This document shows, piece by piece, positions 1-64,000 of a stretch of 64,000 nt of DNA. Numbering within the stretch: the first letter of the stretch is position 1; each line of letters opens with the position of its first letter. Below the pieces are notes generated by a model, which did not search any database, was not told the DNA's origin, and saw nothing but the letters and a program-made list of their open reading frames with translations. Source of the DNA: Actinomycetota bacterium (lineage in GTDB: Bacteria > Actinomycetota > Thermoleophilia > Solirubrobacterales > 70-9); contig JAFDWB010000078.1 of assembly GCA_018268675.1 (NCBI GenBank), positions 1 to 64,000 on the forward strand. Reading direction: 5' to 3'. The position numbers and the translations under genes were made by a program.

Positions 1-77
1 CCAGGGAGTCGATCGCCCTGGTCCTCGAGGACCAGGGCGATGCCCACGAAGGCGAGGTGGCGGCCCTGGAGGGATGA
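1..77. other. window edge, possible partial gene (strand uncertain)
   Basis: Two readings with good third-position GC run off the left edge. On the plus strand, a frame from base 3 ends at a TGA at 75-77 with the C-terminus EDQGDAHEGEVAALEG. On the minus strand, an open frame reads LQGRHLAFVGIALVLEDQ. Both are open partly because bases 12-41 are a perfect palindrome, so both strands encode IALVLEDQGD there. The plus reading gives a natural end of gene about 67 bases before the TetR gene. I cannot tell which is real, or name the product. Confidence 0.25.
12..41. repeat. 30-bp perfect palindrome
   Basis: Arms of 15 bases (12-26 and 27-41) are exact reverse complements with no spacer. The arm begins ATCGCCCTGG. 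It probably lies inside coding sequence at the window edge, so it may be chance in a GC-rich codon context, or it may be an operator or a cruciform-forming site. Confidence 0.6.
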
Positions 78-143
78 GAGGCGTGCCCGACGAGTCTGGT
101 TACACCACAACTCGCGACTTGACTAGCCGGCGCGCGGCGAGGT

Positions 144-920
144 GTGTGCCATGCTCCGCCGGTGGTCGATTTGCAGGCATCTGGGACCGCCGAGGACGCG
201 ACGACGGGCGCTGCTCTGAGCGAGCGGGAGGTGGCGATCCGGAAGGCGGCGATCGGGCTCTTCTTCGAGCACGGGTACGCGGCGGTCGGCATCCGGCAGA
301 TCGCGGCGGCGATGTCGATGAGCAGCTCGACGCTCTACCACTACTGCGAGTCGAAGCTGCGGTTGCTGGAGGCGATCATGGTCGACTCCAACGAAATTCT
401 CCAGGCGCGCAGCGAGGCGGCGATGCGGGAGGCGGAGGAGCCGCGGTTGCGCTTCGCCCAGCTGGCGATGACGCTGGTCGCGACGCAGATCGAGAGCCGG
501 CGGACCTGTTACGTGATGGACAACGAGATGCGCTCGGTGAGCCCCGACTCCGCCTCGGGCCGGCGGGTGTTCGAGCAGCGCGACGCCTACGAGTCGCTCT
601 GGGAGGAGGCGATCGCGGCGGGCGTCGGGGCGGGCCTGTTCACGACCCGGAACGCCGACGTCGCTCGCGTCGGCCTGATCGGCATGTACTCGCAGACCAG
701 CCTCTGGTACCGGCCGAACCGGGCGCTCGACCGCGCCGACCTGTGCCGCGAGATGGTCGACCTCGGCCTCGCGAGCCTCGGTGCCGCCCGCCTCGCCGAC
801 GCCGACGCCGACGCCCTCCTCGACACGATCGACTTCGTCCGTTTCCCCTGGGAGCCGGGCGAGGAGGAGCGCCCGAGCGCCGGGTTCCCCCGCTACGCCG
901 AGCTGATGACGCCCGGATGA
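144..920 (+). CDS. TetR/AcrR family transcriptional regulator
   Basis: A 258-residue DNA-binding repressor-type protein. The N-terminal helix-turn-helix is clear at about residues 28-75: AIGLFFEHGYAAVGIRQIA, then SSSTLYHYCESKLRLLEAI, the usual TetR recognition-helix pattern with YHY and K. The rest is a helical ligand-binding domain without a recognisable ligand signature. The GTG at 144 is used as start; later in-frame GTGs at 162 and 165 are possible. It ends 7 bases before the PucR-type gene, so the two regulators probably form an operon. The target genes are unknown; the inducer could be an acyl-CoA or aromatic compound, as for many relatives, but nothing here shows it. Confidence 0.88.
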   Translation: MCHAPPVVDLQASGTAEDATTGAALSEREVAIRKAAIGLFFEHGYAAVGIRQIAAAMSMSSSTLYHYCESKLRLLEAIMVDSNEILQARSEAAMREAEEPRLRFAQLAMTLVATQIESRRTCYVMDNEMRSVSPDSASGRRVFEQRDAYESLWEEAIAAGVGAGLFTTRNADVARVGLIGMYSQTSLWYRPNRALDRADLCREMVDLGLASLGAARLADADADALLDTIDFVRFPWEPGEEERPSAGFPRYAELMTPG

Positions 921-927
921 GCCCCTC

Positions 928-2541
928 GTGACCTCGACCGCCGAAGGCACCCCGACCCCCTCCCCCGAGCTCACGATCGGCCAGTTCCTCGCCCTGCCGC
1001 CGGTGCGCCGCGGCGCCCCCGAGGTGGTCGCCGGGGCCGAGGACCTCGACCGCACGATCCGCTGGGTCCACGCCGGCGAGGTCGCCAACATCGCCGCGAT
1101 GCTGCACGGCGGCGAGCTGCTGCTGACCACCGGAATGGGCATCGGCGGCTCCGAAAAGGCGCGCCGGCGCTATATCGAGAGCCTCGCCGAGCGCGGCGTG
1201 GCGGCGATCGCGGTCGAGCTCGGCACCGCCCTCCCCACCCTGCCCCCCGCCCTCGTCTCGGCCGCCGAGGACAACGACGTCTGCCTGATCGCCTTCCACC
1301 AGGAGGTCCGCTTCGTCGACGTCACCGAGGCCTTCCACCAGCGCCTGCTCGACACCCGCGCCTCCGGCGAGCGCCGCGGCGACGACCTGCGCGGGCGCTT
1401 CGCCGAACTCCTGCTGGCCGGGAAGGAGGCGCGCGACCTGCTCGCCGAGCTGGCCGCCTTCGTCCGCAACCCGGTGGTGCTGGCGGCGCCCGACGGCAGC
1501 GTCGTCTACCACGTCGCCTTCGAGTCCGACGACGCGGCGGTGCTCGGCGCCTGGGGCTCGCTGCGGCACGGCGGCGCCTCGGCCCCGGCGTCGATCGACC
1601 GGCCGGTGCCGTTCGGCGAGGGCTCCGACCCCGGGCGCCTCGTCGTGCTCGAGATGGACGCGACGATCGCCCCCGCCGACCGGGTCGCGGTCGACCGCGC
1701 CGCCGACCTCGTCGCGATCTCGCTGATGCGCGACCGCGAAGGAGAGCGCCTCGCCGGCCACCGCCGCGGCGACTTCCTCGCCGAGCTGGCGGCCGGCACC
1801 GAGTCGCCGGAGTCCGAGCTGGCGCGCCGCGCCGCCGAGCTCGGCTTCGAGACCTCGGGGCCCGACCTGCTGCCGATCGCGGTCCGCGTCGCCGGCGCCA
1901 AACCCGAGGACCGCCGCTGGGAACCGGTCCGCGTCGGCCTCGCCCGCGAGCTGGCCGGGCGGCGGATCGGCCGCCTCTCCGGCGTCCCGCCCGAGGCGGG
2001 CGACCTGCAGCTGGTGGTCGGCCTGAGCGCCGCCGAGCGCGGCCGGATCGCCGACCTGGCCGCCACCGCGGTCCGCGTCGCCGCCGGGCGCGAGTTCGGC
2101 GAGACGGCGAAGGTGACGGTCTGCGTCGGCTCGGCGGTGGCGGGCTGGGAGGCGGTCGGCAAGGAGCTCGCCGCGGTGCAGGCGGCGCTGCCGGCGGCGG
2201 CCGAGATCGAGCCGCGGCCCTGGCACGACGCCGAGGTCCCCGACGTCGACCGCCTCCTCTGGAGCCTCCGCGACAGCCGCGAGCTCGGCGACTTCGTCGA
2301 CCGCCAGCTCGGGCCGCTGCTGACCCGGGAGCGCGGCGGCCGCGCCGAACTGCTGCGCACGCTGGAGGCCTTCTGCGAGTGCGGCGGCCACAAGACCGAG
2401 GCCGCGCGGGCGCTGCAGATCGAGCGCCGCACCCTCTACCACCGCCTCGCCCGGATCGAGGAGATCCTCGGCGTCGACCTCGGCCACGGCCGCTCCCTGC
2501 TCGGCCTGCACCTGGCGATCCGCGCCCAGCGGTTCCGCTGA
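928..2541 (+). CDS. PucR family transcriptional regulator
   Basis: A 537-residue regulator. The N-terminal part (about residues 15-135) matches the PucR purine-catabolism-regulator domain (LTIGQFLALPPVRRGAPEVV, then GGELLLTTGMGI). A central GGDEF-like region of the CdaR type follows. The C-terminal 60 residues are the PucR helix-turn-helix (LLRTLEAFCECGGHKTEAAR, LQIERRTLYHRLARIEEILG). Such proteins usually activate nitrogen or purine/allantoin catabolic genes. No purine genes lie beside it; the nearest downstream operon, on the other strand, holds aconitase X, EamA and alanine dehydrogenase genes. It starts at GTG 928, just after the TetR gene, and is followed by two hairpins that probably end both convergent transcripts. 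Confidence 0.88.
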   Translation: MTSTAEGTPTPSPELTIGQFLALPPVRRGAPEVVAGAEDLDRTIRWVHAGEVANIAAMLHGGELLLTTGMGIGGSEKARRRYIESLAERGVAAIAVELGTALPTLPPALVSAAEDNDVCLIAFHQEVRFVDVTEAFHQRLLDTRASGERRGDDLRGRFAELLLAGKEARDLLAELAAFVRNPVVLAAPDGSVVYHVAFESDDAAVLGAWGSLRHGGASAPASIDRPVPFGEGSDPGRLVVLEMDATIAPADRVAVDRAADLVAISLMRDREGERLAGHRRGDFLAELAAGTESPESELARRAAELGFETSGPDLLPIAVRVAGAKPEDRRWEPVRVGLARELAGRRIGRLSGVPPEAGDLQLVVGLSAAERGRIADLAATAVRVAAGREFGETAKVTVCVGSAVAGWEAVGKELAAVQAALPAAAEIEPRPWHDAEVPDVDRLLWSLRDSRELGDFVDRQLGPLLTRERGGRAELLRTLEAFCECGGHKTEAARALQIERRTLYHRLARIEEILGVDLGHGRSLLGLHLAIRAQRFR

Positions 2542-2569
2542 GCGGCGGCGGGGCCGGCTATCGCCCGTC

Positions 2570-2623
2570 GGCGCGCCCGTCCCACCCTCACTACGGCGGC
2601 TATGAGGGTGGGACGGGCGCGCC
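2570..2623. repeat. family A hairpin, copy 1 (putative bidirectional terminator)
   Basis: A perfect 21-bp inverted repeat (2570-2590 and 2603-2623) with a 12-base loop containing CGGCGGC. The arm starts GGCGCGCCCGTCCC and closes at the loop with CCCTCA. Three further copies lie at 14014-14067, 21482-21533 and 21775-21826, always with a 12-base loop. It sits between the convergent PucR and DUF126 genes, which suits a terminator or 3'-end stabiliser. There is no T-tract. Confidence 0.85.
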
Positions 2624-2643
2624 TCGTGGCCCGGGCCTGGCGC

Positions 2644-2682
2644 GTTCGCACTTATCTACAACTGTTGTGGCCAACTGCGAAC
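2644..2682. repeat. family C hairpin, copy 1
   Basis: GTTCGCA (2644-2650) pairs with TGCGAAC (2676-2682). The stem continues through one mismatch and TT/AA to an inner ACAAC-T-GTTGT palindrome at 2658-2668. The core TTATCTACAACTGTTGTGG is identical in the copy at 14182-14220, which also follows a family A hairpin. It lies 23 bases beyond the end of the DUF126 gene. Confidence 0.8.
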
Positions 2683-2705
2683 GCTCCGGCCTCCGAAGTG
2701 TCGAC

Positions 2706-3128
2706 CTATCCCAGCTCGAGCTCCCCGCGCCCCGCGTCGGGGTCGGAGCGCACGGTGGCGATGGTGGAGGCGCCGAGCTCCGGGAGGTCGCCCTCGGCGC
2801 TGACCACCGGGCAGAGGCGGCCATAGAGCTCCTCGCCGACGACGGCGCCGAGGGCGATGATCTCGTCGACCCGGCCGAGGACGATCGCGGCGGGGGCGGT
2901 GCCGAGGCGGAGGGCCTCGGCGAGGAGGGCGCTACCGGAGCTCGAGCCGCGGCCGGCGGGCAGCAGGAGGACGCGGCCGGTGAGGACCTCGCCGCGCTGC
3001 GGGTGGTGGGCGTCGATGATCGCGCCGGTCTCAGCGTCGAAGCCGCCCCAGAAGCTGAGCGACTCGCGCAGCCGGAGCGGCGCGCCGGTCGCCGTCCCCG
3101 GGGTGAGCGGGCGGACCGGGAGCCTCAC
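2706..3128 (-). CDS. aconitase X small (swivelling) subunit, DUF126 family
   Basis: 140 residues. The sequence has the DUF126 pattern: LSFWGGFDAETG near the start, the conserved GRGSSSGSALLAEALR in the middle and VDEIIALGAVVGEELYG towards the end. This domain is the swivelling partner that completes the active site of aconitase X enzymes. The GTG start overlaps the stop of the large subunit (GTGA), indicating translational coupling. A longer in-frame extension upstream reads as low-complexity arginine/glycine and is rejected. Together with the next gene it should form one hydro-lyase of two subunits. Confidence 0.85.
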   Translation of the reverse strand: MRLPVRPLTPGTATGAPLRLRESLSFWGGFDAETGAIIDAHHPQRGEVLTGRVLLLPAGRGSSSGSALLAEALRLGTAPAAIVLGRVDEIIALGAVVGEELYGRLCPVVSAEGDLPELGASTIATVRSDPDAGRGELELG

Positions 3129-4405
3129 GTCCAGGCCCCTTCCTCGCGCACGACCGCGCCCGCCGCCGCCGAGAGCACGCACTCGCGGAGGCTGCCGAAG
3201 GCGACGTCGACGCCGATGTTGCCGGGCGCGTAGTAGGCCCACTTGCCGGAGTTGGTCATCGCCCGCCGCGCCTCCTCGGGGAGGATCCGCGTGTTGTAGG
3301 TGCAGGTGTCGACGACGACGGTGACGCCGAGCCGCTCTGCGCGCTCGAGGTGGCCGCGGCGCCGCGCCTCCTCCCAGACCCAGCGCCCGGTGGAGACGTA
3401 GAGCGGCGCGACGAGCTCCGCCGGGTCGACGTCGGCGAGCGCCGCGTCGAGCTTCGCGAACTCGGTCAGCGAGAAGTGCGGCGTGCCGACGCAGACGGCG
3501 TCGAGCGCGGTCCCGGGCGGCATCGCGCCGAGCGCGTCGCGGGCGCCCCGGACCATCGCCGCGCTCACCTCGACCCGGCGCCGCTCCGTCGCGCCCCCGA
3601 GCGCCGCCGCGAGCGTCGGCGCCTCCGGCGTCAGCCCGACCGCGTGGAACATCGCCACCCCGCCGGCGGAGGCGGCGCTCGCCCCGATCGCCTTCAGCTG
3701 GTCCTCGTCGCAGTCGGCCGGCAGACCGACGATCACCGGCACCTCCCCTTCCGCCTCCTTGCCGACGAGGTGGCCGAGGGCCGGGTGGAAGGCGTCGGAG
3801 CGCAGCAGCCCCTCCCCCAGCCCGGACAGGTCGAAGACGACCTCCCCGCGCCGGTTCTCGTCGCGGTGGAGGCCCGCGTCGGGGACCAGTCCGACGATCG
3901 CCGCGCAGATGTCCATGAAGTCGCCGTAGCGCTCGGTGCGGGCGCCGAGCACCGAGTTGGCGAAGACGATCGCGTTCGACTCGGCCCAGCAGACGTGCTC
4001 GCCGAGGCCGGGGCGCGCCCGCAGCTGGTAGGGCGCGCAGGTCCAGGTCGCCTCGCAGCCCATCGCCAGGTAGGCGTCCATCAGCCGGCGCGCCGCGGCG
4101 GCGGTCGTCGCCGGCCCGCGGTAGAGCTCGGGGTGGATCAGGTCGATCGAGCCGACGTTGGTGGTGGTCGGCACCGTCACCCGGGCGCCGAGCTCGACCA
4201 GGCGCGCGGCGAAGTCGAGCATCGAGACGCCGAAGTAGATGCAGCCGTCGATATGGGCGGAGGCGATCGGGCGCAGGCGCCTCGCCCCGGCGACGCCCGC
4301 CATCCGGCAGACGACCCGCATCGCCAGCGCCGCCGCCGCGCCCGCCTCGCCCTCGCGGACGGCCCGCTGCTCCGCGGTCAGCTCGAGGGGCGCGGCCGCG
4401 CTCAT
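3125..4405 (-). CDS. aconitase X catalytic domain protein (large subunit)
   Basis: 426 residues, the usual size for the large subunit. Recognisable blocks are GCIYFGVSMLDFAARLVELG, VPTTTNVGSIDLIHPELY, CAPYQLRARPGLGEHVCWAE followed by SNAIVFANSVLGART, and VVVDTCTYNTRILPEEARR near the end. Characterised members dehydrate cis-3-hydroxy-L-proline in bacteria or mevalonate 5-phosphate in archaea, with an iron-sulfur cluster. A bacterial hydroxy-acid or hydroxyproline substrate is more likely here, but the substrate is not shown by the sequence. ATG at 4405 overlaps the EamA stop. The neighbours (exporter, small subunit, alanine dehydrogenase) suggest amino-acid metabolism. Confidence 0.85.
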   Translation of the reverse strand: MSAAAPLELTAEQRAVREGEAGAAAALAMRVVCRMAGVAGARRLRPIASAHIDGCIYFGVSMLDFAARLVELGARVTVPTTTNVGSIDLIHPELYRGPATTAAAARRLMDAYLAMGCEATWTCAPYQLRARPGLGEHVCWAESNAIVFANSVLGARTERYGDFMDICAAIVGLVPDAGLHRDENRRGEVVFDLSGLGEGLLRSDAFHPALGHLVGKEAEGEVPVIVGLPADCDEDQLKAIGASAASAGGVAMFHAVGLTPEAPTLAAALGGATERRRVEVSAAMVRGARDALGAMPPGTALDAVCVGTPHFSLTEFAKLDAALADVDPAELVAPLYVSTGRWVWEEARRRGHLERAERLGVTVVVDTCTYNTRILPEEARRAMTNSGKWAYYAPGNIGVDVAFGSLRECVLSAAAGAVVREEGAWT

Positions 4406-5403
4406 CCGGCGGGCGCCTCCGGTGGCCGCGGGCTGCGCACGCGCCTCGGGTTCCCCGCGCGGACCGTGACCGCGGCGACGCAGGAGAGGACGACGACGAC
4501 GCCGAGCAGCTGTCCCGGCGAGGGCACCTGGCCGAGGATGATCGCGGCGAAGACGACCGTGCAGGCGGGCTGCGCGATCAGGACCAGCGAGGTGGTCGCG
4601 GTCGGCAGGTGGGGCATCGAGCCGGTGATCATCAGCCAGCCGAACGACTGCGAGCTGAGCGCCAGGAGGAGCAGCCAGCCGGCGCTCGGCCAGGTCGGGA
4701 CGAGGTCGGCTTCGTTCAGGACCAGGCTGGCGACGATGCAGAAGATGGCGGAGGCGACAGTCGCGTCGAAGAGGGTGCCGGCGGCGCGGAAGCCGGCGGC
4801 CGGGTCGCCCCGGACGAGGAGCAGGAAGCCGACGTAGGCGATGCCGGCGAGGATGCCGAGGACCGCGCCGCGGACCGGGTTCGCCCCGTAGGCGCTGCCG
4901 AGCACGCCGGAGATGAGGACGACGCCGAGCGCCGCCACCGGGACCACGGCGAGCACGCGCCGGCTCGGCCGCTCGTGCCAGAGCGCCCAGGCGACGAAGG
5001 GCAGGATCAGGACCTGGACGTTGGCGAGCATCGTCGCGAGGCCGGCGCCGACGTCCTCGATCGAGTGGTGCCAGAGGATCAGGTCGGCACCGAACAGGGC
5101 GCCCGCCAGGTACAGACGGCCGCGGCGCGGGCGCGGGTGGGCGGGGATGTGGCGGCTCTCCTGCCAGGCGAAGAGGCCGAGCACCGGCAGCGCGTAGACG
5201 CAGCGGAAGATCGCCGCGGTGGCCGGGGTCGCCTTGCTGAGCTCGACGATGATGCTGGAGAAGGCGATCGTGATCGCGCCGACGAACGCCGCGGCCTGCG
5301 GGGCGTCGAGCGGGCGCGCCACCCAACCTCCCGGCCGGGCACCCGACGCGGCATCAGCACGCGCCGGTCGAGCCTCGGCCTGGGGGTCGAGCGTTGACGA
5401 CAC
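4402..5403 (-). CDS. EamA/DMT family transporter
   Basis: 333 residues with about ten hydrophobic segments in two repeated halves, as in the drug/metabolite transporter superfamily. Examples are [40 protein letters not shown] (the EamA motif), and [20 protein letters not shown]. It acts in the cytoplasmic membrane, and relatives export amino acids or other metabolites. It leads an operon with the two aconitase X genes through an ATGA overlap, so its cargo may be the substrate or product of that enzyme. The start is GTG at 5403. Confidence 0.85.
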
Positions 5404-5508
5404 CGCGGGAGTATGCGGGCCCGGCGGTAGGCCCGCAATGGTCAGGGTGAGCGGTCCTGCCCCCTCTTCTTACACGTCGTGTGCGGCGGGCGCGCACCAG
5501 AACCCGCG

Positions 5509-6639
5509 CTACGCGGGCTGTGGCGCGCCCGCGAGCGCCTCCTCCGGCGCGGTGAAGTCGCGGCCCTGGTCGTGGGCGACGGCCGGATCGGTGAGCCGGC
5601 CGGCGTGGACGCTGAGGCCGCCGAGGAAGCCGGGGTCGGCGCGGAGGGCGTCGACCCCGCCGTCGGCGAGGCGCACCGCGTAGGGCAGCGTCGCGTTGGT
5701 GAGCGCGCGGGTCGAGGTGATCGGCACCGCGCCGGGCATGTTGGCGACGCAGTAGTGGCTGATCCCGTCGACCTCGTAGACCGGGTCGGAGTGGGTGGTC
5801 GGGTGGGAGGTCTCGAAGCAGCCGCCCTGGTCGATCGCGACGTCGACGAGGACCGAGCGGGGCTTCATCAGCGCCAGCTGGGCGCGGGTGACGACGTGCG
5901 GGGCCTTGGCGCCCTTGACGAGGACGGCGCCGATCACCAGGTCCGCCTCGGCGAGGCGCGCCTCGACCTCGAGGCCGGTCGAGTAGCCGGTCTGGATGCG
6001 ACCGGCGAAGATGTCGTCGAGCTCGCGGAGGCGGTCGATCGAGCGGTCCAGGACGGTGACGTCGGCGCCGAGCCCGACCGCCATCCGCGCCGCGTTGGCG
6101 CCGACGATGCCGCCGCCGATCACCAGCACCTTGCCCGCGGCGACGCCGGGCACGCCGCCGAGGAGGACGCCGGAGCCGCCGGCGGGGCGGCCGAGCATGA
6201 AGGCGCCGGCCTGGGTCGCGAGCCGGCCCGCGACCTCGCTCATCGGCGCGAGCAGCGGCAGGCGGCCGGCGGCGTCGGTGATCGTCTCGTAGGCGATGCA
6301 GGTGGCGCCGGAGTCGATCAGGCCCTGGGTGAGGTCGGGGTCCGGGGCGAGGTGCAGGTAGGTGAAGAGGACGTGGCGCGGCTCCAGCATCGCGACCTCG
6401 GGCGGCTGGGGCTCCTTGACCTTGACGATCATCTCCGCGGCGGCGAAGACGGCGGGCGCGTCGGGGAGGATCTCGGCGCCCTGGGCGGCATAGTCGGCGT
6501 CGCTGATCGCCGAGCCGACGCCGGCGCCGGACTGCACGACGACCTCGTGCCCGTGGTCGGTCAACTCCCGCACCCCGGCCGGGGTCATCGCCACCCGGTA
6601 CTCGTCGACCTTCACCTCACTCGGGACACCGATCTTCAT
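5509..6639 (-). CDS. ald: alanine dehydrogenase
   Basis: 376 residues, typical length. It catalyses L-alanine + NAD+ + H2O to pyruvate + NH4+ + NADH in the cytoplasm. The N-terminus [20 protein letters not shown] is diagnostic, with the pyruvate-binding Arg and the active-site Lys ([10 protein letters not shown]). The NAD-binding Rossmann loop is [17 protein letters not shown], and [19 protein letters not shown] is the conserved C-terminal block. GAAGGAG stands just upstream of the ATG. It is divergent from an Lrp/AsnC regulator across about 100 bases, the usual arrangement in which the regulator responds to alanine and activates ald. Confidence 0.95.
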
Positions 6640-6739
6640 CGCCTACTCCTTCTCAAAGTCTGTGGATATCCCAGCGATAGTGCGCTTTTGTCTCTAGCTT
6701 CCGCAAGTGATCTGCCCTAATCTCCTCGATTCCACAGTC

Positions 6740-7183
6740 ATGGACGAGATAGACGACAGGATCCTCGGCATCCTCGCCACAAACGGAAGGGCCTCGTTCG
6801 CCGCGATCGGCGAGGCGGTCGGGCTCAGCCCCCACGGCGCCGCCGACCGCGTCCGCCGGCTCGAGCGCGACGGCGTGATCAGCGGCTACGCCGCCCGCAT
6901 CGACCCGGCAGGCGTCGGCCGCTCCCTCGACGCCTTCATCGACGTCCGCCTCCTCCCCGCCACCGACTCCGAGGAGTTCGAACGCCGCGTCGCCCGCCTC
7001 GACTCGGTCCGCGAGATGGCTTTCCTCACCGGCCGCTTCGACTTCCAGCTCCGGGTCGCCTGCCGCGACGCCGACGACCTCAACCAGACCGTCCGCGCCC
7101 TCCGCCGCGACGCCGGCGCCGCCGGCACCGAGACCCGCATCGTCCTGCGCTCCTCCAGGTTCGAGCGCGCGCCGGTCGGCTGA
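6740..7183 (+). CDS. Lrp/AsnC family transcriptional regulator
   Basis: 147 residues. The N-terminal helix-turn-helix is MDEIDDRILGILATNGRASF, then VGLSPHGAADRVRRLERDGVI, and the C-terminal half is the RAM ligand-binding domain (AFIDVRLLPATDSEEFERRV, VREMAFLTGRFDFQLRVACR). The ATG at 6740 fits the family N-terminus better than an upstream in-frame start at 6707. It is divergent from alanine dehydrogenase and is the likely amino-acid-responsive regulator of that gene. Confidence 0.92.
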   Translation: MDEIDDRILGILATNGRASFAAIGEAVGLSPHGAADRVRRLERDGVISGYAARIDPAGVGRSLDAFIDVRLLPATDSEEFERRVARLDSVREMAFLTGRFDFQLRVACRDADDLNQTVRALRRDAGAAGTETRIVLRSSRFERAPVG

Positions 7184-7325
7184 GCCTGCCGCCGCCCCGC
7201 CGGCGCCGGCGCCCTGCTACCGTGGTGCGGTCGGGCAGTCTGAGAGTTCGCCGCCCGAGAGGTTCAGTCTTCTCCACGTGCCCAGGGCGCTTCGGGGTCG
7301 CAGGATCTCCCCCACCCGTCCCAAA

Positions 7326-7338
7326 TAGGAGCACCATC

Positions 7339-7341
<3 letters not shown>
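7326..7341 (+). promoter_or_regulatory. ribosome binding site with apparent ATC start
   Basis: TAGGAG at 7326-7331 is followed by CACC and two ATC codons (7336-7338, 7339-7341), with no ATG, GTG or TTG at the right distance. The second ATC is 7 bases after the SD and gives the normal DEAD-box N-terminus TSFADLG. The nearest standard in-frame start is a GTG at 7222, whose first 39 residues look non-coding. Confidence 0.55.
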
Positions 7342-8517
<1,176 letters not shown>

Positions 8518-8546
8518 TCCGCCCGTCCCGCGATACTGCGGGGCGC

Positions 8547-9245
8547 ATGCACGACATCCTCAGCCTGGCGCTGGTCGTGTCGGCGATCGCGCTTCCCGAC
8601 TCGATCAATCCCTCGCTGATCCTCGCCGACTTCTATCTGGCGGCCGGGCCGCACCCGGTCCGGCGCACGGCGGTCTTCGCGATCGCGGTCTTCACCGTCA
8701 CCCTCCTCGGCGGCGTCCTCATCATGCTCGGGCTCGCCGAGCTCGTCCGCTCGCTGCTCCCGACCCTGAGCTCCGAGATCAAGTACGCGCTGATCACCGC
8801 AGGCGGGGTGTCGCTCGGCCTGGGCGGCGCGGCGATCTGGTTTAAACGCGAGGCGCTGGCGGGCCATCGACGGCGCCGGGCGCGGAACGGCAAGGCGCAA
8901 GAGCTCAAAGGCCAGGGCCAATCGGCGGTGCTGATGGGAGGCGGGATCGCCGGCGTCGAACTGCTCACCGCGTTTCCCTACTTCGCCGCGATCGGCATCA
9001 TCGTCGGCTCCAACGCCTCCACGCCGGGCAAGGTCGTCCTGCTCGGCATCTACAACCTCGTCTACGTCCTGCCGCTGATCGGGATCTCGATCGTCTGCGC
9101 CGCGATGGGCCCGCGCGCGTCCGGCTTCCTCAACCGGATCAGGGACGGCGCCCTGAATCGCTGGCCGGTGGTGGTCGCCCCACTGGCCGTCGTCCTCGGG
9201 TTCGGGCTGACCGTGTTCGGCGTGCTGCACCTCACCGGCAGCTGA
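8547..9245 (+). CDS. GAP family (Sap, sulfolipid-1-addressing-like) membrane protein
   Basis: 232 residues with about six membrane segments, e.g. ILSLALVVSAIALPDSINPS, AVFAIAVFTVTLLGGVLIML and VVVAPLAVVLGFGLTVFGVL. The N-terminal ALPDSINPS motif and a basic cytoplasmic loop (HRRRRARNGKAQELKGQGQS) fit the GAP/SfLAP family, known in mycobacteria for glycolipid transport. The family is distantly LysE-like. The function here is unknown. The ATG at 8547 lies about 30 bases after the helicase gene; GATACT precedes it by 9 bases and there is no SD, so it may have its own promoter. Confidence 0.75.
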   Translation: MHDILSLALVVSAIALPDSINPSLILADFYLAAGPHPVRRTAVFAIAVFTVTLLGGVLIMLGLAELVRSLLPTLSSEIKYALITAGGVSLGLGGAAIWFKREALAGHRRRRARNGKAQELKGQGQSAVLMGGGIAGVELLTAFPYFAAIGIIVGSNASTPGKVVLLGIYNLVYVLPLIGISIVCAAMGPRASGFLNRIRDGALNRWPVVVAPLAVVLGFGLTVFGVLHLTGS

Positions 9246-9270
9246 GCTCGGCTCGTTAGGATGCCGAGGC

Positions 9271-10065
9271 GTGGACCGCCGCGGCGACAGCGAGGCGCTT
9301 CCCTCCCTCACGGGCATGGCTCCCGCGACCATCGTCGATGCCCACATGCACGTCGGCGACTTCCCACTGTTCAAGGTCCGCATGGACGAGGAGACGCTGG
9401 CGCGGACGCTGCCGCACTACGGGATCGAGGCGGCGATGGTCTTCCATCCCGACAACCGGTACGTCCGCGAAGTGGTCCAGCGCGTCGACGGCGCGTACGG
9501 GCTGGTGTGGGCAAATCCGCGCGTCCCCGGATTCCTCGAGGAGGCGGTGGAGCTGCTCGACCACCCGCGCTTCCGCGGGGTCAAGATGCACCCGCTGCTC
9601 GACGGGTACCACCCCAACGACCCTGACATCCACCCGCTGATCGAGGAGCTGGTCGCGCGCGACCTCCCGGTCCTGGTCCACTGCGGGCACCCGATCTTCA
9701 CTCTCCCGTGGAGCATCGAGGAGCTCGCCGTCTCCTTCCCGCAGGCGAAGATCATCCTCGGCCACATGGGCCACGGCAACGTCGTCTACATCAACGGCTC
9801 GATCGACGTCGCCGAGCGCAACGAGCACGTCTACCTCGAGACCTCGGGGATGCCGATGCACACCAAAATCGCCGAAGCGGTGGAACGGGTGGGCCCGAAC
9901 AAGGTGCTGTTCGGCTCCGACGCCCCGTTCCACGAGATCGGCGTCGAGGTGCGCAAGGTGCAGGTGTCGGGCCTCGACGACGCGATGGTCGACCGCGTCC
10001 TCCACCGCAACTCGCGCCTCCTCTTCTTCGGCGACGAGGCCGCCTCCGCGCCGGTGGCCGGCTGA
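9271..10065 (+). CDS. amidohydrolase family protein (TIM-barrel metal-dependent hydrolase)
   Basis: 264 residues. The first strand has the metal-binding HxH type motif (VDAHMHVGDFPL), followed by GVKMHPLLDGYHPND, VLVHCGHPIFTLPW, IILGHMGHGN and the final metal Asp in VLFGSDAPFHEIG. This is the amidohydrolase_2 (ACMS decarboxylase-like) branch, which includes decarboxylases and hydrolases of cyclic or aromatic acids. The substrate is unknown. GTG at 9271 has a nearby GAGG. An ATG at 9316 (MAPATIVDAHMHV) would give a tighter N-terminus but has no SD. It ends 6 bases from the next, convergent gene. Confidence 0.85.
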   Translation: MDRRGDSEALPSLTGMAPATIVDAHMHVGDFPLFKVRMDEETLARTLPHYGIEAAMVFHPDNRYVREVVQRVDGAYGLVWANPRVPGFLEEAVELLDHPRFRGVKMHPLLDGYHPNDPDIHPLIEELVARDLPVLVHCGHPIFTLPWSIEELAVSFPQAKIILGHMGHGNVVYINGSIDVAERNEHVYLETSGMPMHTKIAEAVERVGPNKVLFGSDAPFHEIGVEVRKVQVSGLDDAMVDRVLHRNSRLLFFGDEAASAPVAG

Positions 10066-10071
10066 CGCCGC

Positions 10072-10710
10072 CTACTGTCTGCTCAGGCTTCCGACCCTCA
10101 CCGCGGTCATCACCCGGTTACGGGCCTGGGCGGCATTTTCGGGTTCGCAGGCGAGCGTCACCGTGCCACCACCCGAGGCGCCGGTGAGTGACACCTCCTG
10201 GCTGAACACCGCCAACGGCGCGAGGTTGGCCGCGCCGCTCGCCAGCGGCGCACCGTTTTCCCGCAGCTGACAGGTGACCAGGTCGGTCGTCGCGGCGTTG
10301 TTCCCGAGTTCGACCGAGGCATCGACGATGTATGTACCGCCCGCGGGCAGGGTCAGCGAGGCGACCGCGGTGCTCGCTTTGGCGGGGAGAGGGAGCTGGG
10401 ACGCCTGGGAGGTGACGAACCCTTCGGAGCGCTCGCCCGGGGCGAGCTTCTGCGCGCTCACCGACCCTTCGGCGAGCTTGCCGGTCGTGACCGACCCTTC
10501 CGCCAGCTTGGCGGCGCCCACCGAACCTTCGGCGAGCTTCGCCGCGGTGACCGCGCGGTTCTTGAGCTTCTTCGTCGTGACCGCACTGTTCTGCAGGGAG
10601 CTGGTCCCGATCTTGGCCGCGGCGAAGGCGGTGCCGGCAAGCGCGAGGATCAGCGCCACCAGGGCAACCACCATCGCCGGCGACGGCATGCGGACCTTCG
10701 GTCGTTTCAT
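10072..10710 (-). CDS. secreted protein with tandem KLAEGSV repeats
   Basis: 212 residues. A basic start and hydrophobic stretch (MVVALVALILALAGTAFAAAK) form a signal peptide or anchor. Residues about 34-90 are short repeats (KKLKNRAVTAA, KLAEGSVGAA, KLAEGSVTTG, KLAEGSVSAQ, KLAPG), about 10 residues each. The remainder is beta-rich with two cysteines (LVTCQLRENG, VTLACEPENA). I recall such proteins as common in Thermoleophilia genomes, without a known function; the repeats could form a beta-solenoid or stalk. The DNA repeats follow the protein repeats, so the array is coding. Confidence 0.8.
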   Translation of the reverse strand: MKRPKVRMPSPAMVVALVALILALAGTAFAAAKIGTSSLQNSAVTTKKLKNRAVTAAKLAEGSVGAAKLAEGSVTTGKLAEGSVSAQKLAPGERSEGFVTSQASQLPLPAKASTAVASLTLPAGGTYIVDASVELGNNAATTDLVTCQLRENGAPLASGAANLAPLAVFSQEVSLTGASGGGTVTLACEPENAAQARNRVMTAVRVGSLSRQ

Positions 10711-10942
10711 CTTGGCCTCCTGGCACGAGTCCTTTGGGGGGCGGCGCGGGGAACCGGGCGCAGCGCCGCTGGGGCGCTCAGCCTCTCACGTCGCCGAAGA
10801 CCGGTCAATGTTTGCGATCCGGCGGTTCGCCTTTCGCTCTCGCACACCCAATTTTCGTCTTGCGCCGCGAGATCGGGGTCGGATAGCGTCCCGCCAGGTC
10901 GCCTCGACCAACACGGCCGAGGTCGACCACGGAACTACATCG

Positions 10943-12643
10943 ATGTCGGCCCGAAAGCTCGTACTCATGCTTCTCGTCCTGGGACTGTGGGCGGCGCCTG
11001 GTGCGAATGCCGCGACGGTCCTCGTCGGCGACACCAACCTCGCCCCCGCGCCCGGCGACACCCTCGACGTCTTCGGTCAGAACATCCCCGTCTTCCAGGG
11101 TGACGCGAGCGGTAACTACACCGTCGCCGCGCCCCAGACCGGGTTCATCACCTCTTGGAGCTTTCTCAGTGCGGGTGTGGAAACCGGGAGGCAGTTCGTG
11201 CTGCGTGTGCTCGCACCGGTGGACATGTCGGGGACCGAATGGCGCGCGGTCGCGACCATCGGTCCGGTGGCGGTGACGAGCGCGACGGGAGTCGACGCCG
11301 TCAACGGACCGTTCCCGGGCGACAACACCGCGATCGCCGCCGGCTCCCGGATCGCCTTGCAGCCGACCGATGGTGCCAACATGCCGATCGCGCCGGGGGT
11401 GAACGGGACCGATGGCGTCCGCTACTTCGCCGCGCCCTTCGCCGGCGAAGGCTCCTCACAGGCAGTCGTCAGCACCTCCGACAACGGTCAGGTCGTCCCG
11501 ATCCAGGCGACGATCGACTACGGCGAAACGGCGCCGCCCCCGGTCACGGCGCCCCAGAACACGGTGCCGCCGACGATCTCGGGCACCCCTGGTGCCGACC
11601 AGACCCTCACCTGTGACCCCGGGGCCTGGAGCGGGAGCCCCGGCCTCACCTATACCTGGACGCAGACGACCTCCTATCTGGTGCCGGGCGCGCATCCGCC
11701 GCATGTGGTCTCCAACACGGTTCAGGTAGGGAGCGGGCCGACCTACGTCGTCCCGGATCTCGAACCTCTCACGGTGACGATCAAGTGCACCGTCACCGCG
11801 ACGAACTCGGCGGGATCGGCCTCGGCGACGACGTCCGGAGTGGCCAACGTCGCGGTGAAGCCGGTGCTCGCGCCTAGCTTCGACCGTTTCTTTCATACCC
11901 GTCACAACCAACCTGCCCTCCTCCCGAACGTCGGATTCGGCGGGTCCCAGTTCTGCGGGACGGGCGTCTGGCTGCATCACCCGAAGGCGTTCCGGTTCGC
12001 CTGGTACAAGCTCGTCGCCTCGCCCACGGTGCGCCGGGGGCAGACCCGCGCCGTCAGGATCCCGGGCAGCCGACAGACGCTGAAGATCACCGCCGCGCTC
12101 GAGCTGAAGAAGATCTTCTGCCGGGTCACCGCGGTCAACGAAGCGGGCGGCACGTCGGCGGACAGCAACGTCGTCTTCGTGCCGCAGAACGCACCCAGGC
12201 CGAACGGCCCCGCCCGGATCGAAGTCACCGACCCGACGCCCGCCCGGGTGGATCCCGCCACCAGCCCGTCGAACCCGCTCCAGGAGGGCGCCGACAAGAA
12301 GTTCGCCTTCCAGTGCCTCGCGCCGGGCTACGACCGCCGCGCCCAGCTCAGCTACCAGTGGCAGGTGTCACTGTACGGCTGGCCGTCGGTCCCCGGCGTC
12401 CCCTCCTCGGGGGTCTTCAACTCCGAAGTGACCCTCGCCGGGCAGACCCTGGAAATCACCCCGGTGATCCCGCCGCACCAGGACGCCAACGGCCTCGAGC
12501 CCGGCCACGCCCTGCTCCTGAACGGCAAGCCATACGGCGGGAACGGCAACCTGGCGATCCGCTGTCTCGTCACGGCGAGCCTCCCCCACGCCGCCTCGGT
12601 GGTCGAGTCGGGCGTGGCCTACGTGCTGGCCGTCGACGGCTGA
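10943..12643 (+). CDS. secreted protein with bacterial Ig-like domains
   Basis: 566 residues. The N-terminus MSARKLVLMLLVLGLWAAPGANA is a signal peptide ending in an AxA site. After a beta-rich N-terminal domain there are at least two domains with the pattern PPTISGTPGADQTLTCDPGAW-SG-LTYTW, matching Ig-like or PKD-like cell-surface modules. The cysteine pairs fit extracellular disulfides. The ATG at 10943 is chosen because the signal peptide starts there; the upstream in-frame extension overlaps the divergent gene. It lies tail to tail with the acyl-CoA dehydrogenase. Probably a cell-envelope or secreted adhesin-like protein; function unknown. Confidence 0.8.
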   Translation: MSARKLVLMLLVLGLWAAPGANAATVLVGDTNLAPAPGDTLDVFGQNIPVFQGDASGNYTVAAPQTGFITSWSFLSAGVETGRQFVLRVLAPVDMSGTEWRAVATIGPVAVTSATGVDAVNGPFPGDNTAIAAGSRIALQPTDGANMPIAPGVNGTDGVRYFAAPFAGEGSSQAVVSTSDNGQVVPIQATIDYGETAPPPVTAPQNTVPPTISGTPGADQTLTCDPGAWSGSPGLTYTWTQTTSYLVPGAHPPHVVSNTVQVGSGPTYVVPDLEPLTVTIKCTVTATNSAGSASATTSGVANVAVKPVLAPSFDRFFHTRHNQPALLPNVGFGGSQFCGTGVWLHHPKAFRFAWYKLVASPTVRRGQTRAVRIPGSRQTLKITAALELKKIFCRVTAVNEAGGTSADSNVVFVPQNAPRPNGPARIEVTDPTPARVDPATSPSNPLQEGADKKFAFQCLAPGYDRRAQLSYQWQVSLYGWPSVPGVPSSGVFNSEVTLAGQTLEITPVIPPHQDANGLEPGHALLLNGKPYGGNGNLAIRCLVTASLPHAASVVESGVAYVLAVDG

Positions 12644-12681
12644 GCGGGTCGCCGGACCGCAGCGAACCGCGTTCGAGCCGC

Positions 12682-13905
12682 TCAGGCCTCTGTGCCCGCC
12701 CCCCTGAACCGCCCGATCTCCGCCCGGTAGATCGAGCGCCTGTGCACCTCGTCGGGGCCGTCGGCGAGCCGCAGCGTGCGCGCGTGGGCCCACATCTCGG
12801 CCAGCGGGAAGTCGCCGGAGACGCCGCCGCCGCCGTGGACCTGGATCGCCCGGTCGATCACCTTGAGGGCGACCTGCGGGGCGGCGACCTTGATCGCGGC
12901 GATCTCGACGCGGGCGTGGCGGTTGCCGACCGTGTCCATCAGCCAGGCGGTCTTCAGGGTCAGCAGGCGGACCATCTCGAGCTCGATCCGGGCCTCGGCG
13001 ATCCAGTCCTGGACGTTGGCGCGCTCGGCGACCGGCCCGCCGAAGGTGACCCGGTCGAGCGCCCGTCCGCACATCAGCTCGAGCGCCCGCTCGGCCATCC
13101 CGATCGCGCGCATGCAGTGGTGGATGCGGCCCGGGCCGAGGCGCGCCTGGGCGATCGCGAAGCCGTCGCCCTCGCCCGCGAGCAGCGCCGTGGCGGGGAC
13201 GCGGACGTCGGTGAACTGGATCTCCGCGTGGCCCTCGCGGTCCTGGTAGCCGAACACCGGCAGGCCGCGGAGGACCTCGACCCCCGGGGTGTCGAGCGGC
13301 ACCACGACCATCGACTGCCGGCGGTGGGGGGCGGCGTCCTTGTCGGTCTTCCCCATCACGATCAGCACCTTGCAGTTCTCGTGCAGGGCGTTGGAGGTCC
13401 ACCACTTGCGGCCGTTGATCACGTACTCCTCGCCGTCGCGGACGATCTCGGTCTCGATGTTGGTGGCGTCGGAGGAGGCGACCCCGGGCTCGGTCATCGC
13501 GAAGGCGGAGCGGATCTCGCCCGCCAGCAGCGGTCGCAGCCAGCGCTCCTTGTGCTCGGCGGTGCCGAAGTGGGTGAGCACCTCCATGTTGCCGGTGTCG
13601 GGGGCGCTGCAGTTGATCGCCTCCGGCGCGATCGCCGGGCTGCGGCCGGTGATCTCGGCCAGCGGCGCGTACTCGGCGTTGGTCAGGCCCGGGCCCCAGG
13701 CGGGGTCGGGGTGGAAGAGGTTCCAGAGGCCGCGGGCCCGCGCCTCCTCCTTCAGCTCCTCGAGCACCCGCGGCTGGTGGTGGGGGTCCCCCGCCTCCTC
13801 CATCTGGGCCCGGTAGACCGGCTCGGCCGGGTAGACCCGCTCGTCCATGAACGCCTCGAGGCGCTCCCGGAACTCCTTGCAGCGGTCGGTCGGTTCGAAG
13901 TCCAT
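12682..13905 (-). CDS. acyl-CoA dehydrogenase family protein
   Basis: 407 residues, slightly longer than classic enzymes and resembling ACAD10/11-type members. It oxidises an acyl-CoA at the alpha-beta bond with FAD. Blocks include [39 protein letters not shown] (substrate/FAD loop), [39 protein letters not shown] and [21 protein letters not shown] at 13905 is preceded by GGAGG at 7 bases; an upstream in-frame extension is rejected. A palindrome GAATCCGGATTC lies about 47 bases upstream and may be the operator for the nearby TetR. Confidence 0.92.
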
Positions 13906-13951
13906 CGGTCCTCCAGGTGGTCGTCTCGGGCGCTCGGAGAGAATTGAAGTC

Positions 13952-13963
13952 GAATCCGGATTC
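13952..13963. promoter_or_regulatory. palindromic operator candidate upstream of acyl-CoA dehydrogenase
   Basis: GAATCCGGATTC is a perfect 12-bp palindrome 47 bases before the ATG. Read towards the gene, the flank is AACCTGAATCC. A related AACCTGAACTC stands before the TetR gene at about 15777-15787, so the TetR at 15053-15721 is the candidate binder. Confidence 0.4.
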
Positions 13964-14013
13964 AGGTTATCGCACAGGGCGACCGACCGGCGCCTCACCG
14001 GCCGACGCCCGGG

Positions 14014-14067
14014 GGCGCGCCCGTCCCACCCTCACCTCGGCGGCCATGAGGGCGGGACGGGCGCGCC
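14014..14067. repeat. family A hairpin, copy 2
   Basis: Arms 14014-14034 and 14047-14067, 21 bp with one mismatch, loop 14035-14046 (CCTCGGCGGCCA). The left arm is identical to copy 1 at 2570-2590, and the right arm differs by one base. Confidence 0.85.
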
Positions 14068-14106
14068 TCGTGCGTGTCCGGTGACGGGCAGGCACGGCCC
14101 CACGGC

Positions 14107-14149
14107 GAGTTCGCAGAAACCCGCGGGTAGCGCGGGGAAGTGCGAACTC
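14107..14149. repeat. family C hairpin, variant with CCCGCG inner stem
   Basis: GAGTTCGCA pairs with TGCGAACTC, and an inner CCCGCG/CGCGGG stem follows. Nineteen bases from GAGTTCGCAG through AAACCCGCG are identical at 21632-21650. Confidence 0.8.
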
Positions 14150-14174
14150 ACCAGCGGCCCGCCCGGCCCGGGCC

Positions 14175-14227
14175 CCGGTGTGTTCGCAGTTATCTACAAC
14201 TGTTGTGGTCAACTGCGAACTCACCGG
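14175..14227. repeat. family C hairpin, copy 2
   Basis: GTTCGCAGTT (14182-14191) pairs perfectly with AACTGCGAAC (14211-14220). CCGGTG/CACCGG extends the stem outward after one mismatch. The inner palindrome ACAAC-T-GTTGT is at 14196-14206. It ends 35 bases beyond the SDR stop. Confidence 0.85.
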
Positions 14228-14262
14228 CCCCGGCGCAGGCCAAGGCGCGGCGCCGGCCGGCC

Positions 14263-15063
14263 CTACGACCCCTCGACCCGCTCCTGCAGCCGCCGCATGC
14301 CCTCGATCCAGCGGTCGTAGTCGACGCCCTTGCGGCGGAAGTACTCGAGTACCTCGGGGTGGGGCAGGATCAGGAAGCGCTCGGCGCGGATCGCCTCGAT
14401 CACGTCCTCGGCGACCTCCTCGGGGGAGAGGACGTCTCCCGCCGCGGCGACGACCCTTGCCGCGAGCCCGTCCTCGCCCGGGTCGTCGAGGCCGGCGTTC
14501 AGCAGGGCGGTGTCGACGCCCATCGGACAGAGGCAGGAGGCACGGATCCCGCGCGCGCCGTAGGTGACCGACAGCCACTCGGCGAAGGCGACCGCGGCGT
14601 GCTTGGTGACCGCGTAGGGGGCGGCGCCGATCTGGGTCAGGAGCCCCGCGGCGGAAGCGGTGGCGACGAAGTACCCCTCCCCGCGCCCGAGCCAGCGCGG
14701 GACCATCACGCGGGCGGCGCGGACGTGGGCGAGCAGGTTGACCTCGATCGTCTGCTCCCACTCCTCCTCGCTCGCCAGACCCGCGCCGCCGCCGATCCCG
14801 GCGTTGGCGAAGAAGAGGTCGACCGGGCCGAGGCAGGCCTCGGCGCGGGAGACCATGACCTCGATCGCGGCCTCCTCGCTCACGTCGGCCTCCACCGCGA
14901 GCGCCGCGCCGCCCGGGAGCGCGGCGGCCACGGCCGCGGCGCCGGCCCCGTCGAGATCCGCCACCAGGACCTTGGCACCGCCCGCGACCAGCCTCCGGGC
15001 GAGCGCCCCGCCGATCCCGCCGCCGCCACCCGTGACCACCGCGACCCGACCGTCAACGTCCAC
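14263..15063 (-). CDS. SDR family oxidoreductase
   Basis: 266 residues. The cofactor loop is TGGGGGIGGALARRL, the Asp for NAD preference is in VLVADLDG, and the active site is ATASAAG with YAVTK. The long tail (VLEYFRRKGVDYDRWIEGMR) fits short-chain dehydrogenases of the fatty-acid or hydroxyacyl type. GTG at 15063 has a strong SD (GGAGGGGGGAG) and overlaps the end of the TetR gene by 11 bases, so the pair is one operon. The neighbouring acyl-CoA dehydrogenase suggests acyl or alcohol oxidation; the substrate is unknown. Confidence 0.9.
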   Translation of the reverse strand: MDVDGRVAVVTGGGGGIGGALARRLVAGGAKVLVADLDGAGAAAVAAALPGGAALAVEADVSEEAAIEVMVSRAEACLGPVDLFFANAGIGGGAGLASEEEWEQTIEVNLLAHVRAARVMVPRWLGRGEGYFVATASAAGLLTQIGAAPYAVTKHAAVAFAEWLSVTYGARGIRASCLCPMGVDTALLNAGLDDPGEDGLAARVVAAAGDVLSPEEVAEDVIEAIRAERFLILPHPEVLEYFRRKGVDYDRWIEGMRRLQERVEGS

Positions 15064-15721
15064 CTTTGCTCCCCCCTCCACCTTTCAGCCCAAGCGCGTC
15101 CACCCAGATCTGGTTCAAGGTCCCGACCAGGCGCTCGAACGGGATGCGTTCACCTTGCACGAAGACGAGGTACCCCATCCGGCTGACCATCGTCGACAGC
15201 GCGAGAGCCGTCACCCGAGGATCGAGATCGGGGTTGGCCTTCCCTTCCGCCTGCAGTTCGCGGATCAGCTTCGTGTTGCGGGCGATGAAGGCGGCGGCCC
15301 GCTTCTGGCGCAGCTCGCGGAACTCCTCGTCGATCTGGGAGACCTGCTCGAGCAGCGCCATCAGCCGCGCGTTTCTCTTATATGAGCGCAGGTACTCCCG
15401 GTTGGCGGCGTCGATCAACGTGGCGGCGTCGGCCTCGCCGAGCCGCTCGCGCACATGCGGATGGAGCATGTCCTCCTGCACCGTCTCCATGACCGCGGCG
15501 AACGCCTCCTCCTTGCTGTCGAAGTAGGTGTAGAAGGAACCCGCGGCGACGCCCGCCTCCTTGGCGATGTCACTGATGCGGGCGTCGAGGTAGCCGTCGC
15601 GCTCGAAGACGGCGCGGGCCGCGGCGACCAGGGTCGCGCGGGTGCGGGCGCCGCGGCGACTGCGCGGCGCCGCGCGCTGACCGGCGTCGGGGGCCGACGC
15701 GCTCGCGCTCTGCCTAGCCAT
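15053..15721 (-). CDS. TetR/AcrR family transcriptional regulator
   Basis: 222 residues. The HTH is RATLVAAARAVFERDGYLDA, ISDIAKEAGVAAGSFYTYF, DSKEEAF, followed by a helical ligand domain with ERIPFERLVGTLNQIWVDAL at the end. A low-complexity N-terminus (MARQSASASAPDAGQRAAPR) precedes the HTH. It is coupled to the downstream SDR and probably controls it and the acyl-CoA dehydrogenase. Fatty-acid-responsive relatives of this type bind acyl-CoA, but the ligand here is inference. Confidence 0.9.
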   Translation of the reverse strand: MARQSASASAPDAGQRAAPRSRRGARTRATLVAAARAVFERDGYLDARISDIAKEAGVAAGSFYTYFDSKEEAFAAVMETVQEDMLHPHVRERLGEADAATLIDAANREYLRSYKRNARLMALLEQVSQIDEEFRELRQKRAAAFIARNTKLIRELQAEGKANPDLDPRVTALALSTMVSRMGYLVFVQGERIPFERLVGTLNQIWVDALGLKGGGGSKGGR

Positions 15722-15770
15722 CGGACACGGTGGGTCGCATGGAGAGGACCGTACCCGATCCCGGCGCCGC

Positions 15771-15798
15771 GATCTGAACCTGAACTCGAACTCAGATC
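15771..15798. promoter_or_regulatory. possible TetR autoregulatory operator
   Basis: GATCTGA (15771-15777) and TCAGATC (15792-15798) are inverted repeats around ACCTGAACTCGAAC, about 50 bases upstream of the TetR start. AACCTGAA is shared with the site at the acyl-CoA dehydrogenase promoter. Confidence 0.35.
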
Positions 15799-15811
15799 GT
15801 CGACGGCCCGC

Positions 15812-16276
15812 TCAGTAGTCGTTCTTGAAGGCGAAGTAGGAGCCGCGGATGGTTCCGGCCAACTTCGATTTCTGACGGGCGAACTTGAACCGCGAGGTGA
15901 GCTCCTTGGGGACCTCCATCCCCTCGGAGAGCTTGAACCCGACCGCCCGCCGCTTCGGGTCGTCCACCGTGTACATCACGTTGATCGACAAACCGCTCTC
16001 GTAGAACACGTAGGCGACCCGGATGTCCTTGACCTGGAAGGCCGTCGCCTCGAGCGGCGGAGACGCGATGACGATGTCCCGCTCCTCCGCCAGGATCCGG
16101 TTCACCCACTCGATCGTCTCCTGAGCCTCCTCCGCGGCCTCGACCGTGAACACATGGTCGTATTTCCGCTTGAAGTACCGAGCCTCGTGCGCCCGCAGCC
16201 CGGCCAGCGCCGCCGCCACCGGCGACGACTCCAGCCCGGCGGTCGAGACCTCGTTGAAATCGACGACAAGCGGCAT
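15812..16276 (-). CDS. hypothetical protein
   Basis: 154 residues, soluble, mixed alpha/beta, without a domain I recognise. It begins MPLVVDFNEVSTAGLESSPV and ends KLAGTIRGSYFAFKNDY. AEEAQETIEWVNRILAEERD is probably one amphipathic helix. AGGATC precedes the ATG at 16276 with good spacing, so that ATG is preferred over the one at 16288. It lies between the TetR gene and the SDR-dehydratase operon and shares neither overlap nor obvious theme. Confidence 0.65.
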   Translation of the reverse strand: MPLVVDFNEVSTAGLESSPVAAALAGLRAHEARYFKRKYDHVFTVEAAEEAQETIEWVNRILAEERDIVIASPPLEATAFQVKDIRVAYVFYESGLSINVMYTVDDPKRRAVGFKLSEGMEVPKELTSRFKFARQKSKLAGTIRGSYFAFKNDY

Positions 16277-16306
16277 GCTGATCCTCATGCCACGCTATCG
16301 CGCCCT

Positions 16307-17053
16307 CTACGTCAGCATCTCGCCGCCGTCCACCACCAGGGCATGCCCGGTCATGTAGGCGAACTCGGGGGAGAGCAGGCGGCAGGCTACGGCGGCGACC
16401 TCGCGGGCGTCGGCGATGCGGCCGATCGGGATCAGGTCGGGGACCGATTCGAGGAACTTCTCGTGGCCGCCGTAGGACTCCCAGGCGGGGGTGTTGAAGG
16501 GGGTGTCGACCCAGCCCGGGCAGAGGGCGTTGACGCGGATGCGGTCGGCGGCGTGGTCGCGGGCCAGGAGCTTCGCCATCGCGATCGTCGCCGCTTTGGT
16601 GGTCGAGTAGGTGAGCAGCTCACGGTCGGGGAAGAGACCCGCGTTCGAGGCGGTCAGGAGGAGCGCGCCGCCCCCGGCGGCGCGGAGGGCGGGCACCGCT
16701 CGCCGGGCGACGACGAAGTGGGCGCGGACGTTGAGGGCGTAGCAGCGATCGAGATCCTCGACCGCGGCGGTCTCGACCGTGCCCGCCGTCTGCATGCCGA
16801 CGTTGGACCAGACCGCGTCGACCCGGCCGAGCTCGCCGAGCGCGGTGGCGAGGACCTCGCCGAGCGCGTCGGGGTCGGTCGCGTCGACCACGTAGGCCGC
16901 GCCGCCGGTGTCCCCGGCGACCGCCTCGAGGCCGTCCGCCGCCAGGTCGAGCAGCGCCAGCCGCCAGCCTTCGGCGGCGAGGATCCGCGCCCCCTCGGCG
17001 CCGATGCCGCTGGCGCAGCCGAGGATCAGCGCCTGTCGACTTTCCGCGCTCAC
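16307..17053 (-). CDS. SDR family oxidoreductase in the diol dehydratase operon
   Basis: 248 residues. The cofactor loop is LGCASGIGAEGARIL, the acidic residue is in LALLDLAADG, and the catalytic residues lie in LTASNAG and YSTTKAATIAMAKLL. PGWVDTPFNTPAWESYGG is a substrate loop. The GTG start overlaps the stop of the dehydratase small subunit, making a tight operon. It probably oxidises or reduces a product of the dehydratase (aldehyde/alcohol or hydroxyketone). Family members near mycofactocin genes can use mycofactocin, but this protein lacks the long insertion of the classical mycofactocin SDRs. Confidence 0.9.
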   Translation of the reverse strand: MSAESRQALILGCASGIGAEGARILAAEGWRLALLDLAADGLEAVAGDTGGAAYVVDATDPDALGEVLATALGELGRVDAVWSNVGMQTAGTVETAAVEDLDRCYALNVRAHFVVARRAVPALRAAGGGALLLTASNAGLFPDRELLTYSTTKAATIAMAKLLARDHAADRIRVNALCPGWVDTPFNTPAWESYGGHEKFLESVPDLIPIGRIADAREVAAVACRLLSPEFAYMTGHALVVDGGEMLT

Positions 17054-17415
17054 GGGTCCGCCAACAATCCTCGCTCGGCGCCGCCGGCGATCGCCTCGCG
17101 CACCATCGCTGCCGTCGTCGCCGCGCCGCTCTCCTCCAGCTCGGCGACGATCGCCAGCAGCTCGGCGCGGGTCGAGCGACCCGGCCGCAGCGCCTCGTAG
17201 ATCGCCAGCAGACGCTCATCGGAGAGCGCCGTCATCTCGGCGGCGCGGCGCAGGTTCGCCGCCAGCTGCGGATTGCCGTGCGCGGCGGCGACCTCGGCCT
17301 GGGCCCGCAGGGTGTCGGGGTGGACGCGCAGGTCCTCGGCGGTGAGCTCGCCGGCGACCACGCGCTCGACCGTGATCTCCTCGACCGGCCGGCCGCTCCG
17401 CGCGCGCAGGGTCAC
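17050..17415 (-). CDS. propanediol/glycerol dehydratase small (gamma) subunit, copy 1
   Basis: 121 residues. It matches PduE-type gamma subunits: TVERVVAGELTAEDLRVHPDTLRAQAEVA, LAANLRRAAEMTALSDERLL and YEALRPGRSTRAELLAI. It lacks the longer N-terminal extension seen in enterobacterial subunits, which helps encapsulation or lowers solubility there, in keeping with the absence of shell genes. It overlaps both neighbours by 4 bases. It forms the holoenzyme with the fused large-medium subunit encoded just upstream. Confidence 0.92.
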   Translation of the reverse strand: MTLRARSGRPVEEITVERVVAGELTAEDLRVHPDTLRAQAEVAAAHGNPQLAANLRRAAEMTALSDERLLAIYEALRPGRSTRAELLAIVAELEESGAATTAAMVREAIAGGAERGLLADP

Positions 17416-19700
17416 GAGGCGGCCCTCGTCAGCTCGTTCGGCGGCGACGGCTCGCTGCGCTCGCGCTCGATCGCCACCAGGGCCAGCGCCCGCGTGTGGT
17501 AGCGCGCCGTGATCGCCTCCTCCGTGTAGGGGTTCTTCGCCGGCACCGTGACCACGCCCTTCGCGTGGCGGCCGGCGTTGATCCCCAGCGTCCGGTACAT
17601 CTCGCGGTCGATCAGCGGTGCCACCGAGTAGAGCTCGAGATTGGCGAGCGGCACCAGGTCGCGCCGGTGGATCAGCGCCGTCCCCTTCCCCTGCAGGCCG
17701 ACCGCGATCCCGGACCCGGCGAGGCGGGCGGCGGTCAACCCGACCAGGCCCAGGTCGACGGTCGAGCGGACCCGGATCAGGCGCGCCTCGCAGCCCTCCT
17801 CCTCGAGCCCGGCTTCGATCTCGCGCAGCGCGTCGCGCACGCTGAGCCCCGACAGCGTCGTCCAGATCCCGCGGCCCGCCGCGGGCGAGAGACCGATGCA
17901 GACCTCCCGCGGGTTGCTGCCCGCCGCCGCCGGCGGCCCCTCGACCAGGTGGAGCGTCGCCGCCGCCAGCTCCTGCTCGGCCCGCACCTCGCGCACCGAG
18001 ATCGCCTGGCGAACGCTCGCGATCTCGCGCCGCCGCCCCGGGTCGGGCTCATAGCCGGTCCCCGGGCCCGCATAATCGTTCGGGTCGGTCACCTTGGAGA
18101 GCACCCGCATGTCCTCGTCGAAGATCGCCGCGGTCTGGAGGTAGTCGCCCTTGAGCCGCTCGCGGATCATCGCCAGCACCCGCTCGGCCTCCTCGGCGAA
18201 CCCCTCCTCGGCGAGCGCGGCGACGATCTCGAGCGCGGTGATCGGCCGTCGCTGCACCGCCGTCGCCGCCTCGAGCACGGCGAGCGGATCCTCGACCGGC
18301 ACCTCCTTGGAGCCGTGCGCGGTGACCACCGCCTCGACGTGGGCCTCGTCGTAGTCGGCGAGCGCGAGCCGCCGGTAGACGGCCTGCGCCGCCCGCGCGG
18401 CCCGCTCGCGCACCGCCAGCACCTCCTCCTCGGCGGCCGGCCGCAGCCCGCCGTCGACCCCCCAGTCCCGCTGCAGCACCAGATAGTCGTCGAGGTCGTC
18501 GCCGTTGAAGTTCGACGGGCCGAACATGTTGTCGTAGCGGGTGATCGAGCCGAAGCCGGAGAAGAGGAAGTCCGAGCCCGCCAGCAGCAGCGGCACCGTG
18601 TGGGCGGTGCGGCGGATGTCGGATTCCGAGACCAGGGTGTCGTTGCCGGAGCAGGACTCGAGGTCGCGCAGCATCACCATCAGGTTCTCGGCCAGCAGCT
18701 CGCGCATCCCGTCCGGCACGGCGCCGACGACCGAGGCGCCGTCGATGCCCCCGTTCTGGACCCCCTGCGCGCCGATCGCCCGGGCGAGCGAGACGCAGCG
18801 CGACTCCAGGTAGAGCATCGAGCAACCCTCGGCGGCGCCCATCAGCACCTCCGCCCCGCCGCCGCTCGTCACCCGCATCTTCAGGCCCCGGGAGGCGTAG
18901 GCGGAGCAGAGGAAGGCCTTCGACCAGGGCGTGTCGTCGCCGTCGACGAAGACCTGCTCGGTGCCGTAGAGGGAGACGGTCTCGGCGTAGGTGGTGAGGC
19001 CGCGCATCCCCAGCTCGAGCTCCATCGCCTCCTCCACCGAGCACTGCGTGAGGGCGCCCGGCGCCGCGACCTGGGAGCCGATCAGGAGGGCGACCGCGTT
19101 CGAGGGCGCGTCCTCGAGCACCGGCACCGTCGTCTCCAGCTCGCGGAAGCCGAACGCCACCGCGGTCGCCGCGTCGGCGGCGATCAGCAGCGGGTCGTCG
19201 AGCCGGTTGGTCACGTGCGCCTGGATCGACGGCGTGCGGCGCACCCGCATCTTGGCGATCGCCATCTGGATCTCTACCGGCCGCAGCAGCCGCACCACGG
19301 CGGCGAGCTTGGCCGGGGTGATGCCGGCGACGAGGCGCGTGACCTCGGCGCGGGGGACGCCCGGGTCGACGATCCGCCGGGCCAGCTCGCCGTCCTCCAG
19401 CGCCATCGCCTCGGGCGCGACCTCGAGGTCGAGTCCGTGGTCGGCGATCATCCGGTCGATCACGTCGAAGCGCTCGCGCTGCCGGCCGTCCATCGCCGCC
19501 ACCCGGCCGTCGGGGCCGAGCTCGAGCGCGGGCTCGGGGTCCGCGGGCGAGCGCATCGCGACCAGCCCCAGCTCGGGGTCCTCGCGGGCGAGGCCGTCCC
19601 GGTTGACCGGCCGTCGGTCGAGCGCGGCGAAGCGGCCGCTGACGGGGCCGCCGGAGTTGGTCACCGGCCGCTCATCCGGCCGATGCCACCGCCGGCTCAT
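17412..19700 (-). CDS. fused large-medium subunits of B12-dependent diol/glycerol dehydratase, copy 1
   Basis: 762 residues. Residues to about 560 equal the PduC/DhaB1 large subunit, and the last 160 or so equal the medium subunit (EVCIGLSPAAGRGIWTTLSG to IHRRDLVPLANLELYS). It converts a 1,2-diol or glycerol to an aldehyde with adenosylcobalamin. The catalytic His block (IQAHVTN), the Glu of ELETTVPV and TYAETVSLYG are kept. ATG at 19700 overlaps the APC stop by 29 bases; a GTG at 19664 just after that stop is an equal candidate. Compared with copy 2, it has Ile instead of Asn before QAHVTN. Glycerol or 1,2-propanediol are the likely substrates. Confidence 0.93.
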   Translation of the reverse strand: MSRRWHRPDERPVTNSGGPVSGRFAALDRRPVNRDGLAREDPELGLVAMRSPADPEPALELGPDGRVAAMDGRQRERFDVIDRMIADHGLDLEVAPEAMALEDGELARRIVDPGVPRAEVTRLVAGITPAKLAAVVRLLRPVEIQMAIAKMRVRRTPSIQAHVTNRLDDPLLIAADAATAVAFGFRELETTVPVLEDAPSNAVALLIGSQVAAPGALTQCSVEEAMELELGMRGLTTYAETVSLYGTEQVFVDGDDTPWSKAFLCSAYASRGLKMRVTSGGGAEVLMGAAEGCSMLYLESRCVSLARAIGAQGVQNGGIDGASVVGAVPDGMRELLAENLMVMLRDLESCSGNDTLVSESDIRRTAHTVPLLLAGSDFLFSGFGSITRYDNMFGPSNFNGDDLDDYLVLQRDWGVDGGLRPAAEEEVLAVRERAARAAQAVYRRLALADYDEAHVEAVVTAHGSKEVPVEDPLAVLEAATAVQRRPITALEIVAALAEEGFAEEAERVLAMIRERLKGDYLQTAAIFDEDMRVLSKVTDPNDYAGPGTGYEPDPGRRREIASVRQAISVREVRAEQELAAATLHLVEGPPAAAGSNPREVCIGLSPAAGRGIWTTLSGLSVRDALREIEAGLEEEGCEARLIRVRSTVDLGLVGLTAARLAGSGIAVGLQGKGTALIHRRDLVPLANLELYSVAPLIDREMYRTLGINAGRHAKGVVTVPAKNPYTEEAITARYHTRALALVAIERERSEPSPPNELTRAAS

Positions 19701-21309
19701 CGCCCGCCCGCCCGGCCGGCAGCTCCCCCTCGACGTTGATGTCGACGAAGCGGCCGATCGCCTCGTAGCGGTCCTTCTTCTGACTGCGCCAGTAGAGCGC
19801 GAGGACGAAGCCGAAGGAGAAGATCGCCAGCGAGACCCACGGGATCAGCTTGACGAAGAGCGGCTCGCCTCCCGCCAGTGCCCCGAGGTTGGCCAGCATC
19901 TGCTGGCAGCCGAAGATCATCGCCGCGCAGCCGAGGATCGGCGCGATCACGGTCTTCCACCAGTGGAAGCCGTCGGTCGCGTGCTTCCAGAAGAACCAGA
20001 TGATCGCGATGCAACAGACCCCCTGGATCGCCAGCAACGCGAACACGCCCATCAGCGCCCCGTAGGTCGAGGTCTTGGTCAGCTGGGCCAGGGTCGAGGA
20101 ATCGGAGAGGATGAAGAGGGTGCAGTAGACGACCATCACGCAGCCGACGGCGAGGCTCGCCCGCCACGGGTTCTGGGCCCCCTCCCGGGTCTTTCCGAGG
20201 AAGCTCGGCAGGATGTCCTCGCGGGCCATCGAGAAGACATAGCGGGAGGCGGTCGAGTAGAAGGCGATGCCGGCCGCGAAGGAGCTGGTGATGATCAACC
20301 CCTCGTAGATGATCGTCATCCAGTGGCCGACGTAGCGGTCGGTGACCGGGTAGAAGGCCGAGCCGTATTCGTTCGGCAGCGCGTGGCCGGGGACCGCGCC
20401 GAGCTGGAGGGCGACGGCGTGTGAGACGTGTTCCGTGCCCCATCCCTCGACGAACATCCACATCACGAAGATGTACAGGATGCCGACGCCGATCACCGAG
20501 CCGTAGGTGGCCGGCCCGACGGTGCGGGCCGGGTGCCTGGACTCCTCGGCATAGTTCGGCGCCATCTCGAAGCCGGTCCAGGAGAAATAGGCACCGAAGA
20601 GGGCGATGCCGGCCGCGGCGGAGCCGAAGACGGCGGTCGCGGAGTTCGCGTTGCCGTCGAAGACCTTGACCGGGTTGAGCGGTTCCAGCGAGATGCCGTT
20701 GGCGCCGCCCTTCAGCAGGATCACGATGCCGAGGATGGTCAGCATGATCACCTCGGCACAGAGGGCGACGCCGAGGATGCGCGCGGTGATCTTGACCTCG
20801 AAGTAGGAGATGCCGACGGTGATCGCGATCGCGACGAAGACGAGCAGCCAGCCGGGGATGCTGACCCCGAACCAGTTGTCGAAGGTGGTCGAGAGCCAGT
20901 AGCCGGAAACGCCCTGCTGCTGACAGGCGAACATGACGTAGGCGAACATCACCGTGCAGGCGGAGGCGAGGCCAAGGACCTTGCCGAGGCCGTGGGAGAT
21001 GAAGGTGTAGAAGCCGCCCGCGGCGTTGACGCGGCGCGCCATCTGCACGTAGCCGACGGTGAAGACGACGAGGCCGATCAGGGTCAGGATGAAGGACGCG
21101 GGGGCCGCCCAGCCGGCGCCGAGCACCGTCAGCGGCCCGTTGAACAGCATCGCCGCGATCGGCGCGGCGCCGGTGACGACGAGGAAGACCACGCCGATCA
21201 CCCCGACCGAGCCCGCCTTGAGGCTCTGGTCGGCGGTCCTCATCTCGGTGGGGACCTCGCCCTCGGCCGTGGCGTGGTGCATGCCAGGTTCGTTGACCTC
21301 GTCGCTCAC
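19672..21309 (-). CDS. APC family amino acid/amine permease
   Basis: 545 residues with about 12 membrane segments and the APC signature region SVGVIGVVFLVVTGAAPIAA followed by the AGGFYTFISHGLGK block. It is a proton- or sodium-coupled importer in the cytoplasmic membrane, of the kind that takes up amino acids, polyamines or ethanolamine. GTG at 21309 is preferred: GAGAGGGAG precedes it and a GntR-type motif lies 37-49 bases upstream. It heads the operon with diol dehydratase copy 1 and the SDR. An amino alcohol or diol-related amine is therefore an attractive cargo, but this is inference. Confidence 0.9.
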   Translation of the reverse strand: MSDEVNEPGMHHATAEGEVPTEMRTADQSLKAGSVGVIGVVFLVVTGAAPIAAMLFNGPLTVLGAGWAAPASFILTLIGLVVFTVGYVQMARRVNAAGGFYTFISHGLGKVLGLASACTVMFAYVMFACQQQGVSGYWLSTTFDNWFGVSIPGWLLVFVAIAITVGISYFEVKITARILGVALCAEVIMLTILGIVILLKGGANGISLEPLNPVKVFDGNANSATAVFGSAAAGIALFGAYFSWTGFEMAPNYAEESRHPARTVGPATYGSVIGVGILYIFVMWMFVEGWGTEHVSHAVALQLGAVPGHALPNEYGSAFYPVTDRYVGHWMTIIYEGLIITSSFAAGIAFYSTASRYVFSMAREDILPSFLGKTREGAQNPWRASLAVGCVMVVYCTLFILSDSSTLAQLTKTSTYGALMGVFALLAIQGVCCIAIIWFFWKHATDGFHWWKTVIAPILGCAAMIFGCQQMLANLGALAGGEPLFVKLIPWVSLAIFSFGFVLALYWRSQKKDRYEAIGRFVDINVEGELPAGRAGDEPAVASAG

Positions 21310-21345
21310 TCTCTCACTCCCTCTCCAACAATCGCCCAATTGCAA

Positions 21346-21358
21346 GATTGGTCATCAA
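21346..21358. promoter_or_regulatory. GntR-type operator candidate, APC permease promoter
   Basis: GATTGGTCATCAA, containing TTGGTC-AT-CAA (minus strand TTGATGACCAA). Sixteen of 21 bases from here to TCTACAA match the site between the Zn alcohol dehydrogenase and dehydratase copy 2. GTTGTCCGA, also present beside the third site, follows. Confidence 0.6.
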
Positions 21359-21481
21359 ATCTACAAGTTGTCCGACAGCGATGTCAATCCCTCCGTCCCC
21401 CCAAACGGCGGAGAGCGACGGGGGCGAGCCGGGGTAGGGACGGGAGCATGCGCTTCGCGGCGCGTGCCGGCTGCCGCCCCC

Positions 21482-21533
21482 GGCGCGCCCGTCCCCCTCA
21501 TGCTTCGGCTGTTATGAGGGCGACGGGCGCGCC
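21482..21533. repeat. family A hairpin, copy 3
   Basis: Arms 21482-21501 and 21514-21533, 20 bp with one C-C mismatch, 12-base loop GCTTCGGCTGTT. The outer arm GGCGCGCCCGTC is shared with copies 1 and 2. Confidence 0.85.
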
Positions 21534-21570
21534 TCGGCCCGCGCCGGGATCAGAGGAGCCCCGGCCTTCC

Positions 21571-21609
21571 GGTGTTCCTTACTTGCCTATACGGCGAGTA
21601 AGGAACACC
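21571..21609. repeat. family B hairpin, copy 1
   Basis: GGTGTTCCTTACT pairs perfectly with AGTAAGGAACACC. A T-G pair and GCC/GGC continue to a TATAC loop. It shares TGTTCCTT/AAGGAACA and an inner GCC/GGC with copies at 21694-21734 and 53992-54040. Confidence 0.85.
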
Positions 21610-21626
21610 GCAGGGGCCGACCCCCC

Positions 21627-21679
21627 CCGGTGAGTTCGCAGAAACCCGCGCCATGCGCGGCAAACTGCGAACTCACCGG
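21627..21679. repeat. family C hairpin, copy 3 (15-bp perfect stem)
   Basis: CCGGTGAGTTCGCAG pairs perfectly with CTGCGAACTCACCGG. An inner CCGCG/CGCGG stem sits between AAAC and CAAA. Confidence 0.85.
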
Positions 21680-21693
21680 CAGGCAGCGTTGCC

Positions 21694-21734
21694 GGCTGTT
21701 CCTTTTGCCGACCCCTCCGGCAAAAGGAACAGCC
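21694..21734. repeat. family B hairpin, copy 2 (17-bp perfect stem)
   Basis: GGCTGTTCCTTTTGCCG pairs perfectly with the right arm at 21718-21734; loop ACCCCTC. Confidence 0.85.
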
Positions 21735-21774
21735 AACTGGGACGCGGCGCGCGCCCTGGGCCGGCGCGGGCCAA

Positions 21775-21826
21775 GGCGCGGCCATCGCCCTCATAACAGC
21801 CGAGCGATGAGGGGGATGGCCGCGCC
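21775..21826. repeat. family A hairpin, copy 4 (inverted)
   Basis: Arms 21775-21794 and 21807-21826, 20 bp with one mismatch; loop AACAGCCGAGCG is the near reverse complement of the loop of copy 3, so this copy is inverted. Two stem pairs differ from copy 3 in both arms, keeping pairing. It ends 26 bases from the alcohol dehydrogenase stop. Confidence 0.85.
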
Positions 21827-21852
21827 GGCGCGCGGCAGCCGGCCGCCCCCCG

Positions 21853-22947
21853 TCAGGGCACGAGGAGCTGGCGGAGGACCTCGCCGGCGGCGAGGTCCTC
21901 GAGGGCGTCGGGGGCCTCCGAGAGGGGGCGCCGGCCGCTGATCAGGGGGTCGAGCTCGAGGGTGCCGTCCATGTAGAGGTCGACGAGAGCGGGGATGTCG
22001 CGGTGGGCGTCGACCGAGCCGTAGTTGGAGCCGAGGATCCGCTGGTCGGCCTCGGCGAGAACGAGGGGGTCGAAGGAGGCGCGGCTGCCGGTCGGCGGCA
22101 GGCCGACCACCACCGCGGCGCCGCCCAGGGCGAGCATCTCGATCGCCTGTTCGGTCGTCTCGGTGCGGCCGATCGCGTCGAAGCAGTAGTCGACCCCTTC
22201 CGGCATCAGCTCGCGCAGGCGCTCGACCGCGCCCTCGCCGCCCGCCAGGGTGTCGGTGGCGCCGAGGCGGCGCGCCAGCTCCAGCTTGCCCTCGACCAGG
22301 TCGATCGCGACGATCCGCGCGGCGCCGGCGAGGCGGGCACCCTGGACGCAGGAGAGGCCGACGCCGCCGCAGCCGATCACCGCCACCGTCGCGCCCTCCT
22401 CCACGCCGGCCGTGTTGCGGACCGAGCCGACCCCGGTCGCGACCGCGCAGCCGATCAGCGCGATCGGCTCGAGCGGCGCGTCGCCGCGGACCTTGATCGC
22501 CCCCGAGGCGGGCACGACCGCGCGCTCGGCGAAGGAGGAGACCGCCAGGTAGTGGTGCAATTTCTCGCCGCCCGCCGAGAGCCGCGAGGTGCCGTCGAAA
22601 AGGACGCCGCCGGGCGCGGTGACGGTGGCGGCGACGACGCACTGCGCCGGGCGCCCGGCCCGGCAGGGGCGGCACTCGCCGCAGCTCGGCACCCAGGAAA
22701 GGACCACGTGGTCGCCCGGGGCGAGCGCCTCGACGCCCTCGCCGACCGCGACCACTTCCCCCGCGCCCTCGTGGCCGAGCACCACCGGGGTCGGCACGTC
22801 CCAATCGCCGCGCACCACGTGGAGGTCGGAGTGACAGACCCCGGCCGCCGCGATCGCGACCTCGACCTCGCCCGGCCCCGGCGCGGCCAGGTCGACGTCG
22901 GTGTACTCGGGGCGCGCGCCGTCACCCGGGTAGACGATCGCTTTCAT
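21853..22947 (-). CDS. zinc-binding alcohol dehydrogenase
   Basis: 364 residues, MDR/class III-like. Catalytic zinc ligands are in AGVCHSDLH and LGHEGAG, and the structural zinc site is CGECRPCRAGRPAQC. The NAD-binding loop is VIGCGGVGLSCVQGAR followed by acidic IVAIDL. It oxidises an alcohol or reduces an aldehyde. It resembles the NDMA-dependent, mycofactocin-linked alcohol dehydrogenases whose NAD(H) stays bound, but assignment to that subfamily needs an HMM search. The start lies 7 bases from a TACAAT box, so the mRNA is probably leaderless. It is divergent from dehydratase copy 2 and shares its promoter region. Confidence 0.92.
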   Translation of the reverse strand: MKAIVYPGDGARPEYTDVDLAAPGPGEVEVAIAAAGVCHSDLHVVRGDWDVPTPVVLGHEGAGEVVAVGEGVEALAPGDHVVLSWVPSCGECRPCRAGRPAQCVVAATVTAPGGVLFDGTSRLSAGGEKLHHYLAVSSFAERAVVPASGAIKVRGDAPLEPIALIGCAVATGVGSVRNTAGVEEGATVAVIGCGGVGLSCVQGARLAGAARIVAIDLVEGKLELARRLGATDTLAGGEGAVERLRELMPEGVDYCFDAIGRTETTEQAIEMLALGGAAVVVGLPPTGSRASFDPLVLAEADQRILGSNYGSVDAHRDIPALVDLYMDGTLELDPLISGRRPLSEAPDALEDLAAGEVLRQLLVP

Positions 22948-22954
22948 CCCAGAA

Positions 22955-22960
22955 ATTGTA
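22955..22960 (-). promoter_or_regulatory. -10 box of the alcohol dehydrogenase gene (leaderless)
   Basis: On the minus strand TACAAT is followed by exactly 7 bases (TTCTGGG) and the ATG. That spacing places transcription at or next to the start codon. There is no real SD. Confidence 0.6.
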
Positions 22961-22976
22961 GACCAAACGACCAATC
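22956..22976. promoter_or_regulatory. GntR-type operator candidate between alcohol dehydrogenase and dehydratase copy 2
   Basis: On the minus strand the site reads GATTGGTCGTTTGGTC then TACAA, with two GGTC half-sites. It contains TTG-TAGAC-CAA on the plus strand. It overlaps both the alcohol dehydrogenase -10 box and the dehydratase -35 box (TTGTAG, 22956-22961), so a bound repressor would block both promoters. Confidence 0.65.
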
Positions 22977-22979
22977 CTC

Positions 22980-22985
22980 TATCCT
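22980..22985 (+). promoter_or_regulatory. -10 box of dehydratase copy 2 (leaderless)
   Basis: TATCCT follows a TTGTAG -35 candidate by 18 bases and precedes the ATG at 22993 by exactly 7 bases. Confidence 0.55.
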
Positions 22986-22992
22986 CCGCGAG

Positions 22993-25257
22993 ATGGGAGG
23001 TGAGCCCCGCAACGACGGATCGCGAGCGCGCTCCGGTCGCTTCGCCGCGCTCGACGCCGCCGCCGTCAACCAGGACGGCTTCCTGCGCGAGGAGCACGCC
23101 GCCGGCCTGGTGACGATGTCCTCCCCGGCCGACCCCGAGCCCTCGCTGCGGGTCGAGGACGGCGTCGTGGTCGAGCTCGACGGCCGGCCGGCGGCGGAGT
23201 TCGACGTGATCGACGAGTTCCTCGCCGCCCACGGCATCGACCTTGCCGTCGCCGCCGAGGCGATGGCGCTCGAGCCGGTGCAGATCGCCCGCATGCTGGT
23301 CGACATCAACGTGCCCCGCGAGGAGGTGGTGCGGATCGCCCGCGGCCTCACCCCGGCGGCGCTCGCCCGGGCCGTCGCCCTTCTGCGCCCCGCCGAGACG
23401 GTCCTCGCGCTGACCAAGATGCGCGCCCGCCGCACGCCCTCCAACCAGGCCCACGTCACCAACCGCCTCGACGACCCGCTGCTGATCGCCGCCGACGCCG
23501 CCACCGCCGTCGCCTTCGGCTTCCGCGAGCTGGAGACGACCGTGCCCGTCCTCGGCGACGCCCCCTGCAACGCGCTGGCGATGCTGGTCGGCTCCCAGGT
23601 CGCCGCCGCCGGGGCGCTCACCCAGTGCTCGATCGAGGAGTCCCAGGAGCTCCTGCTCGGCCTCCGCGGCCTCACCACCTACGCCGAGACGATCTCCCTC
23701 TACGGCACCGAGCAGGTCTTCGTCGACGGCGACGACACCCCGTTCTCGAAGGCCTTCCTCGCCTCCGCCTACGCCTCGCGCGGGCTGAAGCTGCGGGTCA
23801 CCAGCGGCGCCGGCGCCGAGGTCCTGATGGGCGCCGCCGAAGGCTGCTCGATGCTCTACCTGGAGGCCCGCTGCGTGAAGCTCGCCTGGGCGATCGGCGC
23901 GCAAGGCGTCCAGAACGGCGCGATCGAGGGGATCAACATCGCCGGCGCGCTGCCGCGCGGGATGGCCGAGGCGGTGGCGGAGAACCTGATGGTGATGATG
24001 TGCGGCCTCGAGTCCTGCAGCGGCAACGACACCCTGATGTCGCAGTCCGACGTCCGCCGCACCGCGCACGTCATGCCGATCTTCCTCGCCGGCTCCGACT
24101 TCCTCTTCTCCGGCTTCGGCTCGGTGACCGCCTACGACAACATGTTCGGGCCCTCGAACTTCAACGGCGACGACCTCGACGATTACCTCGTCCTGCAGCG
24201 CGACTGGGGCGTCGACGGCGGCCTGCGCCCGGTCGACGAGCCGGAGCTGCTCGACCTGCGGCGACGCGCCGCGACCGCGGTCCGCGACGTCCTCCACCAT
24301 CTCGGCCTCGCCAGCTTCGACGACGCGCGGATCGAGGCGGTCGTCGGCGCCCACGGCTCCAAGGACCTCGAGGATCTCGACCCGCAGATCGTCGTCGACG
24401 CCGCCCAGGGGATCGTCGAGCGGCCGGTGACCGCCGTCGAGGTCGTCGCCGCGCTCGCCGCGACCGGCCACGCCGCCGAGGCCGAGCGGGTGATGGCGAT
24501 GCTCCATCAGCGGCTGCTCGGCACCTACCTGCAGACCGCCGCCGTCCTGGACGAGGAGATGAACGTGCTCTCGGCACGCACCGACCCCAACGATTATCGC
24601 GGCCCCGGCACCGGCTACCAGCTCGCGCCGGCGCGCCAGGCGGAGATCGACGGCATCCGCCAGGCCCGCACCCGCGCCGACCTGCTGGGCGAGTTCGGCC
24701 GGCCGCTCGCCGGAGTCGAGTTCCGCGAGCGCGGCGAGGCCCAGCCCGCCGCCGACCCGCGCGAGGTCGCGATCGGCGTCTCCCCCAGCTTCGCCGCCGA
24801 GATCAACTGGACCCTGTCCGGCCAGAGCGTCTGGGAGGCGCTGCGGCAGATCCTCGCCGGGATCGAGGAGGAAGAATGCGTCGGCCGCGTGATCAAGGTC
24901 CGCCACACCATCGACGTCGGCCTGATCGGCCTGACCGCCGCGCGCCTCTCCGGCTCCGGGATCGGCGTCGGCCTGCAGGCCAAGGGCACGGTCCTGATCC
25001 ACCGCCGCGACCTGCCGCCGCTGGCAAACCTGGAGCTGCTCTCGGTCGCCCCGGTGATCACCGCCGAGATGTACCGGACGGTCGGCCAGAACGCCGCCCG
25101 CCACGTCAAGGGCGCGCCGCTGAAGCCGCTGCGCAACCCCTACACCGAAGAGACGATCGGCGCCCGCTACCACGCCTCGACCGTCGGCCTGGTGGCGATC
25201 GAGCGCGCCGCCTCGCGGCCGGGGGCGGCGCCGGTCGACCTCGAGGTGGTGCGATGA
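22993..25257 (+). CDS. fused large-medium subunits of B12-dependent diol/glycerol dehydratase, copy 2
   Basis: 754 residues with the same fusion as copy 1: large subunit from FAALDAAAVNQDGFLREEH to PNDYRGPGTGY, medium subunit from EVAIGVSPSFAAEINWTLSG to HASTVGLVAIERA. The His block SNQAHVTN and Glu in ELETTVPV match the Klebsiella enzyme (His143, Glu170). It needs adenosylcobalamin and acts on a diol or glycerol to give an aldehyde. It starts at ATG 22993 without an SD; upstream in-frame extension crosses the divergent promoter and is rejected. ATGA overlap leads to the small subunit. The N-terminus has no encapsulation-type extension. Confidence 0.95.
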   Translation: MGGEPRNDGSRARSGRFAALDAAAVNQDGFLREEHAAGLVTMSSPADPEPSLRVEDGVVVELDGRPAAEFDVIDEFLAAHGIDLAVAAEAMALEPVQIARMLVDINVPREEVVRIARGLTPAALARAVALLRPAETVLALTKMRARRTPSNQAHVTNRLDDPLLIAADAATAVAFGFRELETTVPVLGDAPCNALAMLVGSQVAAAGALTQCSIEESQELLLGLRGLTTYAETISLYGTEQVFVDGDDTPFSKAFLASAYASRGLKLRVTSGAGAEVLMGAAEGCSMLYLEARCVKLAWAIGAQGVQNGAIEGINIAGALPRGMAEAVAENLMVMMCGLESCSGNDTLMSQSDVRRTAHVMPIFLAGSDFLFSGFGSVTAYDNMFGPSNFNGDDLDDYLVLQRDWGVDGGLRPVDEPELLDLRRRAATAVRDVLHHLGLASFDDARIEAVVGAHGSKDLEDLDPQIVVDAAQGIVERPVTAVEVVAALAATGHAAEAERVMAMLHQRLLGTYLQTAAVLDEEMNVLSARTDPNDYRGPGTGYQLAPARQAEIDGIRQARTRADLLGEFGRPLAGVEFRERGEAQPAADPREVAIGVSPSFAAEINWTLSGQSVWEALRQILAGIEEEECVGRVIKVRHTIDVGLIGLTAARLSGSGIGVGLQAKGTVLIHRRDLPPLANLELLSVAPVITAEMYRTVGQNAARHVKGAPLKPLRNPYTEETIGARYHASTVGLVAIERAASRPGAAPVDLEVVR

Positions 25258-25610
25258 CCCGCGCCTTCTCCGGCCGCCCGCTGGCGGACGTCACGGTCGA
25301 GGCCGCGGTGGCGGGCGAGCTGCGCGCCGACGACGTCCGCATCCACCCCGACACCCTGCGCGAGCAGGCCGAGGTCGCCGCCGCGGCCGGGGACGAGCGC
25401 CTCGCCGCCAACCTGCGCCGGGCCGCCGAGCTGACCGCGCTCGGCGACGACGACCTGCTGCGCATCTACGGCGCGCTGCGGCCGGGGCGCGCCACCGAGG
25501 AGGAGCTGGCGGCGGTGCGAGACGAGCTCGCCGAGCGCGGGGCGACGCAGTGCGCCGCCCTGGTCGAGGAAGCGATCGCCTCCTACCGGCGCCGCGGCCT
25601 GACCCGATGA
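25254..25610 (+). CDS. propanediol/glycerol dehydratase small (gamma) subunit, copy 2
   Basis: 118 residues, PduE-like: VAGELRADDVRIHPDTLREQ, LAANLRRAAELTALGDDDLL, YGALRPGRATEEELAAV and LVEEAIASYRRRGL. It overlaps the fused subunit by 4 bases and the reactivase start by 4 bases, so the three are one translational unit. Confidence 0.93.
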   Translation: MTRAFSGRPLADVTVEAAVAGELRADDVRIHPDTLREQAEVAAAAGDERLAANLRRAAELTALGDDDLLRIYGALRPGRATEEELAAVRDELAERGATQCAALVEEAIASYRRRGLTR

Positions 25611-27328
25611 CGGTCATCGCCGGCGTCGACGTCGGCAACACGACCACCGAGATCGTCCTCGCCGAGGTCGGCCCCGCGGGGACCGCGATCCGCGCCGCCG
25701 GGCGCGCCGCGACCGCGGGGCTGAAGGGCTCGGCGACCGCGCTCGACAACGCCGCCCGGCTGCTGGAGCGGCTGGAGGACGAGCACGGCCTGCGCGCCGC
25801 GCGGATCGCGCTCTGCCGCCAGCAGCCGGTCCTCACCTTCGCCCTGCCGCTGGTGCACCGGACCGCCACCGAGGGGCCGCTGGCGGCGCTCGCCACCACC
25901 GTCTCGACCCCGTCGGACCCGGGGCTCGGGTTCGGCACCGCGGTCCCCCTGGCGGAGGCCGAGCCCGGCCGCGGGCCGACCGTGGTCACGGTCGCGCGGA
26001 GCTGGGACTTCGAGGACGCCGCCGCGCGGATCGACGAGCTGCTCGGGGCGGGCGCGGAGATCGTCGCGGTGCTGGTCGAGGCCGACGAGGCGCGGCTGAT
26101 CGGCAACCGGGTCGCGACGGCGCTGCCGATCGTCGACGAGGTCGAGGTGGCGGCCCTCGCCGCGGGCGAGCCGGTCGCGGTCGAGGTGGCGCCGGCGGGC
26201 GCGACCGTCACCAAGCTCGCCGACCCGCTCTGGCTCGCCGCCCGCTTCGGGCTGGCCGAGCCGCAGCTGGCGGCGGTCGAGGAGCTGACCCGGGCGCTGG
26301 CCGAAGCCCGCTGCGCGGTCGTCGCCCGGGCCTCGGCGCGGACCGCCGGCCCCCCCGCCCCGCGGGTGACCCTGCGCGCGGCGGTCGACGGCACCGAGCG
26401 CGCCCTGACCCTGCCCGCGGAGATCGCGGCGCTCGAGCGCGTCGTCCCCGGCTCGGTCCACGACCTCGCCGTCGCCGGGGTCGAGCCGCCCGCCGGCGCG
26501 GGCGATCTCGGCGCGATCCGCGACGTCTTCGCGGTCGCCCTCGACCAACTCCGCGCCGGCGCCTGGCTGCGCGAGGGCCTGCTCGACTTCGACCGCCGGC
26601 CGCTCGCCGTCCTCGCCGCCGAGGTCCCGAGCGCCGACCTCGAGAGCACCGCCGAGGCGATCTTCGGGCGGCCCGCGCTGGTCCTCGCGACCGAGACCGA
26701 GGCCGCCCGCCGCGGCGCGCTGACGACCCCGGCGGCGCCGCCGGGCGCCTGCGTCTGCGACCTCGGCGGCGGCACCATCGACCTCGTCGACGGGCGGACC
26801 CAGGTCACCGCTGCGGGCGCCGGCCAGCTCCTCACCGTGGCCCTGGCGACGCTCCTCGGCATCCCCGAGATCCTCGCCGAGGCGGTCAAGCGCGGGCCCG
26901 CCCTGCAGGTCGAGAGCCCCCACCTGGCGCGCACCGAGACCGGCGAGAAGCGCTTCCTCGACCCGCCCGCCGGGCCGGAGCTGATCGGCCGGCTCTGCGT
27001 GGAGGACGGCGGCCGCCTGCGCCCGTTCAGCGACCGCCTCGGCGCCGAGGAGTGGCGCACGATCCGGCTCGGGATGAAGCGCCGGCTGCTCGCCGCCAAC
27101 GTCGCCCGCTGCCTGCGCGAGCTGCCCGCCGCGCCGCCGGCACTGCTGCTCGCGGGCGGCGTCGCCGAGGACGCCGAGGTGGCCGCGGTCCTCTCGCGCC
27201 ACCTGCGCGAGGACTCGACCGTGGTCGCGACGGCCGACGTCGGCGGCCGCTTCGGCCCGCGCTACGCGGCCGCCGTCGGGCTGGCGCTGCTCGCCGCGGG
27301 CGGCGACGGGCTCACCAGCGGTCGCTGA
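25607..27328 (+). CDS. diol dehydratase reactivase, large subunit (DdrA/PduG family)
   Basis: 573 residues, near the size of PduG/DdrA. It is an ASKHA-fold ATPase that releases damaged cobalamin from inactivated dehydratase. The phosphate loops are GVDVGNTTTE (residues 6-15) and CDLGGGTIDLVDG (about 385); other blocks are LALCRQQPVL-like, GAGQLLTVALATLLGIPEI, and LLLAGGVAEDAEVAAVL. In known systems it works with a small partner (DdrB/PduH) that substitutes for the dehydratase medium subunit; no such gene is seen in this window. It overlaps the convergent kinase-aminotransferase gene by 17 bases. It probably serves both dehydratase copies. Confidence 0.92.
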   Translation: MTVIAGVDVGNTTTEIVLAEVGPAGTAIRAAGRAATAGLKGSATALDNAARLLERLEDEHGLRAARIALCRQQPVLTFALPLVHRTATEGPLAALATTVSTPSDPGLGFGTAVPLAEAEPGRGPTVVTVARSWDFEDAAARIDELLGAGAEIVAVLVEADEARLIGNRVATALPIVDEVEVAALAAGEPVAVEVAPAGATVTKLADPLWLAARFGLAEPQLAAVEELTRALAEARCAVVARASARTAGPPAPRVTLRAAVDGTERALTLPAEIAALERVVPGSVHDLAVAGVEPPAGAGDLGAIRDVFAVALDQLRAGAWLREGLLDFDRRPLAVLAAEVPSADLESTAEAIFGRPALVLATETEAARRGALTTPAAPPGACVCDLGGGTIDLVDGRTQVTAAGAGQLLTVALATLLGIPEILAEAVKRGPALQVESPHLARTETGEKRFLDPPAGPELIGRLCVEDGGRLRPFSDRLGAEEWRTIRLGMKRRLLAANVARCLRELPAAPPALLLAGGVAEDAEVAAVLSRHLREDSTVVATADVGGRFGPRYAAAVGLALLAAGGDGLTSGR

Positions 27329-30227
27329 GCACCCGGTCGAGCGTCGCGACGAAGCGGTCGGCGTCGGCCTCGGTGAAGACCATCGGCGGCTTCAGCTTCA
27401 GCACGTTGTCGTGGGTCCCGGTCGGGATCACGATCGCGCCCTCGTCCTTCATCTGCTCGGCCACCCGCAGCGCCAGCGCCGGGTCGGGCTCGCGCGAGTC
27501 GCGGTCGCGGACCAGGTCGACGCCGAGATAGAGGCCGCGGCCGCGGACGTCGCCGATCGCGGCGTGGGTCTCGGCGAGCCCCTCGAGCCCCGCCCTGAAA
27601 TGGGCGCCGACGAGCGCCGCGTGGTGCTGGAGATCGCGGTCGCGAATCTCGTCGAGGACCGCCATCCCGACCTCGCAGGAGACGGGGTTGCCGCCAAAGG
27701 TGTTGAAGTACTTCATCCCCTGGTCGAAGGCGTCGGCGATCTCGCGGGTGGTGACGACCGCGGCGAGCGGGTGGCCGTTGCCGATCGGCTTGCCCATCGT
27801 GACGATGTCCGGCACCACGCCCTGCCCGGCGAAGCCCCAGAGCGCGTCGCCGAGCCGGCCGAAGCCGACCTGGACCTCGTCGGAGACGCACAGCGCGCCG
27901 GCCGCGCGGGCCGCCGCGAAGGCGGCCTCCAGGTAGCCGTCCGGGTGGACGATCGTCCCCGCGGTGCCCATCAGCGACTCGGCGAAGAAGGCGGCCGGCC
28001 CGTGGCCCGCCGCGTCGAGCTCGGCGGCGACCCGGGCGACGTCGTCGGCGTAGCGCCCGCCCGCGTCGGCGTCCCCGTAGCCGAACCGGCCGCGATAACG
28101 GTCCGGCGTCGTCACCTCGTGGGTCGTCGGCGGCGCGCCGGCGCCGCCCGGGCCCTTGTAGCGGTTGGGGCTGATCCCGGTGACCGCGGTGGTGTTGCCG
28201 TGGTAGGCGCCGTCGATCACGATCACGTCCTCGCGCCCGGTCACCTGGCGGGAGATGCGCAGCGCCAGGTCGTTCGCCTCGCTCCCGGTGCAGACGAGGA
28301 AGACGACCTCGAGCGGATCGGGGAGGGTCGCCGCGAGCCGCTCGGCGTAGCGGGCGAGGCTCGGGTAGACGAAACGGCTGTTGGTGTTGAGGCGGCGCGA
28401 CTGGCGTGCGGTGGCGGCGACCACGGCGGGGTTGGCGTGGCCGACGTGGGTGACGTTGTTGATCGCGTCGAGGTAGGTGCGCCCGAGGTCGTCGACCAGG
28501 GTCGCCCCGCTGCCGCGCACGAGGTTGATCGGCTCGGCGTAGTAGGCGCGCTGCGAGCGGGCGAAGTGGCGCCGGCGCGCGGCGACCACGCGGTCGAGGT
28601 CCCAGTCGCTCTCGGCCGGGCGGGCGACGCCGAGGAGCGCGGAGGGGTCGGGGCTGACCTCGTTCCAGACCGCGGCCGCCGAGACGGGCACGAACCCGGG
28701 GGCGGTGAGGGCCAGGTCGCGGTCGTCGAAGGCGGCGACGGCGAGCGGGCCGGGAGCGGCGACGGTGCCGACGGTCTCCCCCGCCTCGATCCGGTCGCCG
28801 ACGGCGACCCCGGGGACGATGCCGGTGAAGGTCGACCACCAGGCATCGGGCGCGCCGGCGGCGGCGTGGGCGAGGACCAGCGAGTCGTCGCCGACCGCCT
28901 CGACCACCGCCGCGACCGGCGCCGCCACCGCCGCCCCGGGCTCCGCCCAGAGGTCGACCCCGAGCCGCAGCGAGGCGGGCTCGCCGTGGCGGGTGCGGCG
29001 CTCGACCAGGCGGTCGAAGCGCGCCGCGAGGTGGCGCCCGGCCGCCGTCGCGCCGACCGGCACGGTGGCCCGGATCGCGGCGCGCGGGTCCTCGCCGACG
29101 GCGATCTCGTCGAAGGCGGGGCTCCCGGGCGAGAGATCGGCGTCGAACACCGCGGAGGCGAGGACCGGGACCGGTGGCGCCGCCGGGCGCGGGCGCCAGG
29201 GAGTCGGCTCGCGGCCCGCGGCCTGGCGCAGCGCCGCCTCCGCCAGGCGCGGCGGGATGCGGGAGAGCAGCTCCAGGGTCGGCCAGGTGTGGCGCATCCG
29301 CGCCTCCCCGTACTCGGTCCCGGTGGTCGCCCGCCGCTGCGTCCAGGTGACCGCGTTGACGCAGAGTCGCGCCGACGCGAGCGGGTAGATCGCCGCCAGC
29401 TCCTCGTCGGTGAGCGGGCGACGCTCGGCGTACCCGGCCACGACCTGCATCGCGGCGGTGAGCGGGTCGCTGCGCCGCGGCATCGCGTAGGCGACGGCGA
29501 CCGCCAGCTCGGCGATCGTCACGGTGTCGAGCGCGTCGGAGAAGTCGAGCACGCCGGCGATCCGCATCTGGCCGGCGGCGTCGGGCGCCGCGAGCAGGTT
29601 GAAGTCGTTCAGGTCCTGGTGGACGACGCCGCGCGGCAGCGCGGCCAGGCCGCGCTCGGCCCAGGCGTCGAACCAGCCCATCAGGGTCTCGACCAGGCGC
29701 CGGGGCCCGGGGTCGGTGACCGCCGCGATCGACGCGGCGACGCTCTCCGCCGAGCGGGCGACCTCCCAGCGATGCGTGCCGACGACGTCGGCGGGCGCCT
29801 CGAGGCCCTCGAAGGTGGTGACGAGCTCGGCCGCGGTCGCCCCCCATTCGCGCAGCAGCGTCGGCGAGTGGGTGTCGAGCTCGGCCAGCATCCGGCCCTC
29901 GAGCCAGTCGTAGACCCGCAGGATCCTGCCGTCCTCGCCCTCGAGCACGTCGTGCCCGTCGAGCGTGCGGCGGACCCGCGGCGCCGCCGGCGCCGGGTTG
30001 GCGGCGACGCGCTCCAGCAGCTGGTGCTGCCAGCGGATCGCGTCGCGGGCGCCGGGCGCCGAGACCTTGATCACGAACCGCCGGCCGCTCTCGTCGCGGG
30101 CTCGGGTGACCTCGTCGACCTCGCTCGGCAGGCGGACCTGCTCGCTGATCGCGAGGCCGTAGGCGGTGCGGATGGAGTCGAGCTGCCGCGCGTCCAGCGA
30201 CGGCGCCAGGCTCTCGAGATCGGTCAC
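27312..30227 (-). CDS. fused aminoglycoside-phosphotransferase-type kinase, degenerate M23 domain and class III PLP enzyme (putative amino-alcohol kinase/phospho-lyase)
   Basis: 971 residues in three parts. Residues 1-330 are an APH/choline-kinase fold with VVHQDLNDFNLL (catalytic Asp) and VLDFSDA (metal Asp). About 390-540 is M23-like, but the zinc motif reads LRLGVDL with Arg for His and the late His is missing, so it should not be a peptidase. From about 560 it is a class III PLP enzyme: DEVQVGFGR and the PLP Lys in GKPIGNGHP. Relatives phosphorylate an amino alcohol and then eliminate ammonia and phosphate, as in ethanolamine-phosphate and hydroxylysine-phosphate phospho-lyases. 1-Amino-2-propanol or ethanolamine are candidate substrates. 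GTG at 30227 has GGAAAGGA; an upstream GTG at 30293 is unlikely. Confidence 0.85.
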   Translation of the reverse strand: MTDLESLAPSLDARQLDSIRTAYGLAISEQVRLPSEVDEVTRARDESGRRFVIKVSAPGARDAIRWQHQLLERVAANPAPAAPRVRRTLDGHDVLEGEDGRILRVYDWLEGRMLAELDTHSPTLLREWGATAAELVTTFEGLEAPADVVGTHRWEVARSAESVAASIAAVTDPGPRRLVETLMGWFDAWAERGLAALPRGVVHQDLNDFNLLAAPDAAGQMRIAGVLDFSDALDTVTIAELAVAVAYAMPRRSDPLTAAMQVVAGYAERRPLTDEELAAIYPLASARLCVNAVTWTQRRATTGTEYGEARMRHTWPTLELLSRIPPRLAEAALRQAAGREPTPWRPRPAAPPVPVLASAVFDADLSPGSPAFDEIAVGEDPRAAIRATVPVGATAAGRHLAARFDRLVERRTRHGEPASLRLGVDLWAEPGAAVAAPVAAVVEAVGDDSLVLAHAAAGAPDAWWSTFTGIVPGVAVGDRIEAGETVGTVAAPGPLAVAAFDDRDLALTAPGFVPVSAAAVWNEVSPDPSALLGVARPAESDWDLDRVVAARRRHFARSQRAYYAEPINLVRGSGATLVDDLGRTYLDAINNVTHVGHANPAVVAATARQSRRLNTNSRFVYPSLARYAERLAATLPDPLEVVFLVCTGSEANDLALRISRQVTGREDVIVIDGAYHGNTTAVTGISPNRYKGPGGAGAPPTTHEVTTPDRYRGRFGYGDADAGGRYADDVARVAAELDAAGHGPAAFFAESLMGTAGTIVHPDGYLEAAFAAARAAGALCVSDEVQVGFGRLGDALWGFAGQGVVPDIVTMGKPIGNGHPLAAVVTTREIADAFDQGMKYFNTFGGNPVSCEVGMAVLDEIRDRDLQHHAALVGAHFRAGLEGLAETHAAIGDVRGRGLYLGVDLVRDRDSREPDPALALRVAEQMKDEGAIVIPTGTHDNVLKLKPPMVFTEADADRFVATLDRVLSDRW

Positions 30228-30251
30228 GGATTCCTTTCCCAGATCGACCAG

Positions 30252-30265
30252 ATTGCTGACCAATC
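30252..30265. promoter_or_regulatory. GntR-type operator candidate, kinase-aminotransferase/GntR promoter
   Basis: ATTGCTGACCAATC; on the minus strand GATTGGTCAGCAAT. It lies between the divergent kinase-aminotransferase and gntR genes. GATTGGTCA-CAA is shared with the APC site, and TTGTCCGA is adjacent in both. Confidence 0.6.
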
Positions 30266-30361
30266 GGACAATATCACCACCTTCGCGGTACACTCAGGCA
30301 GCCCGCAAACTCGCCGGACAGGGAGGGAATCACGGCCACCTCATCGCAGAAACCAGCAAGA

Positions 30362-31057
30362 GTGACGCTCACCCGGAGCACCACCGGCGAGGAGGTCGCC
30401 GACGCGCTGCGGGAGCAGATCATGGACGGCACCCTGGCGCCGGGCACGCCGCTGCGGGAGGTCGGGCTGGCGGAGGAGTTCGACGTCTCGCGGCGCACCG
30501 TGCAGGACGCACTCGCGGTGCTGGCCGGGGAGCGGCTGGTGCGCCACGAGCGCCATCGCGGCGCCCGGGTCGCGCAGCTGACGCGGGCCGACGTCGAGGA
30601 CCTCTACACGATCCGCCTCGGGCTGGAGCTGATGGCGGCGCGGCGCGCCCGGGAGGCGTCGCCGGCCGCCCGCGAGGGGCTGGAACACGCCTACGAGGAG
30701 CTGCAGATCGCCACCTCGGTCGGCCGCGCCGACGACATCGTCGCCCGCGACCTCGACTTCCACCGGGCGGTGGTCGGCCTGCTCGAGAGCCCGCGGATCG
30801 ACGTCTTCTTCGGCACGATCGCCTCCGAGCTGCGCTACGCCCTCTCGATCCTCGAGTCCTTCGTCCAAGAGGCCTCGAAGAGGCCGAAAGACGCGCTCCG
30901 CGAGCACGCCGAGATCCGCGACGCGCTGCTCGCCGGCGACGAGAAGCTGGCGGCGAGGCTGATCACCGAGCACGTCGACACCTACCGCGAGCGGTTGGTG
31001 TCGGGGGTCGAGGAGGAGGAGGAGCGCGAGGGCGGCGCGCGGGAGGCGGGCGAGTGA
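30362..31057 (+). CDS. GntR family (FCD subfamily) transcriptional regulator
   Basis: 231 residues. The N-terminal winged helix has VADALREQIMDGTLAPGTPL, VGLAEEFDVSRRTVQDALAV and LVRHERHRGARVAQL. The C-terminal helical FCD domain carries the Asp/His ligand positions (DLDFHRAVVG, LREHAEIRDALLAGD), which bind a metal and an organic acid in many relatives. It is divergent from the kinase-aminotransferase and overlaps the downstream SDR by 4 bases. FCD regulators bind TTGGTC-type inverted sites, and such a site occurs at three promoters of this island, so it is the probable regulator of the whole set. Confidence 0.92.
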   Translation: MTLTRSTTGEEVADALREQIMDGTLAPGTPLREVGLAEEFDVSRRTVQDALAVLAGERLVRHERHRGARVAQLTRADVEDLYTIRLGLELMAARRAREASPAAREGLEHAYEELQIATSVGRADDIVARDLDFHRAVVGLLESPRIDVFFGTIASELRYALSILESFVQEASKRPKDALREHAEIRDALLAGDEKLAARLITEHVDTYRERLVSGVEEEEEREGGAREAGE

Positions 31058-31818
31058 GCGCCCCGACCGCCGTCGTCACCGGCGCCACCTCCGGGATCGG
31101 CGCCGCGATCGCCGCCGACCTCGCGGGCCGCGGGTACCACGTCGTCGTCACCGGCCGCGACGGCGAGGCGGCCGCGCGCCTGGCGGCCGGGCTGGCGGAC
31201 GCGAGCGCCGCTGTCCTCGACGTCACCGAGCCGGGGAGCGCCGCCGCGGTCGCCGACGCGGTCGTGCGCGACCACGGCCGGCTCGACGCCTGGGTCTCGA
31301 ACGCGGGCGTCTCCCACATGGCGGGCTTCCTCGACGTCGCCGCGGCCGACCTCGACCGCACCCTCGACGTCAACGTCAAGGGCGTCTTCCGCTGCGGCCA
31401 GGCGGCGGCCCGGGCGATGCTCGCCTGCGGCAACGAGGGCTCGATCGTCAACATCGCCTCGATCGCCGGCAAGTCCGGCCGCCTCCCCTACCTATCGGAC
31501 TACGTCGCCTCCAAGTTCGCCGTCGTCGGCCTCACCCAGGCGATGGCCTTCGAGCTGGCCCCGCACAAGATCAGGGTCAACTCGATCTGCCCCGGCTTCG
31601 TCGTCACCCCGATGCACGAGCGCGAGCTGGGCTGGGAGGCGGAGTTGCGCGGCGCCACGATCGACGCGGTCCGCCAGGGCTGGATCGACGACACCCCGCT
31701 CGGCCGCCTCGAGCGGCCCGAGGACGTCGCCGAGGCGGTCGCCTTCCTCCTCGGCCCCGGCAGCTCCTACATCACCGGCGAGGCGCTGGCGGTCAACGGC
31801 GGGACGGTGATGGACTGA
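31054..31818 (+). CDS. SDR family oxidoreductase
   Basis: 254 residues. TGATSGIGAAIAADLAGRG binds the cofactor, NAG is in VSNAGVSHMAG, the catalytic Ser is in IASIAGKSG and YVASK gives Tyr/Lys. VVVTGRDG has Arg where NADP-preferring members often have a basic residue. PGFVVTPMHERELGWEAE is typical of sorbitol/3-oxoacyl reductase-like SDRs acting on polyols or hydroxyketones. The GTG start overlaps the gntR stop (GTGA), so it is co-expressed with the regulator. Confidence 0.9.
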   Translation: MSAPTAVVTGATSGIGAAIAADLAGRGYHVVVTGRDGEAAARLAAGLADASAAVLDVTEPGSAAAVADAVVRDHGRLDAWVSNAGVSHMAGFLDVAAADLDRTLDVNVKGVFRCGQAAARAMLACGNEGSIVNIASIAGKSGRLPYLSDYVASKFAVVGLTQAMAFELAPHKIRVNSICPGFVVTPMHERELGWEAELRGATIDAVRQGWIDDTPLGRLERPEDVAEAVAFLLGPGSSYITGEALAVNGGTVMD

Positions 31819-31845
31819 CGTCGAGGCGCTCGGGCACGCGCCGGA

Positions 31846-33057
31846 TCACGGTAACCAGGACCACCGCCTAAGCGCGGTCGCCGGGCGCGGACGTAGCGGG
31901 TGAGAGAGCGCCGGCAGGACCACGGTGACCCTCAGGCCCCCCGCCACAAGGGCCTCGAGGGACAGTTCACCGCCATGGGCTTCGACGATGGTCCTGACGA
32001 TCGACAGGCCGATCCCGTGGCCGGAGCCGATGCGCTGCTGCGCGGCGCGCCTGAACGGCTCGACCAGCTCGTCGACCTTTTCGTCGCCCAGCCAGGGGCC
32101 GCTGTTGGCGATCGAGAGGACGGCCTCACCGGCGGTGGATCGCAGCGAGATCTCGACCCACCCGTCGCGCTCGTTGTGCTTGATCGAGTTCTCGATCAGG
32201 TTCTCGACCAGCAGGCCCAGAAGCTGCGGATCGCCCTCGACGAAAGTCGGGTCGAGGTCCGTTCGTATCTCGATCTCGCTCGAGTTGAGCTCGGCGAGCT
32301 CGATGCGCTCGCCGATCAGCGTGTCGAGGGCGACCGGCTCCGTCTCGCTGTCCACCAGCCGACTGCGCGTCAGGCTCAGCAACCGCTCGGTCAGCCGCTC
32401 ACAGGCGATCACCGTCCGGCGAAGCCGCAGCAGCGCGTCTCGTCGTTCCGCCGGGGTGGCCGCCTCGTCCCTGATCGCGAGGTCGAGCTCGGCGTGCATC
32501 ACACCAAGCGGGGTCCTCAGCTCGTGGGCCGCGTTGGCGGCAAAGAGCTGCTGGGTTTCGAACGCGCTCTGCAGCCGACCCAGCATCGAATCGAAGGTGT
32601 CGCCGAGCTCTTTGAGCTCGTCACGCGGCCCGGGCAGGTCGAGCCTCTGGTCGAGCCGCTCCCCGGTGATCCGCCTGGCGGTCCGGGTGATCGTCTTGAG
32701 CGGCCTCAGCAGCCGACCCGCGATCAGCCAGGCCGCCGCCGCGGCCAACAGCATCACGCCGGCCAACACGGCGGCGTACTGGAGGAGGAGCGATCCGTTC
32801 GTGCGGTGCAGGACCTGATCGCCTTCGGCCGTGACGGTGAAGGGAGCGTCCGCGGTCGCCCGCGGCGACCGACCCTGGCGCAAGCTCCCCGCTTCGTGGC
32901 CCTTCGCCGGGGCGGGTGCCGTCGACACGTTGTAGTCGGAGTTGGCTTCGACCAGCACGTAGCTGATCGAGAGGAAGACGATCCCCGAGGCGCCGATCAG
33001 GGCAGCCAGCAGAAGTGCCAGGCGCGCACGAACGGTACGGTTTCGGACCGCCTTCAC
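31846..33057 (-). CDS. two-component sensor histidine kinase
   Basis: 403 residues. A membrane segment near the start (RLALLLAALIGASGIVFLSI) and a second at about residues 122-142 flank a short extracytoplasmic loop. HAMP (RLLRPLKTITRTARRITGE), the phospho-accepting HisKA box (AAHELRTPLGVMHAELDLA) and the ATPase motifs (LIENSIKHN, GSGHGIGLSIV) are intact. The GTG start overlaps the response regulator stop, so the two are coupled. The stimulus is unknown. The small exported protein encoded upstream may be a target or a signal partner. Confidence 0.92.
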   Translation of the reverse strand: MKAVRNRTVRARLALLLAALIGASGIVFLSISYVLVEANSDYNVSTAPAPAKGHEAGSLRQGRSPRATADAPFTVTAEGDQVLHRTNGSLLLQYAAVLAGVMLLAAAAAWLIAGRLLRPLKTITRTARRITGERLDQRLDLPGPRDELKELGDTFDSMLGRLQSAFETQQLFAANAAHELRTPLGVMHAELDLAIRDEAATPAERRDALLRLRRTVIACERLTERLLSLTRSRLVDSETEPVALDTLIGERIELAELNSSEIEIRTDLDPTFVEGDPQLLGLLVENLIENSIKHNERDGWVEISLRSTAGEAVLSIANSGPWLGDEKVDELVEPFRRAAQQRIGSGHGIGLSIVRTIVEAHGGELSLEALVAGGLRVTVVLPALSHPLRPRPATALRRWSWLP

Positions 33058-33713
33058 CTTCGGATCCGATATCCGCTGCCGGTCACGGTCTCGATCGGAT
33101 CCGGCCGGCCCAACTTGCGTCGCAGGCGCCCGATGGTGGTCCTCACGGTGGTGGTGAACGGGTCGGCATTCTCGTCCCATACCCGGGCCAGGAGCTCCTC
33201 CGCGCTCGTGACCCGGGCACCAGACGCGATCAAGGTTTCCAGCACCCCGAGCTCCTTGGGCGTGAGATCGACGGGTCTGCCGTCGCGGGTCACCACCCGG
33301 GAGGAGCAGTCGACGCGTATGCCGGCCGCCTCGAGGACCGGGGCGTCAGCGCGATCCGGGCGGCGCGCGAGGGCCCTGATCCGCGCTTCCAGCTCGACGA
33401 ACTCGAACGGCTTGGCCAGATAGTCGTCGGCGCCGAGCGAGAGGCCGGTCGCCACCTGTCCGGCTCCCGCCGCCGCGGTCAGCATCAGCACCCGGGCACC
33501 GGCCCCGCCGTCGCGAAGTCGCCGGCACAGCTCGTCGCCGTGCATCCGAGGCAGGTCGCGATCGAGGAGAACTACGTCGTAGTCGTAGACGGAGGCCTTC
33601 TCCCACCCCGTGACCCCGTCGTGGGCGACATCCACGGCCATGCCCGCACGGCGGAGGCCGCGGGCGATCACGTCCGCGTAGTCGATGTGGTCCTCTATCA
33701 CCAATACGCGCAT
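33054..33713 (-). CDS. OmpR-family response regulator
   Basis: 219 residues. The receiver domain has the acidic pair in IEDHIDYA, the phospho-acceptor Asp in VVLLDRDLPRMHGDEL, and Lys in GADDYLAKPFEFVEL. The C-terminal winged helix has VDLTPKELGVLETLIASG and VRTTIGRLRRKLGRPDPI. It acts with the downstream kinase. Confidence 0.93.
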   Translation of the reverse strand: MRVLVIEDHIDYADVIARGLRRAGMAVDVAHDGVTGWEKASVYDYDVVLLDRDLPRMHGDELCRRLRDGGAGARVLMLTAAAGAGQVATGLSLGADDYLAKPFEFVELEARIRALARRPDRADAPVLEAAGIRVDCSSRVVTRDGRPVDLTPKELGVLETLIASGARVTSAEELLARVWDENADPFTTTVRTTIGRLRRKLGRPDPIETVTGSGYRIRR

Positions 33714-33799
33714 ATCGCCCCGCCCGCCGCCGTCCGACCAGCGACCGGGTCCGCGAAAGATGATCGCAGCCGCGGACCCGATCCCGGTCGGGAGGCGCC

Positions 33800-34066
33800 T
33801 CAGTGAGGCGAGTAGCCTTCGGTCGCGACGCCGGAGTCGGACGCGTGGGTTTCGGCGCCCGCCGGCGGCCGGCCATCGCCCTGCACCCGCTGCCCGTCCG
33901 GGAGGACCAAGGTGGTCCCTGGCTTCGTGTCGGCGCCGCTCCCGGACGCGCTGGTCGACTTCACGTCGGAGCCGCCCGACTGCGCCAGCGCCACCGCCGC
34001 GAACGCCGCCGCGCAGAGAGCGAGACAGGCGACGAGCAGGACGTAGCGTCGTAGGTTGCGATGCAT
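33800..34066 (-). CDS. small exported protein of unknown function
   Basis: 88 residues. MHRNLRRYVLLVACLALCAA followed by an AQS cleavage-like site makes a signal peptide. The mature part (SGGSDVKSTSASGSGADTKP, TTLVLPDGQRVQGDG, PAGAETHASDSGVATEGYSPH) is polar and low in complexity, without known domain. AAGGAG is well placed before the ATG at 34066; an earlier ATG at 34096 lacks one. It stands just upstream of a two-component system on the same strand, and may be regulated by it. Confidence 0.6.
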   Translation of the reverse strand: MHRNLRRYVLLVACLALCAAAFAAVALAQSGGSDVKSTSASGSGADTKPGTTLVLPDGQRVQGDGRPPAGAETHASDSGVATEGYSPH

Positions 34067-34197
34067 GATCTTCTCCTTGCCGGTTGCGTTTTCCATGCCC
34101 GTCCGATTCTCCGCAGGCGGTGTGACAGGGCTGTGTCACCGGGTGAAAGTCGAACGAGAGGGATCGCGCCGCGCCGCCGGTTCCGGCCGGCGCCGGC

Positions 34198-34992
34198 TCA
34201 GATCGAGAGGCCGCCGTCGACCGCGACCGTCGTGCCGGTGATCGCGGCGGCGGCGGGGCCGCAGAGGAAGGCGATCGTGGCGGCGACCTCGGCGGGGTCG
34301 ATCAGGCGCTCGATCGGCTGCTGGGCGGCGAAGGCGGGGGCGCCGTCGAGGTCGTAGAGGCGGGCGCTCTCGGCGAGGATCGGGGTGTCGGTCGAGCCCG
34401 GGGCGACGGCGTTGGCGGTGATGCCGGTGCCGCGGAGGTCGGCGGCGAGGGCGCGGACGAAGCCGGCGACGCCGGCCTTGGCCGCGCAGTAGGCGGCGAG
34501 GCCGGGCAGGCCGCGGACGCCCGCGGTCGAGGCGGTGGCGACGAAGCGGCCGGCGCGGGGCTCGGGGCGGCGCAGGAGGGCCGGGATGCCGACCCGGGCG
34601 GCGACCATGACGGCGCCGAGGCAGACCTCGACGACGGCGTCCTCCTCGTCCTGCGCAAGCTCCCAGGCCGGCGCCCCACCGGCGATCACCCCGGCGTTGG
34701 CGACGATCGCCTCGAGTCCGCCCCACTCCTCCGCCGCGGCGACGACCGCCGCCATCGCCTCGGCGTCGGTGGCGTCGGCGAGGACGGCGCGCACGGGGGC
34801 CTCCACCTCGGCGTCGGCGACGTCGTTCGCGGCGTTGACAGCAGCCTCAAGCTCAGCCGCAGTCGCCATCGCGTAGGGCAGCCGCGGGTCGTCGGCGCCG
34901 CGATCGACGGCGAGCACCCTCCAACCATCGGCGGCGAGGGCGGCCACCGTCGCCGCCCCGATCCCGCGCCCGGCCCCGGTGACGATCGCCAC
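34198..34992 (-). CDS. mycofactocin-coupled SDR family oxidoreductase
   Basis: 264 residues. The cofactor loop is TGAGRGIGAATVAAL, with ATASTAG and YCAAKAGVAGFVRAL as active site. After the Rossmann acid (LAVDRGADD) it has the extra block PRLPYAMATAAELEAAV, the kind of insertion found in mycofactocin-dependent SDRs, where NAD is held tightly. It begins 5 bases after mftE on the same strand. It is a likely partner that passes electrons to mycofactocin; its alcohol substrate is unknown. Confidence 0.85.
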   Translation of the reverse strand: MAIVTGAGRGIGAATVAALAADGWRVLAVDRGADDPRLPYAMATAAELEAAVNAANDVADAEVEAPVRAVLADATDAEAMAAVVAAAEEWGGLEAIVANAGVIAGGAPAWELAQDEEDAVVEVCLGAVMVAARVGIPALLRRPEPRAGRFVATASTAGVRGLPGLAAYCAAKAGVAGFVRALAADLRGTGITANAVAPGSTDTPILAESARLYDLDGAPAFAAQQPIERLIDPAEVAATIAFLCGPAAAAITGTTVAVDGGLSI

Positions 34993-34997
34993 CCGGC

Positions 34998-35702
34998 TCA
35001 GCGCGCCGCCCCGATCGGCTCCGCCGCCCGGACGGCGGCGCAGAGGTCCTCGACCGCGGCCTCGAGCAGGGCGCGGCCCTCGGCGGCCGAGGCGCCGGTC
35101 GGGTCGCCGAGGACGCCGTTCGGCGACAACGCCCGCACGCCCTCGTCGCGGAGGTCGTCCAGCAGGTCCGCCAGCGGTGCGTCGTTGCCGGGCTCCCGTC
35201 TCGCGCCGACCCGCTCCGGGACCAGCGCCAGCATCAGCGAGGTCTCGGTGCGCCCGGCGTGCGCGTCGCCGCCGAAGCGGGGCGCGAAGGCGCGCGCGTC
35301 GCGGCCCTCGTGGCGCAGCCGCTCGACCGCCGCCGCGAGCGGCGCGGCGTTGCCGCCGTGGGCGCTGACGAAGACGAGGAGGTCGAAGGTCGCCGATGCC
35401 GAGCGCCCCAGCTCGAGCAGCACCAACTCGGTGGCCGCGGCGCCGATCGAGAGCGTCCCCGGGAACCCGGCGTGCTCGCCGCTCGACCCGTAAGGGACGG
35501 GCGGCGCCACGAAGGCCCCCGCGGTGCGCGCCGCGGCGGCCTCGGCGAGCGCCACCGCGATCGCCGAATCGGTGTCGAGCGGCAGGTGCGGGCCGTGCTG
35601 CTCGGTGGCGCCGAGCGGGACGAGCAGGGTCCTCGGTGCCGCGACGCGCGCCTCGACCTCCGGCCAGGTCGCGTCGGCGAGCCGGGTCGGAGCGCCGCTC
35701 AT
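34998..35702 (-). CDS. mftE: mycofactocin peptidase MftE (creatininase family)
   Basis: 234 residues. Metal and active-site motifs of the creatininase family are LGATEQHGPHLPLDTD, SSGEHAGFPGTLSIG, FVSAHGGNAAPLAAA, and the HAGRTETSLML Glu block. MftE releases the C-terminal Val-Tyr dipeptide from modified MftA. Its ATG overlaps the mftD stop. Confidence 0.93.
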   Translation of the reverse strand: MSGAPTRLADATWPEVEARVAAPRTLLVPLGATEQHGPHLPLDTDSAIAVALAEAAAARTAGAFVAPPVPYGSSGEHAGFPGTLSIGAAATELVLLELGRSASATFDLLVFVSAHGGNAAPLAAAVERLRHEGRDARAFAPRFGGDAHAGRTETSLMLALVPERVGARREPGNDAPLADLLDDLRDEGVRALSPNGVLGDPTGASAAEGRALLEAAVEDLCAAVRAAEPIGAAR

Positions 35703-36877
35703 CGCCGCGTGAAGCCGGGTGGGGTCAGGACGTCGGCGGGGACGAGGTCGGCGATCGACTCCCGCCCGAGACCGTTCAGCGTCTCCTCGATCCCGGCGCG
35801 GAAGATCTCCAGCACGTTCGCGACCCCGGCCTCGCCGCCCGCCGCCAGGCCCCAGAGGTAGGCGCGGCCGATCATCGCCGCGCGAGCGCCGAGCGCGAGC
35901 GCCTTGACCACGTCGGAGCCGCGCCGGAAGCCGCCGTCGATCAGCACCTCGACCTCCCCGCCGACCGCCTCGACCACGCCGGGCAGGTTGCGGATCGTCG
36001 CCGGCGTCCCGTCGAGGTTGTTGCCGCCGTGGTTGGACACCGAGATCGCGGTGGCGCCGATCGCGACCGCGCGGCGCGCGTCGTCGGGGTGGGTCACGCC
36101 CTTCAGCATGAAAGGACGGTCTCCCCCCCACTGGGCGCGCAGCCAGGCGAGGTCCTCCCAACTCGGCGGCGGCGTCCCCATCCACTCGCCGTAGGCGCCG
36201 AAGAAGGTCGGCGCCTCGCCGTCCGGCGGCGCCAGGTTCGGCGCGGTGAGGTCGGGAAGCTCGCCGGACTTCAGGTAGGCGGCGAGCCAGCGCGGCCGCG
36301 CCAGCGCCTGGGGCGCGAGGGCGGCCATCGCCTTCAGGTCGAGCCGCTCCGGGATCGCCGGGCTGCCCCAGTCGCGGCGGTGGGCGAAGGTCCAGTCGAC
36401 GGTCGCGATCAGCCCCGCCGCCCCGGCCGCCCGGGCCCGCTCGAGCACGCCCTCGATCCGCTCCCGCGAGCCGAGCCAGTAGACCTGGAAGAAGGTCCGC
36501 GGGTTCGCCGCGACCACCTGCTCGAGCGGCTTCGAGGCGAAGGAGCTGAGGCCCATCGCGGTGCCGGCCGACGCCGCGGCGCGGGCGACCGCGAGCTCGC
36601 CGTCGGGGTGGACCGCCTGCACCCCCGCCGGGGAGATCAGCACCGGCATCGCGAGCTCCTGCCCCATCACCGTGGTCGCCAGGGCGCGCCCGCCGCCGGC
36701 GCCGGTGGCGATCCGCGGGACGAGGCCGAGCTCGCGGAAGGCGCCGACGTTGTCGGCGAGCGTCGTCCCCGCCTCGGCGCCGGCGCGGATCGCGGCGAAG
36801 ACCGAGGACGGCAGCCGGCGGCGGGCGCGGCGGCGCGCCTCCTCGACCGACTCGAACCATTCGCGGCTCGAGGCCAT
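35699..36877 (-). CDS. mftD: mycofactocin FMN-dependent oxidase MftD
   Basis: 392 residues. An alpha-hydroxy-acid oxidase fold with FMN: LISPAGVQAVHPDGELAVAR, SSFASKPLEQVV, MLKGVTHPDDARRAVAIGA, SNHGGNNLDGTPATIRNLP (active-site His) and IDGGFRRGSDVVKALALGA. MftD oxidatively deaminates the Val-Tyr-derived lactam to give the redox-active alpha-keto amide. ATG at 36877 lies 3 bases after the mftC stop. Confidence 0.95.
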   Translation of the reverse strand: MASSREWFESVEEARRRARRRLPSSVFAAIRAGAEAGTTLADNVGAFRELGLVPRIATGAGGGRALATTVMGQELAMPVLISPAGVQAVHPDGELAVARAAASAGTAMGLSSFASKPLEQVVAANPRTFFQVYWLGSRERIEGVLERARAAGAAGLIATVDWTFAHRRDWGSPAIPERLDLKAMAALAPQALARPRWLAAYLKSGELPDLTAPNLAPPDGEAPTFFGAYGEWMGTPPPSWEDLAWLRAQWGGDRPFMLKGVTHPDDARRAVAIGATAISVSNHGGNNLDGTPATIRNLPGVVEAVGGEVEVLIDGGFRRGSDVVKALALGARAAMIGRAYLWGLAAGGEAGVANVLEIFRAGIEETLNGLGRESIADLVPADVLTPPGFTRR

Positions 36878-36880
36878 CGC

Positions 36881-38038
36881 CTAGGCCCGGGCCAGGAAGT
36901 CGGCCAGCGGGTTCTCGTCGCAGACCTTCGCCGGCGGGCGCGCCGGGGGACGCACCCGCGAGTGGTCGACGGCGGGCGCCGGGATCGCGACCTCCGCCCC
37001 GCGCGCCGCGAGCAGCCTTTCGCCGTGGCCGAGCGCGCACTCGGGGTCGGGCCCGTCGAGCGGCAGGCCGGTGAAGAACTTGGCCGCCATGCAGCCGCCG
37101 CGACAGGCGTCGTAGTGGCCGCAGGACTCGCAGGCGCCGCCGGACCGGGGCGCGCGCAGCCGCGCGAAGAGCTCCGAATCGCGCCAGACGCCCTCGAAGC
37201 CGCGTGGCTCGCGCACGTTGCCGGCGAGGAACTCCTGGTGGATCGCGAAGGGGCAGGCGTAGACGTCGCCGACCGGGTCGATCAGGCAGACGACGCGCCC
37301 GGCGCCGCAGAGGTTCAGGCCCGGCAGCGCCTCACCGTAGGCGGAGAGGTGGAAGAAAGAGTCGCCGGTCAGCACCTCCTCGCCGTGCTCCAGCAGCCAC
37401 ATATATAGGGAGCGCTGCTGCTCCGCGGTCGGGTGAAGGTCGTCCCAGACGTCGGCGCCGCGGCCCGAGGGACGCAGCCGGGTGATGCGGAGCTGGGCCC
37501 CGTAGCGGTCGGCGATCGCCTTGAAGGCGTCGAGCTGGCCGGCGTTCTGGCGGGTGACGACGACCGAGATCTTCGGCCGCTCGAACCCGGCCGCGGCGAG
37601 CCGCTCGAGCGCCCCGAGCGCGGTGTCGAAGGAGCCGGGGCCGCGGACCGCGTCGTTGACCGCGGCGGTCGCGCCGTCGATCGAGACCTGCACGTCGACG
37701 TAGTCGGAGGCGGCGAGGCGGGCGGCGGCCGCGGCGTCGATGCGGCTGCCGTTGGTGGAGAACTTGACCCCGACGTTGTGCGCGGCCGCGTGGTCGAGCA
37801 GCTCCCAGAAGTCCCGCCGCACGGTCGGCTCGCCGCCGCCGACGTTGACGTAGAAGACCTGCATCCGCTCGAGCTCGGAGATCACCGCCTTCGCCTCGGC
37901 GGTGGTCAGCTCGCGCGGGTCGCGCCGGCCCGAGGAGGAGAGGCAGTGGACGCAGGCGAGGTTGCAGGCGTAGGTCAGCTCCCAGGTGATGCAGATCGGC
38001 GCCGCGAGGCCTGCCTCGAACTCCTCCACGAGCCTCAT
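36881..38038 (-). CDS. mftC: mycofactocin radical SAM maturase MftC
   Basis: 385 residues. The radical SAM cluster is CNLACVHC, with GGGEPTVRRDFWEL and STNGSRIDA following. The SPASM region supplies further cysteines: LCGAGRVVCLIDPVGDVYAC, GACESCGHYDACRGGC and DPEC. MftC decarboxylates the C-terminal Tyr of MftA and cross-links it to Val, in complex with MftB. ATG 38038 overlaps the mftB stop. Confidence 0.97.
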   Translation of the reverse strand: MRLVEEFEAGLAAPICITWELTYACNLACVHCLSSSGRRDPRELTTAEAKAVISELERMQVFYVNVGGGEPTVRRDFWELLDHAAAHNVGVKFSTNGSRIDAAAAARLAASDYVDVQVSIDGATAAVNDAVRGPGSFDTALGALERLAAAGFERPKISVVVTRQNAGQLDAFKAIADRYGAQLRITRLRPSGRGADVWDDLHPTAEQQRSLYMWLLEHGEEVLTGDSFFHLSAYGEALPGLNLCGAGRVVCLIDPVGDVYACPFAIHQEFLAGNVREPRGFEGVWRDSELFARLRAPRSGGACESCGHYDACRGGCMAAKFFTGLPLDGPDPECALGHGERLLAARGAEVAIPAPAVDHSRVRPPARPPAKVCDENPLADFLARA

Positions 38039-38307
38039 ATGCGGACGATCATCTCGGTCTCGGCGAGGGTGGCGAGCGCGCGGCGGTAGCTCGGCAGCTC
38101 CGCCTCGGGGACGCCCGCGGCGCGGCAGGCCGCGATCGGGTCGGGCGCCGCCTCGAGGCCCTCGACCACGTCCAGCAGCCGCCGGCTCTTCAGGAACGAG
38201 AGCCGGCGGCTGCCGAAGTGGTAGGCGAGGGCGCCGAAGCGCTCCGGCCGCAGGGCGACCTGGGGGTGGAGCCGCCAACGGCCGCCGAGGTCGACTTCCG
38301 CGCTCAA
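38035..38307 (-). CDS. mftB: mycofactocin peptide chaperone MftB (RRE protein)
   Basis: About 90 residues, matching PqqD-like MftB: WRLHPQVALRPERFGALAYHFG, RRLSFLKSRRLLDVVEGL and VPEAELPSYRRALATLAETEM. It binds the MftA precursor and presents it to MftC. There is no ATG or GTG in the right place; TTG at 38307, 16 bases after the mftA stop, is the best start. Translation may depend on coupling to mftA. Confidence 0.92.
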   Translation of the reverse strand: MSAEVDLGGRWRLHPQVALRPERFGALAYHFGSRRLSFLKSRRLLDVVEGLEAAPDPIAACRAAGVPEAELPSYRRALATLAETEMIVRI

Positions 38308-38323
38308 CGTGTGCCGGCGGCGC

Positions 38324-38443
38324 CTAGTAGACGCCGCACATCCCGTCGATCGAGACGTCCTCGACCAGCAGGTCCTGCTCGACCAGGTGGTCGTCCTCAC
38401 TCTCGCCTGCCGGCGTGGCGGGCTCGTTCGGCGCAGGTCCCAT
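38324..38443 (-). CDS. mftA: mycofactocin precursor peptide MftA
   Basis: A 39-residue gene. It starts MGPAPNEPATPAGESEDD and ends LLVEDVSIDGMCGVY, the diagnostic IDGxCGVY tail in which Val-Tyr is cross-linked and released. GAGGAGG is placed 6 bases before the ATG. It leads mftBCDE and the SDR on the minus strand and is divergent from mftR, with the palindrome between them. Confidence 0.96.
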   Translation of the reverse strand: MGPAPNEPATPAGESEDDHLVEQDLLVEDVSIDGMCGVY

Positions 38444-38481
38444 GCGATCCTCCTCGGTGCGATTGGATGTCCCGCGGAGAC

Positions 38482-38502
38482 TTATAGCACCTGGTGCCAT
38501 AA
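38482..38502. promoter_or_regulatory. MftR operator candidate
   Basis: TTATAGCACC-T-GGTGCCATAA, a 21-base palindrome with one mismatch, ends directly at the mftR ATG (38503) and lies 38 bases upstream of mftA. It should allow one TetR dimer pair to control both divergent operons. Confidence 0.65.
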
Positions 38503-39096
38503 ATGTCGATAGGAAGACCCCCCACCACCAGCCACGAGGAGATCGAACGGGCCGCGCTCGAGCTCTTCGCCACCCGCGGCTTCGAAGCGACGACGGTCGA
38601 CGACGTCGCCGCGGCGATCGGGATCTCCAGGCGCACCCTGTTCCGCTACTTCCCCTCCAAGAACGACATCGTCTGGGGTCAGTTCGGGCAGGTGATCGAG
38701 CGGCTCCGCGCCCACCTGGCCGAGGGCGAGGGCCTGCCGCTGATGGAGGCGCTGCGGCGCGCCGCCGTCCTCTCCAACCGCTACCCGGCCGACCAGCTCC
38801 CCGACCTGCGCCGGCGCCTGACGCTGATCACCTCCGCCCCGGCCCTGCAGGCCAACTCGATGCTGCGCTATGCGGCCTGGCGCGGGGCGGTCGCCGAGTG
38901 GGCGGCGGGGCGGCTCGGGATGGCGAGCGACGACATCGTCCCGGAGGCGATCTCGCAGGCCGCGCTCGGCGCCTCGATCGCCGCCTTCACCCGCTGGGTC
39001 GAGCATCCGCGGGAGGATCTCGAGGCGCTCCTCGACCAGGCCTACGCGGTGCTCGGCGCCGCGCCGCCGGAGCCCGGCCGTCGCGGCGGCCGATGA
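38503..39096 (+). CDS. mftR: TetR-family mycofactocin regulator MftR
   Basis: 197 residues. HTH: IERAALELFATRGFEATTVDDVA, IGISRRTLFRYFPSKNDIVW. The ligand domain includes LRAHLAEGEGLPLMEALRRA and AAFTRWVEHPREDLEALLD, as in MftR proteins. Characterised mycobacterial MftR represses the mft genes and responds to long-chain acyl-CoA. It is divergent from mftA and coupled by ATGA to mftF. Confidence 0.93.
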   Translation: MSIGRPPTTSHEEIERAALELFATRGFEATTVDDVAAAIGISRRTLFRYFPSKNDIVWGQFGQVIERLRAHLAEGEGLPLMEALRRAAVLSNRYPADQLPDLRRRLTLITSAPALQANSMLRYAAWRGAVAEWAAGRLGMASDDIVPEAISQAALGASIAAFTRWVEHPREDLEALLDQAYAVLGAAPPEPGRRGGR

Positions 39097-40454
39097 GCGC
39101 GGGGCCCTCGACCTACCGGCTCGGCGCGGGGACCTGGCGGAGCCCCGGCGGGCGGGTCCTGGTCGGCGGCTCGCCGCCGCGTCTCGTCCGCCTCGGCGCG
39201 GCCGGCGCCGTCGCCCTCGACGCGGCGCTGGCGGGACGCGGCGCCCCCGGGGCGACCGCCCTGACGCGCCGGCTGGTCGGGTACGGCCTGCTCGATCCGG
39301 TCGCCGGGCCGGCCGACGGTGAGGTGACCTTCGTCGTCCCCACCCGCGACGGCGGCCCCGCGCTCGCCGACCTGGTCGCCGCGCTGGCGCCGTACGGCCC
39401 GGTGATCGTCGTCGACGACGGCTCGGGCGACGGCTCCGCGGCGCTCGCCCGTCGCCGCGGCGCGCAGGTCGTCGCCAACGAGGGCGAGCGGGGTCCGGCG
39501 GGCGCCCGCAACACCGGCCGCCGGCTCGCCCGCACCGAGTTCGTCGCCTTCGTCGACGACGACTGCCGGGTGGCGGGCGACTGGGTCCGGCCGCTGGTCG
39601 GGCTGCTCGCCCGCGACCCGGGCCTCGCCCTCGTCGCGCCGCGGGTCCGCGGGACCGACGGCGGCGGCCGGCTGGCGCGCTGGGAGCGGGTCCGCTCGGC
39701 GCTCGACCTCGGGCGCGAGAGCGGCCTGGTCGGGCCGGGACGCCGCGTCGCCTTCGTGCCCGCCGCCGCGCTGGTCGCCCGCCGGGCGGCCCTGGAGGAG
39801 CTCGGGGGCTTCGACGAGGCGCTCCGCTTCGGCGAGGACGTCGACCTGGTCTGGCGGGCGGCCGCCGCCGGCTGGTCGGTCCGCTACGCGGCGGAGGTCG
39901 AGGTGCGCCACCCCCCGCGGGCGACGCTCGCCTCCCGCGCCCGCCAGCACTTCGACTACGGCGGGTCGGCCGCCCCGCTCGAGCATCGCCACCCGGGCGC
40001 CGCGGCGCCGCTGCGACCCCACCGGCTGATGCTCCCGGCGATCCTCCTGGGGGGCGGGTCGCCCGGCGGGGCGCTCGCCGCCGCGCTGGCGTTGGCGGGG
40101 ATCGCGGCCGCCCGGCAGGAGGGCACCCGGGTCCGCCTCCTCGTCGCCCTGCTGGCGCTCGAAGCCGAGGTGACCGGCGGCCGCGAGCTCGCCCGCGCGG
40201 CCGCGCGCGAGTGGCTGCCGCTGAGCATTCTCGCGGCGACCGTCTCCCGCCGCGGCCGCCGCCTCGCCCTCGCCGCCCTGGCGATCGACCTCGGTGCCGC
40301 GACCGCGCCCGACCCGGCCGCGGCACCCCTCAACTGCCTGTTCCGGCTCGCCGACAACGCCGCCTACGCGGCCGGGGTCTGGCGCGGCGCCCTGTCGCGG
40401 CGCTCCGCCGGCGCCCTGCTGCCGAGCCGGCGCCCGGCCCGGAGCCCCTCGTGA
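39093..40454 (+). CDS. mftF: mycofactocin glycosyltransferase MftF
   Basis: 453 residues. An N-terminal MftF-specific region (TYRLGAGTWRSPGGRVLVGG) precedes a GT2 domain with VVDDGSGDGSAALARRRG, GPAGARNTG and the metal motif AFVDDDCRV; LEELGGFDEALRFGEDVDL-type acceptor block follows. The C-terminus has two or more hydrophobic segments, so it is probably membrane bound. It adds the beta-1,4 glucose chain to mycofactocin. It is next to mftR instead of after mftE, unlike mycobacteria. Confidence 0.93.
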   Translation: MSAGPSTYRLGAGTWRSPGGRVLVGGSPPRLVRLGAAGAVALDAALAGRGAPGATALTRRLVGYGLLDPVAGPADGEVTFVVPTRDGGPALADLVAALAPYGPVIVVDDGSGDGSAALARRRGAQVVANEGERGPAGARNTGRRLARTEFVAFVDDDCRVAGDWVRPLVGLLARDPGLALVAPRVRGTDGGGRLARWERVRSALDLGRESGLVGPGRRVAFVPAAALVARRAALEELGGFDEALRFGEDVDLVWRAAAAGWSVRYAAEVEVRHPPRATLASRARQHFDYGGSAAPLEHRHPGAAAPLRPHRLMLPAILLGGGSPGGALAAALALAGIAAARQEGTRVRLLVALLALEAEVTGGRELARAAAREWLPLSILAATVSRRGRRLALAALAIDLGAATAPDPAAAPLNCLFRLADNAAYAAGVWRGALSRRSAGALLPSRRPARSPS

Positions 40455-40460
40455 CGGCGC

Positions 40461-41231
40461 TCAGCCGACGCGCACCGGGCGGCTCGACGCGGTCTTCGAC
40501 CCGGCGGCGTTGGCCGCGGTGACCCGGCAGACGACCCGGTGGCCGCGGAGCGAGCGACGGACGGCCATCGTCGAGGCCGAAGAGACGCTCTTGCCGCGCC
40601 CGTCGACGTACCAGCCGTAGCCGATGCCGGTCGGCGCGCCTGACCAGCTGCCCGGGTGGCAGGTCAGCGTGTTGCCGCGGCGGGTGATCCACGGAGCGCG
40701 GACGGCGGCAGGGGCGGCGGCGGTCGGCGCGGGCGGGACCGAGCCCTGGGTCGATCCTGGCGTCGACGTGCCGGTGGACCCCGCCGTCACGTTGCCGCTC
40801 AGGTGAGCGGTGGCGAAGGTGGAGAAGTCGCCATTCACGTAGCCGCAGAGCAGGTAGGTGCCGGGTCCGGTGAAGGTGATCTTGAAGGGCTGGCTGAAGC
40901 TCGGCCCGGTGCCGACCTGGAATCCCCCCGCGGGGCTGACCCAGGACTCGTTGCCACCGGAGTGCATCGCGTTCGCGCTCTCGGTTTCGAAGTTGGGGGC
41001 GCAGGTGGGATCGGAGGCGGCGTTCTTGACGAAGATGTAGATGTCGAACCCGAACATCGTGTCTTCGGGATTGAGGGTTCCACTGGCGGTGAAGTTGGTC
41101 GCCTGCCCGACCACCGCGGTCGGGTCGTTCTGAACCAGCGTCAGCGTCTCGCCCGCGGCCTTGGCGCGGCCGGCCGTGAGCGCGAGGGCGGCGGTCGCCA
41201 GGAGGGCGAGGGCGAAGAGTCGGCGGGGCAT
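40461..41231 (-). CDS. secreted protein of unknown function with C-terminal Ig-like module
   Basis: 256 residues. MPRRLFALALLATAALALTA ending in AKA is a signal peptide. A beta-rich domain (VQNDPTAVVGQATNFTASG, TFTGPGTYLLCGY) is followed by a Ser/Thr/Pro linker and a short domain with ITRRGNTLTCHPGSWSG and GYGWYVDGRG, similar to the Ig-like repeats in the protein at 10943-12643. Upstream ATGs at 41264 and 41273 are also possible. The function is unknown. Confidence 0.7.
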   Translation of the reverse strand: MPRRLFALALLATAALALTAGRAKAAGETLTLVQNDPTAVVGQATNFTASGTLNPEDTMFGFDIYIFVKNAASDPTCAPNFETESANAMHSGGNESWVSPAGGFQVGTGPSFSQPFKITFTGPGTYLLCGYVNGDFSTFATAHLSGNVTAGSTGTSTPGSTQGSVPPAPTAAAPAAVRAPWITRRGNTLTCHPGSWSGAPTGIGYGWYVDGRGKSVSSASTMAVRRSLRGHRVVCRVTAANAAGSKTASSRPVRVG

Positions 41232-41302
41232 TGAAATACGTGGGAGGAGACGGTTGGATTTCATGCAGCGCATGCTTGACGGGGCCGCTCAACGAACGCT
41301 CA

Positions 41303-43987
41303 ATGCCGGCCGCTAGCCCGGTCGGGACGGCGGCGACGGTGGAGTTCCTCGTCCTCGGCCCGCTCGAGGCGCGGCGCGAGGGGCGGACGATCGCGCTCGG
41401 GGCGCCGCGGCAGCGGCAGTTGCTGGCGGCGCTCCTCCTGGCGGCGCCCACGCCGCTGACCCGCGAGCGACTGATCGACGAGGTCTGGGGAGCGGCGCCG
41501 CCGGCCTCGGCCCGCCACGCGGTCGAGGTCTACGTCAGCCGCCTGCGGGGAGCGCTGGGCGCGACGGCGATCGGCGGCGGCCCCGGGGCGAGCTACGCGA
41601 CCGCGGCGCCCGCGGACGCGCGCCGCTTCGAGCAGCTGGTGGGCGGCGAGCCCGACGAGGCGCGGCTCGAGGAGGCGCTGGCGCTCTGGCGCGGACCGGT
41701 CCTCGCCGACCTCGCCTACGAGGGACCGCTGGGGAGCGAGATCGCCCGCCTCGAGGAGCTGCGGCTCGGCGCCCGCGAGCGGCTCGCCGAGCACCGGCTG
41801 CGGCGCGGCGGCCACGCCGAGGCACTGGCCGACCTGCGGGATCTGGTCGCCGCCGAGCCGCTGCGCGAGGACGCCCGCGGGCTGCTGATGCTGGCGCTCT
41901 ACCGCTGCGGGCGCCAGGTCGAGGCGCTCGACGCCTTCCGCGAGGGGCGCGACCTCCTGGTCGAGGAGCTCGGGATCGAGCCGGGCGCCGAGCTGCGCGA
42001 GCTGCAGACGGCGATCCTCCGTCAGGACCCGGCCCTCGCCGACCCCGCCGGGCGCCGGCGGCGCAACCTGCCGGCCCCGCCGACGCCGCTGGTCGGCCGC
42101 GAGCGGGAGATCGAGGACCTCGTCGCGCTGCTGCGCGGCCCGGCGCGGCTGGTGACGTTGACCGGGACCGGCGGCACCGGCAAGACCCGGCTCGCCCTCG
42201 GCGCGGCCGAGGCGCTCGCCGACGAGTTCGTCGACGGCGCCCACTTCGTCGACCTGGCGCCCCTTCGCGACCCGGCGGCGGTCCTGCCCGCGATCGCCCA
42301 CGCGGCGGGCCTCGACCCCGAGCAGGAGCCGGCGGCGCAGCTGCGCGAGCGGCGCGCCCTGCTCCTCCTCGACAACTTCGAGCAGGTGCTGGACGCCGCG
42401 ACCGCGGTCGGCGCCCTGCTCCGCGACGCGCCGGGGGTCGATGTCCTGGCGACCAGCCGCCTGCGCCTCGACCTCTACGGCGAGCACGAGTTCGCGGTCG
42501 ACCCGCTCGACCGGGACCGCGGGATCGAGCTGTTCTGCGCCCGGGCGCGGGCGCGCGACCGGCGCTTCGCGCCGAGCGCCACGGTGGGCGAGGTGGTCGC
42601 CCGGGTGGAGGGCCTGCCGCTGGCGATCGAGCTGCTCGCCTCGCGGGTCGACGAGGTCGGCGTCGAGGAGATGGCGGCCGGCCTGCCGGTGCTCGACCTC
42701 GCCGCGGCGGGGCCCCGCGACGCGCCCGACCGCCACCGCGCCCTGCGCGCCGCGATCGACTGGAGCCTCGACCTGCTCGCCGCGGAGGAGCGCCTGCGGT
42801 TCGCCGCGCTCGGCGTCTTCGCCGGCGGCCTCGACGCCGCGGCCGCGGCCGCCGTCCTCGACTCCACCACCGCCGACCTCGACCGGCTCACCGACCAGAG
42901 CTTGCTGCGGCGCCAGGGAGAGCGGTGGACGATGCTCGAGGTGCTGCGCGAGCGGGCGCTGGAGCTGCCCGGCGCCTCGGCGGCCGTCCGCGAGCGCCAC
43001 GCCGCCCACTACCTCGAGCTGGCCGAGCTCTCCGAGCCCGCGCTCAAGGGCTCCGACCAGGCGGCGTGGGGCGAGCGGGTGGAGCGCGAGCACGGCAACC
43101 TGCGGGCCGCGCTCGGCCACGCGGCGCCGCCGGAGGCCTTGCGGATCGCCGCCGCCCTCGGCTTCTTCTGGTACACGCACGGCTATAGCGCCGAGGGGAT
43201 CGCCCAGCTCGAGCGCACCCTCGCCGCCGCCCCCGACGCCGCGCCCCTCCTCCGCGGGCGCGCCCTCCAGGCGCTCGGGATCCTCCGCTCCCAGCGCGGC
43301 GACGAGCGGGCCGAGGCGACCTTCGGCGAAGCGCTGGCGATGTTCCGGCGCGCCGGCGACCGCACGCGCGTCGCGGTCGCCCTCAACTCACTGGGGGCGC
43401 TGGCCCGCGAACGCGGGGATCCCGAAGCCGCGCGGGCGGGCTTCGCCGAGGCGATCGAGATCTACCGCGCGCTCGAGGATCGCCAGCGGCTCGCCGACCC
43501 GCTCTCCAACCTCGGCGTGGTCGCGGTCGACGACGGCCGGCTGGAGGAAGCCGCGACGCTCTTCGAGGAGAGCATCGCCCTCGACCGCGCCTTCGAGAAC
43601 CGGTGGGGCGTCGCCCAGACCTTCAGCGGCATGGCGGCCCTCGCCCTCGCCCGCGGCGCGCCGGACGAGGCGCTCGCCCTGCTCGCCGAGGCCGCCGAGG
43701 TCCTGCGCGCCCTCGACGATCGCCCCTCCCTCGTCCGGGTGCTGGAGCAGTTGGCCGCGACGGCCGCGGTCCGCGGCGACGACGCCCTCGCGGCGCGACT
43801 GTGGGGCGCCGCGACGGCCCAGCGCGAGACCGCCGGCGAGCCCCGCACGAGCGGCGACGCGGCAGCGATCGACCGCCACCTCGACGCCTCGCGCGAGGCC
43901 CTCGGCCCCGAGCGGTTCGCGGAAGCCGCCGGCGGCGGAGCCGCGATCGAGCTCGAGACCGCGCTGGCCGAGGCGCTGGAGGGCTGA
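41303..43987 (+). CDS. BTAD/AfsR-type regulator with NB-ARC ATPase and TPR repeats
   Basis: About 894 residues. A winged helix of OmpR type (VEFLVLGPLEARREGRTIAL, RQLLAALLLAAPTPLTRERL) is followed by a bacterial transcriptional activation domain (RRFEQLVGGEPDEARL to EPGAELRELQTAILRQDP). The ATPase has Walker A GTGGTGKTRLALG and Walker B ALLLLDNFEQV. The C-terminal third is TPR-rich (GRALQALGILRSQRGDERAEA, NSLGALARERGDPEAARAGF). Such proteins activate secondary metabolism or envelope genes. ATG at 41303 is preferred; GTG at 41338 also possible. Confidence 0.88.
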   Translation: MPAASPVGTAATVEFLVLGPLEARREGRTIALGAPRQRQLLAALLLAAPTPLTRERLIDEVWGAAPPASARHAVEVYVSRLRGALGATAIGGGPGASYATAAPADARRFEQLVGGEPDEARLEEALALWRGPVLADLAYEGPLGSEIARLEELRLGARERLAEHRLRRGGHAEALADLRDLVAAEPLREDARGLLMLALYRCGRQVEALDAFREGRDLLVEELGIEPGAELRELQTAILRQDPALADPAGRRRRNLPAPPTPLVGREREIEDLVALLRGPARLVTLTGTGGTGKTRLALGAAEALADEFVDGAHFVDLAPLRDPAAVLPAIAHAAGLDPEQEPAAQLRERRALLLLDNFEQVLDAATAVGALLRDAPGVDVLATSRLRLDLYGEHEFAVDPLDRDRGIELFCARARARDRRFAPSATVGEVVARVEGLPLAIELLASRVDEVGVEEMAAGLPVLDLAAAGPRDAPDRHRALRAAIDWSLDLLAAEERLRFAALGVFAGGLDAAAAAAVLDSTTADLDRLTDQSLLRRQGERWTMLEVLRERALELPGASAAVRERHAAHYLELAELSEPALKGSDQAAWGERVEREHGNLRAALGHAAPPEALRIAAALGFFWYTHGYSAEGIAQLERTLAAAPDAAPLLRGRALQALGILRSQRGDERAEATFGEALAMFRRAGDRTRVAVALNSLGALARERGDPEAARAGFAEAIEIYRALEDRQRLADPLSNLGVVAVDDGRLEEAATLFEESIALDRAFENRWGVAQTFSGMAALALARGAPDEALALLAEAAEVLRALDDRPSLVRVLEQLAATAAVRGDDALAARLWGAATAQRETAGEPRTSGDAAAIDRHLDASREALGPERFAEAAGGGAAIELETALAEALEG

Positions 43988-44017
43988 GCGGCGCGGTCCG
44001 GATCGACCGGACCGGCG

Positions 44018-44043
44018 GCCGGGGGCGCGCACGCGCCCCCGGC
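44018..44043. terminator. intergenic hairpin, probable bidirectional terminator
   Basis: GCCGGGGGCGCG pairs perfectly with CGCGCCCCCGGC with almost no loop. It lies between the convergent BTAD regulator and S53 peptidase genes. It does not resemble hairpin families A-C. Confidence 0.7.
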
Positions 44044-44052
44044 GATCACGGT

Positions 44053-46206
44053 TCAGCGGTTGGACACTGCCTGGACGAACTGTTCGCCCGGGGATCCGAT
44101 ACCGGTCATCGAGTCGAACCCTGGGGCCGCGGAGAGCGACTCGGGGGCTTCTTCGAGTGGCACTTCGCATTCGCCGGTTTCCGGGTTGGGCTGGGGGCAG
44201 AAATACTCGGTCGCCCCTTCGATGCCGAGGACCCGCGCGGTGGTGAGGATGCCCGCCGAGGGGGTTTCGCCGTTGAGGTAGTCGTTACGGACGACCGCCT
44301 GCTTGCCCGCCGGCAGGATGTCGTAGAAGGCCCGCGGGTTCTGGCCTCCGGCATCCAGGTGGTAGAGCAGTGGGTTCACGAATCCGAGCGGGCCGCCGGC
44401 CGCCTGGTCGGCCACCGCCATCAGCCCGGCGAACAGTGGGGACGACAGGCTCGTGCCGCCGATGCGGTACTGGTCGTAGTAGGTGCCGTCGGCGAATTCC
44501 TGGGTCTCGCCGACGAGCATGCCGGTCGAGGGATCGCCCTCCATCGAGATGTCCGGCACGACACGGTTCAGCCGGCCCGTCCCGAGCCTTCCGGCGATTG
44601 CCGCCGGTACCACCGGTTCCTGGTACCAGGGCTCGGCGTACTGGTTCGAGGTCCCGCCGCCACCGCCGTAGTCGTATTCACCGGGTGCTTCCGGCGCCCA
44701 CGTGCCGACTTCGGAGGTCGGGCACAACGGTTCGGCGAGGGTCGCCAGTTCCTCGGTGCAGAGGGCGCTGATCCCGGTCGACCAGCCGACCTCGCCGAGG
44801 CGGTTGTTCTGCGCGCCGATCTTGAGGCTGGTGCCGCCGACCGCGGTCGCGTAGGGGCTCGTCCCCGGGAACGACGGCTGCTGCACGCCGGAGACGATGA
44901 AGTTGTCGCCTTCGTCGCCGGAGGAGAACTGCACGCCCACCCCGGTGCCCGCCGCCATCAGCAGCACGTGGTTGAACGCTTCCCGCGATTCGGCCGTTTC
45001 GCCTTCTTCTTCGGCGGGGCCGTTGCTCCAGGAGTCGGTCACGATGTTCGCCAGATGCCCGTCGACCACTTCCTGGACCGCGTTGAACAGTGACACGGTG
45101 CAGTTTCTCCCGCCGATGTAGAGCACCTTCGCACCGGGTGCCATCGCGTGCACGGCCTCGACGTCGAGCGTCTGCTCGCCCGACCAGCCGGGCGCTTCGC
45201 ATTCTTCGGTCTGGGTGAACGGACGGTGGATGATCTGCTTGAACTGGCCCGGCCGCCACTGCTGCGAGGCGCTCTGATTCCTCTGTGCGTACTGGACCGC
45301 GTCCTGGTAGAGCGTCGGCGCCACGAACGCGTCGACGATCGCGACCGTCACCCCCGAGCCGTTGTCACCGCCCGCGATCGCACCGGTCAGGCTGTAGGCG
45401 CCCTGCAGCTGCGCGGGCTTGTAGCCGCAGACCGCGTAGGGCAGCGGGTTCGGGAAGCCGCCCCCGAAGGCGGGCAGCGTGGCGGCGAGTTCCTGGCCGA
45501 AATAGGCGGAGCAGGGAGTCGCGTTGCGGAAGCCCGCGGGCTGCGCGATTTCTTCGCCTTCGCTCTTCGGCGGCCGGCCGTGGCCGCGGGCATGGCCGGG
45601 CCAACCCGCCGGGCGGCCGCCCTTGCCGGCACCGGTGAGGCCCGTCGGCCTGATGCGAATCTGGTTGACGCCGCGCACGCCCGTGATCAGCGGTGCGACG
45701 CTCGTCGGGGCGCTGAGTGACGACGACGCGAGGCGCACCGTTTCTCCGCCGACCTCATACTTGGCCAGCGTCGTCTTGAAGTACGTTTCGATCTGTTCGG
45801 CGGTCCCTTCGGCCACGATCGTCATCCGGTCGGGAGTCACTTCCCTGATCGTGAAGCCGGCGCCGCGGAGCGAGGCCACGACTTCCCTGTCCGCCTTGCC
45901 GCTCGGCGAGAAACGGCTCTCCCACTGCTGCGGGGTCAGGAACCTGCGGTAGTTGCGACTCGTCGGATCGGTCACTTCCTTGGCGAGCGCTTCGGCGCCG
46001 GCGAGGTTCGTCGGTTCGATCCCGACGTCGAATTCGATCAGTTCCCCCGCCGGCGTCGGGCCGGACTTGTTCGCGGGCACGGCCGCCGCGGCCTTGGCCT
46101 GGATCCTCGTCGAGGTCGCCGCGCCGGCGGGGGCCGTGGGGATCAGCAGGAACGCAACACCCGCAAGAAGGACAGCGAACCAACCGTGAGACCGGAGGTT
46201 CTTCAT
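44053..46206 (-). CDS. S53 family peptidase (sedolisin/kumamolisin type)
   Basis: 717 residues. A signal peptide (FAVLLAGVAFLLIPTAPAGAA) and a pro-kumamolisin activation domain precede the catalytic domain. The active site is EQTLDVEAVHAMAPGA (Glu and Asp) and GGTSLSSPLFAGLMA (catalytic Ser). The C-terminal GFDSMTGIGSPG fits the calcium site. It is exported, self-processed and acid-active in relatives. Its glutamates are largely GAA (a run coding EEEGETAESREA), while neighbours use GAG, perhaps reflecting high expression. Confidence 0.92.
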   Translation of the reverse strand: MKNLRSHGWFAVLLAGVAFLLIPTAPAGAATSTRIQAKAAAAVPANKSGPTPAGELIEFDVGIEPTNLAGAEALAKEVTDPTSRNYRRFLTPQQWESRFSPSGKADREVVASLRGAGFTIREVTPDRMTIVAEGTAEQIETYFKTTLAKYEVGGETVRLASSSLSAPTSVAPLITGVRGVNQIRIRPTGLTGAGKGGRPAGWPGHARGHGRPPKSEGEEIAQPAGFRNATPCSAYFGQELAATLPAFGGGFPNPLPYAVCGYKPAQLQGAYSLTGAIAGGDNGSGVTVAIVDAFVAPTLYQDAVQYAQRNQSASQQWRPGQFKQIIHRPFTQTEECEAPGWSGEQTLDVEAVHAMAPGAKVLYIGGRNCTVSLFNAVQEVVDGHLANIVTDSWSNGPAEEEGETAESREAFNHVLLMAAGTGVGVQFSSGDEGDNFIVSGVQQPSFPGTSPYATAVGGTSLKIGAQNNRLGEVGWSTGISALCTEELATLAEPLCPTSEVGTWAPEAPGEYDYGGGGGTSNQYAEPWYQEPVVPAAIAGRLGTGRLNRVVPDISMEGDPSTGMLVGETQEFADGTYYDQYRIGGTSLSSPLFAGLMAVADQAAGGPLGFVNPLLYHLDAGGQNPRAFYDILPAGKQAVVRNDYLNGETPSAGILTTARVLGIEGATEYFCPQPNPETGECEVPLEEAPESLSAAPGFDSMTGIGSPGEQFVQAVSNR

Positions 46207-46284
46207 CGATTACACCGCCGTCAGTCGTGATTTCCCGTACATCTCCCCAGCCGCCGCCTAACCTACCTCAACGGGCGGGCGGGG

Positions 46285-46953
46285 TCAGCTGATCAGCGGC
46301 AGCGCTCGGATCGCGTAGCGGCTCGTGATCGAGCGGCCGAGGACCGGGTCGGCGAGCTCGTAGCGGAAGCTCGGCGAGGGCCGGATGCCGCCGCGGGCGG
46401 CGACGGTGCCGAGGAACATCAGGGTGCCGTCGGCAAGGGCGGGCTGGGCCCGCTCGACCAGCTCGGCCGCCGGGCGGATCGCCGCCATGGTGCCCTCCTG
46501 GTAGAGGACCTCGGCCCCGTCCTCCTCGATCCAGGAGCGGATGACGAGGTCGTCCCAATGGTCGGCGACCTCGGCGTAGGGCCAGAAGCGGGCGGCGATC
46601 GGCTTCTCGCACATCTGCTTGGAGACGGCGACGTCGTAAGCCTCGACCCGGCGGTCGGTGTGGTCGGAGCCGGCCCCGACCCAGAGCTCGTCGGCGGCGC
46701 GCAGCAGCACCGCCTCGACCTCGCCGCTGGAGTCCGGGGTCGACTCGATCGCCGCCGCCGTGGTCAGCCGCGAGGCCGAGACGCGGTAGAAGATCGGCGT
46801 CGCCGAGGGGCGCGGCACGCCGAGCTCGGCGAGCTCGGCGATGTGGGCCTCGACCGCGCCCAGGTCGCGCCCGGTCCAGCCGGCGACGATCGCGGTGTCG
46901 ACCTCGACCGCCCGCGGCTCGCCGGCGCCGAGGGCCAGCGCCAACGCGGTCAC
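46285..46953 (-). CDS. DUF2848 family protein
   Basis: 222 residues. The family is related to fumarylacetoacetate hydrolase-like folds; VFYRVSASRLTT-like and VGAGSDHTDRRVEAYDVAVSKQMCEKP are its hallmark. GTG 46953 overlaps the amidase stop. It sits at the end of the Rieske-amidase operon, so it may open or hydrolyse a product of that pathway. Confidence 0.8.
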   Translation of the reverse strand: MTALALALGAGEPRAVEVDTAIVAGWTGRDLGAVEAHIAELAELGVPRPSATPIFYRVSASRLTTAAAIESTPDSSGEVEAVLLRAADELWVGAGSDHTDRRVEAYDVAVSKQMCEKPIAARFWPYAEVADHWDDLVIRSWIEEDGAEVLYQEGTMAAIRPAAELVERAQPALADGTLMFLGTVAARGGIRPSPSFRYELADPVLGRSITSRYAIRALPLIS

Positions 46954-48299
46954 AGGCACTCCTCCACCCAGGCGGCGGCGCTCAGCAGGCGCTCGTCGCG
47001 GCCGCCGGGGGCCGCCAGCATCAGGCCGCTCGGCGGCTCGCCGGCCTCCTGCATCGGCAGCGAGATCGCGCAGCCGTCGAAGAGGTTGACGACGGTCGGG
47101 TTGCGCAGCGCCAGCAGGTTCAGCCGCGCGTACTCCCGATCGTCGGCGAAGGCGTCGAGCGGCGGCGGCACGATCGGGACGGTCGGGCAGACGAGGCCGT
47201 CGCAGCCGCAGAGGCGCTCCCGGATCGCCGCCACGAACCGCCGCCGCCAGCGCTGCAGGTCGAGCAGGTCGGCGGCCGATTGGGACGCGCCGCGACGGAT
47301 CCGCGAGAGCACCCGCGGGTCGTACTCGTCGGCGTGGGCGGCGATCAGGTCGCGGTGCCAGGCGAAGCTCTCCGCCGCCGGGAAGCCCCCGCCGGCGCTC
47401 GTCGCGGCGATCTCCTCGAGCTCGGGGATCTCGACCTGGACCAGCTCGGCGCCGGCCTCGGCGAGGCGGCCGAGGGCGCGGTCGAAGGCGGCGCCGACGG
47501 CGGGCTCGGCGTCGGCGAGGAAGTAGTCGCCGCCGAGCGCCAGCCGCGGCGGGCGCGACGCCGGCGCGAGGACCGCCGGCGTCGCGGCGGCGTCGTCGCG
47601 CAAGAGGCCGTAGAGGGCGGCGCAGCAGCCGACGGTGCGACCGATCACCCCGACCGCGTCAAGGGTCGAGGACAGCGGCACCATCCCCGCGCGCGGGACC
47701 CGCGCCTGGGTCGGCTTGAAGCCGGTGAGGCCGCAGAAGGCGGCCGGGATGCGGCAGGAGCCGCCGGTGTCGGAGCCGAGCCCGCCGAGCGCCATCGCGT
47801 CGGCGACCGCGACCGCGGCGCCGGAGGAGGAGCCGCCGGGGATGCGCCCCCGCTCGCGGTCCCAGGGGCTCGCCGGGGTCCCGAAGTGGGGGTTGAGGCC
47901 GAGGCCGCTGTAGGCGAACTCGGTCATGTTGGTGCGGCCGAGCAGGACCAGCCCCGCCCGCCGCCAGCGGGCGACGGCGGCGGCGTCGGCGGGCGCCGGG
48001 CCGCGGTCGAGGAAGGTCGAGCCGGCGCGGGTGCGCCGACCGCGGACGTCGAAGAGGTCCTTGACCGCGACCGGGATGCCGGCGTAGGGCGAGGGCTCGA
48101 CCCCGGCCGCGCGCATCGCGTCGAGGGCGTCCGCCGCTCGCCGGGCGGACCCGGCGTCGACCTCGAGGAAGGCGCGCCCGCCCTCACCGGCCGGGTCCTC
48201 GATCCGCGCCAGGCACTCCTCGACCAGCCGCACCGAACTGGTGCGACCGGTGGCGAGGTCGCGCACCGCGGCGGCGACGGTCGGGGCGGCGGCGAGCAT
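46950..48299 (-). CDS. amidase (amidase signature family)
   Basis: 449 residues. Ser-cisSer-Lys triad: Lys in VAVKDLFDV, GGSSSGAAVAVADAM and nucleophile in GSDTGGSCRIPAAFCG. It hydrolyses an amide or ureide in the cytoplasm. ATG 48299 overlaps the cupin gene by one base. Located between DUF2848 and cupin genes in one operon. Confidence 0.93.
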   Translation of the reverse strand: MLAAAPTVAAAVRDLATGRTSSVRLVEECLARIEDPAGEGGRAFLEVDAGSARRAADALDAMRAAGVEPSPYAGIPVAVKDLFDVRGRRTRAGSTFLDRGPAPADAAAVARWRRAGLVLLGRTNMTEFAYSGLGLNPHFGTPASPWDRERGRIPGGSSSGAAVAVADAMALGGLGSDTGGSCRIPAAFCGLTGFKPTQARVPRAGMVPLSSTLDAVGVIGRTVGCCAALYGLLRDDAAATPAVLAPASRPPRLALGGDYFLADAEPAVGAAFDRALGRLAEAGAELVQVEIPELEEIAATSAGGGFPAAESFAWHRDLIAAHADEYDPRVLSRIRRGASQSAADLLDLQRWRRRFVAAIRERLCGCDGLVCPTVPIVPPPLDAFADDREYARLNLLALRNPTVVNLFDGCAISLPMQEAGEPPSGLMLAAPGGRDERLLSAAAWVEECL

Positions 48300-48679
48300 C
48301 AGACGGGGTCGAAGTAGTGGATCTCCAGCAGCAGGCAGCCGCCGTCGGAGCGGAACGGCCCGTGGTGGGCGCCGGGCGGCCGGCAGGCGTAGGTGTCGGG
48401 GTCGAAGGCGACGCCGCCGCGGCCCTCGGCATCGTTGCCGACGGTGAGGTCGCCGCGGATCAGGTAGACCTCCTCCCAGTACTCGTGGACGAACGGCGCG
48501 GTGGTGAAGACGCCGGGGTCGAAGCGCAGGAGCCGCGTCCGCGACCCGCGCCGGCCCTCCTCGTCGAGCGCCCCGGCGAGGATCTTCTGTTTGATCCCCT
48601 CGGGGTATCCGCGCGGCACCTCCCAGCCGCTGTCGAGGTCGACGGTGTGGAACTCCAGGTGCTCCTTTTCGACCGGCAT
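48299..48679 (-). CDS. cupin domain protein
   Basis: 126 residues, one double-stranded beta-helix domain. Candidate metal ligands are in FVHEYWEEVYLIRGDL and PPGAHHGPFRSDGG. ATG at 48679 has GAGGGGAAAG before it. It may be a small metalloenzyme (decarboxylase, isomerase or dioxygenase) of the adjacent degradation pathway. Confidence 0.82.
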   Translation of the reverse strand: MPVEKEHLEFHTVDLDSGWEVPRGYPEGIKQKILAGALDEEGRRGSRTRLLRFDPGVFTTAPFVHEYWEEVYLIRGDLTVGNDAEGRGGVAFDPDTYACRPPGAHHGPFRSDGGCLLLEIHYFDPV

Positions 48680-48699
48680 CTTTCCCCTCTCCTCGGTTC

Positions 48700-49635
48700 T
48701 CACTCGTCCCAGAGCGGCGCCAGCTCGGTCGCCACCACCTGCTCGTAGGCCGGGTCGCCCTCGAGCAGGTCGCGCTCGCGGGCGAAGCGGTTCATCCCGG
48801 CGATCGCCGTCTCGCCGATCGCCGCGTCGTAGAGCGGCGCGTCGCGGCAGACCAGCTCGGCGATCAGCTCCGCGCACCGCGGCGGGAAGATCCCGGCCGC
48901 GACCGCGGTCGCCCGCTCGGGGTCCTCGGCCAGCAGTCTCTGCGCCCGCCGCAGCCCCCGCACCACGGCGGCGAGGCGCTCCGGCTCGGCGGCGAGCGCG
49001 TCCTCGCGGGCGGCCAGGGAGGCGAAGGTGTAGTCGAAGCAGCCCGGCGGCCCGTCGCCGCGGCGGATGTCGAGCAGCAGCCGGCCCGCCCCCGAGCGCA
49101 CCGCCAGCTCCGCCGCCATCCCGTTGGCCCAGAAGCCGTCGATCTTGCCGTCGGCCAGGGCCTGCGCCGCGGTCAGCCCGAAGTTGGTCCCGGCCCCGAC
49201 CGCGCCCGGCACCGGCGCGATCTCGATCCCGTGGCGCTCGGGGTCGAGCCCGGCGTCGACCAGCAGCTGCCGGAGGCCGAGGTCGACCCAGGGGGCGGCG
49301 CCGATGCGGCAGCCGGGCAGCGCCGCCGGCTCGCCGCGCTCGGCCTCGAGGTCCGCCCGCACCACCAGGAACCAGTACATCCCCTGCGCCTGCGCCGCCA
49401 GCAGCTTCACCCCGCGCCACCCGGGGAAGGCGGCGAGGGCGGAGTGGGCAGAGCCGGCGACGACGTCGACCTCGCCCGCGGCAAGCGCCCGGTAGGCCGC
49501 GTCGACCGGGAACAGCAGCTCGACCTCGGCCTCGATCCCCTCCTCGCGCAGGCAGCCGAGCTCGACCGCGGCGAGCGCCGGGAAGTAGGAGTTGGAGATC
49601 AGGTCGGGGACGACGATCCGCAGGGCCGAGCTCAT
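48700..49635 (-). CDS. ABC-type substrate-binding-like protein (NMT1/SsuA type) without signal peptide
   Basis: 311 residues in two lobes: LRIVVPDLISNSYFPALAAV, then VELLFPVDAAYRALAAGEVDVVAGSAHS. It looks like the NMT1/THI5 substrate-binding family but starts directly with MSSALRIVVPDL, with no signal peptide or lipobox, and no permease is adjacent. It could be cytoplasmic and bind a metabolite, or its true start could be missed; I saw no coding extension before the ATG. Confidence 0.8.
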   Translation of the reverse strand: MSSALRIVVPDLISNSYFPALAAVELGCLREEGIEAEVELLFPVDAAYRALAAGEVDVVAGSAHSALAAFPGWRGVKLLAAQAQGMYWFLVVRADLEAERGEPAALPGCRIGAAPWVDLGLRQLLVDAGLDPERHGIEIAPVPGAVGAGTNFGLTAAQALADGKIDGFWANGMAAELAVRSGAGRLLLDIRRGDGPPGCFDYTFASLAAREDALAAEPERLAAVVRGLRRAQRLLAEDPERATAVAAGIFPPRCAELIAELVCRDAPLYDAAIGETAIAGMNRFARERDLLEGDPAYEQVVATELAPLWDE

Positions 49636-49658
49636 CGTCTTCGTCCTCCCCGGTCCGC

Positions 49659-51137
49659 TCAGAGGTCGAGGGCGACGTACTTGAGGTCGAGATAATCCTC
49701 GATCCCCTCGCGACCGCCCTCGCGGCCGAGCCCGGATTGCTTGATCCCGCCGAACGGGGCGGCGGCGTTGGAGACGAGGCCGCGGTTGATCGCCACCATC
49801 CCCGCCTCGAGCGCGTCGGCGACCCGCAGCGCCCGCTCGAGGTCGCGGGTGTAGGCGTAGGAGACGAGGCCGTACTCGGTGTCGTTGGCGAGCTCGATCG
49901 CCTCCTCGTCGGAGCCGAAGCGGACGATCGGCGCGACCGGCCCGAAGATCTCGTCGCCGAGCAGCGGCCCGGTCGGGTCGACCCCCTCGAGCACGGTCGG
50001 TTCGAAGAAGTAGCCGGGGCCGGAGAGCGGGGCGCCGCCGACGTGGACGGTGGCGCCGTCGTCGGCCGCCGCGGCGACCAGGCCGGCGACGCGGTCGCGC
50101 GACTCGGCGTCGATCAGCGGCCCGACCTCGCTTGCCTCGTCGGTGCCGGGGCCGACCCGCAGCGCCGCGATCCGGGCGCTCAGCAGGCGCGCGAACTCGT
50201 CGGCGACCGGGTCGGCGACGAGGAAGCGGTTGGCCGCCGTGCAGGCCTCCCCCATGTTGCGCATCTTGGCGACGAGGGCGCCGTCGACCGCGGCCTCGAG
50301 GTCGGCGTCGGCGAAGACGAGGAAGGGGGCGTTGCCGCCGAGCTCCATCGAGGTGGCGACGACCTTCTCGCCGCTGGCGGCGATCAGGCGGCGGCCGACC
50401 TCGGTCGAGCCGGTGAAGGAGACCTTCCTGATCCGACCGTCGGCGAGCAGCGCCGAGCTGAGCGCGCCGGCGCCGCTGGTGGTGAGGATGCCGAGGACCC
50501 CGGCCGGGACCCCGACCTCGACCAGCAGCTGGGCGAAGGCGAGCGAGGCCAGCGGGGTCAGCGTCGCCGGCTTCAGGATCGCGGTGCAGCCGGCCGCCAG
50601 CGCCGGCGCGATCTTGCGGGTCGCCATCGCCAGCGGAAAGTTCCAAGGGGTGATCAGCAGGCAGGGGCCGATCGGCTGCGGCTTGACCAGGATCCGGCTG
50701 CCGCCGTCGGGGGAGATCCGGTAGTCGCCCTGCAGCCGCACCCCCTCCTCGGCGTACCAGCGCAGGAACTCGGCCCCGTAATCGACCTCCGCCCGGGCCT
50801 CGCGCAGCGGCTTGCCCATCTCCAGGGAGATGATCGTCGCGAAGCGCTCGCGCTCGGCGCGGAGGCGCTCGAAGGCGCTCCGCAGCAGTTCGCAGCGCTC
50901 GCGCGCCGGCGTCGCCGCCCAGCCCGCCTGCGCCGCGGCGGCGGCGTCGAGCGCCGCCAGGGCGTCGGCGACGTCGGCGTCGGCGATCTCCGCCAGGACC
51001 TCGCCGTCGGCGGGGTTCTCGACCGCGATCCGCGGCCGACCGCTCGCCGCCGCCACCCACTCGCCGCCGATCAGCAGGTCGGCGGGGATGCCGGCGGTCG
51101 CGTCGAGGCTGCCGCTGTCGGTCGAGGTGGCGCTCAT
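49659..51137 (-). CDS. NAD(P)-dependent aldehyde dehydrogenase
   Basis: 492 residues, succinate-semialdehyde-dehydrogenase-like. Catalytic Glu in MELGGNAPFLVF and Cys in NMGEACTAANRFLV; cofactor region PWNFPLAMATRKIAPALAAG and FTGSTEVGRRL. It oxidises an aldehyde to acid. Its ATG lies 18 bases after the dioxygenase beta stop, and that gap has no SD but has TAAACT 9 bases before ATG, so an internal leaderless start is possible. Confidence 0.95.
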   Translation of the reverse strand: MSATSTDSGSLDATAGIPADLLIGGEWVAAASGRPRIAVENPADGEVLAEIADADVADALAALDAAAAAQAGWAATPARERCELLRSAFERLRAERERFATIISLEMGKPLREARAEVDYGAEFLRWYAEEGVRLQGDYRISPDGGSRILVKPQPIGPCLLITPWNFPLAMATRKIAPALAAGCTAILKPATLTPLASLAFAQLLVEVGVPAGVLGILTTSGAGALSSALLADGRIRKVSFTGSTEVGRRLIAASGEKVVATSMELGGNAPFLVFADADLEAAVDGALVAKMRNMGEACTAANRFLVADPVADEFARLLSARIAALRVGPGTDEASEVGPLIDAESRDRVAGLVAAAADDGATVHVGGAPLSGPGYFFEPTVLEGVDPTGPLLGDEIFGPVAPIVRFGSDEEAIELANDTEYGLVSYAYTRDLERALRVADALEAGMVAINRGLVSNAAAPFGGIKQSGLGREGGREGIEDYLDLKYVALDL

Positions 51138-51144
51138 TCTGAAT

Positions 51145-51154
51145 ACAGTTTACA
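51145..51154 (-). promoter_or_regulatory. possible promoter/operator motif TGTAAACTGT
   Basis: On the minus strand TGTAAACTGT precedes the aldehyde dehydrogenase gene and closely matches TGTATACTGT at 53086-53095. It includes TAAACT as a possible -10 box. Confidence 0.35.
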
Positions 51155-51155
51155 A

Positions 51156-51614
51156 CTAGATCAGGAAGGTGACGTTGCCGAGCGGGATGTCGCTGTTGAC
51201 CAGCCGCACGACCTTGCGCCGGATCCGCAGCCCCTCGCCGTCGGGGACGAGGACGTGTTCGACCGCGCCGGCGAAGAGGTTCTGGGCGTTGCGGCGGACC
51301 TCGGCGACGATCAGCTTCGAGCCGACCCGCAGCTCGCCCTCCCCCTCGCCGGGCTCGACCAGCACGTTGCCGACCAGGTGGCAGGTGCGCGAGGGCGGGT
51401 CCTGCGAGTAGGCGAAGCCGCTGCCGAGGCGCAGCACCCGCTCGTGCATGCGACGGCGGTCGTCGTAGACGATCGAGACCTCGTGCTCGGGGTCTCCGCC
51501 TTCGCCCTGCGGGATCCAGTAGACGGCGTCGTCGGTGAACAGCTCGAGCCACTCGTCGAAGCGGCCCGCGTCGAGCAACGCCGCCTCGCGGTAGAGGATC
51601 TCCTCCGCGGTCAT
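51156..51614 (-). CDS. aromatic-ring-hydroxylating dioxygenase beta subunit
   Basis: 152 residues, SnoaL-like fold: LYREAALLDAGRFDEWLELF, DDAVYWIPQGEGG, SRTCHLVGNVLVEPGEGEGE and IRRKVVRLVNSD. It is the structural partner of the alpha subunit. ATGA overlap with the alpha gene. Confidence 0.93.
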   Translation of the reverse strand: MTAEEILYREAALLDAGRFDEWLELFTDDAVYWIPQGEGGDPEHEVSIVYDDRRRMHERVLRLGSGFAYSQDPPSRTCHLVGNVLVEPGEGEGELRVGSKLIVAEVRRNAQNLFAGAVEHVLVPDGEGLRIRRKVVRLVNSDIPLGNVTFLI

Positions 51615-52816
51615 GCCGCCTCCTCCGCCATCAGCCGCCGCCACTGGCGATAGAAGGCGCGCTGCGGGACCTCGTCGGAGGCGCGGCCGACCACCGTCCC
51701 GTTCTCCCCGGGCTGCTCGCGGTGGAGCCCGCGGCTCATCACCAGCCAGTCCTCCTCGACCGCCTTGAGGCCGTCGCCGACGCGGTCGAAGGCGACCTCG
51801 ATGTCGTCGGCGCCGCCCATCCCGGCGGGGCCGTAGAAGCCCTCGTGGGCGCGCAGGATCGCCGCGTTGTCGGCGTCGGAGTCGCCCTCGTGGAGGATCG
51901 GGTAGAGCCGCACTTCGGTCGCGTCGGCCGCCTTGGGGAGGATGTGGCGGAGCTGGGCGCCGACGAAGCAGAGGTTCGGGAAGATGATCAGGTTGAACGG
52001 CAGGTCGCCGAGCTGGCCCTGGTTGTTGCCGGTCTCGGGGTCGCCGAACTCGTGCACCGAGTGGCCGTTGCCGAGGTCGATCGTCCGCCACTCCGGGTTC
52101 TTGAGCACGTTCTGCATGATCGGCGGCGCCTCGCCGATGCGGTCCGCGAGGACATCGAGGAAGCTGCGGTGGACGAAACCGAAGTGGTAGTTGTCGATCG
52201 TGTTCTCGACCTGGAGCTTCCAGTTGCCGCGGTAGGCGAGCTTGTGGGAGCCGGCCGAGAGCCTGATCCCGTCGGGGCCCTGTTCGGAGACGATCCGCAG
52301 GTAGCGACCGGCGTTGCCGAGGTACTCCTCCAGCGAGGGTCCCGCGGCGGCGAAGCTGGCGAAGACGAAGCCGGCGAAGCTTTCGACCCGGGGCAGCCGC
52401 ACGAGGCCGAGCTGGTCGCGGTCGAGCTCGGGGTAGGCGTCGTCGTAGGTGATCCCGCGCAGCTCGCCGGAGTTCTTGTAGGTCCAGCCGTGGTAGGGGC
52501 AGCGGAAGTAGTTGGCGTTGCCACGCTCGTCGTGGCAGACGGCGGAGCCGCGGTGGCGGCAGCGGTTGAGCAGGACGCGGATCTCGCCGTCGTCGGCGCC
52601 GCGGACGACGATCACCGGCTGGGTGCCGGCGTAGGTCGTCTTGTAGTCGCCGTCCTCGCGCAGCTCGCTCTCGTGGGCGACGTAGAGCCAGGGGCCGTGG
52701 AAGAGGGCCTCCTGCTCGGCGGCGAAGATCGCGGGCGAGGTGTAGATGCTGCCGTGCAGCCGCCAGTCGTCGGTGATCAGGTCCGCCGGGGACGGCGTTC
52801 CCGTGGTCGTGGTCAT
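51611..52816 (-). CDS. Rieske aromatic-ring-hydroxylating dioxygenase alpha subunit
   Basis: 401 residues. The Rieske site is CRHRGSAVCHDERG and CPYHGWTYKNSG; the mononuclear iron region is NTIDNYHFGFVHRSFLD with a later acidic ligand. It would hydroxylate an aromatic or heteroaromatic acid with O2. Electron-transfer ferredoxin and reductase are not in this window. ATG 52816 is chosen; an in-frame GTG at 52825 is also near an SD. Confidence 0.94.
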   Translation of the reverse strand: MTTTTGTPSPADLITDDWRLHGSIYTSPAIFAAEQEALFHGPWLYVAHESELREDGDYKTTYAGTQPVIVVRGADDGEIRVLLNRCRHRGSAVCHDERGNANYFRCPYHGWTYKNSGELRGITYDDAYPELDRDQLGLVRLPRVESFAGFVFASFAAAGPSLEEYLGNAGRYLRIVSEQGPDGIRLSAGSHKLAYRGNWKLQVENTIDNYHFGFVHRSFLDVLADRIGEAPPIMQNVLKNPEWRTIDLGNGHSVHEFGDPETGNNQGQLGDLPFNLIIFPNLCFVGAQLRHILPKAADATEVRLYPILHEGDSDADNAAILRAHEGFYGPAGMGGADDIEVAFDRVGDGLKAVEEDWLVMSRGLHREQPGENGTVVGRASDEVPQRAFYRQWRRLMAEEAA

Positions 52817-52821
52817 GCGGG

Positions 52822-53076
52822 TCACGCTCCTTCTTCGTCGCTGCTCCAGCCGGTCTGGCTGGGGTCCAGGAAGGGTCCGAGCCGGTCGTGGGAGACCCAG
52901 GTCAGGCTCGCCACCTCGAGCGGGTCGAGGTAGACGACGCGGCGGTTCTGCCGGTTTTCGATCCGCAGCCGCGGCCCGTTGGCGGCCAGGTCGACCTCGA
53001 CCGCGACCGCCGCGAACTCGCTCTCGAGCTCGAGCCGGGGCCCGTCGACCGGTCCGCTGCCGTTCGGTGTACTCAC
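52822..53076 (-). CDS. small hypothetical protein in the Rieske operon
   Basis: 84 residues, soluble, without recognised domain: LELESEFAAVAVEVDLAANG, LRIENRQNRRVVYLDPLEVA, RLGPFLDPSQTGW. It ends 5 bases before the alpha subunit start, so it is probably the first gene of that operon. The GTG start has no SD but a TACACT box 7 bases upstream. Confidence 0.65.
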   Translation of the reverse strand: MSTPNGSGPVDGPRLELESEFAAVAVEVDLAANGPRLRIENRQNRRVVYLDPLEVASLTWVSHDRLGPFLDPSQTGWSSDEEGA

Positions 53077-53083
53077 CCGGCCG

Positions 53084-53095
53084 AGTGTATACTGT
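53084..53095. promoter_or_regulatory. overlapping divergent -10 boxes (possible bidirectional leaderless promoter)
   Basis: Only 24 bases separate the starts of the hypothetical gene (minus) and the CoxG-like gene (plus). TATACT at 53088-53093 is exactly 7 bases before the plus ATG, and TACACT (plus-strand 53084-53089) is exactly 7 bases before the minus GTG. The shared core GTATAC is self-complementary. TGTATACTGT may also be an operator. Confidence 0.6.
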
Positions 53096-53100
53096 CGCCA

Positions 53101-53748
53101 ATGGAGATCGCAACGGGCTTCGAACTCGCCAAGCCTGTCGAGGATGCCTGGCCCCTCCTCGTCGACCTCGAGCGCGTCGCCCCCTGCATGCCGGGCGTGC
53201 GGGTCGAGTCGGCCGACGACGACGGCCTCGAGGCGACGATGCGGGTCAAGGTCGGCCCGGTCACGGTCTCCTACCGCACTCGGATCGCGATCGAGTCCCT
53301 GGACGAGGCGGCCCGGACCGCGGTCCTGCGGGCGACCGGCCGCGAAGCCCGCGGCGCCGGCACCGTCGAGGCGACGGTGACCGCGGTGATGAGCGGCAAC
53401 GGCGACCGCACCGCGGTCGACCTCAAGACCGACCTTGCGGTGACCGGCAAGGTGGCCCAGTTCGGCGGCGGCGTGATGACCGAGGTCGCCGACCGCCTCC
53501 TGCGCCAGTTCGCCGAGCGCCTGGAAGCCGACCTCGCAGCCGAGGCGGAGGCGCCGGTCAACGGCGCGGCCGCCCCCGAGCCCGCCGGTGAGCCGGCGGT
53601 GGCGCCCCGCGCCCCGGACCCCGCCGAGCCCGAGCCGGCCGACATCGGCAGCATCGCCGGCCAGGTCCTCGCCCCCCGCCTCGCGCTCGCCGCCGCGTTC
53701 TTCGCCGCCCTCGCGACGATCCTCGTCCTCCTCCGCCGCCGCGCCTGA
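53101..53748 (+). CDS. SRPBCC family protein, CoxG-like
   Basis: 215 residues. The N-terminal SRPBCC fold of the CoxG/COG3427 type (ATGFELAKPVEDAWPLLVDL, VAPCMPGVRVESADDDG, VKVGPVTVSYRTRI) is followed by an Ala/Pro/Glu linker and a C-terminal membrane anchor (ALAAAFFAALATILVLLRRRA). CoxG proteins associate with xanthine-oxidase-type molybdenum hydroxylases, and help with membrane attachment or electron transfer. Such a hydroxylase lies convergently next to it. Confidence 0.88.
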   Translation: MEIATGFELAKPVEDAWPLLVDLERVAPCMPGVRVESADDDGLEATMRVKVGPVTVSYRTRIAIESLDEAARTAVLRATGREARGAGTVEATVTAVMSGNGDRTAVDLKTDLAVTGKVAQFGGGVMTEVADRLLRQFAERLEADLAAEAEAPVNGAAAPEPAGEPAVAPRAPDPAEPEPADIGSIAGQVLAPRLALAAAFFAALATILVLLRRRA

Positions 53749-53877
53749 GACGGTCGATTCCGCGGCCGGGGGTCAGGGGACCGCGGGGTGCGTGGGGGAG
53801 AAGGCACAAGGACGACACGAAGTCGGACTTCCGTGATCGTCCCTTTTGAGCGGAGCGCCGGGATCGGGCCCCCCGGA

Positions 53878-53929
53878 ACGCGCTGCAAGGATTCAGGTCG
53901 CCATAGCGACACCAATCGCTGCAGCGCGT
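53878..53929. repeat. nested hairpin, ACGCGCTGCA arms
   Basis: ACGCGCTGCA (53878-53887) pairs with TGCAGCGCGT (53920-53929); an inner GTCGC/GCGAC stem with CATA loop is centred near 53903. It may act as a terminator for the CoxG-like gene. Confidence 0.7.
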
Positions 53930-53991
53930 CTCGACCGTCTGAAGAAGACGGGAGGAGGGTGACGGACCTCCCCTCTCCCCGACCCGACCCC

Positions 53992-54040
53992 GTCCAGCTG
54001 TTCCTTATGGCCGATATACCGGCATAAGGAACAGCTGGAC
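53992..54040. repeat. family B hairpin, copy 3 (18-bp perfect stem)
   Basis: GTCCAGCTGTTCCTTATG (53992-54009) pairs perfectly with the right arm at 54023-54040; loop contains GATATAC. The TGTTCCTT/AAGGAACA core is shared with 21571-21609 and 21694-21734, 32 kb away. Confidence 0.88.
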
Positions 54041-54188
54041 CGAGGGCGTCCTGCCACACCCCCGCGACCTTCCTCTCCCCTCAGACCCGGCCGTCTCGGC
54101 CACGGCCACGGCCCGCCAGGGTCGTGGACGAGACGGCCCATCCCTTGTTCCGGGCGGCAGCCGGCAAGGGCCACGCCCCGGAGCCCGC

Positions 54189-56525
54189 TCACCCGCCCGC
54201 GGCGGCGACGATCAGGTCGCGGACGCGCGAGGGGCCGAGGGGGCCGCGGTGGACGACCACGCCGAGGTCGGCGAGGGCGTCTTCGACGGCGCCCGCGATC
54301 GCCGCCGGCGGGCCGATCGCGCCGCCCTCCCCCATCCCCTTGACCCCGAGCGGGTTGAGCGGCGAGGGGGTGTCGAGGTGGATCAGCTCGAACTCCGGCG
54401 TCTCGCCGGCGGTCGGCAGCACGTAGTCCATGAAGTTGCCGGTGCGGAGCTGGCCGTCCTCGTCGTAGAGGACCTCCTCGTGGAGGGCGCCGCCGATCCC
54501 CTGCATCACGCCGCCGACGATCTGGCCGTCGACGATCGCCGGGTTGACCACCCGGCCGCAGTCGTGGGCGACGACGAAGCGGAGGACCTCGACCACCCCG
54601 GTCGGCAGGTCGACGGCGACGACGGCGACGTGGACGCCGGCCGACCAGGTCACCGGCCCCGGCCGGTAGACCGATTCGGCCGCCAGCTCGGACGGGGCGC
54701 CGCGCGGACGGGCCGGGTTGAAGGGGGTGAGGAAGTCGGCGACGGCGCCGAGCGGCAGGGTCGCGTCGGGGCGGCCGCGGACCGCGATCGTCCCGCCCTC
54801 GATCTCGAGCTCGTAGGAGGCGGCGCCGAGCATCCCGGCCGCGACCTCGAGCGCCTGCGCCCGCACCGCGGCCGCCGCCTCGGAGACCGCGTTGCCGGCG
54901 ACGACCAGGGTCCGCGAGGCCAGCGTCCCGAACCCGCTCGGCACCGCGGCCGAGTCGCCGCCGACCACCTCGACGTCGGCGACCGCGACCCCGAGCGCCT
55001 CGGCCGCCAGCTGGGCCAGCGTGGTGCGGTGGCCCTGGCCCTGGGAGCTGGCGCCGGTGAGGACCTTGACCCTGCCGGTCGGCTCGATCCGCACCCGCGC
55101 CGTCTCGAACGGCCCGACCCCGGTGCCCTCGGTGTAGATCGCGTAGCCGACCCCGATCCGGCGCCGCTCGGTGGCGGCCGCCTCGAAGCGCTCGCGCTCG
55201 ACCACCTCCCGTGCCCGCCGCAGCAGCTCCGGGTAGTCGCCGGAGTCGTAGACCTGGTCGGTGCCGTCGCGGTAGACGATGCCGGTCTCGTACGGCATCT
55301 GCTCGGGGCCGATCAGGTTGCGGGCGCGGACATCCGCCGGGTCGGCGCCGAGCTCCCGCGCCAGGCGGTCGATCGCCCGCTCGATCGCGAACACCGCCTC
55401 CGGCCGGCCCGCCCCGCGGTAGGGCGCGACCGGCGCGGTGTTGGTCACCGCGACCCGCATCGCGAAGCCGAAGGCGCCGACGTCGTAGGGCCCGAGCAGG
55501 TGGGTGAAGGTGTTGTAGGGGACGACGAGGCCGAGCAGGTTGAAGGCGCCCGCGTTCATCACGGCGTGGTCGCGAACGGCGAGGATGCGGCCCGCGGCGT
55601 CGGCGGCGACGGCGATCCGGTGGACCTGGTCACGGCCCTGGGTGGCGGCGGCGAGGTGCTCAGCGCGATCCTCGGTCCACTTGACCGCCCGCCCCAGCCG
55701 CAGCGCCGCGAACGGGATCAGCAGGTCCTCCGGGTAGCAGGAGTGCTTGATGCCGAAGGCGCCGCCGACGTCGGGGGCGCGGACCCGGATCCGTTCCGGG
55801 TCGCGGCCCAGCCAACGGGCGAGGAAGTCCCGCAGCAGGTGCGGGGTCTGGGTCGCCGACCAGACGTCGAGGCTGCCGTCCTGGGGATCGACCCCGGCGG
55901 CGACGCCGCGCGTCTCGATCGGCGAGGGGTGCTGGCGGTGGCTGCGGAAGCTCTCCTCCACCACCACCTTGGCGGCGGCGAAGGCGGCGTCGACGTCGCC
56001 GCGCTCGAAGGCGAAGGAGATCGCCTCGTTGTCCTCCCACTCGGTCTCGACCCGCGGGGCGCCCGGCGCCAGCGCCCGCTCGGCGTCGACCACCGCCGGC
56101 AGCGGCTCGAACTCGACCGCGAGCAGGTCGACCGCGTCCTCGGCCAGGTAGCGGCTTTCGGCCACCACCATCGCCACCGGCTGGCCGACGTAGGTGACCC
56201 GCTCGGTCGGCAGCGCCGGCATCGGGTGGACCCGGACCGCGGGCGCGGTCGCCTCGCGCACCGCCTCGGGGACGATCTTGGCGATGTCGAAGACCATCGG
56301 CTCGAGCGCGGCCGCGGTCTCGCGGCCGTCGATCACCGCCACCACCCCGGGCAGCGCCAGCGCCGCGGCAGCGTCGATCGCGCCGATCCTGGCGTGCGCG
56401 TGGGGGCTGCGCAGGAACGCCACCTCGAGCGCCCCGGCGAGCCGCAGGTCGTCGACGAAGCGGCCCTCGCCGCGCAGCAGCCGCTCGTCCTCGATCCGCG
56501 GCACGCTGACGCCGATCGTGCTCAC
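54189..56525 (-). CDS. xanthine dehydrogenase family, molybdopterin-binding subunit
   Basis: 778 residues, CoxL-like. It binds molybdopterin cytosine dinucleotide and hydroxylates a carbon of its substrate with water. Signs are PDVGGAFGIKHSCYPEDLL, APYRGAGRPEAVFAIERAID (a form II-type loop in place of the AYRCSFR of true CO dehydrogenase) and the catalytic Glu in GMGEGGAIGPPAAIAG. A CO substrate is therefore unlikely; N-heterocycles or aldehydes are more likely. GTG 56525 overlaps the iron-sulfur subunit stop. Confidence 0.92.
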   Translation of the reverse strand: MSTIGVSVPRIEDERLLRGEGRFVDDLRLAGALEVAFLRSPHAHARIGAIDAAAALALPGVVAVIDGRETAAALEPMVFDIAKIVPEAVREATAPAVRVHPMPALPTERVTYVGQPVAMVVAESRYLAEDAVDLLAVEFEPLPAVVDAERALAPGAPRVETEWEDNEAISFAFERGDVDAAFAAAKVVVEESFRSHRQHPSPIETRGVAAGVDPQDGSLDVWSATQTPHLLRDFLARWLGRDPERIRVRAPDVGGAFGIKHSCYPEDLLIPFAALRLGRAVKWTEDRAEHLAAATQGRDQVHRIAVAADAAGRILAVRDHAVMNAGAFNLLGLVVPYNTFTHLLGPYDVGAFGFAMRVAVTNTAPVAPYRGAGRPEAVFAIERAIDRLARELGADPADVRARNLIGPEQMPYETGIVYRDGTDQVYDSGDYPELLRRAREVVERERFEAAATERRRIGVGYAIYTEGTGVGPFETARVRIEPTGRVKVLTGASSQGQGHRTTLAQLAAEALGVAVADVEVVGGDSAAVPSGFGTLASRTLVVAGNAVSEAAAAVRAQALEVAAGMLGAASYELEIEGGTIAVRGRPDATLPLGAVADFLTPFNPARPRGAPSELAAESVYRPGPVTWSAGVHVAVVAVDLPTGVVEVLRFVVAHDCGRVVNPAIVDGQIVGGVMQGIGGALHEEVLYDEDGQLRTGNFMDYVLPTAGETPEFELIHLDTPSPLNPLGVKGMGEGGAIGPPAAIAGAVEDALADLGVVVHRGPLGPSRVRDLIVAAAGG

Positions 56526-57016
56526 GCCCGCTCCGCCGCCTGGTCGCGCGCCGCCCGGGCGGCGGCGAGGATGTTGGCGTAGCCGGTGCAGCGACAGAGG
56601 TTGCCGCTGAGCGCGTCGACCAGCTCCTCCTCGCTCGCCCCCGGCCGCTCCTCCAGCAGCGCCGTCAGCGAGATCAGGAAGCCGGGCGTGCAGAAGCCGC
56701 ACTGCATCCCGTGCGCCTCGTGGAAGGCGCGCTGGACCGGGCCCAACTCACCGTCCTCCCCGGCCAGGCCCTCGACCGTGCGCAGCTCGGCCCCCTCGGC
56801 CTGGACCGCGAAGACGAGGCAGGAGCGGACCGGCTCGCCGTCGAGCAGGACCGTGCAGGCGCCGCAGACGCCGTGCTCGCAGCCGACGTGGGTGCCGGTC
56901 AGGCCGAGGCGGTGGCGGAGGAAGTCGGAGAGCAGCAACCGGGGCTCGGCCGCGGCGACGCGCTCGACGCCGTTGACGACCAGCCGGACCTCGCGCTCGC
57001 CGCCGGGGTCAGCCAC
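56522..57016 (-). CDS. xanthine dehydrogenase family, (2Fe-2S) subunit
   Basis: 164 residues. The plant-type cluster is GCEHGVCGACTVLLDG with a later SC; the second cluster is MQCGFCTPGF and NLCRCTGY. It passes electrons from molybdenum to FAD. GTG 57016 overlaps the FAD subunit end by 8 bases. Confidence 0.94.
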   Translation of the reverse strand: MADPGGEREVRLVVNGVERVAAAEPRLLLSDFLRHRLGLTGTHVGCEHGVCGACTVLLDGEPVRSCLVFAVQAEGAELRTVEGLAGEDGELGPVQRAFHEAHGMQCGFCTPGFLISLTALLEERPGASEEELVDALSGNLCRCTGYANILAAARAARDQAAERA

Positions 57017-57809
57017 CGGCCCGCTCCCGCGCCTCGGCCAGCGCCTCGCCGGCGAGCTGGACCGCCACCTGGCGCCGGTACTCGGCGCTCGCGTGCAGGT
57101 CGTCGAGCGGCCGCACCGCCGCCGCCACCTCGCCCGGGTCGGCCAGCAGCAGCGGCCGCTCGGCGGCGCCGAAGACGACCAGCCGCGTCTCCGCCGGCGC
57201 CACCAGGCAGGCGACGCCGACCAGGGCGAAGTCGCCGTGGCGGCGGGCGATCTCGCGGAAGGACCAGCCGCTGCCGGCCGGCGGCGCCGGGAAGCGCGCC
57301 TCGACCACCATCTCGCCCGACTCCAGCGCCACCTCGTAGAAGGAGACGAAGAAGTCCTCGGCGGCGATCCGGCGGCGCCCGTCCGGTCCCGCGACGGTGA
57401 TCGTCGCCCCCAGCGCCAGCGCCAGCGCCGGCAGCTCGCCATGCGGATCGTGGTGGGCGAGGCTGCCGCAGACGGTGCCGCGGCTGCGCACCTGCGGGTG
57501 CCCGACGTGGGTGACGCCGGCGTGCAGCAGCGGCCAGCCGGCGGCGACGGCGGGATCGCGCAGGAGCTCCGCCTGGGTCGTCCGGGCGCCGACCTCGAGG
57601 GCGCCGTCGGCGCCGGTCCGCAGGTAGCGCAGCTCCTCGATCCGGCGCAGGTCGACCAGCGCCTCCGGCACCGCGAGGCGGAAGTTCATCATCGGCACCA
57701 GCGACTGCCCGCCGGCCAGCACCCGCGACTCGACCGCGTCGTCGCCGAGCAGCTCCAGCGCCTCCGCCAGCGTCGCCGGCGCGTGGTAGTCGAAGGAGGC
57801 CGGCTTCAC
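57009..57809 (-). CDS. xanthine dehydrogenase family, FAD-binding subunit
   Basis: 266 residues, CoxM-like. FAD is bound through LAGGQSLVPMMNFRLA and VCGSLAHHDPHGELPALALA. It has the usual C-terminal CO-dehydrogenase flavoprotein domain (REIARRHGDFALVGVACLV). GTG 57809 overlaps the amidase stop. Confidence 0.93.
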   Translation of the reverse strand: MKPASFDYHAPATLAEALELLGDDAVESRVLAGGQSLVPMMNFRLAVPEALVDLRRIEELRYLRTGADGALEVGARTTQAELLRDPAVAAGWPLLHAGVTHVGHPQVRSRGTVCGSLAHHDPHGELPALALALGATITVAGPDGRRRIAAEDFFVSFYEVALESGEMVVEARFPAPPAGSGWSFREIARRHGDFALVGVACLVAPAETRLVVFGAAERPLLLADPGEVAAAVRPLDDLHASAEYRRQVAVQLAGEALAEARERAGG

Positions 57810-59281
57810 GCCGTCTCGGCCACCGCGAAGGCCGGCGGCGGGACGAAGCCACCGAGCACCTCGGCGGCGCGGCGCGCGAGGTCGAGCGCGGTCCGGTCCT
57901 CGAGGTAGGGCGCGGTCACCTGCAGGCCGACCGGCAGCCCGCCGGCGGTCAGCCCGGCCGGCAGCGAGACCGCCGGCAGGTAGGCGGCGCCGGCCGGGGC
58001 GATCCAGCAGACCTGGTCCCAGTAGGGGCGCTCGACGCCGTCGATCGAGATCGTCCGCGCCTCCATCTCCGGCAGGTGGTCGTGGAGGATCGCCGGACAG
58101 AACATCGTCGGCGTCAGGAAGGCGTCGCGCTCGGCGAAGAACTCGGCCCACCGGGCGCGTGCCCGGGCCCGTTCCTCGTCGACCCGGTTCCACTCGCGCT
58201 TGCTCATCGTCATCCAGCGGGCGTGGTCGGCGCGATCACTGTGGTCGTCGGGGTCGAGGCCCGCGGCCAGTTCCCGCAGCCGCCCGAACCCCTCCTCGTC
58301 GGGACCGCTGCAGGCGACGCCTTTGAGCAGCATCCGGTGCAGGCGGATGCTGTCGGCGAGCGGCACCGGCGGCGGCTCCTCGACGATCTGGGCGCCGGCG
58401 GCGGCGAGCGCGTCGAGCGCGGCTCGCAGTGTCGTCACGACCTCGGTGGCGACCGGGCAGGCGTCGTCGTCGAGCCAGGCCGAGATCCGGTAGCCGGCGA
58501 GCGAGTCGCGGCGGGCCGGCGGCAGCTCGAGCCGCCAGGCGACCGCGTCGGCGGCGGCCGGGCCGGCGAGCACGTCGAGCGCCAGCTCGAGGTCATCGAC
58601 ACCGCGCGCCAGCGGCCCGATCGCGTTCATGTCGGCGGGCGCCAGGGTCCCGGGCGGGCCGGGGATGTGGCCGCGCTGCGGGACCAGCCCGAACGATGGC
58701 TTGTGGCCGAAGACGCCGCAGACGGAGGCCGGGATCCGGACCGAGCCGGCGATGTCGCTGCCGAGCTCGAGCGGCGTCATCCCGGCGGCGAGGGCGGCGG
58801 CGGAGCCGCCCGAGGAGCCGCCCGGCGCCCGCGCCAGGTCCCACGGGTTGTTGGTCGTCCCCGCCACCTCGTTGTAGGCCTGACCGTCGGCGGTGAACAT
58901 CGGCAGGTTGGTCTTGCCGTAGACGATCGCCCCGGCGGCGCGCAGCCGCGCCACCGCGTCGGCGTCGCGCTCGGGCACGTAATCGGCCAGGAAAGGGGCG
59001 CCGACGGTGGTCCGGATCCCCGCGGTCTCGAAGCAGTCCTTGATCGTCATCGGCAGGCCCCCGAGCGGCCCCAGGTCCTCGCCGCGCGCCCGCGCCGCGT
59101 CGGCTGCGGCGGCCCGCTCGCGCGCCCCCTCCGCATCGACGGTGACGAAGGCGTTGACCTCGGCGTCGTTGCGCTCCACCGCCGCGAGCAGATCGTCGAG
59201 CAGCTCGACGCTCGACACCTCGCGGGCCCCCAGCGCCCGCAGCAGCTCGGTCGCGGTGGCGAATTCCGGCTCCACCCTCAC
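57806..59281 (-). CDS. amidase (amidase signature family)
   Basis: 491 residues. The triad is Lys in MTIKDCFETAG, GGSSGGSAAALAAGM and nucleophile Ser in SDIAGSVRIPASVCG. The start GTG at 59281 overlaps the permease stop. Its place between an ABC importer and a molybdenum hydroxylase suggests that an imported amide is hydrolysed before ring hydroxylation. It is distinct from the amidase at 46950-48299. Confidence 0.93.
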   Translation of the reverse strand: MRVEPEFATATELLRALGAREVSSVELLDDLLAAVERNDAEVNAFVTVDAEGARERAAAADAARARGEDLGPLGGLPMTIKDCFETAGIRTTVGAPFLADYVPERDADAVARLRAAGAIVYGKTNLPMFTADGQAYNEVAGTTNNPWDLARAPGGSSGGSAAALAAGMTPLELGSDIAGSVRIPASVCGVFGHKPSFGLVPQRGHIPGPPGTLAPADMNAIGPLARGVDDLELALDVLAGPAAADAVAWRLELPPARRDSLAGYRISAWLDDDACPVATEVVTTLRAALDALAAAGAQIVEEPPPVPLADSIRLHRMLLKGVACSGPDEEGFGRLRELAAGLDPDDHSDRADHARWMTMSKREWNRVDEERARARARWAEFFAERDAFLTPTMFCPAILHDHLPEMEARTISIDGVERPYWDQVCWIAPAGAAYLPAVSLPAGLTAGGLPVGLQVTAPYLEDRTALDLARRAAEVLGGFVPPPAFAVAETA

Positions 59282-60189
59282 GCCCCCTGCGCCGCCGCGG
59301 CCCGCCGGCGGATCCGCAGCCAGCTGGGGACGAAGCGGCCGCCGGTGCTGCGTACCGAGTAGACGTAGAGCACCACCAGGAAGCCGGTGAGGACGACGAT
59401 GGTGCTGATTTCCGGATTCCAGTAGCGGGACACGTAGCCTTCGACGGCGGCGACCAGGAAGGCGCCGAAGATGGCGCCGCCGTTGCGCCCGAGGCCGACG
59501 ATCGAGACCGCCATGAAGGCTTTGATCGCGATCAGGTCGCCGCTGTTGTAGGCGCTGCCCTGGGTCGGCGCGACGACGAAGGCGGCGAGCGCGGCGAGGA
59601 TGGCGCTGACGGTGAAGGCGATCGTCGCCAGCGTCGGCACCTTGATCCCGAGCCCTTCGGCGGCCGGCCGGTTGTCGGTGCAGGCGCGCATCGTGCGGCC
59701 GAGGTCGGTCCTGGTGAAGAAGGTGAAGAGGCCGACGGTGACGACCGTGGCCGTCCCCCAGACGATCAGTTCCTGGTAGGAGATGTGGACGCCCCCCGGG
59801 CTGATCCCGCCGGCGACGAACAGTTCCGGCCTGATCACGGTCGCCGGGCTCAGCTTCATCGCCAGCTGCAGCAGCATCAGGTTGAGCCCGATCGTCACGA
59901 TCAGCGCGTTCAGCGCGTTGCCGCCGAGCCGCCGCAGCAGCAGCCGCTCGGAGACGAACCCGATCGCGCCCACCGAGACGCAGACGAGGATCAGGAGGAT
60001 GAACGGCGAGGTGATGCCGAGTGACGTCTCGAACTTCCAGGAGAAGACGGCGCCGAGGATGTAGAACGTGCCCATCGCCAGGTTGAGGTAGCCGCAGGTG
60101 TTGTAGACGAGGTTCCAGCCGAGGCCGATCAGGAGGTAGATCGCGGCCGCGGTGACCACGCCCTCGGTCGTCTGCAGGAATTCGGTCAT
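59278..60189 (-). CDS. branched-chain-type ABC transporter permease (LivH family)
   Basis: 303 residues with about eight membrane segments. GLGWNLVYNTCGYLNLAMGTFYILGA-type start and the cytoplasmic EAA-like loop (RTDLGRTMRACTDNRPAAEGLGI) identify LivH. ATGA overlap with the ATPase gene. Confidence 0.92.
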   Translation of the reverse strand: MTEFLQTTEGVVTAAAIYLLIGLGWNLVYNTCGYLNLAMGTFYILGAVFSWKFETSLGITSPFILLILVCVSVGAIGFVSERLLLRRLGGNALNALIVTIGLNLMLLQLAMKLSPATVIRPELFVAGGISPGGVHISYQELIVWGTATVVTVGLFTFFTRTDLGRTMRACTDNRPAAEGLGIKVPTLATIAFTVSAILAALAAFVVAPTQGSAYNSGDLIAIKAFMAVSIVGLGRNGGAIFGAFLVAAVEGYVSRYWNPEISTIVVLTGFLVVLYVYSVRSTGGRFVPSWLRIRRRAAAAQGA

Positions 60190-60914
60190 CGTCTCGCACC
60201 CTCCGCGCTGAAGTAGGACTCGGCCAGCTCGGGCAGCTCGGCGCCCGCTTCGACGGTGCCGTCGCGGACCACCCGCCCCTGCTGGAGCACCACGCAGCGG
60301 TCGGCGACCCGCAGTGCCTCCAGCACCCGCTGCTCGACCACGACCACCACCCGACCCTCGTCGGCGAGGCGGCGGCAGGTGTCGAGGACCTGCTGCCAGA
60401 TGATCGGCGCCAGGCCCATCGATGGCTCGTCGAGGAGGAGGACGCTGGGGTCGGTCAGGAGCGCCCGCCCGATCGCCACCATCTGCTGCTCTCCCCCCGA
60501 CAGCGACTGGACCTTCTGCCGCAGCCGCTCGCCGATGATCGGGAACGCGGCGGTCGCCCGTTCGATCCCCTCCTCGGCCTGCGCCGAGCGCAGGCGCGCG
60601 GCGCGGGCGGCGACCCGCAGGTTCTCCCAGACGGTCAGGGACGGGAACAGGCCGCGCCCTTCCGGCACCAGCCCGAGCCCCATCCGGGTGCGGCGGTGGA
60701 TCGGCAGGCCGAGCAGCTCCTCGTCGTCGAGCTTGACGCTGCCGGCGCTCGGCCTCAGAGCGCCCATCACGGTCGCCAGCAGGGTCGTCTTGCCGGCGCC
60801 GTTGGGGCCGGCGAGGACCAGCAGCTGGCCGCCCTCGACGGCGAAGGAGATGTTGCGGAGCACGGTCAGGTCGCCGTAGCCGCCGACGATCCCCTCGATC
60901 CGAAGCGCGCTCAC
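60186..60914 (-). CDS. branched-chain-type ABC transporter ATP-binding protein (LivF family)
   Basis: 242 residues. Walker A GPNGAGKTTL, signature LSGGEQQMVAIGRAL, Walker B VLLLDEPSMGLAP, and the switch region VVVVEQRV with Gln in place of the common Asn/His position. It powers the importer together with the LivG domain of the fused protein. GTG at 60914. Confidence 0.94.
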   Translation of the reverse strand: MSALRIEGIVGGYGDLTVLRNISFAVEGGQLLVLAGPNGAGKTTLLATVMGALRPSAGSVKLDDEELLGLPIHRRTRMGLGLVPEGRGLFPSLTVWENLRVAARAARLRSAQAEEGIERATAAFPIIGERLRQKVQSLSGGEQQMVAIGRALLTDPSVLLLDEPSMGLAPIIWQQVLDTCRRLADEGRVVVVVEQRVLEALRVADRCVVLQQGRVVRDGTVEAGAELPELAESYFSAEGARR

Positions 60915-62740
60915 GTCGCCTCCACCGTCCCCACGTAGGAGCGCTGGAACTCCGGCATCGCGAAGACCTCCTCGGTGGTGCCGTGGGCGAGCAGCCTGCC
61001 ACGGTCGAGGGCGACGATGTCCTCTGCCAGCGAGCGCACGAAGGGCAGGTTGTGCTCGACCAGGAGGACCGTGCAGCCGGTCCCGTGCAGGCGCCGGATC
61101 ACTTCCGCGAAGCCCTCGACCTCGGCGTCGTTCAGCCCCGAGGAGGGCTCGTCGAGGAGCGCCAGCCGCGGGTGGCTGGCGATCGCCCGCGCCATCTCGA
61201 CGAGGCGCCGCTGGCCGAAGGTGAGCGAGCCGACCTCGGCCTCGTGGCGGTCGCCGAGGCCGACGTCGACCAGCGCCGCCTCGGCCCGCCGCCGGCGCTC
61301 GCGCTCGCCGACGCCAGCGCCGCGCGCCGCCTGGTCGACCCCGATCAGGACGTTGTCGAGGACGGTGAGGCTGGGGACCAGCCGCACCCGCTGGTAGGTG
61401 CGGGCGATGCCGAGCCGCGCCCGGGACACCCGGCCGCTTTCGGTGACGTAGTCCCCGTCGATGAGGATCTCGCCGCCGCTGACGTACTGGTCGCCGGCGA
61501 TCATGTCGAGCAGGGTCGTCTTGCCGGCGCCGTTGGGCCCGATCAGCGCGGTCAGCGACCCCGGTCGCACCGTCACCGAGACGTCGGCGACGGCGGTGAG
61601 CGCGCCGAAGGACTTGGTCACGCCGGCGACCCGCAGCGCCAGCGGCTCGACCGGCGCCAGCTCCGGATGGTCGGCCGCGGCCTCGACCGCGGCGCGGCGG
61701 CGGAACGGCAGCGCCGGCACCCAGCCCTCGAAGTCGTGCAGCGACGGCATCAGCCCGCGGGGGAAGAAGTGGACGGTGACGACGACGATCGCGCCGAGCA
61801 GGAGGAAGCGGTATTCGGCGAGCTGTTCGCCGAGGATGATGAAGCTGGCCTGGTAGATCAGGGCGCCGAGGACCGCCCCCGTCATCCGGCCCTGGCCGCC
61901 GATGAAGACCGCCAGCGCCAGGGCGAAGGACTCGACCAGGCCGAACCCGTTGACGCTGACGTAGCCGAAGTCGCCGGCGTAGAGGCCGCCGCAGAGGCCG
62001 GCGAGCAGGCCGCCGACGAGGAAGACCTCGAGCTTCAGTCGCGAGGAGTGGCCGCCGTAGCCGGCCAGCAGGTCCTCGTCGTGGTGCAGGGCCTGGATCG
62101 CGCGGCGCATGTGACCGCGCCCGTAGCGGTAGTGGAGGATCGCGATCGAGACGACCAGCAGCGCCACCGCCAGCCAGAGGTAGGCGGTTTCGGTCCGGAA
62201 TTCGTAGCCGAATACGCTCAGCCGCGGCACCCCGATCAGGCCCGCGTTGCCGCCGGGAATCCAGTTCCCGGTGGTGATCACGGCGGTGGTCAGCAGGCTC
62301 ACCGCCATCGTCGCGATCGCCAGGTAGTAGCCGCGGGCGCGCAGCACCGGCGAGACCAGCAGCGCGATCACGGCGCCGGCCCCCGCGCTGGCGATCAGGG
62401 CGAGGAGCGTCGGGCCCGACCATTCTTTGGCGATGATCCCGTACATGTAGGCGCCGACGAGGACGAACGACGCCTGGCAGAGGGAGATCTGGCCGGCGGC
62501 GCCGAGCACCAGGCCGAGCCCGACCGTCGCCAGCGCCCAGATCGCGGTCAGGCTGAGGATGCTGATGAAGTTCGTCGACTGGTACCAGGTGAGGTAGATG
62601 AAGACGACGACCGCCGCGACCCGCAGCAGCCCCGCGTAGGGCGGGCGCCGCCGCGGCGCGGCGTCAGGTCGACGTCGGGGGGCGGCGGCGGCCACGCCGA
62701 CGCCACCCCCCTCGGTGCTCTGCTCGATTCCGAACGCCAT
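60911..62740 (-). CDS. fused LivM permease and LivG ATP-binding protein
   Basis: 609 residues. Residues about 35-330 are a membrane permease of the LivM type (GLVLGAAGQISLCQASFVLVG, QGRMTGAVLGALIY). About 370-609 are an ATPase: GPNGAGKTTLLDMIAG, signature LTFGQRRLVEMARA and Walker B LALLDEPSSGL. The fusion keeps a 1:1 ratio of permease and ATPase. It follows the substrate-binding gene by 3 bases. Confidence 0.93.
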   Translation of the reverse strand: MAFGIEQSTEGGGVGVAAAAPRRRPDAAPRRRPPYAGLLRVAAVVVFIYLTWYQSTNFISILSLTAIWALATVGLGLVLGAAGQISLCQASFVLVGAYMYGIIAKEWSGPTLLALIASAGAGAVIALLVSPVLRARGYYLAIATMAVSLLTTAVITTGNWIPGGNAGLIGVPRLSVFGYEFRTETAYLWLAVALLVVSIAILHYRYGRGHMRRAIQALHHDEDLLAGYGGHSSRLKLEVFLVGGLLAGLCGGLYAGDFGYVSVNGFGLVESFALALAVFIGGQGRMTGAVLGALIYQASFIILGEQLAEYRFLLLGAIVVVTVHFFPRGLMPSLHDFEGWVPALPFRRRAAVEAAADHPELAPVEPLALRVAGVTKSFGALTAVADVSVTVRPGSLTALIGPNGAGKTTLLDMIAGDQYVSGGEILIDGDYVTESGRVSRARLGIARTYQRVRLVPSLTVLDNVLIGVDQAARGAGVGERERRRRAEAALVDVGLGDRHEAEVGSLTFGQRRLVEMARAIASHPRLALLDEPSSGLNDAEVEGFAEVIRRLHGTGCTVLLVEHNLPFVRSLAEDIVALDRGRLLAHGTTEEVFAMPEFQRSYVGTVEAT

Positions 62741-62743
62741 CGG

Positions 62744-63940
62744 CTATTCGAGCGCTTCGAACGTGCCCTTGCTGGTGATCGCCGCCGGGATTGCATAGCC
62801 TTCGGCGATCGCCCCGCGGTGATCACTGGTGGTGAACGTCCCGCTGTGCCAGACCCCGGTGAAGCCGAAGTTGTTCTCCAGCGCTTCGACGTTCGTCTTG
62901 ACGTCGAGGGTCTTCGTCTGTTCGAGCAACTTCTTGATCATCCAGATCGCGTCCCAGCCGGAGCCGACCACCAGGTTCGGCTTGCCGGGGACCGCTTCCT
63001 TGAACGTTTCGATCGCTTTCTGCTCGGCTTCCGTCGGGGCTTTCCCGGGCAGGAGCAGTGACGGCACCTGGATGATGATCTGCTGTTCGTTCCCGGCCAG
63101 CTGCTTCAACGCTTCCGCGACTTCGAAGGAGCCGAGGCAGTTCTCCAGGTAGATTTTGCCTTTGAATCCGAGCGCCTTGGCGTCGCCGACGGCGCTGATC
63201 GCGGCGGGCGTGCACTCGGTGAACCAGAGGCCGTCGGCGCCCTGGGAGATCGCGTTCTGGATCGCTGCTTTGAACGAGGATTCCGTCGGGCTCGTCCTGA
63301 TCAGGATCGGTTCCAGACCCTGTTTTTTCAGCTGCAGCGGAGCTTCGTGGGCCGAGTCGTCACCGGACTTGTCCTTGTCCGCGAAGACGGCGGGTTTTTT
63401 CGAGTATTTGGCGATCATCTTGGCCGCCGCTTCGATCGTCGGCGAGTAGCCGAGACCGACGCCGAACATGTGGGTGTCCGGTTCGGGGAGGTTGTCCGTC
63501 GAACCGCAGAAGACGATCATTTCGGCTTCCGCGGACACCGGGGCCTCGGCCGCGCAGTCGGGCCCGAAGGCGCCGCCGACGACGAGTTTGATGCCTTCCT
63601 GGGCAAAAGTCCGCAGGTCCGAGACGGCCTTCGCCGCTTCGCCCGCGTTGTCGTGGACGATCAGTTTGAGTTCGTGACCGTCGACGCCGCCGTGCGAGTT
63701 GATCCACTTGACCGCGGCTTCGTAGCCTTCCGCCTCGGCGCCGAGCACCGGCACCGGGCCGGTCTTCTCGCTGGTAGCGCCGATCACGATCGGTTCGGTG
63801 AGGCCGCTACTGCTGCTGCCGCCACCGCTACCGCCGGAGGAAGTGGTTTCACCCCCACCGCTCTGACCACCGCACGCCACCAAACCCAAGGCCAGCGCCA
63901 TGAGCGCCACACCCACCGCCAACTTGGCTGTACTCCGCAT
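62744..63940 (-). CDS. ABC transporter substrate-binding lipoprotein (branched-chain type)
   Basis: 398 residues. A signal peptide ends in the lipobox LVACGGQ, so it is an extracellular lipoprotein. The LivK-like fold shows VIGATSEKTGPVPVLGAEAE and LKLIVHDNAGEAAKAVSDLR. It gives the system its specificity; amides or aromatic acids are possible. AAGGAGAG precedes the ATG. It uses GAA and AAA codons more than its operon partners. Confidence 0.94.
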   Translation of the reverse strand: MRSTAKLAVGVALMALALGLVACGGQSGGGETTSSGGSGGGSSSSGLTEPIVIGATSEKTGPVPVLGAEAEGYEAAVKWINSHGGVDGHELKLIVHDNAGEAAKAVSDLRTFAQEGIKLVVGGAFGPDCAAEAPVSAEAEMIVFCGSTDNLPEPDTHMFGVGLGYSPTIEAAAKMIAKYSKKPAVFADKDKSGDDSAHEAPLQLKKQGLEPILIRTSPTESSFKAAIQNAISQGADGLWFTECTPAAISAVGDAKALGFKGKIYLENCLGSFEVAEALKQLAGNEQQIIIQVPSLLLPGKAPTEAEQKAIETFKEAVPGKPNLVVGSGWDAIWMIKKLLEQTKTLDVKTNVEALENNFGFTGVWHSGTFTTSDHRGAIAEGYAIPAAITSKGTFEALE

Positions 63941-64000
63941 CCTCTCTCCTTTTCAACCCGGGCCCCGATTCCCAAGCCCTCTTTCAAATCGAGACTACTG
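63941..64000. other. right edge, upstream region of the ABC operon
   Basis: 60 bases with the SD of the lipoprotein gene. The promoter probably lies here or beyond the window. Confidence 0.4.

Follow-up and report, generated by a model that had tools for sequence, protein, structure and literature searches.

The REP/BIME/REPIN repeats with their RAYTs are the closest described systems to the array reported here, and share with it a palindromic and extragenic nature, high copy number, inverted pairs, inner segments that vary, mosaic clusters, stems specific to each species and a tendency to pair with a different partner. The E. coli yafM gene has a different REP on either side (PMC2817692, PMC3733652), and the RAYTs of PMC2817692 all carry a Y1_Tnp domain. 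Two further features are common to our arrays and the CGTC-tagged REPs: no dedicated transposase is known, and head-to-head dimers, often heterodimers, prevail (PMC3733652). The existence of REP-type repeats without a known transposase is stated to be an open question for the CGTC-tagged group, and, according to the same paper, there is no obvious explanation for why REP dimers favour different partners (PMC3733652).

We analysed a 64,000-nt stretch of DNA from an Actinomycetota bacterium (the window) and found five strong hairpins at 21466-21843, in the order A1-B1-C-B2-A2 (table 1). The earlier note had described five hairpins here; they are present with the loops exactly as quoted, and when folded as single-stranded DNA each of them beats its shuffled counterparts (z from -4.4 to -9.2, with 0 of 200 dinucleotide shuffles equally good). 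The conserved unit is longer than first stated and includes an outer motif, GCCGGCTGCCGC / GCGGCAGCCGGC, which lies beyond both ends in inverted orientation and whose CCGGC pairs with the inner GCCGG in the predicted fold. The outer copies A1 and A2 are inverted, with 68-nt arms that are 88% complementary. The proposed mirror order A-B-C-B-A is strict only for these two ends, since B1 and B2 belong to separate families with a common GTTCCTT core and the stems of A1 and A2 are related but different. Kissing loops between the two ends were considered but seem unlikely, as the loop variants do not match by eye. A search of the whole window against Rfam at the gathering score gave no matches. We consider it probable that the array represents a single copy of a REP/BIME-like mobile palindromic element of ~375 bp that is non-coding and non-autonomous and is moved by a putative mobiliser.

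Table 1. Features of the array and of its flanks (window coordinates).
Feature	Position	Strand	Details
Dehydratase gene	17412-19664	-	Pfam
Amino acid permease gene	19672-21309	-	Pfam; promoter region between permease and A1; flank, outside element
Left outer motif GCCGGCTGCCGCC	21466-21478	+	kept outside A1/A2/A4 end hairpins; 25-33x over background
End hairpin A1 (alpha end)	21482-21533	+	20-nt arms; 12-nt loop GCTTCGGCTGTT at 21502-21513
Inner module B1	21570-21610	+	stem GGTGTTCCTTACTTGCC, loop TATAC
Inner module C	21627-21679	+	stem CCGGTGAGTTCGCAG
Inner module B2	21694-21734	+	perfect stem GGCTGTTCCTTTTGCCG, loop ACCCCTC
End hairpin A2 (beta end)	21775-21826	-	loop AACAGCCGAGCG at 21795-21806 on + strand
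Right outer motif, reverse complement of GCCGGCTGCCGC	21832-21843	-	inverted pair with left motif
Zinc-binding alcohol dehydrogenase (ADH) gene	21853-22947	-	Pfam; gene end adjoins A2; flank, outside element
Dehydratase gene	22993-25257	+	Pfam

A search of the bacterium's own genome (4.2 Mb in 95 contigs), as the earlier note had suggested, returned further copies of every array family, dispersed across the genome; the refuting outcome named in that note, a lack of additional copies, did not occur. There are at least 40 sites for A and at least 34 for B1; for C, the best 40 of 118 candidates scored as sites, and B2 is present in 10 copies in an 810-kb sample. A contiguous 345-kb contig of this genome holds 71 such hairpins, compared with 4-5 in Markov controls. 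Cluster and copy counts were taken from stretches of 810 kb of the own genome and 380 kb of a congener (G006), in which hairpin clustering gave 15 and 12 multi-copy clusters, respectively. These clusters are of two kinds. End hairpins (A1/A2, A3, A4, A5, A6 and A7) combine long stems with a ~12-nt loop whose last bases are GGCTGT(T) or a close variant; inner modules (B, C, D, E, J, K and others) have mostly short, often self-complementary loops such as CATATG, CATG or TATA. By eye, different inner modules occupy one and the same local context in G006, ACGGACGCG...CGCGTTCCCGGGCC, as if they had been exchanged. The repeat system also occurs elsewhere in the window, as an A1 variant at 2570-2623, an A1 variant with C copies at 14014-14228, and B2 with A4 at 53992-54138. 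Six G006 contigs (L117, L120, L122, L124, L126 and L130) begin inside arrays. Assemblies thus break at arrays, and the repeats are probably undercounted.

To examine how the ends are combined, we collected every pair of adjacent end hairpins separated by less than 900 nt, in sequence data that cover six species of the genus. The 40 pairs are without exception head-out, spanning ~230-830 nt, and every one of them joins an alpha to a beta end (A1 with A2; A3 with A4 or A5); the alpha and beta labels were set by us from the hairpin families, and the rule is that same-type pairs number zero in this 40-pair sample. The end hairpins have unrelated stems and a common 12-nt loop (..GGCTGT). Stems vary by species while the loop stays: one stem, for example, is identical in 23 G006 copies. 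The outer motif gCCGGCTGNCGCC adjoins most ends and is found outside A1, A2 and A4, at 0.67-1.03 per 200 nt against a background of 0.03. A3 ends carry an outer motif of their own, CGTCCGAG, and both types are repeated in tandem in G006. At two places in that genome (L123:560-760 and L119 ~17000-17175), 4-5 tandem copies of a ~30-bp repeat with a AGCTGTCGCCC core lie beside A4 ends in an iteron-like arrangement. The heterotypic rule and the constant loop together provide a concrete recognition hypothesis, and the partner preference of REP dimers could be tackled with the present arrays.

We then compared the slot of the array with its counterparts in sister genomes, among them the nearest named records, the unclassified Actinomycetota MAGs SZAS-9 and SZAS-14. 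In SZAS-9 and G006, ADH and permease are joined without hairpins (135 nt lie between them in SZAS-9, contig L049); compared with this hairpin-free slot, the aligned flanks in the own genome stand 396 bases further apart. In SZAS-14 (contig L050), the same permease has another array upstream of it, made up of an A5 end and a CATG module. Two further array slots of the own genome have no end hairpins in G006, at one other G006 has an array of a different make-up, and one array slot of G006 has an empty counterpart in the own genome. At no comparable slot do the two genomes have an end hairpin in common, and array positions turn over quickly between close species. The hairpin-free slot in G006 could also reflect a loss instead of an insertion in the own lineage, and modules could be exchanged by recombination between repeats and not by transposition. 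The composite mobile palindrome cluster that had been proposed is supported by the dispersed families, by a slot that is empty in one sister and filled with another array in the other, and by the inverted heterotypic ends. An 11-nt overlap at the empty site is not taken for a duplication, as it reaches into a hairpin arm and is probably a GC-rich chance match.

A covariance model was built from A3/A4/A5/A7 only (A1/A2 and A6 came out misaligned when all end families were aligned together). It gave at least 60 matches in each of six genomes of the genus (G000, G003, G006, G007, G008 and G011; 3.8-4.7 Mb), that is, at least about 30 sites per genome, since a palindrome can match both strands. 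The other six genomes of the genus (2.4-3.4 Mb) yielded one match in G010 and none in the remaining five. In this uncultured actinobacterial genus, repeat load and genome size go together. The model found nothing in 89 genomes outside the genus, and when 399 genomes were drawn from across the class, none beyond the genus gave a match; it is partly sequence-specific, and distant relatives with other loops could escape it. For the A1/A2 hairpins, only short partial matches were obtained in 60 other genomes of the order, which suggests that this family expanded in the present species. The exact A-hairpin pattern was absent from 84,980 species genomes and from viral contigs, and searches of phage and plasmid collections gave none either. 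Among the genomes searched, the arrays are restricted to part of one genus, and this on/off distribution, with six bearers and six genomes with no or one match, offers a direct route to the responsible gene.

Three candidate enzymes, Y1, IS110 and a reverse transcriptase, do not follow this distribution. The REP-associated Y1 transposase (RAYT; PF01797) was found in 0 of 12 genus genomes, while the controls were positive in 5 of 14, and it was rejected as the mobiliser. The IS110 transposase (PF01548) is present in G001, G008 and G010 only, hence absent from five of the six array-bearing genomes, and the RVT_1 reverse transcriptase (PF00078) in G008 and G010 only; neither tracks the arrays, and both were rejected. 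Y2_Tnp (PF04986; IS91/Y2 HUH element) gave zero matches, as it did in the control genomes. No autonomous copy of the element was seen, although a longer one could hide in assembly gaps, given how often G006 contigs start inside arrays.

The arrays consist of dispersed extragenic palindromes in high copy, as REPs do, and their inverted palindrome pairs around a variable inner segment correspond to a BIME/REPIN organisation. In contrast to REP/RAYT repeats, their ends lack a GTAG head at the hairpin base, the stems are longer (18-28 bp), the 12-nt loop is conserved, the inner hairpin families are unrelated, and the Y1 transposase is missing. End alignments searched for a GTAG or CGTC tag at the hairpin base revealed no fixed tetranucleotide; gCCGGCTGNCGCC (A1/A2/A4) or CGTCCGAG (A3) is found outside instead. 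The array is thus built like a BIME or REPIN but, without the transposase and the tag, cannot be filed as a REP/RAYT member. The CGTC-tagged REPs differ as well, with stems of 8-9 bp, loops of 4-5 nt and a terminal CGTC tag (PMC3733652), compared with 18-28 bp, 12 nt and an outer GCTGNCGCC here. The element is short and non-coding and has inverted ends around a variable interior; each end is itself a large hairpin, and the two stems are different. Six A1/A2 pairs, a small sample that makes for a weak test, showed no excess of the target-site duplications expected of a DDE-type MITE over permuted flanks.

The location of the arrays bears on whether they act on transcripts. Among convergent gaps, 28% (own genome) and 40% (G006) contain repeat hairpins; the share is ~10% for tandem gaps and 2-6% for divergent ones. 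Within tandem gaps, the hairpins lie closer to the stop codon of the upstream gene in 41 of 51 cases; these figures are approximate, as they come from a home-made gene caller that miscalled the ADH of the window, and the 62 G006 hairpins placed inside predicted genes probably reflect spurious frames across arrays. Such a preference for gene 3' ends would fit hairpins that serve as bidirectional terminators or mRNA 3'-end stabilisers between genes, with the repeats kept for that role. Survival away from promoters is expected for any tolerated insertion. None of the five hairpins is followed by a U-tract, and a terminator search returned one terminator-like match, at chance level, which is none of the five. 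Among ~1,500 stem pairs of end hairpins, G-T mismatches (6) are not in excess over A-C mismatches (20, including ten of a single kind in A4), which argues against selection at the RNA level and points to DNA. A terminator or stabiliser would also have to be reconciled with the array-free slot in a sister species, the fast positional turnover, the near absence from six congeneric genomes, and the fact that only A2 adjoins a gene end here, A1 being upstream of the permease promoter. We therefore regard this explanation as improbable, though the array may have an incidental effect on read-through.

We give the same low probability to a spread without any dedicated transposase, through gene conversion, recombination between ectopic copies or template switching at palindromes, a mode of spread that would also maintain stem complementarity. 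In the stem-pair count, changes fall on both sides, none is one-sided and there are almost no intermediates; the sequences were preselected as hairpins, so pairing itself is no evidence. These complementary changes, the swapping of modules inside identical local contexts and the lack of a Y1, IS110 or reverse transcriptase enzyme that tracks the arrays all agree with such a process. Conversion needs a resident copy, yet arrays occur where sister genomes have a clean slot, and the invariant head-out heterotypic pairs with their outer motif resemble ends recognised by an enzyme. The iteration of outer motifs in up to 4-5 tandem copies in G006, the high genomic density and the 3'-end preference could alternatively indicate that the arrays are stations, repeated by happenstance, to which a nucleoid or chromosome-segregation protein binds. 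If essential, such a station would be hard to reconcile with the fast positional turnover between close species and the near absence from the smaller congeneric genomes, and we consider this reading very improbable.

Under the preferred reading, that of a mobile palindromic element, the two different hairpin ends (A1 as alpha, A2 as beta) face outward, each with its short outer motif, and carry exchangeable palindromic modules between them. Each end hairpin would form in single-stranded DNA or as a cruciform, and a mobiliser acting in trans would recognise the conserved 12-nt loop and the outer motif and copy the unit into new places. Copies would persist mostly in 3'-flanking spaces, where they are least harmful, and species-specific stem versions would then spread through each genome. 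Any effect of the array on transcription would be secondary. The machinery that moves the unit has a fair chance of being new. It is possible, although we hold it to be doubtful, that the arrays represent a new class of hairpin-ended mobile element with obligatorily different ends, recognition through a constant loop on freely changing stems, exchangeable palindrome cassettes, and a moving enzyme other than Y1, IS110 or reverse transcriptase.

The second role suggested for the array, a roadblock insulating the two dehydratase operons, does not agree with the gene order. The operons separate at 22948-22992, a divergent gap, whereas the array is found between ADH and permease; the sister species that does without it, the missing U-tracts and the lack of a G-U preference in the stems likewise speak against insulation. 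The two dehydratases are paralogues in neighbouring operons, with large- and medium-subunit domains fused in each protein. Before the permease, downstream of a promoter-like TTGACA..TAGATT, we noticed a palindrome, CCAATCTTGCAATTGG (21336-21351, minus strand), identical in SZAS-9 and SZAS-14. It is likely to be an operator. Promoter region and palindrome are conserved in all three genomes, which indicates that insertion of the array left both intact.
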